NCBI RefSeq assembly: GCF_016097555.1
Contig: NC_054712.1
Location: 35,922,266 to 35,986,265, forward strand
Source: Gigantopelta aegis
Taxonomy: Eukaryota > Mollusca > Gastropoda > Neomphalida > Peltospiridae
Direction of reading: 5' to 3'
DNA length: 64,000 nucleotides
Of the stretch, positions 1 to 64,000 are shown piece by piece. Numbering within the stretch: position 1 is the stretch's first letter; every line of letters begins with the position of its first letter. The position numbers were made by a program, and so were the translations under genes. A model generated the notes under the pieces. That model saw nothing but the letters and a program-made list of their open reading frames with translations. It was not told the DNA's origin and did not search any database.

Positions 1-78
1 AGTTCGACACGAGTCACTTAATATTGCTGGATAACCATGCAGACTATGTTTACTGGTTAATCGGACTATCTTTGTTTG

Positions 79-304
79 CAGTGCCGGATTTATAAGGGAG
101 CAAAGGGGGCAATTGTCCCGGGCCCCCGTGCCAGAGGGGCCCCCAGACTAAGGACTTCCTTTATATATATAAAAGAATTAATAATTATAAAATTAGTTCA
201 TTCTTTTATTTGTCATGTAATTTAATTTCAATGTTGAGGGGCCCCCGAACCTGAAGTGTCCCGGGCCCCTGCCCCGGGCCCACCAAGGTCTAAATCCGAC
301 CCTG
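79..304. mobile_element. hAT-type MITE, 226 bp
   Basis: The ends form an imperfect inverted repeat (left CAGTGCCGGATTTA, right TAAATCCGACCCTG). The flanks at 71-78 and 305-312 read TTTGTTTG and TTTGTATG, an 8-bp target duplication with one mismatch, which points to the hAT superfamily. The interior has two GC-rich blocks of GGGCCCC type around an AT-rich centre and no coding capacity. Confidence 0.7.
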
Positions 305-434
305 TTTGTATGAACCATGTATTAAAACGGAAATAAAGCTATTGTATTGTATTAAATAAATAAATAAATAAATAAATATTAAAAATCAGATTTTGTCACG
401 TGGGCTAATTGTTGCTCCCCACTAATTAATCGAA

Positions 435-832
435 AAAAGTAAAGTTTGTTTTATTTAACGACGCCACTAGAGCACATTGATTTTTAATCTTATCATCGGC
501 TATTGGACGTCAAACATATGGTCATTCTGACACTGTTTTTAGAGGAAACCCGCTGTCGCCACATAGGCTACTCTTCTTTACGACAGGCAGCAAGGGATCT
601 TTTATTTGCGCTTCCCACAGGCAGGATAGCACAAACCATGGCCTTTGTTGAACCAGTTATGGATCACTGGTCGGTGCAAGTGGTTTACACCTACCCATTG
701 AGCCTTGCGGAGCACTCACTCAGGGTTTGGAGTCGGTATCTGGATTAAAAATCCCATGCCTCGACTGGGATCCGAACCAAGTACCTACCAGCCTGTAGAC
801 CGATGGCCTGCCACGACGCCACCGAGGCCGGT
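435..832 (-). mobile_element. Chimeric SINE: A head, B tail
   Basis: On the minus strand the head (right side) is the SINE-A tRNA-like unit with a B-box-like GGATCCCAGTCG block. The tail (left side, about 435-520) is the SINE-B tail with the GTCGTTAAA and GATTAATAA-type blocks rather than the A tail. The exact 13-bp duplication CTAATTAATCGAA at 422-434 and 833-845 shows it inserted as one unit. Confidence 0.85.
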
Positions 833-1071
833 CTAATTAATCGAATACAAATTCCTGAAAGATATTGCAGCAATAACTAGTTACTTAGGCTATGCCCATT
901 TGTCAACTTCCTGCATTAGGTTGTCCATGTTTTTAAACAACCACACCCTTTTAAGTACAGGCAATATAACATAGTGCTCATTATAAATTAAATGTTGTCC
1001 GATATCTGCTGTCAGTATACTGGGCGTAACAAGAGAGGAAAAAAAAAACGTTGAAGCAAACCCAGACCCTT

Positions 1072-1174
1072 GGCCCCGTTCCGCGAAGCGATCTTAGTGC
1101 TACGATCACCTTAAGTACATAAGGTAGCTATGTGTTTAAGATTTAGGGCTAAGATCGCTTCGTGGAACGGGGCC
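1072..1174. mobile_element. Short palindromic MITE, 103 bp
   Basis: Arms 1072-1097 and 1149-1174 are inverted copies over 26 bp with one mismatch, starting GGCCCCGTTCC and including GAAGCGATCTTAG. A half-copy of the same arm sits at about 52355-52392. It has no coding capacity, and the superfamily is not resolved. Confidence 0.7.
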
Positions 1175-1176
1175 CT

Positions 1177-2174
1177 GTAAAAAAAATATCAGTGTCATGG
1201 GGAAAATAAAATAAATCGTCTGCCTCATGCTGGCTACGCCATTGGTATAGCATGAGTTCGTTTAAATAATAATAACAATAAATAGTAATAACAATAAATA
1301 ATGAAGTTTGACCCGAGATAAATCGGACCAGTAGGCCTATGGTACAACAATTTGTTATATTGCAAGTAATAAGGAAGTTCTTGTGTTTCCAAAGCCATCC
1401 CTCCTTATATGCGACAGCATTGCCAGTGGTGTGGTATGTAGGTTATCCTATGGCGCTGTTTGATGTTTTCCTTCTTATTTTTTTGTTAATTTTTTTTTTT
1501 TTTTTTATACATTATTTAGCTAATTTAGTTATAGGTCCTTATTATATGCCCCGCCCAACTAAACATACGAAAAAGTAGGCTACCCATTTTAGCTGAAGAC
1601 CTTGTATATTACTGTACCCCGATATTTTGTTAGTAATCCCCCCCCCCCCCCCCCCTTATATTTTACGACGTGTATATATGTGTACGTGTGTTTCTGCGTG
1701 TAGGACTATATGTCTGTGTTTGCGTGTGTATGGTTAGAGTTTAAAATACACATGTAATAAAGATTTTTATAACCTAGTTTAAAAAAAAAAAATTAATAAT
1801 ATATTATAATAAATACACATAATATTATTTCCTGCTTTCACAAATTGTTTAGCCTACTATATAAGGTTTATTTATAAATCAAAACTGAAACAAAACTTGG
1901 CCTGCAAACCAGTAAATATGTCCGCGTTATTGTTCGTCATAATCGAAGTTGTTATCGAGCACGTAGGTCCTACTATGGGTATAAGTTTGAAAATAGACCA
2001 GAACCTGTTTGCTTATAAATGTTTAGTCCGGCTTCAAGGGTGTAGCGCAATTTGCATACTAACTGCTTGTTATTTGTATGGACTGGGGCGGAATGTAGCT
2101 CAGAAAATCTTCTCGGTGGACCCATTCTCCGATTTTATGTACCTCCCCCTCCCCATAAGCGTACGAGACGGGGG

Positions 2175-2205
<31 letters not shown>

Positions 2206-2530
2206 GTGCTGGAGCAAAACCTAAAATCCGGGCAAAAATTATAGAGATATTCAGGGAAAATGTGCTAACCTGAGACCTTTTTACCAGGTATTTCTATCAT
2301 TCTACCCTCAGAATTAGCTAATCCATGTAAAAATGCGGAGTGATTCGTGTGCCACCCTATATAGCTGTTTGGATGTAACGCTAATATGAATAAATGTTAC
2401 TACTCAGATTCGGGCATTTTCGTTTAATTAAGGCAAAAGCCAGCCTCCCCATCCCCCCCCCCCCCCTCCACCATCCCCACCCTACAAAAATGGTAGCCCG
2501 TACGCCTATGATCCCCCACCCCATCCCAAC
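1177..2530. other. AT-rich intergenic DNA with homopolymer tracts
   Basis: I see no gene here. Poly-T (about 1492-1506), poly-C (1640-1656, 2183-2205, about 2452-2466) and short AT-rich runs occur. A SINE-head-like fragment lies near 2088-2160. Open frames through the poly-C tract are low-complexity artefacts. Confidence 0.6.
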
Positions 2531-2830
2531 GAGTTCTCCACGACTGCTATATCAAAGGCCGTGGTAGGGCTTCTGTAGGATAGAACAAGTATAAGATTCT
2601 TTGCTAATAATGGAAACACATTATAGCGGGCTTCTATAGGATAGAACAAGTATAAGATTCTTTGCTGATAATGGAAACACATTATAGCGGGCTTCTGTAA
2701 GATAGAAGAAGTATAAGACTCTTTGCTGATAATGGAAACACATTATAGCGGGCTTCCTTTTAAGACTACGCCTCAGAATGACCAAATGTTCGATTTCCAG
2801 TAGTAACCTGATGATTAAATAATCAATGTT
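2531..2830 (+). mobile_element. SINE-B copy with internal tandem amplification
   Basis: The SINE-B body is recognisable at both ends: CCACGACTGCTATATCAAAGG near 2539, and ACCAAATGTTCGATTTCCAG then a GATGATTAAATAATCAATG tail near 2780-2828. Between them, a segment corresponding to the SINE stretch from the GGGATGGTGCATATAAAAG block to the GTAGCGGGTTTCC block is repeated three times. Confidence 0.7.
2567..2749 (+). repeat. 61-bp tandem repeat, 3 units, inside a SINE
   Basis: Units begin GGGCTTCTRTARGATAGAA at 2567, 2628 and 2689, a constant 61-bp period with very few differences between units. The unit aligns to the middle of SINE-B, so this is a small SINE-seeded minisatellite. Confidence 0.8.
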
Positions 2831-3174
2831 ATTAAAAAAAAAAACTTTACTTTTTGTATATGCAAAACGAAACGCCGCATGTGGTTATCAAAAGTGCATT
2901 CTTCAAATTGCAGGTGTCCTATTTTATTATTCACGAGTACGTATATATGTATTAAATAAGTACACAGTTTTAATGATATTTTCAAAATGAAAAGACCCCT
3001 TGTTATACACCAATGCAAGTAGCCGTTATTTAAATTTACTAAAATGTCATCAGAGAAATATTTGTTTCGTTTCGTTTCCTCCCTCTCCCACTTAGTCAGT
3101 TTGTCTTTAGCCTCTGCGAGTGCTGTTTCTCGTCATAGTGCAGGGGTGGCAACATCCAAATGGTTTTTCCTTGA

Positions 3175-3499
3175 TGGAAGGAAGGAAATGTTTAATTAAC
3201 GACGCACTCAACACATTATATTTACGGTTATATGGCGTCGGACATATGGTTACGGACCACACAGATATTAAGAGAGGAAACCCGCTGTCGCCACTTCATG
3301 GGCTACTCTTTTCGATTATCAGCAGGGGATCTTTTATCTGCACCATCCCACAGACAGGATAGTACATACCACGGTCTTTGTTACACCAGTTGTGGAGCAC
3401 TGGCTGGAACGAGAAACAGCCCAATGGGCCCACCGAGGGGAATCGATCCTAGATCGATCATGCATCAGGCGAGCGCTGTACCACTGAGCTAAGCCCCTC
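3175..3499 (-). mobile_element. SINE-C copy, near full length
   Basis: The A-type tail is at the left (GGAAGGAAATGTTTAATTAACG) and the B-type tRNA-like head at the right (GATCGATCCTAGATCGATC, then GTACCACTGAGCTAAGCCCC). An 8-bp duplication TTCCTTGA lies at about 3167-3174 and 3500-3507. Confidence 0.75.
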
Positions 3500-3854
3500 T
3501 TCCTTGAATTGATGGTAGCCAATACAGCACAAGTTTCTGTATGACGTAAATGTTAAACATTTAACAATATAGTGTTTTCAAATATGTTTTTCGTTTTGCA
3601 TTTAGTTCGTTGCAATATTGACGTATGCTTACCAAAACTCCATACGCTGTTTCTAAAGTCCGACCATGTCATGTTTATTTTTGTCTCCTTGAAGATTTTA
3701 TTTTTGGTATACGTCATTCACAGAATTGTTTTCTCGGATTTATTGATCATTTTATTACTTTTCTTTTTTTATTGATGTTGAACGTAATATACCTTTTTTT
3801 GACATCCAATTATTGATGTATTTTATTCATTCATCCATTTACTCATGTCTGTCT

Positions 3855-3892
3855 GTTGGGGTGTCGTTAAATATTAACTCATTCACTCATAT
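3855..3892 (+). repeat. LINE 3'-tail fragment
   Basis: TTGGGGTGTCGTTAAATATT followed by ATTCACTCAT resembles the 3' end of the LINE insertion at 41549-41926, which has GGGGTGTTTTTAAACATTC and then ATTC repeats. Only the tail is present. Confidence 0.4.
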
Positions 3893-3977
3893 CTGTCTGT
3901 CTGTCTGTCTCCGTCTCTGCCTCTCTCTCTCCGTCTCTGCCTCTCTCTCTACGTCTCTGCCTCTGCCCCTCTCTGTC

Positions 3978-4070
<93 letters not shown>
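3893..4070. repeat. (TCTG)n/(TC)n compound microsatellite
   Basis: About 90 bp of mixed TCTG and CTCTCCG units pass into a pure TC tract of about 55 bp. The long serine/leucine open frame across it is an artefact of the repeat. Confidence 0.9.
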
Positions 4071-4072
<2 letters not shown>

Positions 4073-5178
4073 CGTTCGCTAACAGTTTAATTTCGATGTC
4101 CATTTAATTGTTAACAGGTGGTAATTGCCTGTTTTGTTGGTTTTTAAAATTCTAATGGAACTCTTTATTAATACTGTTGTCAAACCACATAATAATTTAT
4201 AGTACTTTGGGCTTGACTACCCAAGCCTATTCCACAAGGAAGGCATATAATTGTCTGCAGTCTTTCTCTAGGAAACAAATACGATAAAGTATCAGCGTAA
4301 AGTTCAAACGACTTAAACCAGATTCCAGGACACACAATCCCAGCATTTCCAAGAAACGTATTTTAACCCGTGCTAATAAACATTTCTCTGAAAACAGGTG
4401 TACAATTTGGAGAGCCATTCACCTTTCACAATTTTAGGGATTTTCATTTACCGGAAATATGAACGGTGGGTTTTTGGGGGGATTTTTATTTTTTAAATTT
4501 GTTTACCGAACTTCTTAACAACTGATAATTATTTCAAACCGGACATATCCTTGATAATAACTTGTAACTATTTTAATTAATGAATTTGTAAACATATTAA
4601 TAGATTTGTTTATTAAATCGATATTAAATTTTCACGTTTTCAACAGTTAATAACTGTAATATTTAATTCTAAACTAACTGGTTTGATAAAATAGAGCTGA
4701 TTAGTGGACATATTTGCACAGTCTGGCTAGGATTTAGGAGAGGGATTACGCGTCCCGGATCCCGTTTTTAGTTATGTAATTAATTTCGCCCATGTATAAG
4801 TTCAGAATTTTTATTTTCTAACGTCGCCATAGATCAATACAGTAATATTCGCCCTACAAAATACAAAATAGATTTGTGAAAGCATTGGTTAAATCAAAAT
4901 ATTATATGTAAGCAAAACATCCATTTAAAACATAATGCAAATAGTAGAAGTCTATATATTAAATATTACTACAACAGACCAAATACAAATTAAGTACAAA
5001 CTTCATTTACCAAGAAAGAACGTCTGTTTTATTAACAGCGTATACAAAAAACATTGAAAAAAAAAAATGTACTAGCATTACACAATACAGGTATTTGCAG
5101 CTGCAAATTAATTAAGATCATCACATTTTGACCATATGGCTAATTCTTCAAAAATAACAGTGAACATTTTGTGAATAC

Positions 5179-5179
<1 letters not shown>
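4071..5179. other. AT-rich intergenic DNA, nothing recognised
   Basis: I see no coding signal, tandem array or recognisable element here. Short open frames have no family resemblance. Confidence 0.5.

Positions 5180-5212
<33 letters not shown>
5180..5212. repeat. Poly-C tract
   Basis: An uninterrupted run of about 33 C followed by ACCCCGAGG. It is one of many G/C homopolymers in this window. Confidence 0.9.
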
Positions 5213-5295
5213 ACCCCGAGGAAATAGAAACAAACAGATAGCAAATAGCACTGTCATTAATCATGTTAATATATTCTTCTCTTTTTTTTTTAAAG

Positions 5296-5881
5296 AGGAA
5301 GGAAGGAAAGAAATGTTTTATTTAACGACGCACACAACTCATTTTATTTACGGTTATATGGCGTCAAACACGGTTAAGGACCACAAAGATTTTGAGGGAG
5401 GAAACCCGCTGTTGCCACTTCATGGGCTACTCTTTTCGATTAGCAGCAAGGAATCTTTTATATACACCAACCCACAGACAGGATAGTACATAACACGACC
5501 TTTGTTACACCAGTTGTGGAGCATTGGCCGGAGCGAGAAATAGCCCAGTGGGTCCCCACTGAAATGATCAGACCGTAGCAGATATAATCCTCTTAATCCT
5601 AGAGGTCGGGAAAACAGGTTCTTTCCCACTGAAATCCCCCTATAGTTTCTGGGAAGGAAGGAAATGGTTTATTTAACGACGCACTCAACACATTTTATTT
5701 ACGGTTACATGGCGTCGGACCACAAAGATATTGAGGGAGGAAACTCGCTGTCGCCACTTCATGGGTGAGAAATAGCCCAATAGGTCTCCACTGAAATGAT
5801 CAGACCGTAGCAGACATAATCCTCTTAATCCTAGACGTCGGGAAAACAGGTCTTACCCCTGAAATCCCCCTATAGTTTCTG
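5296..5881 (-). repeat. Tandemly duplicated SINE-C 3' part plus flank
   Basis: The first unit (about 5296-5652) holds a SINE-C tail and body, then a unique block with ACTGAAATGATCAGACCGTA and CCCCCTATAGTTTCTGGG. The second unit (about 5653-5881) repeats the same order, including the unique block, but lacks most of the SINE body. The duplication therefore followed the SINE insertion, and the second unit then lost an internal piece. The tRNA-like head is missing from both. Confidence 0.75.
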
Positions 5882-5943
5882 GGATATACTGTCATATACA
5901 TGATAGACAGGATAGATTGATTGATTGACATACAGACAGTTAA

Positions 5944-6138
5944 AGTTTGTTGTTTAACGACATATTGATTAATAATCGGCTACTGGATGTCAAACATTTA
6001 GTAATTCTGACACGTAGTTATCAGAGGAAACCCGCAACATTTTTTCTTATGCAACAATGGATCTTTTATATGCACTTTCCCACATACAGGAAAGCACATA
6101 CCACGGCTTTTGACTGATTGTGGTGCACTGGTTGGAAA
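5944..6138 (-). mobile_element. SINE-B fragment, head missing
   Basis: The SINE-B tail (AAGTTTGTTGTTTAACGACA), TTGATTAATAATCGGCTACTG and the body up to GTGGTGCACTGGTTGGAA are present. The tRNA-like head is replaced by an (ACAG)n microsatellite. Confidence 0.75.
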
Positions 6139-6237
6139 TAGACAGACAGACAGACAGACAAATGAAAGGTAGGTAGATTGAAACACCGTAGGAGCCCCTT
6201 TTCATCAGCCCCTAATCTAACAAAATGGGATGTGTGT

Positions 6238-6274
6238 ATATACATACATACACATATTTACACACACACACATA

Positions 6275-6348
<74 letters not shown>
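6238..6348. repeat. (CATA)n/(TA)n microsatellite
   Basis: A CATA-rich tract passes into about 48 bp of pure TA. The Tc1 element 6349-7888 begins at its right edge and the TA tract resumes after it, consistent with insertion at a TA within the array. Confidence 0.9.
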
Positions 6349-6349
<1 letters not shown>

Positions 6350-7887
6350 TGAACAGCAAAAGAAACGCGAGAAATTAAAATATCGTGTACATGTTGCCCT
6401 TAGCGAAAATTATAATCATAGTTATAAAATAAAACACAAACTCTCGTCTTCTAAGTATTTGTTGGGTTAAGTTAAAACAAAACGCAACACTTTCATATTC
6501 TTTTGCCTATTTCAAATTGCTCGATCAAACACATTTTGCACGTGACTCGTGCATTGCATGCTTTTAATGCAATAAAGAATTACTTTTATTCTTGTAACCT
6601 CGTGTCAATAGAAGCTAAAACAGAATTTATTTTTGTAACTACTCACTTAATCACTTTATTTCAATGCCGCATCTAAGTACAGATGATAGGACTAGAGCAT
6701 TGGGGTGCGTTGAAGCAGTATGGAGCGTGCCAAGAGTTGCATAGCACCTTGGGGTACACCAGTCCACCATCAACAGGCTTTTCAGGCGTCATCAGCAAAC
6801 AAATGTTGTCGCAGATCGACCACGCCGTGGAAGACCGAGGGTAACAACAAACAAGACAGGACAGGTACATTGTGACGTCACATTTACGTAATCGCTTCTT
6901 GCCAGCATCGTCAACGGCACATCAAACCATAGGAATTCACAATAAACCAATAAGCGAACATACAGTGCGACGTCGCCTGAGAAATGCACTTCTTAATACC
7001 CGATGTCCTTACGTTGGTCCAGTATTAACGCGACGTAATCGGGCCCAGGCTCACCGGAATTGGCGGAACAGGCAATGGCAGAACATCGTCTTCTCGGATA
7101 AAAGCAGGTTTTGTGTGCATGTGGCCGATGGTAGAGTCCGTATATGGAGACGTCGAGGTGAACATTTCAGAGATGCTTGCGTTATGGAACTTGACCGCTG
7201 GGTGGTCTATCAGTAATGTTGTGGGGTGCCATTAGTTGGGGACGTCGTATCCCACCTGTCATCTTCCAAAACAACGGTGCAGGTCGTGGTAGAGACATTA
7301 CAGCGAGACGTTACATCGATGAAGTTCTGCAGCCTGTAGTCGTCCCATTCATGGCGGGTCGACGTCAATTGCTGTTCCAGCAAGACAACGCGAGGGCTGA
7401 CACTGCGCGACTCACACAAGATTTCTTAGCACAGAATAACATCCATACCATTGATTGGCCTGCGTTGAGTCCTGATTTAAAGCCAACTGAGCACCTCTGG
7501 GACGAAATTGAACGCAGGATACACCACCGCCATGTGCTGCAAGTAACGTTGCAGGAACTTTGTGATGCCGTCATTTATGAGTATGACAACATTCCTAGAG
7601 CCTTCATACGGAACCTGTTTCTATCTATGGAACGACAATGTGCCGCAGTGATCAACAACAACGGTGGCCACACCCATTACTAACTTTTCGGACCCATTCA
7701 TTAGCGATTTTTAATTAATCCTGGCCCGATAACGACGTTTGCTAATTGAAACAATAAAGTTCATCTACAGACACCTTCGTATTCACATTGGGTTGTTTTC
7801 TGTAATAAAATATCAGGTGAGAAATATCCGTTTAAAATTGGGCATATTTGATGGTAATGTCGCACCTTGCATTTCTTTTGCCGCTTA

Positions 7888-7888
<1 letters not shown>
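6349..7888 (+). mobile_element. Tc1/mariner transposon, about 1.54 kb
   Basis: The left end CTGAACAGCAAAAGAAACGC and the right end (minus strand CTAAGCGGCAAAAGAAATGC) form terminal inverted repeats with a few mismatches. TA flanks lie inside a TA microsatellite. It encodes a decayed DD34E transposase at 6665-7683. Length, TIRs and TA target fit the Tc1 group. The element is non-autonomous as it stands. Confidence 0.85.
6665..7683 (+). pseudogene. Tc1-type DD34E transposase, broken
   Basis: Starting at the ATG at 6665, the N-terminal helix-turn-helix region (MPHLSTDDRTRALG, then HQSTINRLFRRHQQTN) is recognisable but carries an in-frame TAG near 6740. The frame shifts around 6860-6875, continues as RNRFLPASSTAHQTIGIHN through FSDKSRF (first Asp), then breaks again around 7200-7216 and continues to 7683. 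The C-terminal part holds FQQDNARADTAR (second Asp) and SPDLKPTEHLWDE (Glu), with 34 residues between the last two acidic residues, the DD34E signature of Tc1. About 340 codons in total, normal for the family. A family member would cut and paste DNA at TA sites; this copy cannot make a full enzyme. Confidence 0.85.

Positions 7889-7954
<66 letters not shown>
7889..7954. repeat. (TA)n(CA)n microsatellite
   Basis: The TA tract, interrupted by the Tc1 element, passes into about 30 bp of CA repeat. Confidence 0.9.
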
Positions 7955-7956
<2 letters not shown>

Positions 7957-8297
7957 GAGGGCTTCTAGAATTTTTATAACATCCACTAGCCATGGGATCA
8001 GTAATTAATGTATTTTACTACTAGCCACGATTAAAAATCCACTAGCCCTACTTTACTTAAAAGTAAATACAATTTTACTAATAGTAATAATCAGATATGG
8101 CACCTAAACAGGGAAATAGAGCTTAAAAACACTAAGATTGGCGAGGTAGGAGTGTGGCATATTTACAAATTAAACTTAAATGCAGCATTTGACAACTTTC
8201 TTTTACTAGCCATCGGGCATGGTAATAGTAGTTATTTACTAGCCCAACGTTGAATATCACTAGCCACGGGAGTGGGGCTACCATAATCTAGAAGCCC

Positions 8298-8299
<2 letters not shown>
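7955..8299. mobile_element. hAT-like MITE with ACTAGCC subterminal repeats
   Basis: The ends CAGAGGGCTTCTAGAATT and (minus strand) CAGGGCTTCTAGATTATGG form an inverted repeat. Inside, the 7-mer ACTAGCC recurs about six times, mostly near the ends. It is inserted in a CA/TA microsatellite, so the target duplication cannot be read. The hAT assignment rests on the CAG..CTG ends and the subterminal repeats. Confidence 0.6.

Positions 8300-8359
<60 letters not shown>
8300..8359. repeat. (TG)/(TA)n microsatellite
   Basis: About 55 bp of TA repeat directly follow the right end of the MITE, mirroring the tract on its left. Confidence 0.9.
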
Positions 8360-8362
<3 letters not shown>

Positions 8363-8884
8363 AATGTTTCCTTCTTATGTATAACAATACATTGAAACAA
8401 CTTATTTAGGTCATACTTGCTGATTTTGTTTATTATAAAAACAAATGTATTGATGTATTCTTTTCAATACTTTTCCCCCCCCCCCCCCGAGTCTGCAACC
8501 ACAAACGATGTACCCGACTGACAGCCTTTTTGGTGACTAAAATTATATATTAACTACATTTTCATGTTTGTTTAGAATACCAGTGTCTATATATCCAATG
8601 GGTTTGCGAATGTGTGCTAATGTTTGTAGAAGTCATTTTTCATTTTACTTCATATATTTTTTTCCCCGCACGTATGACATTATTGGAAGGTGAAATCCGG
8701 TTGGAGCTACTACAGACATTAGGATCAAAACAAACACCTTATTATATAAATATTGATATTTTAAGCATAAAAATATCTTTAATGTGTAATTTTAGTGATA
8801 AAAAAGGATCCAGCAAAAGCAGTAAACTATCAAGACAAACATTTTAAAGCTTTCAACAATTATTATGGGAAATATAATCAGTGT

Positions 8885-9141
8885 CAAATACTTTACGCAA
8901 ATTTAAATTCACACGAACCGCCGATCGGTTACGTGGCGATGAGCTACTACTCGTACAGAAAGTCACTTTACCAAATATAAAACATTTTCTATATTTTATT
9001 TTGCTTACACGTACAGTTTCAAATGGAAATATCGTCATCAAAATGAAAATGATTAGTACAATTAACACAACTGACAATCGGTTACCTGAGTAACAATCAA
9101 GTGAACTGTCTCCCGGTTACCTAAGATTTTGAAATATTGTC
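8885..9141 (+). repeat. Dispersed repeat, copy 1 (partner at 50676)
   Basis: It shares GAACCGCCRATCRGTTACGT near the left and CCGGTTACCTAAGATTTTG with AAATATTGTCC near the right with 50676-50917, in the same order and at similar spacing. The class is unknown. No terminal repeats were seen. Confidence 0.6.
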
Positions 9142-9284
9142 CACTGTAACGTTACAGAACTTTAGTAATTTGATCAATTTCGAGTTTCCCCATGGCATTA
9201 AACTAGTGTAATTGCCGACTAACCAAAAAGAAAAACTAACCATAAACAAAACAAGGTTAAAAAAAGAACTACAAATTTGGCTAA

Positions 9285-9291
<7 letters not shown>

Positions 9292-9364
<73 letters not shown>
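9292..9364. repeat. (GA)n microsatellite
   Basis: About 72 bp of uninterrupted AG dinucleotide repeat. Confidence 0.95.
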
Positions 9365-9367
<3 letters not shown>

Positions 9368-9712
9368 AGAATTAGTGAAAAAAAGACGCTAATTTACGAA
9401 TTAACTGCGTTTAATGTCATCAAAACTTTTTAAATGTTCACATGAACCTTGAAATCTTCTCTTCGTAGTTAAGATCCTTGGCTTTTCTCGCCATTATTGT
9501 TTGTTCAACGTCTGATCTTCTATGTAGTCCTATAGCAATACATGTAATTATCTGCATTATAGCAAATTATAGACATACATACATATACGCACATCAACCT
9601 TGCGCTAAAAAGCTAAATAGTATTTTTAAAATCATGCTATATAATATACAGCCACGTTATGAGTAACTGCGTATATATACACCAAATGTATGTCTGTTTT
9701 GCATAAACCAGG

Positions 9713-9836
9713 GGCGTAATTCACTTAACTCTTGCAACTTTGCGATCTCGCAGTGCAATGCTAAAAGACTTACAAAAAGGATGCTTTGTTGTCTAGCAGA
9801 GCCTAAGAGAACTTTGTGAATTAGGCTCCAGAACCG
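9713..9836. mobile_element. Short MITE with degenerate inverted ends
   Basis: The left GGGCGTAATTCACTTAACTC pairs with the right GAGAACTTTGTGAATTAGGC when inverted. About 124 bp, with no coding capacity. Confidence 0.4.
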
Positions 9837-9856
9837 TGAACTCTGGTTTTAAGGAT

Positions 9857-9889
<33 letters not shown>
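9857..9889. repeat. Poly-G tract
   Basis: A run of about 33 G, interrupted only at its right edge. Confidence 0.9.
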
Positions 9890-9890
<1 letters not shown>

Positions 9891-10080
9891 GGGAAAGGGA
9901 GACCTTATAAAACTGATAATTCAAAACACACGCACCAAAATTTACTACATAAATTTAAATGAAACTTTAACACAGAATTATTAATTCCTATCCTTTAATC
10001 TATATAATAATACACATATTCAAAACAGCGATGTTCAATGGACGTCGCCATGGTAATGACTGAACTTTAAATATATATAT

Positions 10081-10324
10081 TGATGGAAAGAAATAAGGAA
10101 TCACACCAAAAACTAACAGCAGCAAATCATCACTGAAACCAAAACTTTTAAATCTGTAGCGTCAGAGGTTGACTGTCACAGTGTCATTGACTATCAGTTC
10201 AATAATACTGACATTCAATCCCACGACAACTTTGTATAAAATACAGACACTGTTACTACGCTACCGGTAGTAGTAAATTAAATGTGGTATACTATTCCAT
10301 GTGTTTCTTTATTTCTTTCCATCA
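10081..10324. mobile_element. Tc1/mariner-like MITE, 244 bp
   Basis: The left end TGATGGAAAGAAATAAGGAA and the minus-strand right end TGATGGAAAGAAATAAAGAA form a TIR of about 25 bp with two or three mismatches. The flanks are TA-rich and compatible with a TA duplication. It has no coding capacity. Confidence 0.65.
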
Positions 10325-10499
10325 TTATATTACAAACTAAATTATATCACAAAAACACGTGATTCGCTAACGGTAGTTACGTATGGAGTGTTAGTTTTCT
10401 ATGTAATAACATTCTTACAAATGTAAATACATATACATTAAATCGATAGTTTGATTATTAGGAATTCTTTGAGAATATATATTTGTTAATATTTATATT

Positions 10500-10767
10500 A
10501 CGGTCTGGGATCATCCCCGTCGGCGGGCCCATTGGGCTATTTCTCGTTCCAGCCAGTGCACCACGACTGGTATATCAAAGGCCGTGGTATGTGCTATCCT
10601 GTCTATGGGATGGTGCATATAAAAGATCCCTTGCTACTAATAGAAAAATATGGCGGGTTTCCTCTCTAAAACTATATATGGAAATTACCAAATGCTTGAC
10701 GTCCAATAACCGATGATAAATAAATTAATGCGCTCCAGTGGTGTCGTTAAACAAAACAAACTTTATC
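10500..10767 (+). mobile_element. SINE-B copy, 5' end slightly truncated
   Basis: It begins in the head at CGGTCTGGGATCATCCCCG, runs through the conserved body (CCAGTGCACCACGACTGGT, GGTGCATATAAAAGATCCC) and ends in the B tail GTCGTTAAACAAAACAAAC. The first part of the tRNA-like head, with the A box, is absent. Confidence 0.85.
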
Positions 10768-11087
10768 TTCTCCAGGTAAGACAAAATGAGCACATTTCTA
10801 AACTAAAATAGATCTCTTTTTTATTCCCTTCCATTTTCTGATAATGCTAATGCCCCACTGACTTCCCTCCCATTTGGTACGACCTTGTATTCTGCTAACT
10901 AATCACAACTGTGGTAATTTTTGGATATGGATTCCCTGTATCCCTATTTACAACAGCGTCATCCGATTTGAAGGCATGTAACAAAATAAAGAAAATACAA
11001 GTTGAATGTTGAAGTTTATTATTTAAAACATAAAATATATGGATCAATTCATTTAGGTTACTAAAGCTTCATTGATAATCAGATATG

Positions 11088-11600
11088 GTCAGGTCAGGTC
11101 ATAGGGCTTAACGTGCACATTCAGAAAGAAAGAAGTGTTTTATTTAACGACGCACTCAACACATTTTATTTACGGTTATATGGCGTCAGACATATGGTTA
11201 AGGACCACACAGATTTTGAGAGGAAACCCGCTGTCGCCACTACATGGGCTACTCTTCCGATTGGCAGCAAGGGATCTTGTATTTGCGCTTCCCACAGGCA
11301 GGATAGCACAAACCATGGCCTTTGTTGAACCAGTTATGGATCACTGGTCGGTGCAAGTGGTTTACACCTACCCATTGGGCCTTGCGGAGCACTCACTCAG
11401 GGTTTGGAGTCGGTATCTGGATTAAAAATCACATGCCTCGACTGGGATCCGAACCCAGTACCTACCAGCCTGTAGACCGATGGCCTGCCACGACGTCACC
11501 GAGGCCGGTATGTGCACATTCAGAGTAAGCTGTTGTAGCGCACGCCTGTCATGGGCGCATGTGCCGACTTAAGCCGGCTCCTTCGTCCAGGACAGAATAT
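11088..11600 (+). repeat. SINE-E repeat, split by a SINE-A insertion
   Basis: The left piece ends GGCTTAACGTGCACATTCAG. After the SINE-A insertion, the right piece restarts at GTGCACATTCAG and continues AGCTGTTGTAGCGCACGCCTG. An uninterrupted copy of the same sequence is at 38130-38250, which confirms the original order. Confidence 0.8.
11125..11511 (-). mobile_element. SINE-A full-length copy
   Basis: The tail is at the left (AAGAAAGAAGTGTTTTATTT) and the tRNA-like head at the right (ATCCGAACCCAGTACCTACC, GAGGCCGGT). The 12-bp duplication GTGCACATTCAG at 11113-11124 and 11512-11523 marks exact insertion into SINE-E. The 96- and 71-residue open frames here are SINE artefacts. Confidence 0.9.
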
Positions 11601-11789
11601 TTGATGTCAGGCCCTTCCTTTTATCACATTTTTGAAAACCGGTAGAACCCAAGAAATCGAGTTTCCGACTGACAACGATCATAAAATACGGAAATTACTG
11701 AATGTATCGGTACAGGTCGGATGTATCGTAAATACATATTATTTATCACTTGAATCATAATAATACATGTATATCGACATACAGATAAT

Positions 11790-11960
11790 ACCGCTTATTA
11801 TAGAACATTTAGTGAAATATCTTTAAATATCAGTGAAATAAAAGTGTTATCAGTCACTCAGTGACGATAACACATTTTAGAGTGAAAATTTCACCATTTC
11901 ACTCTAAAAAAAGTGTTATCATCACTGTAGAAAGTGTTAACTTCACTGTGAGAAAGCCGG
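11790..11960. repeat. Palindrome-rich repeat
   Basis: AAGTGTTATC appears direct and inverted (GATAACACATTTT), and TTTTAGAGTGAAAATTTCAC is followed at once by its near-inverse CATTTCACTCTAAAA. The region could fold into stacked hairpins. Class unknown. Confidence 0.5.
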
Positions 11961-12066
11961 AAATATTTTGCTGCTGGCATTTTAAAAATAAAGGTAAATT
12001 GCCATAAAATAAACAGAAAATTTCATGGGTTTTTTTTGTGTTTTTTTTTGTGTGAATGTCATCTTT

Positions 12067-12183
12067 TACTCAGGGTTTGGAGTCGGTATTTGGATTCAAA
12101 ATCCCATGCCTCGACTGGGATCCGAACCCAGTACCTACCAGCCTGTAGACCGATGGCCTAACCACGACGCCACCGAGGCCGGT
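12067..12183 (-). mobile_element. SINE-A head fragment, 3' end missing
   Basis: Only the tRNA-like head and the first part of the body remain. The tail side is lost at 12067. Loss of the 3' side is not normal 5' truncation, so a later deletion or recombination is likely. Confidence 0.8.
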
Positions 12184-12426
12184 ATAAACTTAGCAAGGTT
12201 TTATGAATTTGGGGCCCAGAACCAAGTAATCAGATTACAAGGCTCATACATTGTTCGCGTGTATACTGTGAAATAACGGACGCACAAAAGTAAAAATAAA
12301 TAGAACAATAGAAAACCACGGGAAAATAAACCGAATGAAGAATTTATACTAAAATGTTTAATCATTATGTATATTAAAAAACATAATAATAATAATTATT
12401 ATTATACTCTAGATTGTTTTAAAATA

Positions 12427-13090
12427 TATACATTCAAACCTGTCTTAAGCGGTCAACAAAGGAGTACATAAAAGTGGACGCTTAAGACAGATGGCCGCTG
12501 ATTACAGGTTGCCACATATAGTGTCTTTCAAATATTTGTTATTTCGTGTTTTACCATCTGTACTGCTAATTAACGGATGTGTGCTTTACAGTTGACTATA
12601 AATCAACTTTTGACATGTCGCCTCCTTCAGAAAAAAATGCACCTGGAATGTATTAAATTAACCTTTTTCAATTTAGTTATTTAATTCCTACTTCGTGCGG
12701 TGTATTGTCATAGTAAGTGAATCTACAAATGTTAAGCGTAGCCTGCCAAGAGGCAATAAGATGCCTTCCAGTGTCATACTTCCTTAATTGACACACAGTA
12801 GAGATGTCGGGATTAAATGAGTACTAGCATTCCTGTAGGTTATTTGCTGTACCTTATTGCTGTTGTTAAAATATCCCCTTTATATAATAGTAAAAACTTT
12901 ACTGTGGCCGCTTAATACAGGTATTTTAGCCATTTGGGATCCGATTTAGATGGCCGCTGGCCGCGTTAAGACAGGTGACTGCTTATTACAGGTGCATTTA
13001 CATTATAAAACGTTTGGGAGGCAAAACAGTGGCCGCTTAAGGCAGGTGACCTCTTATTACAGGTGGCCGCTAGGACAGGTTTCATTGTAT
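12427..13090. repeat. Element built of ACCTGT/GGCCGCTTAA modules
   Basis: The ends are inverted: ATTCAAACCTGTCTTAAGCGG at the left and GGCCGCTAGGACAGGTTTCA at the right. Variants of TGGCCGCTTAAGACAGGTG recur about seven times, mostly near the ends. Similar modules occur at 23618, 43709 and 49597. Superfamily not identified. Confidence 0.6.
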
Positions 13091-13339
13091 TAAACTTCAC
13101 ATATATAAACTTTCCAATTACCATAAAAAGGAACAAGTACATAATTATTCATTCTTAAATTGTCAAAACGGAAAACCCCCACTAAAAAAACAAATATTAT
13201 ATTTTAAAAATAAAATATCATCTTGTATCTTTGCTAAATGTCTTTATCACAATGCCGACATAAGCTATATATATATGCAGTTAACATTTGGTATCCGCAA
13301 CAATTCTACTGTTAGCAAATCACGCAATAAATGGGTTTT

Positions 13340-14776
13340 TTATACATAGGTATTAATGTTATTGGGGACAAGCTCCGTTTGACAGGCGCCACACACCGAG
13401 GAACCAGGCTTATTTTCTAATGTGCACTGGCTACAAATCCTCACACTCTCCCCTACTTGGGGACCATCCATCTGCAGTGAAGGAATTCTACTTTTGCCGC
13501 ATACATCACACACTTTAGAACCAGAATGATTATCCATGGTACACGTCTCGCATTTCCACCTTTCGTTCGTCAACTTTAATTCCATATCGGGCGTGTTATA
13601 ACCTCTATTTGATACTTTATCCACCCGAAAGGCGCCCGACGATTCACCACCACGTGCCTTGCGCGCTATGTTGGAAAGATTGTTAGTGTTATATTGTCTG
13701 TGATTGTACATGGGTACTCCACGTACTGCTCCTGTTGTAAGCTGGGAACTTCTCGGTGCAGTCTGGGCAGCTCTTGGTGTGGGACTCCTTGTGGAATAAG
13801 GAAAGGTCGCCGAGGAAGGCGATACTCCTGGCGATAGAGGTGCCTCGTCACAGACCACCGAGTTAGATGGTGGATAGGTTGCCGTAGCAGGCAAATATAC
13901 TCCAGTTCTGTATCCCGACGTCTGAAAGCTTTTGCCTGGCATGTCAATAGACATGGCGTCTCCCATCTGAGGGTGCGACCTCGGATCCCGGCGTGCAAGT
14001 GAATCGATTCCGACTGGCCTCGGTGGGTCGATTCTGACCGGCGGCGGACCTTCGCAGACGTCGATCCCTTCGTCGGAAATATCGTCCCGTTCCTCTGGCA
14101 CTCGTCCCGATACTGCGTGCCTGTTGCTAGGATTAATGACGTCGCCCCTCACGCCGTCGTAGTAACTTTTCCCGTACCTATTCTCAAGTCCGAGCCGGAC
14201 GTAAGACCAGTCCTCCGAGTTTGAGGCGGCACTCATTAGTCCCCTCTCCGGCAGCGTCTTCACTTTCTGAAGACTTGCCATCATGTGCTCGTCAATCGTC
14301 CCCATCTGAAACTTGGGCGCCACCTCCGCCACACTGTCGCTCAAATCTTCGTCAATGAACGGCAAACCCTTGGGAATATTGGGCACGGTGTTCCCGCTGC
14401 TGAAGCCTCTCTGTTGCAACTCTCGGCTGGCGTCGGGGTATATAATCTGACGCTTGTAGCAGGCGACGGAGTCCACATGTTCACTGGGTTTCTTCCTGCT
14501 CAGGTCAGGAATCAGTCCTGCAAGTCTGAAGGCGACGGCGTCCTGTATGCTACCACCTTTTTCCGATATGCACCTGTGGTACTCGCCGATCATCTCGCAC
14601 TCTACGGACGCCACGACACACTCAAACGCCACGTCAAATACAAGTTCTTGGTTAACATTCCCTCCTGTCAATACCAACGTACTGTTGTCGCTCTCACGAA
14701 AACCAATTAGTTTGAAAATATTTTCAGCCTCTTCTAAATGCGATTTAATTCTACACTGAAAAAATCCACAATATGT
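13340..14776 (-). CDS. SPATA2: SPATA2-like exon 2 (last coding exon)
   Basis: The acceptor on the minus strand reads TTGTTTTTTCTTTCAG before ACATATTGTGG, with a strong pyrimidine tract. The frame is open upstream of the acceptor into a polyA/microsatellite stretch, but those 158 codons are intron and not protein. The zinc fingers read [18 protein letters not shown] and [18 protein letters not shown]; both have TM or TL where ubiquitin-binding NZF fingers have TF. Codon use is GC-richer than the surrounding intron. I saw no clear AATAAA just after the stop. Confidence 0.9.
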   Translation of the reverse strand, partial: TYCGFFQCRIKSHLEEAENIFKLIGFRESDNSTLVLTGGNVNQELVFDVAFECVVASVECEMIGEYHRCISEKGGSIQDAVAFRLAGLIPDLSRKKPSEHVDSVACYKRQIIYPDASRELQQRGFSSGNTVPNIPKGLPFIDEDLSDSVAEVAPKFQMGTIDEHMMASLQKVKTLPERGLMSAASNSEDWSYVRLGLENRYGKSYYDGVRGDVINPSNRHAVSGRVPEERDDISDEGIDVCEGPPPVRIDPPRPVGIDSLARRDPRSHPQMGDAMSIDMPGKSFQTSGYRTGVYLPATATYPPSNSVVCDEAPLSPGVSPSSATFPYSTRSPTPRAAQTAPRSSQLTTGAVRGVPMYNHRQYNTNNLSNIARKARGGESSGAFRVDKVSNRGYNTPDMELKLTNERWKCETCTMDNHSGSKVCDVCGKSRIPSLQMDGPQVGESVRICSQCTLENKPGSSVCGACQTELVPNNINTYV

Positions 14777-15006
14777 CTGAAAGAAAAAACAAATAAAATG
14801 AGCATCAAACAATACATGTATATTGCTAGGCTCAAACTGGCAACTGTCACGACGAAATTGACCAACTCGACGACCGCAAGTTGTAAAAGTGCTCAAACTA
14901 GCAACTGGACTGTTGTAGAAGTTGCGAGAGCAGAAAGTTGGCGAACTTTGTTGTGGCAGTTGGTAGTCTGAGAACAGCATTAGACATAACGGATGTGTTA
15001 AGTATG

Positions 15007-15052
<46 letters not shown>

Positions 15053-15638
15053 CATACATGTATATACATATACATGTATATACATATACATGTATATACA
15101 TATACATATACATATACATGTATATACATATACATGTATATACATATATATATACATATATATATACATATATATATATACATATACATGTATATACATG
15201 TACATACATGTACATGTACATATATATATCTTGACAAGCAAACAAACCAAAACTCATTATTTTATTATCTGGCCATACTACGGTAGAATAATACTGAATG
15301 GATGGATAGGATGCAAACTATTAAATTAATATTTGTGCAACAAAGAAGATAATGAATTAACATCGCAATATAATTTAGCTTCGTCCTTGTATCTACGTTC
15401 GATCAAAGCACGCTATTCTGGGCAAGCACATCAGCTATCTGCGCCCAGAGATTTATGGTTAGTTCTTAATGTTTAGTGGTGTTCCAGTGATCGATTATTG
15501 ATGGTTTGTTTCTACCGATGTGATGATCGTTGATAAAAATCAGTAATCGATTGTGTGATAAATTGTTTGATGATGGAATTGGTGTAAAAAAAAAAGAAAA
15601 AAAAAAGAAGAAAAAAATAGGGGGGGGGGGGGGGGGGG

Positions 15639-15699
<61 letters not shown>

Positions 15700-18315
15700 G
15701 TAATTTATTTTCAACATATTTTGTGACATGGGAAACACCATTGCTAGGAGTTATTACGGACAATAAAATTATACGTTACTTGTCACATGATCCTGACAAT
15801 GGCAGTGCAGTATTGGATGTTGTGAAACAAGAGTTAGGCGAAAATACTATTACTGAGAACGTTCTAAGTTTGAACTCATCAGGCTTTCTGCCAGAGGGTA
15901 CGAAGGGTAAAATTAAATGATTGGGTGAGAACCGCTGTTTAAAGGCATATTGTCACAGACCACTGACCTATCTAATGGTCTAACAAAGTATTACCTGAAC
16001 AAAAATAATTTTATTTGTTCCTAAATGTACTTTGTTCAACCATCTTCAATAACCACCATACTCCATTTATTAATGATATTTTGTAAAATTTATTGAATTA
16101 TGGCAATGGTCCATAATTCAAAAACTAAAATTGCCGAGAGGGTTGACATGGATTTCACTCCATCATGGTTCAGTTATGGTGATGCGATAACTAGATTTGG
16201 TTTCCAACAATTAATGTAATTTTTAAAATTTATTATCCATTTTTAGAGAAATAAGGTCCTTAAATCCGTGACAGTATGCCTTTAAAATGTGGTCAAAGTG
16301 CATGAAATGCTGTGGTCCATGTGAAAACGTAACCACCTAGTAGGGGCATTTATGGTCTGTTTTGTTTATTAAGTACCACCAAAATATTTTCTGGCAGAAA
16401 GCCTGATAATAAAACACCATAACAGCAGTACGTGCATTTTTTAATGTTGATATTTGCAGAGGCTAAAATGGTAAACAATTGGTAAAGAAGCCCAAATACG
16501 AAGAACTACTAGTATACAAGCCATTTTAAAATGACACGGATTACACATAAAAATAGCAATTATTTAAGCTTCGTACACATTCATTCGTTGGTCATGCAAT
16601 GACAAACCTAGACCGATTTTATAACTGGTCAACATTGGTCTCATCGCGCTGCCGTTGCCGGGTGTGTGTGTACTCGTCATATAATTTTTATATAACAGAT
16701 TTAATTGTTTTGTTTTGTTTTTTAAATGCCATTGTCGCTGCCGGAAAAATGGATGAAAGTGCACAAAGCTTCAGACCCAAAGCATAGCTGCTGGGTATGG
16801 ATCCCTGTCTGGGATGTATGGTACCAGTCGAAAATGGAACCCACTGAATCAAATGTGATAAAACACTCCGCGTCTGTGCTGGCTCGATCTACAGATTTGG
16901 CAACAGACGACGTATTATTAGAATACGCGCTATATTTCCACACTGCCAGACTTTCAGTCGTAGCCCCTGTTAGCCGTATTTTAATTACTGTCTTAATTAA
17001 CAACATGAAATAAATATATTAATCAAAGTAAAGTTCTCATAATTATCGTTGGGTGTTTATAGAGGAAAATCTATCCAACGATATGAAGGCAGTTAATATA
17101 ATTATATCGATGTCGTATAGACGCAGACGTTAAAATACACCCACACACAGACAAGGTGTGTTTCGGGTCTTAAACGCCATCAACTAATTCATGTCACATG
17201 GCTCACACACGACGGTTATGTTTTGAACGTGCACACTATGCAGGATCGTCCAGAGCATGCTGATCTATGGTTGCTGCCGCAACATCTTCAAAGTGAGAAG
17301 TCGACGGCCTGCCGCGCCACGTCGACCGAGGTCATGCTATGGTCACGAAGTCCTCGGAATGCTTCGTGCCGGAACGTGGACATCGTTCGAAGTTTTCTCT
17401 GCCATGGGAACACAATTTCATCTGTAGCGACATCATCAATGTTCAACATAATCTAGGGAACCAGAGAACCGATCCAAAGAGAAACAACTGCCTTTAGTGG
17501 TCTACGTCATCGGCCCAAACGTCAATTTCCGTCCGAATTACGGGAACATGGCTATGGATCTCCATTTAGTCAGTCTGATATTAAGATTTTTATCTGAACT
17601 AGACGTATTTATATTTAACATTCCAAGTCCGACTTTACCAACAGATCCGCCATAACGTTTTGTACGCGTTCTTCAACGGTGTTTTCGCAATCTACCTTGC
17701 ACGTGTTCTACCTACCCCGACCCCGTGTGCATGGAAACACAACCGTATGCTTATAAGTTATACGGTTAATAATACGAGAACGGGAAACGTCTTGTCGAAT
17801 CAGTTTTTTGGATGCAACAACTAATTTTTTGTAACCACATTCCGGACATCCCGATGTAACGATGCCAGCACAGACCCATTTTCGTGCATGTAATTAACAA
17901 CATAATTCTGTTACCGATGCTAAGACAATCCCACATCACAGTGTGCATTCCCAACACATCAACCACACTACGTGAGCCTCGGCTACGTCCACAACCCATT
18001 TTGGTTGGCGCATGATCTGTATGTGCATCTGTGCACATGGTTTGCCGCTGGGATGCCAGTGACCATGGCGATTTTGACTGCCACGTCATGTGCTAAAAGT
18101 CTAATCCATACACACACTCTTTGATTAATAACTCAGTGTGCTCTAGTGGTAGCGTTTCACAAACACACACTTTTACATATATCTTTAACAATTCCCAGAA
18201 TAAAAAATAATACTTGACGTCTGGTTAAGTAAACGAGAGCTATTTTGTTAGCTTTATTTAAACAAGGAATTTAAACTAGTACCGCCCCCACTCACCCCCA
18301 AACAATAAATAAAAA

Positions 18316-18346
<31 letters not shown>

Positions 18347-21300
18347 GTAGTAGTAGTAGTAGTAGTAATAATAATAATAATAAATCAATAATAAAACAAA
18401 AACAAATAAGTAAATAAAATAACTAATTAATAAAATAACTACAACAAAACAATATTTAAATTTCAAATTTTTTAAATTATACACAAACAATTCAAAAATT
18501 GCGAAATGTATGTTTAAGACACGGTGGGGTAAAAACCATTCAAAAGTTTTGTACTTCATACAATAACAGTTACACAAAAAGTAACTTCCCGGTTAACAGA
18601 TTAAAGCATGGGAAATCCCCAGTGCAGTCCAGGGCCTGCCTATGGAATGGGATCGTGACAACCGATAATAACAAACCAAATACGGCCATACCATTATTAA
18701 CACGGGTGTACTTCAGTGTCGTAGCAACATCAATTCTGGCCCATAACACACACGCACGCACGCACGCACACATATATATACAAAAATGGCTCTACCGATG
18801 TGATGATCGATTATAAAAATCCATAATCGATTGTGTTCCTCCAGTTTATATGATAAAATTGATGTAAATATACAGTGGTTTGGGTTTGTTTTTATGTGTA
18901 CATAAAGAAAAATTATATTAAATAGTTAATAAAGGTACAATTAGCCATTTACAGGGTGCACACGACAATAGGTACATGGTCCGTATAATTCTAAGCCTTC
19001 TTATGGTCATGGAATTCTAACCGACTGTGTAATCGAAGTTGATCGGTTGGTGCAAACCGATTATAACCGATGTTCGATGGTGAAATCCCCAACCGATTCC
19101 CATCACTAGTTCACAGACGCTCAAAATTGCCACTGTTGGTTCATCTTGTCATCCACTGACTGTTTGTTGCTTCTACTTGCAACCGCGACATAATGAGTGC
19201 CATCGTGTTAGTTGCTATCGTAAATAGTTGCTATCGTAGAAGATCTACTGCCATACTTGCGTTTATAATCGTACATAATCTGAATCCGTCTGATTACAAC
19301 GTCATTTCTGTATCGGACTATCCCCATACCGTATCGATATCCGCAGCTCCAATAATTAATCTGAATACGTCCGATTACCGATGCCATTTCTGTATTCGCA
19401 TACCGTATCAGTATCCGCAGCTCCAATAATTAATCTGAATACGTCCGATTACCGATGCCATTTCTGTATTCGCATACCGTATCGGTATCCGCAGCTCCAA
19501 TAATTAATCTGAATACGTCCGATACCCGATGCCATTTCTGTATTCGCATACCGTATCGGTATCCGCAGCTCCAGTAATTAATCTGAATACGTCCGATTAC
19601 CGATGCCATTTCTGTATCGGACTATCCGCATACCGTATAGGTATCCGCAGCTCCAATAATTAATCTGAATACGTCCGATTACCGATGCCATTTCTGTAGT
19701 CTCATTCCGTATCGGTTTCCGCAGCTCCAATAATGTGAAAGGCTTAAATTATACATGCCCGAACAGAAAGAAAGAAATGTTTTATTTAACGACACACAAC
19801 ACATTTTATTTACGGTTATATGGCGTCAGACATATGGTTAAGGACCACACAGATTTTGAGAGGAAACCCGCTGTCGCCACTAAATGGGCTACTCTTTCCG
19901 ATTAGCAGCAAGGGATCTTTTATTTGCACTTCCCACAGACAACATAGCACAAACCATGGCCTTTGTTGAACCAGTTATGGATCACTGGTCAGTGCAAGTG
20001 GTTTACACCTACCCACTGCGCCTTGTGGAGCACTCACTCAGGGTTTGGAGTCGGGTATCTGGATTAAAAATCCCATGCCTCGACTGGGATCCGAACCCAT
20101 TACCTACCAGCATGTAGACCGATGGCCTAACCACGACGCCACCGAGGCCGGTCATTTGTTGAATTAATTAACCAAACAAAACATAACAACAAACTTGAGT
20201 CTTTTTAATTAACGTTTTGACTATTTTAATTTGACACTTTTAAATATTTTCGCAAAATTCAACTTTCTATTCGCATTTACGATATGGCTAATGATCACTT
20301 AAAACCCCGAGTATGCACACGCGGCGACGGCAACAGCAACGGCTTCCCATAGTCAATTAATCTCAAACGACAAAAAAGCAACCCCCCAGCCCAGCCCTGC
20401 CCTGCCTCTTCGTACGACACCCGAAACATCATAAAATTTATATTTTCCTCAATTCTCGAAAGAATAAAAACTTAGGCTTAATAACTTTTACTGTTGTCAT
20501 AAATGTAAATAGGCCTAGTTCCTGTTGGACCAAAACGACTAACGGCATATAAGTGTACAACTAAACATACAGTAATGGAAAAAAATATCGGAACACATGG
20601 ACTTGTAGATCAAATTTAATTTATTACAATACTCGAAGGAAGGAAGGAAATGTTTTATTTAACGACGCACTCAACCTAGTTTATTTACGGTTATATGGCG
20701 TCGGGACATAATATGGTTAAGGACCACACAAATATTGAAAAAGGAAACCCGCTCTCGCCTCTTCATGGGCTACTCTTTTCAATTAGCTGCAAGTCGTGGT
20801 GCATTGGCTGAAGCAAGAAATAGCCCAATGGACCCACCGATAGGGATCGATCCCAGACCGATCGCACATCAAGCGAACGCTTTACCACTGGGCTACGTCC
20901 CGACCCCTACAATACTCGCGTAATTTTCATACTGAGCAGCAATGTTGCACGGACTGCCAGTAACGGTTTCACTATGGATTGAGGGTTTTAGTTGCAGTCA
21001 TTATTCGCTGCTGCTGCTACTTGTGAACATGATCCCGCATTTCTTCCATTAGTTTATCTTGAAACATAGTGGGTCACGTCGTGCACCATAGCAAAAATTA
21101 CCTTTGGAAAACTTCTAAATGGATGCGATGATACGATCACTTAAAACTCTCACACGCAATTGTCTTTTACAATCTGATAATACGCAAAATCGGAAAAGTT
21201 ACTCAAAATGGTGGCGCTTGTTGGGCTTAAAATTGACGACCGCGGTGGTAATTTAAAATAACTATTTATTTTCTTCCAAACTCCGAACTGCCAGTTCTCA

Positions 21301-22263
21301 TATGCATCAGGGGTTGTCCATAAAGTATATAAATTCGAGAGATCGTGGGTGGGGAGTGGGGATTAGGTCGGAGGAAATTCGGACTTCACACAAAAAAAGC
21401 ATACAAAAGGAGGGGGTGGGGGAGTTTATTAACAGAGTACATATGCTTCCAAAATATGCCAGTCATAAAATACGGCTTTGCTTTTCTAGTTTACTAGTAC
21501 TTGGAAAGGCGGGGTCGATCAGCCGCCCCTCTTTAAAAAAAAAATTCCAGAACACTGCGGCCTCTAGTTTTAAAATAGCACGTTTAGTATTGTATCAAAA
21601 AACTTAAAATTCTTATACAATTTAAATGTCATGGTGTAACATGTAAACTATCTATTTCTAATAATTATTGTATCCAATAAAGCCTACCTTATAATGTGAA
21701 GGATCGACGTAAGCATGATCATGGCGTTTTCATAAAATGTACAAAAGGGAGTTTAAAAAAAGAGAAAAAACAAAACACCCCCCACCCCAAAAAACCCCCA
21801 CATCAACAACATAGTATGGGCGGCCTCCAACTGGTACCCTACTAATCGATCTTTGAAATGTGCGCCCCACGTTCAATATTTAAAACAAATACTGGTGTCG
21901 TAGGATATATATGTTACAACTGGTTAGCCCAGACATTTGGAGGCCTCGGCTGATAGGACAACTCACCTTCAATTTGTGGAATTCTTTCTTCCAAGGAAAG
22001 GTAAATAAGAGAAGAAGATATTTTTCTAAAAGAATAAACGCCGCACTCGTCTTAACGGCAACGAACTTTCCACAATTAGCCGTTTTATCGATTATCGATG
22101 CAAACTCCTGGTACCGAAATCGAGTCTTGTAGTTCTGACGATTTTGCGATTTTTGTAATAATTTCACGACTGTCCGTCTTATGTCGGCCTGTTCTGGTGG
22201 CCCAAGACAGTCATTGTCCCTGGCCTTCCTATACAGGTTTTTCGCTTGATCACGCTCCTCCAT
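13340..22263 (-). CDS. SPATA2: SPATA2/tamozhennic-like adaptor, two coding exons
   Basis: I join exon 1 (22263 down to 21967) and exon 2 (14776 down to 13340), both in phase 0, to give 577 residues plus stop; human SPATA2 is about 520. Exon 1 ends in [11 protein letters not shown] and exon 2 starts [16 protein letters not shown]. Together these match the human stretch around YPWKKEFRSIKTYTGPF. Residues about 40-190 form the PUB-like region. Residues 190-500 are low-complexity and proline/serine-rich, with a SEDWSYV motif near 287-292. Two RanBP2-type C4 zinc fingers lie at about 505-529 and 545-568. Family knowledge: vertebrate SPATA2 bridges CYLD to the HOIP subunit of the linear-ubiquitin ligase; fly tamozhennic regulates nuclear import of Dorsal. 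A role in ubiquitin/NF-kB signalling is inferred. An untranslated upstream exon is likely but not placed. Confidence 0.85.
15010..15232. repeat. Poly-A plus (TATACA/TACATG)n microsatellite
   Basis: About 28 A, then about 190 bp of TATACA and TACATG units. The repeat is nearly its own reverse complement, so long Tyr/Ile/His frames appear on both strands; none is real. Confidence 0.9.
15509..15590 (+). repeat. Dispersed repeat shared with 18790-18870
   Basis: TCTACCGATGTGATGATCG, AAAAATCAGTAATCGATTGTG and ATGGAATTGGTGTAAA match TCTACCGATGTGATGATCGA, AAAAATCCATAATCGATTGTG and ATAAAATTGATGTAAA at 18790-18870. Class unknown; GATCGATTAT-type palindromes dominate. Confidence 0.55.
15587..15698. repeat. 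Poly-A/AG block followed by about 80 nt poly-G
   Basis: The purine-only strand runs for about 110 bp: A-rich, then G-rich with a single A near 15641. Long poly-proline or poly-glycine frames are artefacts. G-quadruplex formation and sequencing error are both likely. Confidence 0.9.
15943..16281. mobile_element. TTAA-flanked MITE, 339 bp (piggyBac-like)
   Basis: The TIRs start AGGCATATTGTCAC at the left and AGGCATACTGTCAC (minus strand) at the right, with TTAA at 15939-15942 and 16282-16285. It has no coding capacity. TTAA target duplication is the piggyBac signature. Confidence 0.8.
16720..17010 (+). repeat. Dispersed repeat shared with 45950-46170
   Basis: CACTGAATCAAATGTGA, GGGTATGGATCC-type and GCGCTATATTTYCACTG blocks appear here and at 45960-46170 in the same order. 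The open frame of about 95 codons across it (16726-17013) has no family I recognise and is probably fortuitous or a decayed ORF. Confidence 0.45.
17200..18090. other. GC-richer block, origin unresolved
   Basis: Base composition is closer to coding DNA than the surrounding intron, and short open frames occur on both strands. I could not match any frame to a family, and no terminal repeats were found. A decayed transposase is possible but not shown. Confidence 0.3.
18310..18400. repeat. (AAAT)n(TAG)n(TAA)n microsatellite
   Basis: Three short arrays in succession within the SPATA2-like intron. Confidence 0.85.
19281..19735 (+). repeat. 74-bp minisatellite, about 6 units
   Basis: AATAATTAATCTGAATACG starts at 19351, 19425, 19499, 19573 (one change) and 19655, and the array ends near 19735. 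The spacing is 74 bp, with one 82-bp unit that carries an extra GGACTATC. Each unit contains CGATTACCGATG and CCGTATCGGTATCC. Confidence 0.9.
19766..20153 (-). mobile_element. SINE-A full-length copy
   Basis: Tail GAAAGAAATGTTTTATTTAA at the left, head ACCACGACGCCACCGAGGCC at the right, complete body between. Confidence 0.9.
20636..20907 (-). mobile_element. SINE-C copy with internal deletion
   Basis: The 11-bp duplication TACAATACTCG at 20625-20635 and 20908-20918 defines the ends. Body sequence between the AGCTGCAAG block and the GTCGTGGTGCATTGG block is missing. The tRNA-like head is complete (GGGATCGATCCCAGACCG, ACCACTGGGCTACGTCCCG). Confidence 0.85.
20919..21880. other. Intron sequence, little recognised
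   Basis: CAGGGGTTGTCCATAAAGTA at 21307 looks like one terminus of a MITE, but the matching end was not found. An A- and C-rich stretch lies at about 21740-21805. No exon signal was seen. Confidence 0.4.
21967..22263 (-). CDS. SPATA2: SPATA2-like exon 1 (first coding exon)
   Basis: The ATG at 22263-22261 opens [20 protein letters not shown]. The exon ends HKLK before a GTGAGT donor. This start gives an N-terminus close in length to human SPATA2. The frame stays open upstream to another ATG at 22368, but TTGGCCATTGTGTCCCAG just upstream of the chosen ATG looks like a splice acceptor, so upstream codons are probably intron or 5' UTR. The last 30 residues hold the family hallmark FPWKKEF. Confidence 0.8.
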
Positions 22264-22499
22264 AGATCCTGGGACACAATGGCCAATAATCAACAGTGTG
22301 ACAAATATAAAGAGTTCCTCAATAATCTGCATAGGCCTGGGAACTGTGCCACTTACAGGCAAGAGCATACAGGATCATGACAGCATCATTGTTATATGTA
22401 ATTGCAATTGTGACATCCATCTAATGTAGTGGTATCTGAAAAAAATTAAATAATAAAATAAAAAAGGATTTTGAGAGTATTGCAATATAAGCAATAAAA

Positions 22500-22885
22500 T
22501 GTTCAAGGGACATAACTCTGTCAAAATTTTATAAATCGCCTTGAAAGTTAAACTAGATCTGTAACAGTACCTGATAAAGCTATATATACAAAATTCAATC
22601 TCAATATCCTGAGTCAATGCAAAAAAAAAAATTTGGAAAAGGTCCAATATATTTTTCCATATCTCCTCAGTTCAAGGGCCATAACTCTGTGAAAAATTGG
22701 TAAATTGCTATGAAAGTCAAACTTGATCTGTAACAGAACATTACAAAACTATACACAAACTTTCAGTTCAATATCTTGTGCCATTAAGAAAAAAAAACAT
22801 TCAGAAAACTATATGTGGGACAGACCTATGGACAGGTAGACAGAAGGACGGACATGAAACCTATAGTCCCCTACTGGTCCAATTG
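22500..22885 (+). repeat. Dispersed repeat of two tandem related halves
   Basis: TTCAAGGGACATAACTCTGT at about 22502 and TTCAAGGGCCATAACTCTGT at about 22671 each begin a diverged half with TCTGTAACAG downstream. The second half ends in a GACAGGTAGACAGAAGGACGG block and CCTATAGTCCCCTACTGG. The pattern is familiar from molluscan genomes. Class unknown. Confidence 0.6.
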
Positions 22886-23617
22886 CGGCACAGTGATATT
22901 ATGTCTTCTTCAGAAGACAAAAATGGCATTCGTAAACTAAAAAGGACACATTTTCGTGTTTTTTTTGTTGTTTTTTTCTTAGGGAGGTTGGCAATTATGT
23001 TAGGGTTCTTTGGGGTTTTTAGTTTTTCAAAACAACTAAAAAGTTGACTGTTTTCCATCCTTTCAAATTAAGTCCATATTGTTGTTCAGGTTTGATATTG
23101 TTTTGTTCTTCAAAATTTTAAACACAAATTCAGGCATAAAAGTTTATTTTAAAAAGATGCATGTTATCTAAGAAGAAAAAAATATTTCCCAAACAGCACA
23201 GCATGTACCACAACCTTTTGTATACCAGTCATTGAGCACTGGATGCTCATCTCAATATTAATTATAAAGTATTAATTTAAATGTTTAATTACAAGACTTT
23301 TGGATTTAGATCAATCAAGTCAATGTTAAGTATACATGTAGCTTATTTTTTCACAAATTACAAGTTTTCTAACCAGTGAAACATAGTTCGTAGTTGCATT
23401 ATGGATGTTCATAATGTTATAAATAATGATCAAAAATAAATAAATAAATTCTTTATTGAAACATTTTTTTTGTCAATTACAAATTACAAACAAAATTATT
23501 AGCCTTTTTTAGGTCAAAATAAATTAATCATGAATTTTTCATCACAAATTTCTGTTACATAAAAAATTTAATTTAAGTACTTTTTATGTTATACTTAACA
23601 TGCATAGAGATAAGCAC
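22886..23617. other. AT-rich intergenic DNA
   Basis: I see no gene. A small SINE-B body scrap lies near 23200-23245 (GTACCACAACCTTTTGTATACC). Short AAAT repeats occur near 23435. Confidence 0.5.
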
Positions 23618-23850
23618 AGTGAAAACCCTATAAAGCGGACACTCATAGGATCTACATGTAAGTAAAAACATCCATTATTAAGGGGCGTCTGCTATACAGA
23701 GGTTATGTTCTATACTGATATTTCAAAATGGGACCGTGAAAAACACCCGGTTTCATGGGAATTCCGGTTTACAGAAGATCCAGTTATGAGAGGTTTCCCT
23801 GAACGTGTACATGTCAAGGAAGAAGAACGTTCAACAACAAACCAGTCTAT
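23618..23850. repeat. CCTATAAAGCGGACAC-type repeat
   Basis: AAACCCTATAAAGCGGACAC begins it, and GGTTTACAGAAGATCC is near the end. It resembles the element at 49597-49780 in module order (GCGGACACTC, GTCTGCT.TACAGAGGTT, GGACCGTG). Confidence 0.5.
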
Positions 23851-23912
23851 GGCAGGTGAGTCGTTCAATTCTTTCTGTTACCCATGTCTTAGTGATTACA
23901 TGAACAGCATAA

Positions 23913-24200
23913 AGGAAGGAAATGTTTTATTTAATGACGCACTCAACACATTTTATTTACGGTTATATGGCATCAGACATATGGCGTCAGACCACACAGA
24001 TATTGAGGGAGGAAACCCGCTGTTGCCACTTCATGGGCTACTCTTTCTGATTAGCAGCATGGGATCTTTTATATGCACCATCCCACAGACAAGATAGTAC
24101 ATACCATGAGAAATAGCCCAATGGGGTCACCGACAGGGATCGATCCGAAACCAACCATGCATCAAACGAGCACTTTACCACCGGGCTACGTCCCACCCCC
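23913..24200 (-). mobile_element. SINE-C copy
   Basis: Tail AAGGAAGGAAATGTTTTATT at the left, head ACCACCGGGCTACGTCCCAC at the right. A short body deletion lies before GAGAAATAGCCCAATGGGG. Confidence 0.85.
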
Positions 24201-24223
24201 AAGGAATAAAGAGGATGTGACGT

Positions 24224-24452
24224 AAGCACAGTGGTAAAGTGCTTACCTGATGTACAATCGGCCTAAGATCAATCTCCGACGATAGGCCTACTATTGGGCT
24301 ATTTCTTTTTCAGGCCAGTGCTCCACAACTGGTGTAAAAAAACAAAAGCCTGTTGTATGGATTATCCTGTATGTGGGATACTGCATATAAAAGATTTCTT
24401 GCTGGTAAACAGAAAGTATAGCGGCAGTGGGTTTCCTCTCTCATTATTTGAT
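24224..24452 (+). mobile_element. SINE-B/C copy, tail missing
   Basis: Head CAGTGGTAAAGTGCTTACC, body CCAGTGCTCCACAACTGGTG and GTGGGTTTCCTCTCTC are present. It stops where the next SINE head begins at about 24453. Confidence 0.7.
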
Positions 24453-25604
24453 GAGCGGTCGGTTTGGGATCGATCCCTGTCGGTGGGTCCATTGGGCTAT
24501 TTCAGGGTTGAAAATTAACATGAAAACCATGGTCGCCAACAGGGCCAGTTGAAAAAAAATCTTACTGACCCTGCTCAAAATCAATTTGCCCTCCAGTGAT
24601 CACATTCCAATTTAACTGCACAGGCAACATTAAAACTAGAATGTTCTTTGTCAAATATGTATTTTGTGTTCACCATATATTATCCGTTTGTGTCAAAAGG
24701 AAACCGATTAAATGACATGTAACTTCATAATGAATAAATCTAAAATGCATATAAAAACATGGTATTAAGTTTTAAACCCATACCAACTCAAAAAAAAAAA
24801 AATTGAAAATGAAATCCAGTGTAAATAAAAATGTTTCTTTACAAATTACCATTAAATTATACAGATTAAATCCTTTTTTAATACGGGGTGACGACAAGAT
24901 GTAGAACAGTCGAGGTGTGTAGCTTGACTTCTATTGTCTCTGAAGTACAAGATAATGCAGTACCAAGAGCAAGAGTCTAAACGAAGAACTCCCGCGTGGT
25001 TTAGTAAACTAGCCCCAGAGAGAGTGGTAGTCTTCTTTGTCGCGATGCAAGAGGGATGAAATTGGCAGTCAAGGATTTCCTCTAAAGTGACTGTCCTCTT
25101 ATAGACGAGGCACTAGCTAAAACTCCATGAAATCATCCACTATTTTGCCAAACACCTATTTGACTACATTGTGCAGATATACTACCCTGATCATGTATTA
25201 TGGTTTTGCCGTTCAGATTACCGTGGATGTTCCATCAGTTGCCTTAAAACCTGTCAGAAAAGAAGATTTAATTTCTGCAGTTTGATTGTAAATCGGTGGT
25301 CGCCAAACGGATTACCTTTGTAAAATTCATAGTCGCCCTTAGCCAATAAAGGTTGCCTGTGGTGACTGCTAATTTTCAACCTGCTATTTCTTGTTTCAGC
25401 CAGTGCACCACGACTGGTAAAGGCTGTGGTATGTGCTATCTTGTCTGTGGGATGGTGCATATAAAAGATCCTTTGCTGCTAATGAAAACATGTAGCAGGT
25501 TTCCTCTCTAAGACTATGTCAAAATTACCAAATGTCTGACATCCAATAGTCGATGATTAATAAATCAATGTGCTCTAGTGGTGTCGTTAAACAAAACAAA
25601 CTTC
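24453..25604 (+). mobile_element. SINE-B copy split by a hAT-type element
   Basis: The head piece 24453-24503 (AGCGGTCGGTTTGGGATCG) and the remainder 25383-25604 (starting in the CTATTTCTTGTTTCAGCC block and ending GTCGTTAAACAAAACAAAC) join exactly when the insertion is removed. Confidence 0.85.
24504..25382. mobile_element. Non-autonomous hAT-type element, 879 bp
   Basis: The TIRs are AGGGTTGAAAATTAACA at the left and (minus strand) AGGTTGAAAATTAGCA at the right. The 8-bp duplication GCTATTTC lies at 24496-24503 and 25383-25390. Just inside, TGGTCGCC occurs near both ends in opposite orientation. No transposase frame was seen. Confidence 0.8.
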
Positions 25605-25804
25605 TGGGGGTTCCTTTATCCCTATGTCAAGATGCCATATAATCGTAATTATAATGTGTTGAGTGTGTTATTAAATTTTAAAACATTTGTTCCTGCATTC
25701 TTTCCAGGGATAAAATAATCAATCTCTGCCACTAAACTTTGCAGCATTAATTGTAAATCCACTTTGCCTTTTAAAATCTTTATTAATGATATTTCTAGTC
25801 AATT

Positions 25805-25903
25805 GAATATTGATTAGCAACTACTGTTTAATGTTTTTAAGAGTGTGTGGCAATCTCTGAAACTTGCGTATTGAATCACGATGCGATACTGAACAACATG
25901 TTC
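25805..25903 (+). repeat. Dispersed repeat shared with 55545-55632
   Basis: TTAGCAACTACTGTTTAATG and GCGATACTGAACAA match TTAGCAACTACTGTTTAACG and GCAATACTGAACAA at 55545-55632, with AATCTCTGAAA between in both. Class unknown. Confidence 0.6.
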
Positions 25904-25915
25904 CCTGCTCTGAGA

Positions 25916-26310
25916 GACCGGCCTCAGTGGCGTCGTGGTTAGGCCATTGGTCTACAGGCTGGTAGGTACTGGGTTCGGATCCCAGTCGAGGCATGGGATT
26001 TTTAATCCAGATACCGACTCCAAACCCTGAGTGAGTGCTCCGCAAGGCTCAGTGGGTAGGTGTAAACCACTTGCACCGACCAGTGATCCATAACTGGTTC
26101 AACAAAGGCCATGGTTTGTGCTATCCTGCCTGTGGGAAGTGCAAATAAAAGATCCCTTGCTGCTAATTGGAAAGAGTAGCCCATGTAGTGGCAACAGCGG
26201 TTTCCTCTCAAGATCTGTGTGGTCCTTAACCATATGTCTGATGCCATATAACCGTAAATAAAATGTGTTGAGTGCGTCGTTAAATAAAAAAATAATTTCT
26301 TTCTTTCTTT
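25916..26310 (+). mobile_element. SINE-A full-length copy
   Basis: Head GACCGGCCTCAGTGGCGTCG with TGGTTAGGCCATTGG as A-box-like and GGTTCGGATCCC as B-box-like. Tail ends TTTCTTTCTTT. The duplication CCTGCTCTGAGA lies at 25904-25915 and 26311-26322. Confidence 0.95.
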
Positions 26311-26466
26311 CCTGCTCTGAGAATTGAAAACTGGCTTAACCAATTTATAACAGTAATGAAATACTACCAAAAAAAACAAATGTCACATCCTGGCTTACAA
26401 AAATTAACTTTTCAAATAAAACTGTCATTAAAACCCATAAAACTTAAGTAAATTGGCAATAAATAC

Positions 26467-26992
26467 AGGGGTGCAGAAATGGAAAATATTTCACTAGCCA
26501 ACCGGACTAGTACCAACTAAAATTTACTAGCCCGTCAGAATTTGTACTAATCCGCCAGAACTTGACTGACAAGTCATTTCATTCATATAGATTTACAAAA
26601 TTTAAGTGACATCCCACAAGTACTTAACAGACCAATCTATTCATAACCGGCAACATAATTTGAATGTAAAGAATCCATTTCTAAATAGTATTGACCTTTG
26701 ACCGATTCAGTTTCCTGACTGTCGCGCTTACGCAGTTGATTATTTGGAACTCTGAAGTCCTCTATTGTCTATGCTGTACATGCATTACGTATTTCGTCAT
26801 CATTCTCAACAGTTTGTTTGAATGGTTTTAAAGTCTGGTATGGCAAATGCTCTGTCGCAGAATCGATGGAAAATTACAGTTAGTCAGAAAAAACCCAGAT
26901 CGCCCGTTGGACTGGTTGTTGCATTTTGTAACTCGTCCGTCAGAATTTTTACTCGCATTTGGCGAGCGAGCAAGTACTTTCTGCACCCCTGA
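26467..26992. mobile_element. hAT-like MITE, about 526 bp
   Basis: CAGGGGTGCAGAAATGG at the left and TTTCTGCACCCCTG at the right are inverted. ACTAGCC/ACTAGTACC motifs and CCGTCAGAATTT blocks lie just inside both ends. The target duplication is not clear. Confidence 0.65.
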
Positions 26993-27177
26993 AATATATT
27001 TTTTTATATGCATGCTTAAGGGTGTTAACTTTAAGCCATAATAAAAACTTAGTTTAACAGATCATTTTTAAATTTCCACACCCATGGAATGGCGCTTACG
27101 CCAATGGGTTATGCAGAAAACAAATGGAGGTTAACTCATTTGGTATTTTGCATATATAATCTGTTATTACCATGCAG

Positions 27178-27513
27178 TAGAGCTGGGCGGTATACCGTAT
27201 ATACCGTTCGGTATCGGTATTATGTCAATACCGATTTACCGTACCGAGCAAATTTCAAAATACCGAAATTTCGGTATTGAAAAATGGGGTGGTATAAATC
27301 AGACGAGAGCCTTGTGTATGGAATTTAATTGTATTTAGATGAAATTAGCGGGTGAGCCATAACACAGGCATGCATTTAAAGCCGAGTATACCAAAAATAG
27401 CGCTCGATATCGGTATCATGTCAATACCGAATACCGTACCGATACCGAGGTAAATCACCCCTAAAATACCGATATCGATACCGAACCTCAAATTTCAATA
27501 CCGCCCAGCTCTA
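27178..27513. mobile_element. hAT-type MITE, 336 bp, ACCGATATCGGT-rich
   Basis: The perfect TIR TAGAGCTGGGCGGTAT and the 8-bp duplication CCATGCAG at 27170-27177 and 27514-27521 define it. The interior is filled with CGGTAT/ATACCG words in both orientations. Confidence 0.9.
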
Positions 27514-27521
27514 CCATGCAG

Positions 27522-28727
27522 CTGATATCCTAAATTCCTAAATTGAATGTACAAATGAAAAATGAATTGTTGAAATGATTGTTCTCACAATTTCCAAAAT
27601 TCTATGCACAAAGATTATCAAATGGCCTGCTTGTGAATAAAACTGATGAAAACAATATATAAACTAGGTACAATAATACAATAATTTATTGAAATTATTT
27701 AATCAATATTATTTGTATCTGATATGTAACAAATGAACTACCAGTATAAGATATTAATATTTTATTTTTTTAAAAGTGAAGAGAAATACCCTAAATATGG
27801 GATAAACTTATGTTATTTGCATACTTTCCATGTTTTGATTGACAGCAGGTAGTCCCAAGTGAAGAACAAAAACCCAATGAACAACCATTGCTATATTTTC
27901 AGTTTAAAACAAACAAAAATCTATTTTAGTTTTACTTTTTTTGTTTAATATTGTTAATTGAACAAATGTTATGCTTGGCAACAGACTAAAATATAAAACT
28001 TGAAATACCTTCAAATAGAAAACAACCTATAAAATATAGTTATTGTAGTCTACACAGAATAAAATATACACCTTGAATTTCCTCCATATTTTCAAGAAAA
28101 ACAGAAACGTGGAAATTTCTACAACATACATGATACAACGATTTAAAATGCGAAGTAGGAAATTCCAATGACTAAGATTTATAAGCGACTGCCGTCACGT
28201 CATATCGTGTGACCATCTTGGCAACTATTCATTCATCTTTTCCGTTAAATTATTTCCGTTCTTTTTATTTAATTTTAAAAATCGATTTAACAGATATTAC
28301 AAATGTCTATATATATAATACTGTTAATACATACTAGTATTTGTCTGTAGACTGTAGTAATCAACGAACGGCTAACTTGACTGTGCAGAGTGACCCACCA
28401 CTAAAATCCCCTTTACTTACGGGGAACACCCCAATAAATTTGAAATGGCTATGAGGTAAACAGTCAAAAAATAATGTGGTTAGGAAGTGTATTATAGATT
28501 AAATTTAGAGAACCGTTTTAATTAAGCAAGGAATACCTGGAATATGAAACAATTCTTGTTCACATATGCGATGTAGTGAACATGGCGTCAGTGAGATCTT
28601 AATGGGGATTCCCCATCACTGTGCGTGACCGACACCGGATTATGCGGTTAAGTATAAATTCAGTTGTTTTTCAGAAACGAAAATTGATAAATTAACAACG
28701 GTTCACACTAGTCTTGTCAGCGCTCAG
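27522..28727. other. AT-rich intergenic DNA, nothing recognised
   Basis: No coding signal, tandem array or known repeat family recognised over 1.2 kb. Confidence 0.5.
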
Positions 28728-28730
28728 GGG

Positions 28731-29026
28731 TGGGACGTACCCCAATGGTAAAGTGCTCGCATGTTGTGCGGTCGGTCTAGGATCGATCCCCGTTGGTAGT
28801 GCCAATGGGCTATTTCTCGTTCTAACCAGTCTGTGGTAGGCTATTCTGTCTGTTGGATGGTGCATAGTAAAGATTACTATAACGGAAAAATGTAGCGAGT
28901 TTCCTCTCTAAGACTGCGTCAGAAATCAGAATTTAATTATTACCAAATGTTTGATATCCAATAGTCGATGATTAATAAATCAATGTCCTCTAGTGGTGTC
29001 GTTAAACATAACAAACTTTAACTTTT
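28731..29026 (+). mobile_element. SINE-B near full-length copy
   Basis: Head GGTGGGACGTACCCCAATGG with GGATCGATCCCCG as the B-box region, body, and tail GTGTCGTTAAACATAACAAAC. Confidence 0.9.
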
Positions 29027-29113
29027 CGTGTGTCACTCTGAAACGTGTCACTGTCAATATAGGGCCTAACAATATATTATTGAGCCAAATGTGAAAATGT
29101 ATCACAGTATACA

Positions 29114-29264
29114 GGGCCGTAGCTAGGATTTTTTTTTTTGGGGGGGGGGGGGGGGCAACTGAGTAGTTAATAGTCTAAAACTCCTCAAACGTTAAGAAGA
29201 TAATTTTCTTTAAGTTTCTATATAACGCCCCCCCCCCTCCCCCCGCTAGTTACGGCCCTGATAT
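29114..29264. mobile_element. MITE with CAGGGCCGTA ends
   Basis: CAGGGCCGTAGCTAGGATTT at the left and CTAGTTACGGCCCTG at the right are inverted. Internal poly-T/poly-G and CCCCCCTCCCCC tracts lie just inside the opposite ends. Confidence 0.7.
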
Positions 29265-29600
29265 TTATTGTCGATAGCAGTTCTATGTCACCATACTACA
29301 GGCACGGCGGAAGCAAGTTGACATGGGGGGGGGGGGGGGGCAGGAGGGCTGATTGAGATCGAGGGCGCAAAGCAAAGTTTCCAGGGGTTTCGGGGGATAT
29401 GTTTCCCTGTGAAATCTTGAAAATTATGTCCTGAAATGCAATTTCCTGCATTCAACAAGTATAATTCATCTCTGCCTTAAAATGTACTACCAATAATATT
29501 TTTGATTCAGAATTATTGGAGGGGAGTGTGTGCCTGTACCTTAACTATAAATATGTAATTTTTGTCATAAAAATTAAAGAAGGTAAATCGTATAAAGTTA

Positions 29601-29990
29601 ACCGGCCTCGGTGGCGTCGTGGTTAGGCCATCGGTCTACAGGCTGGTAGGTACTGGGTTCGGATCCCAGTCGAGGCACGGGATTTTTAATCCAGATACCG
29701 ACTCCAAATCCTGAGTGAGTGCTCCGCAAGGCTCAATGGGTAGGTGTAAACCACTTGCACCGACCAGTGATCCATAACTGGTTCAACAAAGGCCATGGTT
29801 TGTGCTATCCTGCCTGTGGGAAGCGCAAATAAAAGTTCCCTTGCTGCTAATCGGAAAGAGTAGCCCATGTGGTGGCGACAGCGGGTTTCCTCTCAAAATC
29901 TGTGTGGTCCTTAACCATATGTCTGACGCCATATAACCGTAAATAAAATGTGTTGAGTGCGTCGTTAAATAAAACATTTCTTTCTTTCTT
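29601..29990 (+). mobile_element. SINE-A full-length copy
   Basis: Complete head-to-tail copy with GGTTCGGATCCCAG and a TTTCTTTCTTT tail. The near-perfect flanks CGTATAAAGTT and CGTATAATGTT look like an aged target duplication. Confidence 0.9.
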
Positions 29991-30059
29991 TTTTCGTATA
30001 ATGTTGACAATGGCAGCAAACGTTCATTTTATTTCTACTTATTTTTATGCTTATAATCC

Positions 30060-30224
30060 AATTAAGGGTCAAGCATAGTGTCCTGGACACACACACTTTA
30101 ACTATCTGGGCTGTCTGTCCATGACACTGGGTTAATGGTTAGTAAGAGAAAAGTTGATACATAATAACTTTACATGGGTGGGAACCGATACGGAGTGTGA
30201 ACCCAGTATCTACCAACATTTAGT
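30060..30224 (-). mobile_element. SINE-D copy
   Basis: AATTAAGGGTCAAGCATAG at the tail side, CTGGGCTGTCTGTCCATG in the body and TGTGAACCCAGTATCTACCA at the tRNA-like end. The same modules surround the CPQ minisatellite at 33237-35066. Confidence 0.65.
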
Positions 30225-30304
30225 CGTTGGAATTTTGTTACATTACCTTTGTAATATTGTGATCCAGTATGGAAGATGTTTATTGAAACTGGTGTGATGC
30301 TTAA
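30225..30304 (-). pseudogene. Antisense carboxypeptidase Q fragment
   Basis: On the minus strand this reads SITPVSINIFHTGSQYYKGN, against SITPFSINSPHTGSQHYKAN at residues 203-222 of the CPQ protein at 31381. Nucleotide similarity over about 80 bp is roughly 80% by eye. It is bounded by SINE-D on one side and a MITE on the other. It points away from the intact gene 1 kb downstream, so it is a rearranged relic, not an exon. Confidence 0.75.
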
Positions 30305-30312
30305 ATAATTAC

Positions 30313-30512
30313 TACCAGTGGCGGATCCAGAAAATCCATTTAGGGGGCCCCAATGACATGAGACGGAATGCCAAGGGAACTTTGGGGGAAGTTTGGAGGG
30401 GGATCGTAAAAAATTAAAATTAATATATAATAAAATTACAACTGTCGCAAAATTTTGGGGGTCCCTCCCTTCCTCCCTCCCCCACCCCCCCCCCCCAATC
30501 TGCCTCTGACTA
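30313..30512. mobile_element. MITE with CAGTGGCGGATCCAG end
   Basis: The left end CAGTGGCGGATCCAG is clear. The right end (ATCTGCCTCTGACTAC) is a degenerate inverse. ACTAC occurs at both borders. Poly-C and GGGGG tracts lie inside. Confidence 0.55.
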
Positions 30513-30659
30513 CAGCACCGAAACCGGTAGGAAGCATTAAAATCAGAAGCCCCTTCAGGTTGTACTATACCAAATAAAATCCCATAGGCGACCGTGTTAG
30601 CGTTTATGTTTAAAAACACTATATGCAATATATCAACCAAACTATGACTCATAAATATC

Positions 30660-31380
30660 AGTACTATAACCCCTACCTCAAAGTATTAACTGAAGAAAAT
30701 GGTACCTTTCATGGTTCGTTTTCGGTATAACCAGATTTTTTTTACAACACTCCTAGTTTCGCACAACTTTTGTTTCAAGCACAAGGCTACTTGACACAGT
30801 GGTACCAGATGAAATAAAACTGCATACATTTTTTGCCCAGATGAAACTAAATTTTTTTACAACCATTACTTACATTTATAACCAATCACAGAATTGGTGG
30901 TGTTAACTTCTCTATCAAAAGTTTGATGCATCTCGAACTTTGAACCAGGCGGAAGTTATTTGGTTTAGTATTATCTTCAAATACAGGGACGCTCACCACT
31001 TGAATATCTGACGAGCAGATACCGTGACGATTATACAGGGACGTATCAGAGGTCAAAGATCAACGGTGAATTGGATTCGTGCGTACTTCGGACGCGTTTG
31101 CCTTTAGGTTATAATAATATAGTTCAGTATATTTTGTGCTGCAGAATGAATGGCAAATTAACTAATTTAAGTTGCGTTTAGTTGTAATTTTGTTTTTATT
31201 TGTGAAGCGATTCTCAAACACTTCCCGGTTCGTGATTAATCGGGAGTTTCATTTTTCGGAACGGCACTGGACTACGGACCAGAGGTGTATATGTGACTAT
31301 TTTAAGGTTATTGTTTTTAAAAGCTAGTTAAAACCATTTAATTTATTTACTTTATATATAAATAAACACATTTTAAAAAC
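30660..31380 (+). promoter_or_regulatory. 5' flank of CPQ copy 1, promoter not resolved
   Basis: No repeat element is recognised here. A TTTATATATAAATAAAC stretch 20-40 bases before the ATG could hold a TATA-like element but may be 5' UTR. The sequence is not clearly alignable to the 5' flank of CPQ copy 2. Confidence 0.3.
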
Positions 31381-32823
31381 ATGACAGCGGCTATTTATAA
31401 AGTATTGTTACTACTGTGTTCAATACAATGCGTTACACAGTCAGTGTTGAGATACCGTAGCTTTCATAATAAGGATGTTTTCCGTGAAATCAAAGACCAC
31501 CGAAACATTGCTGCCGATCTTATTAAACTTTCTGTGGATGGAGCAGCCAAGAACCAATCCTATAATAGACTTGCTGAGTTTGTAGACAAATTTGGATTTC
31601 GAATAGCAGGTTCCAAAAATCTGGAAAATTCCATTGACTACGTCATACAAAAATTGAAGGAAGACGGTTTGGAGAACGTGCATGGAGAAACTGTGATGGT
31701 TCCTCATTGGGTTCGAGGATACGAGTCTGCAAAAATGATTGAACCACGAATTCATCATCTGTCCATGCTCGGTCTAGGAGGAAGTATTGGTACACCTCCA
31801 GAGGGAATCACTGCTGAAGCGTTGGTAGTTGGCTCGTTTGACGAGTTGAAAAAACGGAGTTCTGAAGCCAAAGGGAAAATAATCGTCTTTAACGAGGACT
31901 GGGCTGGATCGTATGGTAAAACAGTAGCCTACAGAAGTGGAGCGGTTCCGGCGTCGAAAGTAGGAGGGGTGGCTTCTTTAATCAGAAGCATCACACCATT
32001 TTCAATAAACAGCCCCCATACCGGATCACAGCACTACAAAGCCAATGTGAAAAAAATTCCAACGGCTTGTATCACTATTGAAGATGCCGAGATGATGGCT
32101 CGAATGGCAGCTAGAGGTGATAAAATAGTCATTCATTTAAAGATGGATGCCAAAACTCACCCAGATGTGAAGTCCAGGAATGTGGTCGCTGAAATTAAAG
32201 GGCGGACTAATCCAGAGGAGGTGGTTGTTGTCAGTGGACATATTGATAGCTGGGATGTTGGACAAGGAGCGATGGATGACGGTTGTGGAGCCTTCATATC
32301 ATGGCAGGCTCTGTCTCTTGTTCATCAACTTGGACTTCGACCTAAGAGGACACTGAGAGCAATATTTTGGACAGCCGAAGAAGAGGGTTTGATTGGTGCA
32401 CATAAATATTTTAATGACCACAAGGGGGACATGTCTAACTTTGATCTTGTAATGGAGTCGGATACTGGAACATTTTCTCCTTCTGGTCTAGGTTTTTCTG
32501 GGAATAAGGCAGCCACGGACATTGTAAGAGCAGCTGTCGATCTTTTGGATCCAATTGGCGCAACGAATTTCTCTACCCAAGCTGATGTCAGCGATGTGGT
32601 ATATTGGCAGGATGCTTCAGTACCCACGGGAAGTCTGTTGGTGGATACCAGCAAGTACTTTTACTTCCACCATTCTAATGGAGATACAATGACTGTACAG
32701 AATTCACACGATATGGATGTGGCGTCCGCCATTTTTGCCGTTGTTGCTTATGTTGTGGCCGACCTCGAGGATATGTTACCAAGGAAACCTACTAACAATA
32801 CAGACATACGGTTGTTTGACTAA
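31381..32823 (+). CDS. CPQ: Carboxypeptidase Q, copy 1 (intronless)
   Basis: 480 residues, close to human CPQ (472). An N-terminal signal peptide (about residues 1-20, KVLLLLCSIQC core) predicts secretion or lysosomal targeting. Residues about 135-265 cover the PA-like insert. The M28 catalytic domain is complete: H287 in SGHIDSWD, D299/D300 in GAMDDGCG, E333/E334 in WTAEEEG, D361 in MESDTG and H430/H431 in YFHHSNGDT, matching the di-zinc ligands and general base of the family. Known family role: a metallodipeptidase that hydrolyses circulating or lysosomal dipeptides. The whole ORF lies in one exon, unlike the multi-exon vertebrate gene, so an ancestral retrocopy or intron loss is likely. 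Its tandem paralogue lies 6 kb downstream on the same strand. Confidence 0.95.
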   Translation: MTAAIYKVLLLLCSIQCVTQSVLRYRSFHNKDVFREIKDHRNIAADLIKLSVDGAAKNQSYNRLAEFVDKFGFRIAGSKNLENSIDYVIQKLKEDGLENVHGETVMVPHWVRGYESAKMIEPRIHHLSMLGLGGSIGTPPEGITAEALVVGSFDELKKRSSEAKGKIIVFNEDWAGSYGKTVAYRSGAVPASKVGGVASLIRSITPFSINSPHTGSQHYKANVKKIPTACITIEDAEMMARMAARGDKIVIHLKMDAKTHPDVKSRNVVAEIKGRTNPEEVVVVSGHIDSWDVGQGAMDDGCGAFISWQALSLVHQLGLRPKRTLRAIFWTAEEEGLIGAHKYFNDHKGDMSNFDLVMESDTGTFSPSGLGFSGNKAATDIVRAAVDLLDPIGATNFSTQADVSDVVYWQDASVPTGSLLVDTSKYFYFHHSNGDTMTVQNSHDMDVASAIFAVVAYVVADLEDMLPRKPTNNTDIRLFD

Positions 32824-33236
32824 TGTATAACATAACGCAGTGGACTTTATTTTGTATATTATTTATATGTTAATATCCTGGGCCCATGTCCAGGTTTGCT
32901 TCACAAAATCATGTATCAGTCCCGATAATATATGCATATGTAACACCTTCTTAACACACACTTGTTTAAAAGGAGAACATTTAAAAATTTAGTTGGAATT
33001 TGTATACTAGAAGACTAATCATTATGTAAATTGTTTTCTTTGTATATTTTGATTAATGCGTATATGATGTGGATAAATGTGTGTATTTTGATATAAACAT
33101 TCCTTAAAGCAATATATGATTCCTGAGTTTTCATTCCTTCTTGCTACTCCATTTAGCAGCACTGGAACGCATTGCATTAATTTCAATTTACTTTCGTTCC
33201 TGTATCCAATTGGTGTTCTAGCACCCCGTCCTGGTT
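32824..33236 (+). other. 3' flank of CPQ copy 1
   Basis: It aligns to the region after CPQ copy 2 (40244-40494, then 41235-41400), with AACGCAGTGGACTT and TTATATGTTAATATCC shared. At about 33050 TTTTGATTAATGCG is the empty site matching the MITE pair in copy 2. Confidence 0.8.
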
Positions 33237-35066
33237 ACAGTGGTTACTTGTTAGTTAATGAGAGAAGGCGGCTTTCTGGGTACCTCAGCTACCAGGGCTC
33301 TGCGTCCAGGACAGTGGTTACTTGTTATCTGTTAGCGGTTAATGAGAGAAGAAGGCTTTCTGGGTGCCTCAGCTACCTGGGCTGTCTGTCTAGGACAGTG
33401 GTTACTGTTAGCGGTTAATGGCAGAGACGAAGGCTTCCGGAGTACCTCAGCTACCTGGGTTGTCTATCTAGGACAGTGTTTACTTGTTATCTGTTAGCGG
33501 TTAATGAGAGAGAAGAAGGCTTTCTGGGTACCTCAGCTACCAGGGCTGTGCGTCTAGGACAGTGGTTAATGACAGAGAAGAAGGCTTTCTGGGTACCTCA
33601 GCTACATGGGCTGTCTGTCCAGGACAGTGGTTACTGTTAGCGGTTAATGAGAGAGAAGAAGGCTTTCTGGGTACCTCAGCTAACTGGGCTGTCTGTCCAG
33701 GACAGTGGTTACTGTTAGCGGTTAATGAGAGAGAAGGCTTTCTGGGTACCTCAGCTACCTGGGCTGTCTGTCCAGGACAGTGGTTACTGTTAGCGGTTAA
33801 TGAGAGAGAAGAAGGCTTTCTGGGTACCTCAGCTACCTGGGCTGTCTGTCCAGGACAGTGGTTACTGTTAGCGGTTAATGAGAGAGAAGAAGGCTTTCTG
33901 GGTACCTCAGCTACCTGGGCTGTCTGTCCAGGACAGTGGTTACTTGTTATCTGTTAGCGGTTAATGAGAGAGAAGAAGGCTTTCTGGGTACCTCAGCTAC
34001 CTGGGCTGTCTGTCCAGGACAGTGGTTACTGTTAGCGGTTAATGAGAGAGAAGAAGGCTTTCTGGGGACCTCAGCTACCTGGGCTGTCTGTCCAGGACAG
34101 TGGTTACTTGTTATCTGTTAGCGGTTAATGAGAGAGAAGAAGGCTTTCTGGGGACCTCAGCTACCAGGGCTCTGCGTCCAGGACAGTGGTTACTTGTTAT
34201 CTGTTAGCGGTTAATGAGAGAAGAAGGCTTTCTGGGTGCCTCAGCTACCTGGGCTGTCTGTCTAGGACAGTGGTTACTGTTAGCGGTTAATGGCAGAGAC
34301 GAAGGCTTCCGGAGTACCTCAGCTACCTGGGTTGTCTATCTAGGACAGTGTTTACTTGTTATCTGTTAGCGGTTAATGAGAGAGAAGAAGGCTTTCTGGG
34401 TACCTCAGCTACCAGGGCTGTGCGTCTAGGACAGTGGTTAATGACAGAGAAGAAGGCTTTCTGGGTACCTCAGCTACATGGGCTGTCTGTCCAGGACAGT
34501 GGTTACTGTTAGCGGTTAATGAGAGAGAAGAAGGCTTTCTGGGTACCTCAGCTAACTGGGCTGTCTGTCCAGGACAGTGGTTACTGTTAGCGGTTAATGA
34601 GAGAGAAGGCTTTCTGGGTACCTCAGCTACCTGGGCTGTCTGTCCAGGACAGTGGTTACTGTTAGCGGTTAATGAGAGAGAAGAAGGCTTTCTGGGTACC
34701 TCAGCTACCTGGGCTGTCTGTCCAGGACAGTGGTTACTGTTAGCGGTTAATGAGAGAGAAGAAGGCTTTCTGGGTACCTCAGCTACCTGGGCTGTCTGTC
34801 CAGGACAGTGGTTACTTGTTATCTGTTAGCGGTTAATGAGAGAGAAGAAGGCTTTCTGGGTACCTCAGCTACCTGGGCTGTCTGTCCAGGACAGTGGTTA
34901 CTGTTAGCGGTTAATGAGAGAGAAGAAGGCTTTCTGGGGACCTCAGCTACCTGGGCTGTCTGTCCAGGACAGTGGTTACTTGTTATCTGTTAGCGGTTAA
35001 TGAGAGAGAAGGAGGCTTTCTGGGTACCTCAGCTACCTGGGCTGTCTGTCCAGGACAGCGTTTAAT
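33237..35066 (+). repeat. About 78-bp minisatellite with 872-bp higher-order repeat
   Basis: The basic unit is about 75-85 bp and contains GGGCTGTCTGTCCAGGACAG and GCGGTTAATGAGAGAGAAG. A block from about 33291 recurs from 34163 at an exact offset of 872 bp with no difference that I noticed until about 35010. The 78-bp units are a multiple of three, so repetitive open frames appear; they are not genes. The unit matches the SINE-D body, and CPQ copy 2 has just one unit at the equivalent place (41430-41490). Confidence 0.95.
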
Positions 35067-35603
35067 GAGAAATAACCAGGCTTTGACGGTACGAATTAAA
35101 AACAAAACGGACCATAAGTGCCCTTATTAGTTGGTTACGTGTTCGATATGTTTTAATATTTCACACTGCATTTCATGCAGTTTGCCAATTTTAAACAACA
35201 GTTCTCTTACTATAATGTGTATAAAAATTCTAAAATTATATCCATTAATTTGCTAGATTTTAGGATACGTATTTATACCCCACGTACCCTTGGAGAGCAG
35301 AAACCCAGAGAAGTCGGTGTAGTGGCCTTACACCCACTCATCCAGTCGTTACAACTCGCTCTGGCTGGGAACAGTATTGGGGTGCGAACCCAGTACCTAC
35401 CATTGGCTTAATCGCTACAAGTCTCAAGAGGTCTGTTTCGTCTTTTGAACCAAATATCGAAGGTTGTTCAATTGGAATTATTTTAAACCTTTCCTCCAAT
35501 GAATGGTCAGGTAGACTGAAGGGATGTCGACGTGATGCCGAATATCATACTTGTGAGAAACTGCTATAATTTTCAGTTGATTTTGCGTTTATCCTACATA
35601 CTG

Positions 35604-35607
<4 letters not shown>
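35067..35607. other. Rest of duplicated CPQ 3' flank, then unassigned
   Basis: 35090-35345 aligns to 41490-41540 plus 41937-42130 (TTAGTTGGTTA, CATGCAGTTTGCCAA, GATTTTAGGATACGT). 35345-35410 ends in a SINE-D-like GTGCGAACCCAGTACCTACC. No gene. Confidence 0.65.
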
Positions 35608-35636
<29 letters not shown>

Positions 35637-35637
35637 C
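35608..35637. repeat. Poly-A tract
   Basis: About 30 A on the plus strand, at the downstream border of the Penelope-like element. Confidence 0.9.
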
Positions 35638-38100
35638 ACCATCAATTACAGGTGATTAGATATACTACAATTTTTAATCACAGTTCAAATCTGTCCGAAT
35701 TTAAAATTCAATCTTGGTCTGCTGAATTTTTAAAGTCGTCTGCGTTTGAAGTAGGTTGTGGAGTCTACACCTAGTTTTGTTACAAGTAGCTGAAGAACCA
35801 GTGCTTATCTGGGGTAGTTGGTAATGTTGAAGTTTGTATGGTTTATAGGCTTCAGTTGCACTTAGGGGGTTTTCTAATTCTCGAAAAGTTTTAGATTTTT
35901 TAAAACAGTGTTGAATATCCTCTAGGCTTTAAAGCACTAAATAAAAGTGAATAAGCCTCATTGAAATTCTGTTTTTTTACCCGAATATCTGTGAAATCTA
36001 ATAATCTGACATTTAAGCATGCCTTTAAGTGTATGGCGTGGGTGAAACGACTTGTAGTGGAAAAGATGGTGTGTGTGTCTGTAGGTTTGAAAAATACTTT
36101 GCAATCTAGATGACGTGATGTTTCAAACTGTGTACCTTTATAAATTGTTACATCCCAAAAGTGAACTGATTTATCAGATATTGTGACGTTATTCTTGTTC
36201 ATTTAATAGCTCAAAAAAGTTACAAAATTCTTGTTTGGAATGTGGCCAAATAATAAGATATCTGAGGTACAAATGGGGTGTTTTACTTGATTTCTTTAAA
36301 GCAGCCTCTTCCCATTCGGCAACATAGACTGATGCAAAATTTCGACTAAAACGTTTGCCCATAGCATAATCACACACCTACTGATACATTCCTCCATCAA
36401 ACAACTCAAAATCGTTTCCTTTTAGGATTAATTCTAACAGCTCAATAATGTTTTATCTGGTCTGTCTGGATCTGGGGCCTGGCTGTCTTAACCGAATCAA
36501 TGCCCGCATCATTACCTATGTTGGTGTACATGGAGTCAATATCAAGTATAGGCCTAATCAAAACTGAATCGTGTGTCATTTTGGAGAGTTTTTTTGGGGA
36601 TAAATTTGATAGTCAGTGTGTGTGTGTGTGTGTGGGAGGGGGGGGAGGGGGGTTACAAAACTTTCGTGTCTATTTGCAATTGGTTTTAAGTGAAAGTCTA
36701 TATATTCCGAACTATTGCATGATTCTGATCCACAATCTGAAATGACTGGACGACCGGGTGGTGTGTTAATATCGGTCCATGTATTGATTGGCTTGTGAAT
36801 TTTTAGAAGTATATAACATTTCCGGGTTTGTCATTGCGACTTGGCTTCTAAATATTTTACTTGCTTTTTATTAATATGTCCTTAATCCTTTAGACATTGA
36901 ATAATTACATTGCACTGTTTACAATTTGCAGGCCAAATAGCTTTGTCTAATGTTTTGTAGTACTTTTAATTATTAAGCTCCCTGGATATATTTCTTCATT
37001 GATAGAATGACTGTGGCTGACACCTTAGTTCAAGGGTAACCAGCCGGAGATTTCCGTGAATGGGATTTTTTCTCCAGTTGAATGTCGAAAACAGTCCGCC
37101 AGGTTTTTATTTTTTATTTGTTGTTTTTTTGTGGGTTTTTTTTTTTTGGGGGGGGGGTCAAAAACTGGCGTATCGATTACATCATTGTCAGGTTTAGCCT
37201 CTAAGGCTGTTGTTAGTTGGTGTGTGTCTGTGAGGTGGGTGGGTGCGAAATTCAGACCCTTGTCCAGTAATGATTTATTTTAGCGGATGTTAAAAGGTTA
37301 GTGTCACCAGTTATGTTAACAATGTTAGTTCCTAATCCTAAATCAGGGGGTGGACATTATCCTTTCACGGCCATAGTTTAAATTTAAGTACCTCATCCAA
37401 CTGCGGTAAAGTTTATTGGCAGTTGTTTCTGTCCAGTGAATGTTGTCCTGCTCAACCTCAAAATCACATGCGGGAAGCGCAGGTATAATTTTGATGTCCC
37501 TCATTATTTTTGCTGCCAAATTTATTTGGATGAGGCAGGTTTTCTGATTAGCCTGTCCAAAAAGTTCAACTCGATAAAAATTAATTTGACCTAGGGAATC
37601 GTTTTTGAATCTAGCTGATCATATTTCACAACTGATTTATTGCACTGGTTGGATTTAGATCTTTTGAATTGATACCAATGTTAAGAACAATAATTTCAGG
37701 TTGGGACTTGCCCTTATAATTTTAGTCCATGGTCCGAAAGTGGTTGGTTGGAATTGGCCCCTGGGTAGCATTCTACTTATTTTAGGGAGATTTGATGATC
37801 CAAGGAGAAGAGGGTTTTTGTTCTTAATTTCAGGAAGGCGCCATTGTGATTTGTCCGAAACTTGTGCCGAAATTGATTGATATTAGTTTCCCGAACGTTT
37901 TTATCCTGCCCTGAGTTGCGTCAACAAAAGAAGCTCCCGGATTGGGAACTGCGCTACTCTTGGTGCGTGAGTTAGATGGGATAGGTGGGATGGGTGGTGA
38001 CGTAGGTCGTGGTGTTAGGTGAGTGCAGTGAACCGTCTGGCAATGGTCCATACCATACGGTCGGGACGTTTGGAAGGGTTTTGTTGACAACAAAAAGGAT
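35608..38100 (-). mobile_element. Decayed Penelope-like retroelement
   Basis: The element lies on the minus strand and is broken in several places. In order along the element: LLLGSSNLP (about 37780-37820), IIVLNIGINSKD (about 37660-37703), DNIHWT (about 37430-37455), LLDKGLNFAPT (about 37236-37268), then reverse-transcriptase blocks IHKPINTW, PPGRPVISDCGSES (about 36735-36805), MGKRFSRNFASVYVAEWE (about 36315-36368) and VFFKPTDTHT (about 36080-36110). The KPTDTH and GRP.VSDCGSES blocks are typical of Penelope-like RT. A Cys-containing linker (ATCNKTRC, about 35770-35800) follows, but no full GIY-YIG endonuclease was seen before the A-tract at 35608. The upstream blocks look like a SGNH hydrolase. 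Confidence 0.75.
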
Positions 38101-38129
38101 AAATGTTTTGGGCCTCAAGTAGTGAGGTG

Positions 38130-38255
38130 TACTGACAGGTCAGGGCAGGTCAAGTCATAAGGCTTAACGTGCACATTCAGAGCAAGCTGTTGTAGCGCAC
38201 GCCTGTCATGGGCGCAGGTGTCGACTTCCTTTGTTCAGGACAGGAAAGGGCACTG
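38130..38255 (+). repeat. SINE-E repeat, uninterrupted copy
   Basis: GGCTTAACGTGCACATTCAG runs directly into AGCAAGCTGTTGTAGCGCAC, giving the uninterrupted order that the copy at 11088-11600 lacks. Confidence 0.75.
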
Positions 38256-38806
38256 CCTCCCCTCACGGTTCCATAATGGATTTTTAAAAAATGTATTATG
38301 AATAGCTGTTATTGAAACATATTTACTCCTAGTCCCCCCCCCCCCCCCCCCCAATCCCCGCACATACACATGTGATCATTTCTGAAACACTCTTACTTCA
38401 GCTTAATAGTAGTCGTGCTTATATCTATAGATACAGACCAGTGGAGTTGATTTTAATCGGATTAGTGTCGCACGAAAGGCGAGAAGAGGTTCAAAGGTTC
38501 TCTATCTTACAAACGCTGGGCTTCTGTAGCCAAATACAATCAAAGTTCACTATATGTAATTTATTATTACTTTAAGAAGAACATTTTAGTTACTGTTTTC
38601 AGCTGTGACTTTTTATTGGTGTTGTCATTCTCAGACACTCGCTGTTTTGTACAAGATACAGCAGAGTTCTTCCCTCTGTTCAGTAGTGACAACTGATTAG
38701 GGTTGTGTATGGGATTGTTAATCTCAACAATCTTTAAACCAATCGAAGGTTTGTTGTTTGTTGTTTTCTTTATTTCTGAACGAGATAAGAAACAAAGAAA
38801 TACATA
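38256..38806 (+). promoter_or_regulatory. 5' flank of CPQ copy 2, promoter not resolved
   Basis: A poly-C tract (38335-38352) and otherwise unique sequence. No convincing core promoter element. The 5' flank does not clearly align with that of copy 1, so the duplicate may have a different promoter. Confidence 0.3.
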
Positions 38807-40243
38807 ATGGAATCTCTTCTAAAGGTATTGTTGCTACTGGTTTCGTTACAATGTGTTTCGCAATCGGTATTAAGATATCAAAGCTTTCATAAGGATGTTT
38901 TCCGTGAAATAAAAAACCACCGAAAAATTGCTGCTGATCTTATTAAACTTTCTGTGGATGGAGCAGCCAAGAACCAATCCTATAATAGACTTGCTGAGTT
39001 TGTAGACACATTTGGATTCCGAATAGCAGGTTCCAAAAATCTGGAAAATTCCATTGACTACGTCATACAAAAATTGAAGGAAGACGGTTTGGAGAACGTG
39101 CATGGAGAAACTGTGATGGTTCCTCATTGGGTTCGAGGATACGAGTCTGCAAAAATGATTGAACCACGAATTCATCCTCTGTCCATGCTCGGTCTAGGTG
39201 GAAGTATTGGTACACCTCCAGAGGGAATCACTGCTGAAGCGTTAGTAGTCCGCTCGTTTGACGAGTTGAAAAAACGGAGTTCTGAAGCCAAAGGGAAAAT
39301 AATCGTCTTTAACGAGGACTGGGCCGGGGCTTATTATAAAACAGTTCCCTATAGAGATGGAGCAGTTCAGGCATCAGAAGTAGGAGGAGTGGCTTCTTTA
39401 ATCAGAAGCATCACACCATTTTCAATAAACAGCCCCCATACGGGAATACAGGATTACAATGCTACTGTGAAAAAGATTCCAACGGCTTGTATCACTATTG
39501 AAGATGCCGAGATGATGGCTCGAATGGCAGCTAGAGGTGACAAAATAGTCATTCATTTAAAGATGGATGCCAAAACTAACCCAGATGTGGAGTCCAGGAA
39601 TTTGGTCGCTGAAATTAAGGGGCGGACTAATCCAGAGGAGGTTGTTGTTGTCAGTGGACATATTGATAGCTGGGATGTTGGACAAGGAGCGATGGATGAC
39701 GGTTGTGGAGCCTTCATATCATGGCAGGCTCTGTCTCTTGTTCATCAACTTGGACTTCGACCCAAGCGGACACTGAGAGCAATATTTTGGACAGCTGAAG
39801 AACAAGGTTCGATTGGTGCATATAAATATTTTAATGACCACAAGAGTGATCTTTCTAACTATGATCTGGTAATGGAATCAGACACTGGAACTTTATCTCC
39901 TTCCGGACTAAGGTTTTCTGGGAATGAGGCAGCCACAGAAATTGTAAGAGCAGTTGTCGATCTTTTGGATCCAATTGGCGCTACTAATTTGACAACCCGA
40001 GTTGATGTCAGTGATATAGTGTATTGGCAGAATGCTTTAGTACCCACGGGAAGTCTGTTTGTGGATGCTAGCAAGTACTTTTACTTCCACCATTCTAATG
40101 GAGATACAATGACTGTACAGAATTCACACGATATGGATGTGGCGTCCGCTATTTTTGCTGTTGTCGCTTATGTTGTGGCCGACCTCGAGGATATGTTACC
40201 AAGGAAACCTTCTAACACTACAGACATACGATTGTCTGACTAA
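38807..40243 (+). CDS. CPQ: Carboxypeptidase Q, copy 2 (intronless)
   Basis: 478 residues, beginning MESLLKVLLLLVSLQC, a typical signal peptide that is diverged from copy 1. All catalytic blocks are retained (SGHIDSWD, GAMDDGCG, WTAEEQG, MESDTG, YFHHSNGDT), so it should be an active M28 dipeptidase. Nucleotide identity to copy 1 is uneven: about 97% over the stretch equivalent to 38920-39265, about 77% around 39320-39400, and high again after 40075. That mosaic suggests gene conversion. Substitutions concentrate around the PA-like/linker part and residues about 330-410. Tandem orientation and shared 3' flanks show local segmental duplication. Different 5' flanks leave room for different expression. 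Confidence 0.95.
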   Translation: MESLLKVLLLLVSLQCVSQSVLRYQSFHKDVFREIKNHRKIAADLIKLSVDGAAKNQSYNRLAEFVDTFGFRIAGSKNLENSIDYVIQKLKEDGLENVHGETVMVPHWVRGYESAKMIEPRIHPLSMLGLGGSIGTPPEGITAEALVVRSFDELKKRSSEAKGKIIVFNEDWAGAYYKTVPYRDGAVQASEVGGVASLIRSITPFSINSPHTGIQDYNATVKKIPTACITIEDAEMMARMAARGDKIVIHLKMDAKTNPDVESRNLVAEIKGRTNPEEVVVVSGHIDSWDVGQGAMDDGCGAFISWQALSLVHQLGLRPKRTLRAIFWTAEEQGSIGAYKYFNDHKSDLSNYDLVMESDTGTLSPSGLRFSGNEAATEIVRAVVDLLDPIGATNLTTRVDVSDIVYWQNALVPTGSLFVDASKYFYFHHSNGDTMTVQNSHDMDVASAIFAVVAYVVADLEDMLPRKPSNTTDIRLSD

Positions 40244-40497
40244 TGTATGAACACATAACGTGCCCTTTCACATCTAAATTCTAAAGCAAATCACAACGCA
40301 GTGGACTTGATTTTGTATATGATTTATATGTTAATATCCCGGCCTCCAGTTCTCCTACACAAAATCTTATATCCGCCCTCGATAATATATTCATATATCA
40401 CACATTAACACAAGATGACATATTTGAGTTTAGTTGGAATCTGTATACTAGAATATAAATAATTATGTAAATTGTTTCATTTGTGTAACTTGATTAA

Positions 40498-40858
40498 AGG
40501 CACAGATCCTAGTTTTTAACTCGTAAAAATGGACACTAAGTTTAGTTAACCTACAACCCTGTAACACATTTGTATAAAGTTACAACAGAGTGAAAGAAGA
40601 GTCTGTGACGTTAAAACCGGGAAATACACGTAAACGATAGACAAGAACTAGAATCAATAACCACTACTTCTAAGACGCACGTGCGTTTTTAAAACTACGA
40701 AAAATGCATTTTGTGGTATTAGAAATACCAGGATGACCAGAAACACTTCGGTTCTACGGAATTAGATAATCTAAACAATAACATATAAGTAATGTTTGAT
40801 TTCAGTGATCATATACGGCTCTAAAAGTGAAAACAAATATGCTATAGGGTCTGTCCCT
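40498..40858. mobile_element. TTAA MITE, first of a joined pair
   Basis: TTAA at 40494-40497 is followed by AGGCACAGATCCTAG, and the right end is CTATAGGGTCTGTCCC before TTTAAA. It shares ACACTAAGTTTAGTTAA and GACGCACGTGCGTTTTTAAA with the next copy. Confidence 0.8.
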
Positions 40859-40862
40859 TTAA

Positions 40863-41230
40863 AGGGACCCTATTTTCAGCTCATGAAAATTAACACTAAG
40901 TTTAGTTAATCTACAAACCTGTAACACATTTGGATAAAGTTACAATTGAGTGAAACATGAGTCTGTTACTTTGAAATGGTGAAATACCCTCTAAAAATAG
41001 ACTAAAACTCGACTCCATAACTGTTATTTCTCAGACGTACGTGCGTTTTTAAAAATACGAGAAAATATATTTTGTGATATTAAAAACACCAGGATGACCA
41101 AAAACACTTTGAATGTACGGAAATGGATAATCTAAACAATAAAATCTAAGTAAAGTATGATTTCAGTTATTCCAAACGTCTCTAATAGTCAAAAATATGC
41201 CTTAGTGTTTAAAAACTAGGGTATGTCTCT
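40863..41230. mobile_element. TTAA MITE, second of a joined pair
   Basis: It starts GGGACCCTATTTTCAGC and ends AACTAGGGTATGTCTC before TTAA at 41231-41234. About 80% similar to the first copy, in the same orientation, with the two sharing one TTAA. It lies in the 3' flank of CPQ copy 2 and is absent from copy 1. Confidence 0.8.
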
Positions 41231-41389
41231 TTAATGATTGTGAAAAGGATATATATACATTTGTATATGCTATTGATAAATGTATGTATTTTTACATAAA
41301 CATTCCTTATTAAAGCAAGATATGATTTTTGAGTTTTCATTCCTTCTTGCAGTACTACAAGTCATTGCAATTTACTTTTGTTCTTAAAT

Positions 41390-41537
41390 CGAATTAAGCT
41401 TCAAGCACGCTGTCCATGGCGCTCTCTTCAGCTGCACGGGCTATCTGTCCAGGACAGTGCTTGCATGTTAGTGGTTAATGAAAGAATAAGGTTTTGATGG
41501 TACTAAATAAAAACAAAACATAACATAAGTGGCTCTG
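41390..41537. mobile_element. SINE-D body, single unit
   Basis: CGAATTAAGCTTCAAGCACG, GGGCTATCTGTCCAGGACAG and GTTAGTGGTTAATGAAAG are present once, in the position occupied by the large minisatellite beside CPQ copy 1. Confidence 0.7.
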
Positions 41538-41548
41538 TTAGTTGGTTA

Positions 41549-41926
41549 GAGCCACGTATGGTCTGGGTTTTTTTTATTTAGTACGCCACATTTTGGTGGA
41601 GTGTAAGTATCTGAAAGAAACTCGAAAAGATATATTTAGTCAAAGAAATGTGATGGAATCATTTCGATTCCATCCAGAATTTGTATTACAATTTTTACGT
41701 GATACTGACTTTCACTCTAAATTTTAATTTGATCTATCTGTGATATTTGTATTTTTGCACAGTTCATTACACTGTATTTTTATTTGACTCTTGAATTTTT
41801 ATATTGATGTTGATCATCACTTCATGTTTTGAATTACTACATGTGTATAGTTTGACACCCAATAGCCGATGTCTTTTTCTTTTTTTTTGTGCTGGGGTGT
41901 TTTTAAACATTCATTCATTCATTCTA
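41549..41926 (+). mobile_element. 5'-truncated LINE (3' end only)
   Basis: Target duplication TTAGTTGGTTA at 41538-41548 and 41927-41937. Inside, HILVECKYLKETRKDIF and a C-terminal FLRDTDFHSKF look like the end of a Jockey/CR1-like reverse-transcriptase ORF, with the stop near 41727. The 3' tail has CACCCAATAGCCGATG, GGGGTGTTTTTAAACATTC and ATTC repeats. CPQ copy 1 has a single TTAGTTGGTTA at the equivalent site (about 35130). Confidence 0.8.
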
Positions 41927-42288
41927 TTAGTTGGTTATGGGTTAATGTTTTGAAATTGGTCACTGTATTTCATGCAATTTACCAAATATTAAATAGCAGT
42001 TCATAAATTACTAATAATTTGTCATAAAATATAAGAACATACCCATTAATTAGCAAGATTTTAGGATACGTCATTATAGCCTCCGTACTCTTAGATTGCT
42101 TTACACCCACTCATTAAGTCGTTACAACTTTAGACACAAATGTTACCTGTAAGAAAAGGCTTGAACTATGCTAAAATGCGATTGTATGTACAATGTATGT
42201 ATGTAATAGTATGTATGTATACGCCGATTCATAGTTTGTGGACGATTCATTTGATTCATACGTTGAACGTAAAAGAAATAGCAGACAA

Positions 42289-42347
<59 letters not shown>

Positions 42348-42531
42348 TAGACAGACAGACAGACAGACAGACACACACAGACAGACACATACACACACAT
42401 ACAGACGCACACACACAGACAGACAGACAGACACACAGACAGACACACACAGAGACAGACACGCACGCACACACAGACAGACACACACACAGACAGACAC
42501 ACACACACAGACACACACACACACACACGTC
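42289..42531. repeat. (CA)n/(CAGA)n compound microsatellite
   Basis: About 54 bp of pure CA followed by about 190 bp of mixed CAGA and CA units. The long Thr/His and Cys/Val frames on both strands are artefacts. Confidence 0.95.
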
Positions 42532-42539
42532 TGTCTATC

Positions 42540-42983
42540 AATCATGAACCCTTTATATACACAACACAAAATCAGTGTGTTAATTCAGGAAGGTTTATCG
42601 TCCAGGTTCAAAATGGAAGACAAAATTTTATATAATACGTCATATACTATAACTTTTATAACTTACAACTGAGTTATGCTGCAATGTTCGCTGGCAGGGT
42701 CCACGGAGTGTATTTAAACACTAGGGGATGTAGGAGAGTGGGCAGTGTCAATACAATAGTCAGGAGAATGACAATACATGTATTTGAGGGCCCATCCTGT
42801 TGGGGGTGGTGGGGGTGGTGGGAATGTTTGAATTCCAAGTGTTCATATGTACATATACGGTATTGCCAGCCTTCAGAACACAGTATCAAGGAGTGCACCG
42901 GATCCACCACCCCTTGATTCTATCACCGCTTAATCTCAAAACATTGTTAAAAACAAGTTGTATGATACATGAGGTAATTAAAG
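42540..42983. other. Intergenic DNA, nothing recognised
   Basis: Short overlapping open frames on both strands near 42674-42917 have no family resemblance. GGTGGTGGGGGTGGTGGG near 42810 is a low-complexity G tract. Confidence 0.45.
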
Positions 42984-43259
42984 TTAGTTTTTTTGTTTGT
43001 TTAACGACACCACTAGAACGCATTGATTTATTAACCAGCGGGTATTGGATATCAAACATTTGGCAATTCTGACATATATTGTTAGAAAGGAAACCCTCCA
43101 CATGTTTTCCATTAGCACCATCCCATAGACTGGATAGCACATACCAGTCGTGGTGCACTGGTTGGAACGAAAAATAACCGATTGGGCCCACCAATGGGGA
43201 TCGATTCTAAACCGACTGCGAACCAAGCGAGCGCCTTACCACTGAGCTACGTCCCGCCT
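42984..43259 (-). mobile_element. SINE-B near full-length copy
   Basis: Tail TTTTTTTGTTTGTTTAACGA at the left, head ACCACTGAGCTACGTCCCGC at the right, with a small body deletion after the CATGTTTTCCATTAG block. Confidence 0.85.
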
Positions 43260-43570
43260 CGATCAAGACATGAAAAGAAGATTTTAAAAAGTGAGATTTA
43301 CTTCTGAAAACATTAGTAAAAGCTTACAAACTGGTTAGTAAGGTGCATAGAAACCATCTTGAAATTCCATACCTGTCAGCTCTCACACATTTGGCGTGAG
43401 TATCACGCATTTGTAACAAACATCACGCTCTCACGCAACGTTACTACAATCTCACGCTTTTTCTACAAATAAAAATATTTTATAATCGTGGTTTCTATTT
43501 GAGAGCTGAATAGAATTATATACTGATTATGCAGGGTCTCTGAATTCGTTACCTATTAATAATAATACAG

Positions 43571-43574
<4 letters not shown>

Positions 43575-43668
<94 letters not shown>

Positions 43669-43702
43669 CAGAGAGACACAAACACACACACACACACACA
43701 GA
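43575..43702. repeat. (TA)n(GA)n(CAGAGA)n(CA)n microsatellite
   Basis: Four successive simple arrays of 20-35 bp each. Confidence 0.95.
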
Positions 43703-43708
43703 TATATA

Positions 43709-43793
43709 GTCGAACCTGTATATAACGGTCACTCAAGGGACATGGCAAAAGTGGAGTGGCCGTTACGGACAGGTGGCTGTTATATACAGGTAA
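43709..43793. repeat. ACCTGTATATAAC palindromic repeat
   Basis: The left end CGAACCTGTATATAACGGTC is inverted at the right as GGCTGTTATATACAGG. The middle has ACTCAAGGGACATGG and GGCCGTTACGGACAGGTGG. It belongs to the same module theme as 12427-13090. Confidence 0.55.
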
Positions 43794-43858
43794 AGGAAAA
43801 TACATATAAAATAATTTACTATGAAAAAGCATTACTAAATTGGAATGCATAAAGTATC

Positions 43859-44125
43859 AACCCAGTGGTAAAGCGCTCTCTTAATGAGCGGTCGGTCTAT
43901 CGATCCTCGTCGGTGGACCCATGATCTATTTTTCGTTCCAGCCAGTGCAAAAACCGTGGTATGTGCTATCCTGTCTGAGGGATGGTGCATATAAAATATT
44001 CCTTGGTACTAATGGAAAAGTATAGCGGGTTCCTCTCTAAGACCAAATGTTTGACATCCAATAGTCGATGATTAATAAATCAATGTGCTCTAGTGGCGTC
44101 ATTAAACAAAACAAACTTTAACTTT
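43859..44125 (+). mobile_element. SINE-B copy
   Basis: Head CCCAGTGGTAAAGCGCTCTC, body, and tail GGCGTCATTAAACAAAACAAAC. The extreme 5' end is missing. Confidence 0.9.
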
Positions 44126-44708
44126 TCATTAGTAGGCCTAAACGTATCTTCGCAAGCCAAGATACTCATTCCGTACAAATACATCATATCGGAATAGGCA
44201 CATTGGGATTACAAGCCACAGAACATAGATACAAATATAAAATAGACAAATCCTTAAAAAAAACCCCATAAAACATGAAATAAAGCTTGTCAGAGACAGA
44301 AATATTCGGTCGACCTTGGGCTTGTCTTGCGAATATGGTCTAAACGATGTTATAAGATGCTGACTAGAGAACGCACCTTTAAAAAAAAAAGTGGTTTGAC
44401 GCTAAAGTACTTTAAAAATATAACTAATAAGGTTAACAGGTGTTATTTAAGTTTGAACACAGTAAAATCGGATTGGTCAACCACTGGGAAAAGTTGGTAA
44501 GGGTCGTGTTGGCTTTGGGACAAATCGATCTACTCCAGAGTTATGTCCCCATAACAATTTTTCACCAATCAAAAAAAGGTATTTTTTACTTCCGACTCTA
44601 ATGTTTAGCTTTGCAAGTGGAAGAACATTTGTGACTCAGAAGCACACATCTTTGATTTATCTTATTGTGTTTTTGTTGTGGATAGCCATTTTTGTAAATT
44701 AATATAAA
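44126..44708 (+). promoter_or_regulatory. 5' flank of CHMP4, promoter not resolved
   Basis: Largely unique sequence upstream of the ATG. ACCAATC occurs near 44563, a possible CCAAT element about 145 bases before the start codon. No TATA box that I would trust. Confidence 0.3.
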
Positions 44709-44892
44709 ATGAGTCTCTTTGCTAAAATATTTGGATCTGGGAAGAAAGGGGAAAAAGCCCCCACCCCACAAGAAGGAATCCAAAGACTACGAGAAGTTGA
44801 AGAAATGTTGATTAAAAAATCGGACTTCCTGGAAAAGAAAATTCAATCTGAAATTGCTACAGCTAAGAAGAATGGCACTAAAAACAAAAGAG
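44709..44892 (+). CDS. CHMP4: CHMP4 exon 1
   Basis: The ATG at 44709 gives 61 complete codons ending NGTKNKR plus one base. The donor is AAAAGAG followed by GTAAAA. The frame stays open into the intron to 44972, but the family sequence stops matching at the donor. Confidence 0.95.
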
Positions 44893-47800
44893 GTAAAACG
44901 CCAGAAAGATATTTGGGCAGGTCTTCCGGATCTCCCTTAGTTCTATACACTTGTCTCCCCGGCTTGCAGTGAACTCGTATGGAAATCCACAAGTGAACTC
45001 GTATGGAACTGGAAGACTTACATGTATGGAAATTACAAACTGATATATCTAATACTGTATAGCAAGTTGCGTGTAGTTTTTATGCAGAGTTCGACAAATC
45101 TGCTAGCCCGACGTCTGTGGCTAGTGTTTTTTAAGTTCGGGATAATACCTTTTTTGTTCATCAATTAACAACGGATTACACATCGCCATTATATTCATTT
45201 GACATCAGTCCGACACGGGATGATGCCCTGTATTTGAGCACTTCTCCCTAAACTAATCTGTTTACTTATTAAATTGACACCTATGCCTCACCGGCGGATC
45301 AGAGTAATTTAACATAACACTGAATTCAATGCTTAAAACTAAAACTATAAAAAGTCACTCCAAAATCCACCCAATTAAATTCACTAGCCCTCTTGCCCCG
45401 GAATTGGTCACTGGCGAAGTCAGAGGCTAAATCCGAGGTGGGCATGCCTGAACCTCTGTGGATATGGGCACGTAAATAGAGATCTCATTCCAACCCAACT
45501 TCACTCGGAACCATGGCAGACTCACCTTGTGTGGTTTGTCACCGACCAGTAACAAGATGACATCACGCCGTGGAATGCGACTCTTGCCAACAAAGGACAC
45601 AAAATGTATAACATGACACCAAAATAGGTGACCACAGGTGACATGAAAATAGGTGACTGCCGTTGACGCACAAACTGCGGTTGACACGCAAATAGTTGAC
45701 TGATGGTGACATAAATAAGAAGCATATATACAAAACAAGTGTCAAAATACACATTTAAGAGAAATATCTAAGTATATCTGCATATATATCCAAACATCCT
45801 CATACGAGTTCACCGTTATTTTTTACATACAAGTTCGTTTTCCATACGAGTTTTCCCGTTCATACGAGTTAGTTTCCATACGAGTTCACCGCATCCCGTC
45901 TCCCCACCCCCCTCCATTAAAAACTAAAAAAATGTCCCATTTTTCTTTTGCGCCCAAAACACCGGATCTGGGTCTGGTGAATATGGTGCTAGTCTAAAGT
46001 GAAACACATTGAATCAAATGTGACTGAAGGACTTTCCTTTGGCACTGTCACTAACCCTGACCCAAACTCGTTTTATGATAAGTATTTATAATGTTCTTTA
46101 TATGTGACAGTGCCAAAGGAAAGTCCTACCAGAACATGCGCTATATTTTCACTGACAGCTGCACAATGTTCCCACCTTATTAAAAAAAATTTAATAACCA
46201 ACAAGAAAGGTGTATACAGGCCCTAATCTAGAGTTGAAAAAGTAGGACTGACTTCTCCCTTCCCAGAATATTACGGCAACTTAAATTTCTCACTACTGCT
46301 AATAAAACTGAGATAACAATGTAATCGATTGGCTTGAACAAGATAGGAATAAAAAGGTAAGAATATAAGACTCCATCATATGCGGTCATGTGGGATAGAA
46401 AAAGTACACCCGAGGTGGTGAAAATTTCAACATGATCGAAATTTTCACCACCTCGGGTGTACTTTTCTATCCCACATGACCGCATATCATGGAGTCTTTT
46501 TCTCTCATTCATTCGGTAAATAAACCATTATTTTACACGAACAGACAAAGATGGCTGAACAAGTAACTTTTTTATTTAGCCATTTTATCATAAATAAACT
46601 ACACCATCGTATTTACTGTGTTTATTAACAAAATAGCTTTTAAAATGAAGGTTTTAATAACAAAATATTAATTTAAAACTGTCTAATGACCTCACGTCAC
46701 CACCTCACATTAGTATGACGTCATATATTACCAACGACGTCATGTTAAACGCAAGCGTGTGATATCCAATGGTGATGTCATTAAAATTAAAAATAACAGG
46801 TGAAAATCAAATTATAGGCGGCCATTAATCAACAGAAAGTCAACAAGCCTTGTTTATAGCCTCTATTAGAAATTTGCGAGAAAAAAAAGGCAGAGTTACG
46901 TCCCCATACCACTAACTATTTCCAGCGCATTCCGCTTTCTTTGGGAGTAGCCGATGGCCTCAGTTGTTTGTGACTCTTCAGCATACATTTATGCATGCCA
47001 GTCCCTATGCTAATAATTAAGTTGATGAAATTGCGTTTTGTTATAACTGGCCATGTGTTAAATATAGGAGATGAATCTAGTGGTCTGTCATACACCTGAT
47101 TGTTTTGGTTTTCTTGCGTGGACATTTTTTTGTTTTTGTTTTAAAACTGCAATCTTACCTCACATTAATTATCATAATTTCATTTAAACATACAAACACA
47201 CCTGCAGTTTTAAAATTAAATTTTAATGAATTATGTGTGACAGTAACACCGTTGTAATAGATAATAGAAACATTGTGTTTATAGTGCATCTCACAGGGAA
47301 CGCATTTTTTTCATACTATGGAATTTACAAGTTATTTATTTCTGAGCCGCATTTTTTCTACATTACACACAAAAATAGTATATTTTAGTTATTTCCAAAA
47401 AACTTCTATTTTTATTTTTACGTCAAACCAAACTTAAATTATTTACAAAACCACAAAACATTTTTGTAAGATGGGTCGGACTATATGTAATATTCCAATC
47501 AGAACAGTCCCCTTCCCTGCATGCTATATTATGTTATTTTTGGGGGTTTTCAGTGTATTTCTGGGGACGCATGACCTGACCCCTCCACTAAAAACACCAC
47601 TAGCCAGTCTAAACTTCCTCTACGCAATTTCCAGCACATGTGTCTGACTAAATATTTTGTTTGCTTTAAATAGATTAGGCCTATATACATTGCATTATAA
47701 AGTGTAAATTTTGCTGTAATAACAGCTAAATATATAGTTTAACCTAAAAACATCTACATGTACCTATAGTAATAGTACTTGGTATCAACGACGACGGATG

Positions 47801-50800
47801 TACACACATGCACACACACACACAGAGACTAGAGAGAGAGATATTAGTGGCGCAGGAAGGTGCCAAAAAGTGTAGGGAGGGGCCACACTTTTACACTATT
47901 ATAAAGCAAAATATCTGAAAAGTGCTCCAGTGACTATATATATAAATATATGTATATATATATACCATGGAATGCTTAATGGTTGTGCATAATATTAATA
48001 ATTGCAGGTAGATTGTCGATCGTAACTATTAAATTACACATGAAATTGTGTCCGTTACAGTATGTCCGTCTGACAATGACACTGGAATCGCTGTTCCGAT
48101 TTGTTTACGAGTAAGACAGTAGAAACCTTATCGTTAGGCGAGGAAGTGAATTTCTGTATCGTTAGTTTCATTATTAACTACTGCATAGGTCGTAGTTAAT
48201 AATGTAGCTAGCGGTACAGAAAATCACAGCTAGTCATTTAGTCAAATTAATGTACACTTCCATTCGTACACAGTGATATATACGCAAACACATGCATATT
48301 ACTTGCAAATATCAAAAGTTTATTAAGATACCGTTTTAACGAGTCAGTCATCAATGAGCCATTTTTCTTGATTCCCCCCCCCCCCCCCAAGACGTGTTCG
48401 TAAGTATTTTTGTTGAACACAAAACATATTGTACATTTTCTTTTCTGTAAAAGAAGGAGATTGCACACAATCTGACAAACAATAATAGTAATAGAAAACT
48501 TTATTAACGTCAAAAAATAACGTCGACAACTATGCCACAATTCAGTAGTAATAAAGGGCCTTTGTTGCAAGCGACTGGAGCATAACATGCCGGAAATAAT
48601 TTAGTGGCTAATTGAGATCGCTTAGCGCAATGAAAACCAAGGGCAGATAAGTATGTTTCTAATAGAGGCTATTGGAAGTTCGATACCCGGCGACAATTGA
48701 TTCGATAGCTGGCGAAAAATCGTTGGGTGCCGGCTATTAATGATATCCCTATCCCATGTAAGATAGAAATTTCTTACATGGCTTTCTTTCATGGGATAGC
48801 TCTGTTCCATATATCTGAGGATGAGAGAACAGTGTTTCCCACATTAGGGGATCACTTTCTATCATCGTTATTCAGGTTTTTGAGACATCTTGAAATCTTT
48901 ATTAGAATATAATGTTGAAACTGATTGGTTCACCAAAATGAATGTCTATGAATGACCAACTGACGTTATCTCCAGTTCAGTTATACATAAAATACATTGT
49001 ACTAATCGTTTTTGTGCCAGATACTTCGGGGCAAAATAAGTGGTAGGCCTATCCACAGAGTCAACTAACCCACAACAATATATTATGGTAACCAATCTTT
49101 CAAAAGTTTTTAGTGGATTTAATTTTTAATTTGTCTTTTGCTTTTCTGGTTTACTTTAAAGGACAGTGGGGAGATGGGGTGTCGCTAAGCCATCCACCTG
49201 TTCTTGCTGCCTGGTCTTATTCAATAACATGTGCCTAATGTTTTCTTTCAAACACGGTATTAACAAAATGATGACATAATAAACATAAAATAATAATAAT
49301 AAAATAAATAATATAAATTAAATAATAATTTTAAAAATATATAAAATAAAAATAAAATAAAAACATGATTTGCTGTTTTGAAGGCAAAGTCTAAAATGTT
49401 TTCAACCCGTTCCCCCCCCCCCCTCCCCCACACACACACTTAGTTCAAATGGCTTGATTTGCGTTAAATGTAAGCATGTAATTAAAATAAATAAATAATT
49501 TTTGATTGTAAAGCATTAGAAATCTTTTGAATGGAGTTTTACCCTGTAGTGTCTTTAATGAACATAATACATGTATTTCGCAATTTTTAAAGTACAGTTT
49601 AACCCGTCTAAAACGGACACCCTTGGGACCATGTGAAAAGTCTGTTTTAATAGTGGCATCCAATTTAGAGAGGTTCGGTCCTGTACTGACATTTATGGGG
49701 ATGGTGAACTTTGTTTTTCGGATTAGAGGAAATTTGGTTTACAGAGGGCCTGGTTTTGAGGGGTTTTACTATATGCTGGTACATGTATTTTTTTTTTTTT
49801 TGGGGGGTCATTTCTGAATATAATGCTCCATAACTGGTGTAACAAAGGCTGTGGTATATACTATGTAGGATGGTGCATATAAAAGATCCCTTGCTGCTAA
49901 TCTAAAAAAGTAGCCAATGAAGTGGCGACAGCGGGTTTCCTCTCTCTATATCTGTGTGGTTCTTAACCATATTTCTGACACACAAATGTATAACCATAAA
50001 TAAAATGTATTGAGTGCGTCATTACCTCTGAGAAGTAATGGTTATGGAGACAAGCTCTAGTCTATTTCTAGACGGTATTCCCCCTGTTTCATCATCACAC
50101 ACACTTGTTTTACCATAAACACATGTACCTCTGAGAAGTAACAGTTATGGAGTCAAGCTCTAGTCTATTTTTAGACAATTCCTTAGTCATTTTTTGAGGG
50201 TATTTCCCCTGTTTCAACATCATCACACTCTTGTTTCACTCTTAATCACACGTACCTCTGAGAAGTAACGGTTATGGAGACAAGTTCTGGATAGTCTATT
50301 TTAGAGAGTATACTTCGGCATCACAGAATCCCATTTCACGTTATTGTAACTGTATCCAGATTTATTCAGTGCAGAAAATTAGGATTAAATATTACATTTC
50401 TGTGTGTAACTACATCACAGTACAAGTACATATAGACAAAAAAAAATCCTAAACATTTTCATGGGTTAAAACTAGGGTCTTCGACTTTTAATGAAATGAC
50501 TATTATAATATAAATATGAAATGATTTTGCTATGAAATGACTCAATTGCTCTGAGTATTGAACAAACTTAACTCTTTTTTTTTTCACATCAGTAAAATAA
50601 TCTTAGATTATATACTGTTCTTTATACAGGTATACAGGGCACAATATTTTACGAAATCCATTATTCTCTTCGTTTGTTGGTTACGCAACTTTAAAATCAC
50701 GAGAACCGCCAATCAGTTACGTGGGGAACTATTACATTCTAAAATTAAAAGTACCATATATGAGTTAATGAAAGTGAAAATCAGTTTATGTTTTTAAATA

Positions 50801-53800
50801 CATTTGAACCACCAATGTAGCACAGAACCATAGTTCAAGAGTTTTTGGATCAGGTAGGCAAAACTCATGTAAACTAACTTCCGGTTACCTTAGATTTTGA
50901 AATATTGTCCCCAGGATGTGTGAAATTTACCCCGATTACTCAATATTTTTATTTTTCATTAATTATTTTTATTACATGTAGTTGCCCTGCAAGCTTTGAA
51001 ACGAAAAAAGCGTCTTGAGAAGCAGCTACAACAGATTGACGGGACATTGTCGACAATTGAACTGCAGCGGGAAGCACTAGAGAATGCCAGTACGAACACT
51101 GAGGTGCTAAAGGTGATGGGAACAGCAGCCAAAGCTTTGAAAGGAGCTCACCAAAATCTGTAAGTTACCACTATCCTGTCTGTGGGATGGTGCATATAAA
51201 AGATTCCTTGCTGCTAATCGAAAAGGGTAGCCCATGAAGTGGCGACAGCACGTTTCCTCTCTTTATATCTGTGTGGTCCTTATTCATATGTCTGATGGCA
51301 TATAACCGTAAATAAAATGTTTTGAGTTCGTTGTTAAATAAAACATTTCCTTCCTATAAGTTACATTTATTCGGAGGTCGAATTACATTTGATGCTACAT
51401 CAGGATTTTTACGTGTCCTTGAAATCCTGGGATGTCCTGGAAAAAGCATTAAATTTTATTGTGTCCTAAAAATTTAGGCCAAACATTTGTGGGGTGTTTT
51501 TTTTCTTGCATTGTGACTTTGGTTGTCCTCATAACCTGTTCCCATCAAATTCAGACAACAATTTGTTATAAAAACATTCATTGATTGAACATTTTATGTC
51601 CTGGAAAAGACATGGAAATGTCCTTGAATTTTATGTTTTTTCAAGTGAAAGAACTATATACATATACAGTCCTTCTCGTTTAAAAATATCAGGTGGGTGA
51701 TAAAGCACTCACCTCATGAGCTCCAGGTGTGTGATAAAGCACTCACCTCCTGAGCTCCAGGCGTGTGATAAAGCACTCACCTCCTGAGCTCCAGGCGTGT
51801 GATAAAGCACTCACCTCCTGAGCTCCAGGCGTGTGATAAAGCACTCACCTCCTGAGCTCCAGGTGGGTGATAAAGCACTCACCGCCTGAACTCCAGGCGT
51901 GTGATAAAGCACTCACCTCCTGAGCTCCAGGCGTGTGATAAAGCACTCACCTCCTGAGCTCCAGGCGTGTGATAAAGCACTCACCTCCTGAGCTCCAGGC
52001 GTGTGATAAAGCACTCACCTCCTGAGCTCCAGGTGGGTGATAAAGCACTCACCGCCTGAACTCCAGGCGGGTGATAAAGCACTCACCGCCTGAACTCCAG
52101 ACGAGTGATTTGTCTTCAATGGAAAAAAAATTCAGTAACGTTTGCATATATTGACAAACAGATGTTTTGAATAGCACACACTGAACTGTCACTGAATCAG
52201 TGCAGTGATATTCAAACTCTGGGACTGGATGGGATTACAGCAGCATCTTTTCAAACAAGTAGAGAAAGGGTGCTGTTATAACATTTTTAGGTGGACAAAT
52301 AAAAAAACACTTGTGAGATAAAATTAAGGTGTTTTTGGTAGGTATTTATGATGATAGTGCTAAGTTCGTTTCATGGAACAAGGCCCAGGATCTTAGTAAA
52401 AGTGTTGTAAATCAATCTAAAGTCTTTATGGAATACCAATTGACAGTTCATATAAATTTAAAGAAATAATGTGCCGGGCTGCTGTCCGAATGGTCATATT
52501 GTGTATTAATTAATAAGCATAATTTACTTATTAATTATTTAATGATTTATTCTGTACAAAAAATAACGATTACATATTACATAACAACATAAAAGTGTTC
52601 TAAAATAGAAGGTACCCAGATCTAGGTAGCTAGATTAAAAAGTATAATGATTTTTAAACATTTGTTTTTTTAGAATTCCTGAGTATTTTTGAATTGTATT
52701 ATATGTTCACATTGTTGTGCTTGTTGCAGAGACGTGGATAAAGTCCACGACTTGATGGATGATGTAGCTGAGCAGAATGAAATAGCTTCCGAAATTTCTG
52801 ATGCCATTTCAAATCCTGTTGGTTTCGGAGATGACGTGGACGAGGTAATAGTTTTACAAATTTGGCTATAAAACTGTATTTTTAATGACACCTCAGTATG
52901 GCTATTTGCTGTCTAACATAGGGTTATTTTGACATTTGCCACCACATAGTTTAATATCCCATGCGGATAGAAAAGAAGCTATTTTCTATAGTCAGGACAG
53001 ACATACCATGGCCTTTGCTGTATCAGTCAATAGCCACCGATTAAATGGGGGGGGGGGGGACAAAATCCTGAGATTCTACACTCCACTGAGGTACAACTTT
53101 GGGAATTTGGACTCGGGCTAAAAATTAAGTTAGAAGTGTTTTTAATAGATGTTAAATCTCAGCCTTTGGATCATTCATTTAGCTTGTATATTTTTTATAT
53201 CTCATTTGCCCAATCCAATCTATTTTCCCATTCTCCGATGTAGAAATGGTAATTTTTGTTAAATGCCAGCCTTTGGAACCTTTCATTTAGCTTATGTAAT
53301 TTTTATATCTTATTTCAAATATCCAGCCCCTATCATTTTCATGTTCTCCGATGCAGAAATGGTAAATTTTAAAAATGGTTGCTTTCAGGATGACCTTTTG
53401 GAAGAACTGGAGCAGTTAGAACAGGAAGAATTAGACAAACAGATGCTGGAGATAGGCGAACCTGCAACCGACCAACTCCCTTCTGTCCCCACGGAAGAGC
53501 CGGTACCCGCCCGTGAGTTTCACTTTTCACTACTTGCACCAAGTCATTCCAGCAACGTAAATACCATCTTTCACAGCCAACAGTAAATCTTAACAAGTCC
53601 TCTCTACCCACTGAGGAGCCAGTTCCAGCTACAAGTATCACTTTAGGCAACTAGCAGCAAGTCTAGACACTGCTCTCCCCCTCACCCCCAAAACTAAAAT
53701 GTACCTATAAAAAAGATGAGATATAGTTATTACTTTTCCGGTGGCAGTGCTATTTAAAGTTTCGCATTTAGATGATTTTCTCGCAAACTATAAGTCCCAA

Positions 53801-54232
53801 GTCAATGAAATTTGGTTTATAGGTGCACCTATGGATGTTCATCACAGTGTATTGAAAAGGTTTATGGTAGGTGAGATGTTTATTTCTGTGGAATTCTTGT
53901 TACAACTACTAACTTAAGTAAGGCAGTGATTCAAGGCTCCCTAGCCTTGACATTGTTAATGATCTGGGGATAATCAATTAAAAAAATATATATATAAAAG
54001 TCGGGACCTCTCTTTCGTAGCCATGGATGGAGCCGTAAGTATACGTTCAGAAATAAATCTGGCTTCTCCTCATAGACGTGGTGAATGTTGGTGTTTTTAA
54101 AGCTGTAATAGGAAAAATTATTGACACAATATTAGAAAAACTCCAACGTCTTTTCATTTCGTCGTTTCAGGTGGAAAACCTGTTCAAGAGGATGATGATG
54201 AGATGAAAGAATTGGCTGCGTGGGCGTCTTAA
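44709..54232 (+). CDS. CHMP4: CHMP4/Snf7, ESCRT-III core subunit, five exons
   Basis: Join 44709-44892, 50982-51159, 52730-52844, 53389-53512 and 54171-54232: 663 nt, 220 residues plus stop, against 222-233 in human CHMP4A-C. All introns are GT-AG and the frame is continuous. Exon 1 starts MSLFAKIFGSGKKGEKAPTP, the amphipathic N-terminus and basic helix 1. Exon 2 encodes the long helix 2 (KRKKRLEKQLQQIDGTLST). Exon 3 ends ISNPVGFGDDVDE, a family hallmark. Exon 4 carries the acidic DDLLEELEQLEQEELDKQ stretch. The C-terminus ends DDDEMKELAAWAS, the helix that in human CHMP4 binds the ALIX Bro1 domain. Family role: polymerises on membranes to drive multivesicular-body budding, cytokinetic abscission and membrane repair, recycled by VPS4. 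No missing key residue was seen. Confidence 0.95.
45087..45390. repeat. Inner repeat with CTAGCC motifs
   Basis: CTGCTAGCCCGACG and GTGGCTAGTG at the left and TTCACTAGCCCTC at the right resemble the subterminal ACTAGCC motif of the MITEs at 7955 and 26467. The borders are not clear. Confidence 0.4.
45512..45612 (+). pseudogene. PHD-like zinc finger fragment
   Basis: MADSPCVVCHRPVTR, then a stop, then HHAVECDSCQQRTQ fits the Cys/His pattern of PHD fingers (C-x2-C...H-x3-x-C-D-x-C-x3-x-H). Similar short PHD modules occur in ORFs of invertebrate transposable elements. It lies inside the element 44967-45895 and cannot be a CHMP4 exon. No intact frame. Confidence 0.45.
46028..46127. repeat. 24-bp perfect inverted repeat, 52-nt loop
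   Basis: Arms 46028-46051 and 46104-46127 are exact inverses (AGGACTTTCCTTTGGCACTG at the left). It is embedded in the repeat shared with 16720-17010, whose other copy lacks the hairpin, so it is probably a small nested MITE. Confidence 0.75.
46367..46498. repeat. Near-perfect 132-bp hairpin
   Basis: Arms of about 60 nt (46367-46428 and about 46438-46498) are inverses with only one or two single-base differences, around a loop of about 10 nt. The arms contain CATGTGGGATAGAAAA and ACACCCGAGGTGGTGAAAAT. It lies in CHMP4 intron 1 and could fold in the pre-mRNA. Confidence 0.85.
46500..49590 (+). other. CHMP4 intron 1, largely unassigned
   Basis: AT-rich intron with a CA/GA microsatellite near 47803-47845, poly-C tracts at 48376-48389 and 49407-49432, and small palindromes near 48161-48205 and 48760-48810. 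No additional exon is required by the CHMP4 alignment, and no other gene was recognised. Confidence 0.6.
49597..49780. repeat. CCCGTCTAAAACGGACACCC-type repeat
   Basis: The left end TTTAACCCGTCTAAAACGGAC and the modules GGGACCATGTGAAAAGTCTG, GGTCCTGTACTGAC and TTTACAGAGGGCC follow the same order as 23618-23850. Confidence 0.5.
49826..50023 (+). mobile_element. SINE-C fragment, head missing
   Basis: It begins at CTCCATAACTGGTGTAACAA in the body and ends in the A-type tail at AAATGTATTGAGTGCGTCATT. 5'-truncated. Confidence 0.85.
50026..50320 (+). repeat. Three tandem copies of a 100-125 bp repeat
   Basis: ACCTCTGAGAAGTAAYRGTTATGGAG starts at about 50027, 50127 and 50251, each followed by TCTAGTCTATTT or GATAGTCTATTT and, in the first two, a CCCCTGTTTCA block. 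Confidence 0.85.
50676..50917 (+). repeat. Dispersed repeat, copy 2 (partner at 8885)
   Basis: GAACCGCCAATCAGTTACGT and CCGGTTACCTTAGATTTTGA match 8885-9141 in order. It lies just upstream of CHMP4 exon 2. Confidence 0.6.
50982..51159 (+). CDS. CHMP4: CHMP4 exon 2
   Basis: 178 nt from VALQALKRKKR to GAHQN plus two bases. The acceptor is TTTTTATTACATGTAG and the donor GTAAGT. A SINE begins nine bases into the following intron. Confidence 0.95.
51169..51356 (+). mobile_element. SINE-C fragment inserted next to a splice donor
   Basis: 5'-truncated SINE-C with body ACTATCCTGTCTGTGGGATG and tail AAATAAAACATTTCCTTCC. The 8-bp duplication TAAGTTAC at 51161-51168 and 51357-51364 includes part of the donor site. 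The donor GTAAGT remains intact. Confidence 0.85.
51690..52108 (+). repeat. 34-bp minisatellite, about 12 units
   Basis: The unit reads GTGATAAAGCACTCACCTCC with TGAGCTCCAGGCGT. A GGTGGGTG/CCGCCTGAA variant recurs about every five units, so there is higher-order structure. The unit resembles the A-box part of the SINE-B/C head (GTGGTAAAGCGCTCGCTTGATG). It sits in CHMP4 intron 2. Confidence 0.9.
52730..52844 (+). CDS. CHMP4: CHMP4 exon 3
   Basis: 115 nt, acceptor TGTGCTTGTTGCAG, donor GAGGTAATA. Encodes DVDKVHDLMDDVAEQNEIAS through GFGDDVDE. Confidence 0.95.
53158..53372 (+). repeat. About 108-bp tandem duplication in intron 3
   Basis: CAGCCTTTGGATCATTCATT (about 53160) and CAGCCTTTGGAACCTTTCAT (about 53268) start two copies. 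Both end in TTCTCCGATGYAGAAATGGT. The second copy runs up to the acceptor of exon 4. Confidence 0.8.
53389..53512 (+). CDS. CHMP4: CHMP4 exon 4
   Basis: 124 nt, acceptor GGTTGCTTTCAG, donor CCCGTGAGT. Encodes DDLLEELEQLEQEE to VPTEEPVPA plus one base. Confidence 0.9.
53582..53665 (+). pseudogene. Degenerate duplicate of the end of CHMP4 exon 4
   Basis: TACCCACTGAGGAGCCAGTT parallels CCCCACGGAAGAGCCGGTAC at the end of exon 4 about 112 bp upstream, and similarity continues past the donor (CACTT, then AGCAAGTC). The GTGAGT donor is not preserved in the duplicate. A CTTTCACAG just upstream could act as a weak acceptor, but the copy has no partner donor. Confidence 0.6.
54171..54232 (+). CDS. CHMP4: CHMP4 exon 5 (last coding)
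   Basis: 62 nt, acceptor CGTCGTTTCAG. Encodes GKPVQEDDDEMKELAAWAS and TAA at 54230-54232. Confidence 0.95.
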
Positions 54233-54779
54233 GAGAACACTTTTAGACTTTTATAAACAAATTTTTAGTCCAGTCACAGGTGTACGATTTAAATATGGTG
54301 GTTTTACTGTAAATTGTTTTATGCAGCCTTTCCTTCTGGTAAGATCATTTCCAGGTGCTTGTACAGAAACTTGAGCAGGGGTGGGTCTGGACTGTGGCAA
54401 AAGATGTTTCTAGGGGGGGGTTCGTGTCATGCTCCCCTGGAAAATAAATTAAAAGTTCATTAGTGGCAGAGGGTTTTTTCGACCTGAATTATTTTATTAT
54501 CATCATTGGTATGTTTGTCAAAGTAACTGATAGTGTATGTGATAAATTTAAAGAAAGTTTTTCCTGTTTCGTTACCCGAGATCTCAAAGCAATAGATTTG
54601 GTGTTCAGGGTTGTGAATGAGCGATAAAATAATTATGTGGTGCGTCTAAAACGTCATTTGACGTACACGCCTATTTATGGATTATGCCAGAAACAAATTC
54701 AGGTAACCCGGTTCGTTTTTGTGTAACCTCTTCTGACCAAATTATCTCAGAGTAGTTTGTATGTCTAAACAAAAATAAC
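54233..54779 (+). other. CHMP4 3' UTR candidate
   Basis: Unique sequence after the stop. AATAAA near 54443 is a possible polyadenylation signal, but others farther on (for example near 57767) cannot be excluded. Confidence 0.4.
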
Positions 54780-55086
54780 AAAGTTTGTTTTTGACACCAC
54801 TAGAGCACACAGATTAATTAAAGCACATTGATTAATCATTGGGTATTGGAGGGAAAACATTTGGTTATCCTGACATGCAGTTGTCAGAGGTAACCCACTA
54901 CGTTTTGAAAGGGATGTTATATCTATACTTTTCTCCATATTTGTTAACATGTACCACAGCCTTTAATATACCAGTCTTGGGGCACTGGATAGGACAGGGA
55001 GAAAAAATTATCAGAGAATGGGTCCGCCAAGAAAATTTGATCCAGTTATCAAAGCATCCCGGACAAGCAATTTATGGACTAAGCTA
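54780..55086 (-). mobile_element. Old, diverged SINE-B copy
   Basis: AAGTTTGTTTTTGACACCACTAGAGCAC tail and GATTAATCATTGGGTATTGG are clear. The head is diverged (CCAAGAAAATTTGATCCAG). A 20-bp internal duplication of the AGCACA.TGATTAAT block is present. Confidence 0.7.
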
Positions 55087-56719
55087 GAGTAGACCCTTAA
55101 AAGCAAAAGCCCTTTATTTGTGTTTTTATATCTAAATGAGATTTAAGTTTATAACTGAGGACCTGGCCTCATACGTATACAAAATATTTTAAGTCAAGGC
55201 TCCGTGCTTTAATAGTCGTGGTCCATACAAAATGCTTGTTGTTAAAGTCTGCAGGCCATGCTAAAGTCTCAAATCTAGAGTGCAGAGGTTAATCACAAGA
55301 GTCAGCTATCATTACATAGACTATGGTACTCAACGTATTGACAGCAACTTACCTTTTTTTTTAATGTATATTACCACAGATAAGTGAACACATTTGATAT
55401 ACTAGGCATAAAAAAGTGATCATTACATGTGGTCTGTTATTTGTAGTTTGATGTTAATTTTTTTAAGTTGATAACATTACGGTCAGGGAATATTTAGTTT
55501 AATTTTTTTTTATTAGCAACAGTTGTTAATCAATTTAAAATTGAAAATTAGCAACTACTGTTTAACGTTTAGGATTGTGTTTGCGATCTCTGAAAATTGC
55601 ACAGTGAATCGCAATGCAATACTGAACAAATATACCCTGAAAGTTCATGATTTTGTTGAACCAATGAAGCAAAGCATCATGTTAAACAATTTGTTTCAGT
55701 TCAGATCTAGAAGCAGAATAAATGTCCAAAGAATGATTTATCATTTTTCGTTTAAATGTGTGTACAGTCTTTCTTCCAGATTTAGTGTTCTTTGAATTGT
55801 GGGGCTTTACTGTATGTCAGTCAAATCAATAGTTCCAACTTGCACACCCCTGAGGGCATAATGGTCTGTTCCATATTTTTGGTTGATGTTGGGGGCACAT
55901 TGTATAACATGAGAGTGTACCTATAAAATTATGGAATTTTAGTGAAAGTCTGAATTGCATTGACTGGTTTCAGCACCAGCCTATATTCCTACTACCCACT
56001 CCCTCCAAATAAAATAAATAAATAAAAACCTTCAACAATGGCCCCCCCCCCCCCCCCCCAAAACCCCCAACAACAACAAAACAAAAAATCACCACCACCA
56101 AAACAAGAACAACATAAAACACAACATTTATACATGTGTGTGTTCCCAATGCTTTTGTTCAATATGGACACACCCCCCCCCCCCCCCCCCCCAGCACATT
56201 ATCTAATTTTTGGTTGACCGTAATACTGGATGTCGACTGCAACATGTATGTTTAAATTTGTATATTTCAGTTAAGATACAAGACAATCGGATCATATCTT
56301 TGTTACCTCATTTGACACAGAACTAGTACGTTTATTGTTAGATCTCTTTGTTAGGTTAAACAAACCAAAATTGTTTAGTAAGAAGTAAGATGATATTTTT
56401 TATTATTGTGTTAAAATACAGTTATGGTCATTAACTGGTTATCTGTAGCATCATAGGGCAATTCCTTTTCATATTAAATATTATTGGGTGGTGGGGGGAT
56501 GTCTTTTAAATATTTAATTCCCCAGTGCCTGTAAACTGCTGTAAGCATTGCTGAGCAAGAGTAACTTTGAAAATCTAAAACAAAGTAGCAAGCAAATATA
56601 AAAAAAAATATATATGTACATGTGTATATTAACATATGCTACTCATGATTTCTGGGAAGAAACGAGCAATTTCTAGAAAAAAATTTTTAACTGAACTTTG
56701 TTTTAAATTTAAAAATAGT
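55087..56719. other. AT-rich DNA, little recognised
   Basis: A dispersed repeat at 55545-55632 (partner at 25805), poly-C tracts at 56042-56059 and 56174-56192, and otherwise no gene or element. Confidence 0.5.
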
Positions 56720-57147
56720 ATTGTGATAATTAGTTGGGTACAGGGTCATCGAGCAAAGAGCAACTGGTCTGTAATAATGGTTCTCTACATCACAAACAGT
56801 ATGGGCCGAATTTATGAAGGTCTTAAATTGTGATAATTAGTTGGGTACAAGGTCTTAAAGCAAAGAGCAACTGGTCTGTAATAATGGTTCTCTACATCAC
56901 AAACAGTATGGGCCGAATTTATGAAGGTCTTAAATTGTGATAATTAGTTGGGTACAAGGTCTTAAAGCAAAGAGCAACTGGTCTGTAATAATGGTTCTCT
57001 ACATCACAAACAGTATGGGCCGAATTTATGAAGGTCTTAAATTGTGATAATTAGTTGGGTACAAGGTTTTAAAGCAAAGAGCAACTGGTCTGTAATAATG
57101 GTTCTCTACATCACAAACACTATGGGCCAAATTTATGAAGGTCTTAA
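56720..57147 (+). repeat. 107-bp tandem repeat, 4 units
   Basis: ATTGTGATAATTAGTTGGGT starts at 56720, 56827, 56934 and 57041, an exact 107-bp period. Units 2 to 4 are almost identical; unit 1 is slightly diverged. Confidence 0.95.
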
Positions 57148-57149
57148 AA

Positions 57150-57418
57150 TGTTAAATTTGTTTTAACACCACAACTACAGCATATTGATTTATTAATCAT
57201 CGGATCTTGGGTGTCAAACATTTGGTAATTCTTAGAGAGGAAGCCCGCTACAGTTGTCTGTTAGTAGCAAGGGATTGCACATAGCATAGCCTTTGATACA
57301 CCAGTTGTGGCACACTGGTTGGGACGAGAAATAGCCCAATGGGTCCACTGACTGGGATCGATCCTAGACTGACTGCACATCAGACATGTTCTTTACCACT
57401 GGGCTACATCCCGCCCCT
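57150..57418 (-). mobile_element. SINE-B copy
   Basis: Tail AATTTGTTTTAACACCACAA at the left, head ACCACTGGGCTACATCCCGC at the right. Flanks TGAAGGTCTTAAAATG and TGAAGGTCTTGAATG form a long, slightly mutated target duplication taken from the end of the 107-bp repeat. Confidence 0.85.
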
Positions 57419-57433
57419 GTGAAGGTCTTGAAT

Positions 57434-58850
57434 GCAGACAAAATGTGATGTACACACCTGCATTAAAAACCTGCATTTATCATAAAATATTCAATATACA
57501 TGGTTCTTCAGGGAAGTTACATGTGACGAAGGAATAAATAGTTTTTCGTAAATTCAGCACAATGAAATATACTTTGAATTTCTACAGTATGATCATCCTA
57601 GGACTTCGTTCATGTTATTGTACATATGTACATCATGTAGCTGTCATGTTTAACAACAACCTGTATATATTATTGTTATTATTTACTTTCTACGGCGTTT
57701 TGCTTTGTAAGCTTTTGTGTCGGACTATAGTTAAGCTTGTTTTCAGTTAATTGATTTTGCTTATTTTAATAAATATATCCATAATTTAACTTTAATTTTT
57801 GTTTATGTAATACCCATTTGTCACCTTCATTGTATACTGAAATACAAAAGAAATACAAATATTAATTTTATTATTTTAAAAAAAAATTAAATTTATAATA
57901 ATCTACTTTGAATCCCATTAGGTTTTTGTCTGTCAAAATTATCAGCGTCTTGTGAACATTTTACGCTGATAGTGACAGTATTTGCTGCATTATTGCATCA
58001 TGAAAAAACCCAAACATTTTTGTTCAGTATATTACCTAGAACAAGAAAAGTCGTGGAATTCACTCCCAGAACACACAAAACCAATAACGGCTTAAGCAGC
58101 GTTTTCATCGGAATGTACAACTAAATTTGTTCCAATTTAGGTGTTCTGACTGTATGTTTTGATCACCTGTGACATGTCGGTGCAAGTAATTGCATAATGA
58201 GTTGCCCCTTTAACATATCAGAAGATATTGGCTTTGGAGAATTATTACAATTAAAATTGAGGACATTTTAATAACTGGTCTCTTAATGTAGAAAACGTTT
58301 TTACTTTAATGAAGTGGGGGAGTGGGTTAAGGGGTTGCATTATAGTTATTGCAAGTCAGTTCCTTGCAAATCAGCCATGTAACAATATATATGTAGGCCA
58401 AACATTTATACAAATATACAATATGGTTTCATTATTCATATATCTGTACTTTCAGTTGGTATATGGTAACCATGATAGCTTCTTGGCTTTATCATGTAGC
58501 TAAGTTCAGTTTCAGTCTACATGTTTTGTTACTGCATAAGTTAATTGCAATAATATGCATGTTTTATTAAAAGGAACAGCATGACCACAGCAGTTTTTTG
58601 TGTTTTTTTTAACAATCAAATATAGAATATTAACTGAATTCACTTAATACAAATTGTTACTGTGTGTAATTTGAAAGAAAAATACATTTCTATGCCATGT
58701 CATGATTGTTGTCTATGTTACGTTATTAATATTATGTACATAAATTGAATGTGTATTTATATAAAAGAACAATTAAACGAAATTGTTTTATGTATCTGTG
58801 CAGTTGTTTGTTGTGGTTAATGTGACGAGGAAAGAAAAGGAAAAAGAGAG
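57434..58850 (+). other. AT-rich DNA downstream of CHMP4
   Basis: No coding signal. AATAAATAT near 57767 and ATTAAACG near 58775 are possible polyadenylation signals on the plus strand. It could be a long 3' UTR or intergenic DNA. Confidence 0.35.
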
Positions 58851-59110
58851 AAAGATGTTTTATTTCACAACACATTTTAAGTTATGATTATGTGGATTGA
58901 GACGGACGGACTACACAGATAATGAGAGAGGAAACCAGCTTCGGCCATTCCATGGGTTACTCTTTTCAATTAACAGCAAGGGATCTTTTATATGCATGCA
59001 CTATCCCACAGACAGAATATTACATACCACTGCATTTGTTAACACCAGTTGTGGAGCACCGGCTCAATGACATGGATTGATCCTAGAGCAATCACTTATT
59101 AGGCCAGTGC
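58851..59110 (-). mobile_element. Diverged SINE-C copy
   Basis: Tail AAAGATGTTTTATTTCACAA, body GGGATCTTTTATATGCATGC and CAGTTGTGGAGCACCGGCTC, with a shortened head. Confidence 0.75.
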
Positions 59111-60129
59111 ATTATAGACCGTGGGCCCCCTGCCCCCCACTAGGGATTTTTCAAGATGAGTAGATCTTTGAAGCCTATCCGTAGACATATTCAAATCAGT
59201 TTGTCTGCAGGCAATCTGTTGGTGGGTGTACCTGTAGGGCACGTTTGAGTGTAGGCACCCTATTTTTAACTGGAAATTTCTGATCAAGGTTAATGTTCCA
59301 CATAATTTTCAAAAATATTTGAAAATAATTCTGGACTATCACTGCTTTTACTTTAAAGCTGAGTTACTGGTGAATGTATTCCACCAAAAAATAATACATT
59401 TTTGGCATCTGACTAAGCATAGTGAGTCAATGAATTTGAAATGTCCTGAATATTACAAACATAGTATATGAAAAAACTGCATGGCAATGTTCAAGTTAAC
59501 ATCCAGACATATTTTGAACAGGTTTAAGACCAAATTATGAATGCTATTCATGCTAAATTACATGTTCATAACAAACCACAAAGCAATGCAATATATGTGG
59601 TATGGATATAGTACTGGGGGTATACTCACCAGCAAAAGTTACACAGTTCCCGATATACGTAATTCTCTATGTACATGTGTATATATACATACCGTACCTA
59701 AAACATTCTGATCCTTTTATTATTGTATTGTATTTAATATCTGAAGGCAGCATTACTTAAATATGGTGCAGTACATGCTGTATAAACCAGTTAATGGATA
59801 TTTTGAATATTTTTATATTACACACATACAAACATAAAAAGTGAATTTACATACCATTCTAGGCAAGTCTGCATTACATATACAATTTATCTGTCTCACA
59901 ACATTTCATCTTACAATAGCTAGGTTTTTTGTTGCTTTTTGTAATATTTTAGAATTGCAGTTCTATTTATATTATGCTTAACTTATGTTTTGGTGTATAT
60001 ATTTGATATCTACATAGAATATTGTCATCAGGCAAATATCTAGCACTATAAAAATCTAACTTTCATTCACAAGAAAATGCAGAAACAAAGATTATACTTC
60101 AATGTCTGTATACATTGCTGCCAGTTCAC
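59111..60129. other. AT-rich intergenic DNA, nothing recognised
   Basis: No gene, tandem array or familiar repeat recognised. Confidence 0.5.
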
Positions 60130-60800
60130 CATCCCAGATACGGACATTTGTATACACTCAATTTGGCAACAAGAGTCATCTTATAGATGTGCACAGCATC
60201 ATTAAGGATGCAGGGAAGACACCAACTAGCAATTCCAGCTGTGCTTGCCATTACTGGCTATGATACCAACAGTGCTTTTATGCAGAATGGAAAACTGGAG
60301 GTTTTGAACATTCTCAAGCAACACCAAGACTTCCTTGAAATGTTGTTAGCTCATGGAAGTTCAGCAAAAATTGATGTTCATATATTTAAGAAGCAGATCA
60401 TTTCATATACCTTCTCTATGGGAGTGCAGGTGCGAATAACATACAAAAACATCATGACTTGAGAAATATCTGGAAATGTTTGTTGCTAAACCAAGGATGA
60501 TAATATTGAACTACAGTAGAATATAAATCAGCCTTCTCCACTCTACATGTATGTATTCACTGAGAATGCTCTGAGAATGCACATAAAGAGAACAAATTGC
60601 CAAGTTGTCATTTGGTATCAGTCATGCCAGGCATACCAGACTATTCCCCAACCAAATGGTCATATGGCTGAGAAATTTTAGAAGGCACACTAGAGATGAA
60701 ATAGTGATATGATACCACGAGAGCTGATGGACATACTGATGGTGGAACCAGAGCAGAGTCTGGAGAAGGAAAATACCAGAAATTGTGAACATGACAGACA
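60130..60800 (+). pseudogene. Decayed copy of a multicopy GCDT-motif protein
   Basis: Pieces read SHLIDVHSIIKDAG, LAIPAVLAITGYDTNSAF and farther on LRMHIKRTNCQVVIWYQSC and IPQPNGH. From memory, a large family of unnamed invertebrate proteins has the same order: VHxI, PALHAFTGCDTTSAF, then HxxRANYQxxIW and PSPxGHGW. The function is unknown and may be transposon-derived. This copy is broken several times and has no intact start or end. Confidence 0.5.
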
Positions 60801-61163
60801 TATTTTAACTGTATGAAAATGCAAAGGAATATGAAAGGAAGTCAAAACTTTCCTAGACAATAATATTTGATGTAGAAACTAATTATATACACTTGAACAT
60901 AAGTTAAGCACAATGTAAATATAAAGGCAAATCTAAAAATATTACAAACACAGACTAGTATAAGATGAACTTCTGTGAGATAGATGACTTGTACATGTAA
61001 TGCAAAAGAAATTATGGTAGGTACACAAAACTGATGCTTTAACTTTTTTAACACTGGTGTTTAGTAAAGAGGGACATTCATAATATTGATGCACATATAC
61101 TCAACAAAATTAATTAAGGGCTAGTAAACTTTCTTATAATAGAATTCTTTGTTACTGTCATAT

Positions 61164-62773
61164 TATACTACTCAAAAGAATTTAAGGGTCAAAAATTTAT
61201 AACCAAATAAGTTTCATAGTGTATTAGATTGATGATGTAAACTACACCAAAATTTTTATTTATTGTTCCATATTTACAAAAATCCACAAATAAACGTCAC
61301 TGTATACAAGAAAGTCACATGACATGCTGTCAAAGTTGAAGGTTGTCAAACATGGATTTTACACATTAGAACATTCGTTTAATAGTGTGTGAATCCACCC
61401 CTGGCGCGAATACACTCGACACATCGTTGCCTCATGCTGTTGATCAGACGTCTGAAGAACTCTTGGGGAATGGCCTGCCACTCTGCCATAAGAAGTTGAC
61501 CCAGATCATGAAGGTTGGCCGGAGGGTGCATGGTTATCCCAAACTCTCCTGCCTAATTCGTCCCAGGCGTACTCTATTGGGGCCAAGTCAGGCGAATATG
61601 CTGGCCAATCCATCCTGGCGATATCTTGTTGTCTGAGAAAGTCCGTTACCACCCTGGCGCGGTGGGGTCTGGCATTGTCATCCTGCAGAACTGCCCCGCC
61701 GCCAATCTACTGAAGGCCTGGGAGAACCAACGGCCAGATAATCTCATTCAGATAGCGGATTCCATTCAGATTACCATCCACCACATAGAGGGGGGTCCTG
61801 TGGTGGATAGAGATGCCGCCCCACACCATGACGCTGCCACCACCGAACCGGTGACGTTGTCTAACGTTAACGTCAGCGAAGCGCTCCCCAGGACGTCTGT
61901 AGAGACGAACCCGACCGTCGTTGAACTGGAGACTAAACCTGAACTCATCAGTGATCATCACTCGACCCCACTGAACACGTTGCCACCGCAGATGAAGCGT
62001 GCACCAGTGACGTCTGGTCGTTCTGTGACGTGGTAGGAGTGGTGGTCGAACAGCCTGGCGATGCCAGCGTAGATTATTGGCTCTCAGACGATTGCGTATG
62101 GTTTGATCAGACACTCGAGTTCCAGTCGCAGTCCGCAGATTGCCACGTAATCGGCGTGCAGTGGTTGTGCGTTGACGTAGAGCCATATTGGTGATGTAGC
62201 GGTCCTCTCTATTTGTAGTGCTTCGGGGTCTTCCCGAACGTGGACGATTTCGAACAGAATTCGTTGCTTGGTACTGTTGCCACAGTCGGCCAACGACACG
62301 CTGACTGACACCAAGTCTCAGAGCAACATTTCTTTGCGTATTGCCATCCTGAAGCCAAGCAATAGCCCTTCCTCGATCTTCGATAGTCAGTTGAAGTCGT
62401 ACCATTGTCGAATTTGGAGTGTGCACCGTACACGAACGCAAGCTCCAATTATACGGAAATTTAGCATTGGGAACATGGAATACACGTGCAAAGCGTGCAA
62501 ATGAAGCGCTTTGTGAAAAAGCAAGTTATGGACACTTAGCAGACCTTTCGCTTTCGCCCTAATTTACGTGCAAATGTAAGCATGTTTTCGCCATTAGAAC
62601 TAGTCGACAGTGTCAATGACAGTGGATTTTAATTCATTTATGGGTTGCTTAGACCCACTTTCGTCAAAATGGAACAATACCATGCGTGACATTATGGTCT
62701 AGCTAATATAATTGACATTCAGAAAATAATGTCGAAAATATCGTCTGACCCTTAAATTCTTTTGAGTAGTATA
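61164..62773 (-). mobile_element. Tc1/mariner transposon, 1.6 kb
   Basis: Perfect inverted repeats of 28 bp including the TA target lie at 61164-61191 and 62746-62773 (TACTACTCAAAAGAA outward end). It encodes a DD34E transposase on the minus strand with only two disruptions. Perfect TIRs and light decay indicate a fairly young insertion. Confidence 0.95.
61379..62405 (-). pseudogene. Tc1-type DD34E transposase, two lesions
   Basis: It starts at the ATG at 62405 (MVRLQLTIEDRGRAIAWLQD) and should end at the TAA at 61379-61381, about 340 codons, normal for Tc1. Paired helix-turn-helix: NVALRLGVSQRVVGRLWQQY, a GRPRSTT AT-hook-like linker, then a second HTH ending in VSDQTIRNRL. Catalytic residues: D in MITDEFRFSL, D in LQDDNARPHRA, E in LAPIEYAWDEL, with 34 residues between the last two. 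A single TAG stop at 61707-61709 lies just before the second Asp, and a one-base shift near 61520-61535 precedes the C-terminal GGFTHY. The HTH frame is otherwise open. Confidence 0.9.
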
Positions 62774-63689
62774 TTTTAGCATGTTTTGGTCATATATATG
62801 GCTTCTATACATTGTTTCAGTAAATTTTTACTGGTTATACACGCAAAAAACACTGGGATTTCACATACTTATGAAAAATATTGAAATGAGCATTAGGCAA
62901 GTATTTGTTACACATTTGTTCAGAATGGTTTTTGTCATTGTGTTCCCTCAAAATTGTTATTTAAGTCATTAAGTTTAAGAACATGCCACAATGCTGACAA
63001 CTTTCAACGGAAGAAGTTGTATTTTCCCCCATATTTAAAGGAAAATGCTAAAATATCTATTGGACCTTAATTAATTTTGTGGAGTATAGTATAGTCAGAT
63101 ATACTGAACCATATTTGAATACTGCTGCCTCAATATATTAAATACAGTGCAATTTTTAATAGTAAAAGGTTCAAGCAGCCCAAAATATGTGTAAATATAG
63201 AAAATAATGCATTTCAGACATTGCTTAACTTTTGCCGATGAGTATATCATTATTCATACCACATATTGCATTGTTATTTTGTTTGTTACTATTAACGTCT
63301 AGTATAGGATGAATATCATTCATTTTGGCCTTATATCTGTTCAAAATTTATATGGATGACAACTTTATCACTATATTTAATTTTTCAATATAGTGTTTTT
63401 GGGACACAAATGGCGATATTTTTTTAATCCACCAACGTTTTTGCTGCAGACAAGCAGATATTAAATTCATATATAATGAGGTATCTAAAAATACTTGTCT
63501 CCAAAAATCCCTAGGGAGGGAGGGTTTCGGTATCTGGCCCATGGACTATTACCACTGTATTGTGTTTAGCCGCCCGACACTGGAAGGAATAATTGTTCAT
63601 CCTCGGAAGAATATAACTGCAGTAATTGGATGTTAAATAATGCTAACGTGATCAAGATTTGGAAAACCCACGGTCACTACCACCTTTTT
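62774..63689. other. AT-rich intergenic DNA, nothing recognised
   Basis: No gene or repeat family recognised. Confidence 0.5.
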
Positions 63690-63775
63690 TTTTTTTTAAT
63701 ACAACCTTTGATACAACAGTTTAAGCCAAGGTTGGAATGGAAATAACAGATTGGGTCCACACGGAAGGGTTCATA
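63690..63775 (-). mobile_element. SINE-B body scrap
   Basis: ACAACCTTTGATACAACAGT, GGTTGGAATGGAAATAACAG and GATTGGGTCCAC follow the SINE-B body order. Both ends are missing. Confidence 0.5.
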
Positions 63776-63954
63776 CGGGCCATGGAAATGTTAGAAAGTT
63801 GTGACATTTGCAAATAATTTTACATGCCTCAAAAGTCTGAAAACTAACATTTCTGAAAAAAATGTTTTCATTTAAAATATGAGCATAAATTCACACCAAT
63901 AATTATAATATTGCCTTTGAAGTCATGGAATTTTGTTCATAATGAAAAAAAAAG

Positions 63955-64000
63955 AAGTTTGTTTTGTTAACGATACCACTAGAGCACATTGATTTATTAA
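63955..64000 (-). mobile_element. SINE-B tail, cut by the window end
   Basis: AAGTTTGTTTTGTTAACGATACCACTAGAG followed by CATTGATTTATTAA is the SINE-B tail. The rest lies beyond the window. Confidence 0.8.

Follow-up and report, generated by a model that had tools for sequence, protein, structure and literature searches.

According to Schneider et al. (2013, PMC3905857), the Penelope-like elements (PLEs) catalogued in RepBase include some with SGNH esterases. The same source names two residues, H191 and S228, whose conservation is confined to transposon esterases. In bdelloid rotifers, Athena PLEs also contain GDSL/SGNH open reading frames (ORFs) (Rodriguez et al. 2017, PMC5408684). The Athena and Terminon PLEs with GDSL ORFs are endonuclease-deficient, and Terminons extend up to 40 kb and hold many ORFs (PMC5408684; review PMC6431247). 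Nontelomeric PLEs bear a hammerhead ribozyme motif in their terminal repeats (PMC6431247), and the canonical endonuclease-containing Penelope consists of a single ORF (Arkhipova et al. 2013, PMC3846280). In the excerpted part of PMC7599744, SGNH is mentioned only in a reference on a Helitron-captured gene. Searches of the open-licence literature returned no paper on Penelope-like elements with Naiad and Coprina, and none on frameshifting or slippery sites in PLEs.

The window examined here, a 64,000-nucleotide stretch of the genome of the gastropod Gigantopelta aegis, contains on its minus strand a copy, now dead, of an SGNH-bearing PLE that is young and present in multiple copies. The original prediction had read SGNH-hydrolase-like motifs upstream of a Penelope-like reverse transcriptase (RT) as a possibly undescribed architecture. 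The union of both parts in one element is borne out by other copies in the genome, as detailed below; the novelty is not, the SGNH-bearing PLE architecture being already known (PMC3905857, PMC5408684). What is unreported for PLEs, as far as searched, is an arrangement of two ORFs in a −1 relation at UUUAAAC.

LINEs differ from PLEs in the class of their RT and in their endonuclease. With the CR1/L2 LINEs that have an SGNH ORF1, exemplified by ZfL2-1 (PMC3905857), the window family shares a two-ORF layout, an esterase in ORF1 and a similar catalytic spacing, whereas H191 of ZfL2-1 is replaced by Asn. The RepBase SGNH-bearing PLEs resemble it in having an SGNH esterase with its active-site residues kept in an ORF1-type PLE protein; the transposon esterases described there have H191, in contrast to the Asn (N323) of the window family, and the excerpts of that paper contain no mention of a frameshift junction for these PLEs, whereas the window family has a candidate junction of this kind (PMC3905857). 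Athena and Terminons likewise combine a PLE RT with a GDSL/SGNH ORF, but, as far as the excerpted sources describe them, they differ from the window family, whose element is about 4 kb long, has a GIY-YIG domain and closes its ORF1 with the SGNH domain. Penelope, Poseidon and Neptune (PMC3846280, excerpts) show the same RT and GIY-YIG combination, 5′ truncation and partial tandem copies; unlike the single-ORF Penelope, the window family adds an SGNH ORF1, mostly in another frame.

The Decayed Copy in the Window

The features of the window copy are listed below. L019 is another copy from the same genome, used as the reference for alignment, and L001 is an unrelated metagenome-bin contig from a GTDB scan that carries an RT tail and a GIY-YIG domain in two overlapping ORFs and was used as an outgroup.

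35418..38078, minus strand: decayed, 5′-truncated SGNH-bearing PLE, delimited by alignment to other genome copies
37787..37807, minus strand: SGNH block I remnant LLGSSNL (GSSNL starts at 37801)
37753..37767, minus strand: SGNH block II remnant YPGAN, between blocks I and III
37659..37682, minus strand: SGNH block III remnant NIGINSKD
37433..37447, minus strand: SGNH block V remnant DNIHW, with the catalytic Asp and His
37376..37385, minus strand: junction AAATTTAAAC at the ORF1/ORF2 boundary, where the −1 slippery heptamers AAATTTA and TTTAAAC overlap
37238..37330, minus strand: N-terminal part of ORF2 (NITGDTNLLTSA..LDKGLNFAPT region), by alignment to L019 ORF2
35900..36990, minus strand: RT remnant, by tblastn with L001 and alignment to L019
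36803, 36755, 36531, 36365, 36160 and 36088, minus strand: RT blocks KIHKP, GRPVISD, MYTNI, AMGKRF, FWDVT and KPTDTH, respectively
35418..35690, minus strand: GIY-YIG endonuclease remnant (VVYLITC, QYVG, HKYDI), broken by a homopolymer run, by alignment to L019

The domain order is thus SGNH blocks I, II, III and V, followed by the PLE RT blocks and the GIY-YIG remnants. The original prediction had named GSSNL, GINSKD and DNIHW, and all three are present on the minus strand in the proper order, starting at 37801, 37682 (as NIGINSKD) and 37447; the RT blocks that it placed after them follow on the same strand, from KIHKP to KPTDTH, within a region of PLE RT blocks running from 37255 to 35900. 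Block II, the GIY-YIG part and the change of frame between ORF1 and ORF2 were absent from that prediction.

Relative to L019, the window copy has 85% identity (K2P 0.169), and 15 of its 18 gaps, ends included, are not multiples of three. Since the copy is decayed and carries indels, its SGNH motifs are split over different frames. It lacks 26 nt that L019 has between blocks I and II, and the YLDD catalytic motif of its RT has been lost through a 12-nt gap. The L001 protein matches the window at 36109-35912 (tblastn, E 5e-9), the matching part being the RT tail, and the GIY-YIG part of L001 gave no match to the decayed copy. Pfam searches with whole frames and with separate pieces of the window copy found no SGNH, RT or GIY-YIG model, and blastn found no second copy of the element within the window. 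Ordered and spaced triples of blocks I, III and V occurred once in the window, at this copy, compared with none in 1000 dinucleotide-shuffled windows, the motif definitions having been fixed post hoc, after the hit was seen.

Copies Elsewhere in the Genome

When 40 of the 2747 candidates from a DNA search of the same genome (1.149 Gb) were scored, they gave 86 matches; grouped by hand, these fall into 40 places, 39 of them with RT sequence. The original prediction had proposed collecting better-preserved copies and would have been refuted had the SGNH-like part never adjoined the RT in them. Such copies were obtained, and this was not the case: a whole or partial SGNH region lies directly upstream of the RT on the same strand in 22 of the 39 RT-bearing scored places, the window included. 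The other 17 have no SGNH region directly upstream; one of them (C5:40284691) has a fragment of it nearby on the opposite strand. C1138 is the sole scored place with the SGNH side alone.

Twenty stretches were fetched from the genome (L016-L035). SGNH blocks stand beside the RT in L016-L030, partially so in L029 and L030, and the SGNH-less L031-L035 begin within ORF2, at L019 positions 4347, 4662, 4520, 4520 and 4444, respectively, start points that fit 5′ truncation. All SGNH blocks are found in one uninterrupted frame in six copies (L018, L019, L020, L021, L022 and L025). In L019, a 784-aa RT/GIY-YIG frame comes after the SGNH open frame, which ends in RYLNLN-stop. Partial tandem copies occur in L020 and L022, 5′-truncated copies are also present, and copies damaged in both frames are common among the fetched loci.

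A protein search with the RT tail of L001 yielded 562 candidates, of which 150 were scored, and all of these matched. Open frames of 784-785 aa occur in 12 of the 150 scored places; among these 12, L019 was read completely and L045 partially. Ten places out of the 150, picked as more divergent or oddly framed, all proved to be of the same family (87-100% DNA identity), and no second family for comparison was found among the genome copies examined. A hammerhead ribozyme is not taken here as a requirement of every PLE; Rfam found no such family in the window or in L019, L020, L022 and L025, these four copies giving microRNA-type and other sub-threshold matches alone and the window nothing relevant.

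ORF1 and Its SGNH-like Domain

The ORF1 of L020 starts with MARKNATNTG, is 452 aa long and ends in RYLNLN-stop; its 5′ region is also present in L017, L018, L022, L023, L024, L025, L026 and L030. The protein starts with an N-terminal part and continues through a proline-rich linker to a C-terminal domain that appears to be SGNH-like. Its catalytic residues S278, G298, N327, D404 and H407 (L019 numbering; blocks I, II, III and V) are invariant in all six aligned ORF1 copies, with a spacing of 20/29/77/3, close to the 22/30/84/3 of the structurally solved ZfL2-1 esterase, the latter derived from residue numbers in the excerpts of PMC3905857. Four residues before the catalytic Asn, where counting back places H191 of ZfL2-1, the family has an Asn (N323). 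Counting likewise places ZfL2-1 position 228 at E360, with S364 close by.

The profile searches that the original prediction had proposed for better-preserved copies gave weak SGNH matches. Lipase_GDSL_2 (PF13472) was the top-ranked or only Pfam model in the four ORF1 copies scanned (E 0.06-0.12), with scores of 13-14 bits that fall below the curated cut-off of 32.9 bits in all four; the RT matches of ORF2, given below, also remained under their curated cut-offs. No Pfam family matched the N-terminal region of ORF1, NCBIfam returned nothing for the SGNH domain, and searches of PDB sequences with window pieces and the intact SGNH domain found no esterase. Because the Pfam scores are below cut-off and PDB and NCBIfam gave nothing, the SGNH assignment rests on the residues, their order and spacing, and the weak profile match.

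ORF2: Reverse Transcriptase and GIY-YIG Endonuclease

ORF2 is predicted from its sequence to encode a PLE-type RT with a C-terminal GIY-YIG endonuclease. The 784-aa ORF2 of L019 matched the RT model NF041746 (E 4.3e-6) and the GIY-YIG models TIGR01453 (E 0.0017) and PF01541 (E 0.066), each below its cut-off. Its match to the L001 RT tail reached E 2e-26, and residues 597-714 matched the L001 GIY-YIG ORF at E 1e-18, an ORF that itself carries a Pfam GIY-YIG domain (E 8e-8). The assignment to PLEs draws on the RT motifs KIHKP, GRPIISD, YTNI, AMGKRF, YLDD and KPTDTH, which we take to be characteristic of these elements.

In L001, binned as Saprospiraceae, the PLE RT tail and GIY-YIG occupy 1217-2114 on the minus strand, near bacterial-looking genes (coaBC-like by eye), and may reflect a chimera, contamination or transfer. 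Scans of IMG/VR for PLE and SGNH patterns gave no relative; none of six pattern hits was an SGNH domain by eye.

The ORF1/ORF2 Junction

The ORF1 stop is directly preceded by AAATTTAAAC, a sequence that comprises two −1 slippery heptamers. The end of ORF1 reads TTA AAT TTA AAC TAA, so that AAATTTA and TTTAAAC are both in frame with ORF1 and lie close ahead of its stop. SGNH block V and the N terminus of ORF2 are both readable in 19 genome copies. ORF2 has the −1 phase relative to ORF1 in 14 of these; it is in phase in the first copy of L022, in L025 and in L029, and in +1 in L026 and L040. When aligned to L019 across the junction, the first copy of L022, L025, L026 and L029 show gaps or insertions.

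TTTAAAC is kept in all 17 junction rows of L016-L030 and in the five further loci that reach the junction (22 of 22), although the young copies are nearly identical and their shared junction is thus close to a single observation. TAA follows it in 16 of the 17 junction rows, L029 having a 5-nt gap there, and the window copy also keeps TTTAAAC, followed by TAT. By codon resampling, an overlap of this kind would contain some canonical heptamer by chance in about 6% of cases, and TTTAAAC itself in 0.3%; further slippery heptamers are present elsewhere in ORF1. The first ATG in the ORF2 frame lies 62 codons downstream of the slip site, and two ATGs in another frame stand between them. Nested RNA structure downstream of the slip site was not significant (z +1.12; equal or better folding in 173 of 200 shuffles).

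Coding Constraint

Both ORF1 and ORF2 appear, from their variant patterns, to have been under past coding constraint, since shared variants favor third codon positions. Among variants common to three or more copies, those in ORF2 are distributed over codon positions 1/2/3 as 10/9/26 (26 of 45 third; p 0.0007) and those in ORF1 as 4/0/7 (7 of 11 third; p 0.04), in tests that treat variants as independent. The stretch from the slip site to the first ATG in the ORF2 frame has three shared variants alone (1/0/2), too few for testing. Differences between the window copy and L019 are distributed as 23/32/40 in ORF1 and 83/95/122 in ORF2 (chi-square p 0.002).

Proposed Expression Strategy and Alternative Explanations

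The window feature is probably the dead remnant of a PLE that was recently active, is present in multiple copies, and whose SGNH-bearing ORF1 and RT-GIY-YIG ORF2 would be joined into a fusion by a −1 slip at UUUAAAC. Most ribosomes would stop at the end of ORF1 and release the esterase protein alone, while a minority would slip back one base at UUUAAAC and produce an ORF1-RT-endonuclease fusion. The ORF1 protein could package or route the RNA-protein particle, with its esterase acting on lipids or on acetyl/acyl groups, an activity that has been suggested for the ORF1 esterases of LINEs. Nicking of the target, and copying of the RNA at that site, would fall to the GIY-YIG/RT part; this would leave 5′-truncated copies such as those seen.

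The alternatives concern how ORF2 is reached and whether the two parts belong together at all. It is rather unlikely, in our judgment, that ORF2 is translated on its own, through re-initiation or an internal start at the methionine found 62 codons into its frame. An in-frame ATG does exist at that position, and the lack of a supported downstream RNA structure speaks for such a route, but initiation there would lose the LTSAEKSLLDRGLNFVPT stretch of ORF2, which we take to be conserved in PLE reverse transcriptases. The two other-frame ATGs between the slip site and the methionine also speak against it, and it leaves unexplained a tandem slippery site abutting the stop, where any canonical heptamer is expected by chance in about 6% of cases. 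The frame change could instead be an old mutation in one master copy, so that ORF2 would not be made through it, all copies having moved in trans. The near-identity of young copies at the junction, the frequency of copies with both frames damaged and the few copies in other phases are in keeping with this; the ORF2-length open frame kept in 12 of 150 scored places, the constraint that shared variants show on ORF2 and the persistence of TTTAAAC in the window copy, about 15% diverged, argue against it, and it is unlikely.

A chance juxtaposition of SGNH-like motifs and a PLE draws on the weak or absent Pfam SGNH scores. It is rejected as vanishingly improbable in view of the shuffled windows, the 22 of 39 places with SGNH upstream of the RT and the six copies with all blocks in one uninterrupted frame.

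For the −1 frameshift reading, the family would on balance represent an endonuclease-containing PLE lineage with a retrovirus-like organization, in which the SGNH ORF1 takes the Gag position and ORF2 is reached only via the −1 frameshift at UUUAAAC, the product being a fusion of esterase, RT and endonuclease. Lacking the His reported as common to transposon esterases, the esterase may have been captured separately. If true, an esterase ORF1 linked by frameshifting to the polymerase would bring a Gag/Gag-Pol-like product ratio to endonuclease-containing PLEs, and this link would make both the production and dosage of PLE polymerase and the role of retrotransposon esterases accessible to testing.

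Sequence Context of the Copies

Several copies (L018, L020, L021 and L024-L027) lie in or adjoin a CATA-rich minisatellite whose period is about 317 bp, and in L019 such stretches occupy 564-3098 and 6933-7831 in element orientation. This association may reflect an insertion preference of the element. At L033 and L034 (G000:C7:41759613-41773320), four 5′-truncated copies are spaced at about 4.16 kb in an amplified segment.

In the window, two tandem M28 peptidase paralogues on the plus strand (31366-32823 and 38789-40243; Peptidase_M28 E 7e-32 and 1e-28), presumably carboxypeptidase Q-like, bracket a satellite array and the PLE copy. The array has a unit of about 78 bp (AGCGGTTAATGAGAGAGAAGAAGG...), and a search of 34000-38800 placed 13 copies of it at 34034-35069; judging from the open frames at 33092-33957, the array starts earlier, likely from about 33100. 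Just upstream of the PLE copy, at 38143-38227, stretches of 39 and 59 bp match 11087-11125 and 11512-11570, which flank a type of ORF (YMASDIW...) found several times in the window; the upstream segment could be a short mobile element that has undergone an internal deletion. Fragments of Tc1/mariner-type transposases are located at 6845-7683 on the plus strand and 61707-62525 on the minus strand, with HTH_Tnp_Tc3_2 matches in 6845-7213 (E 5e-6) and 61710-62525 (E 5e-12).
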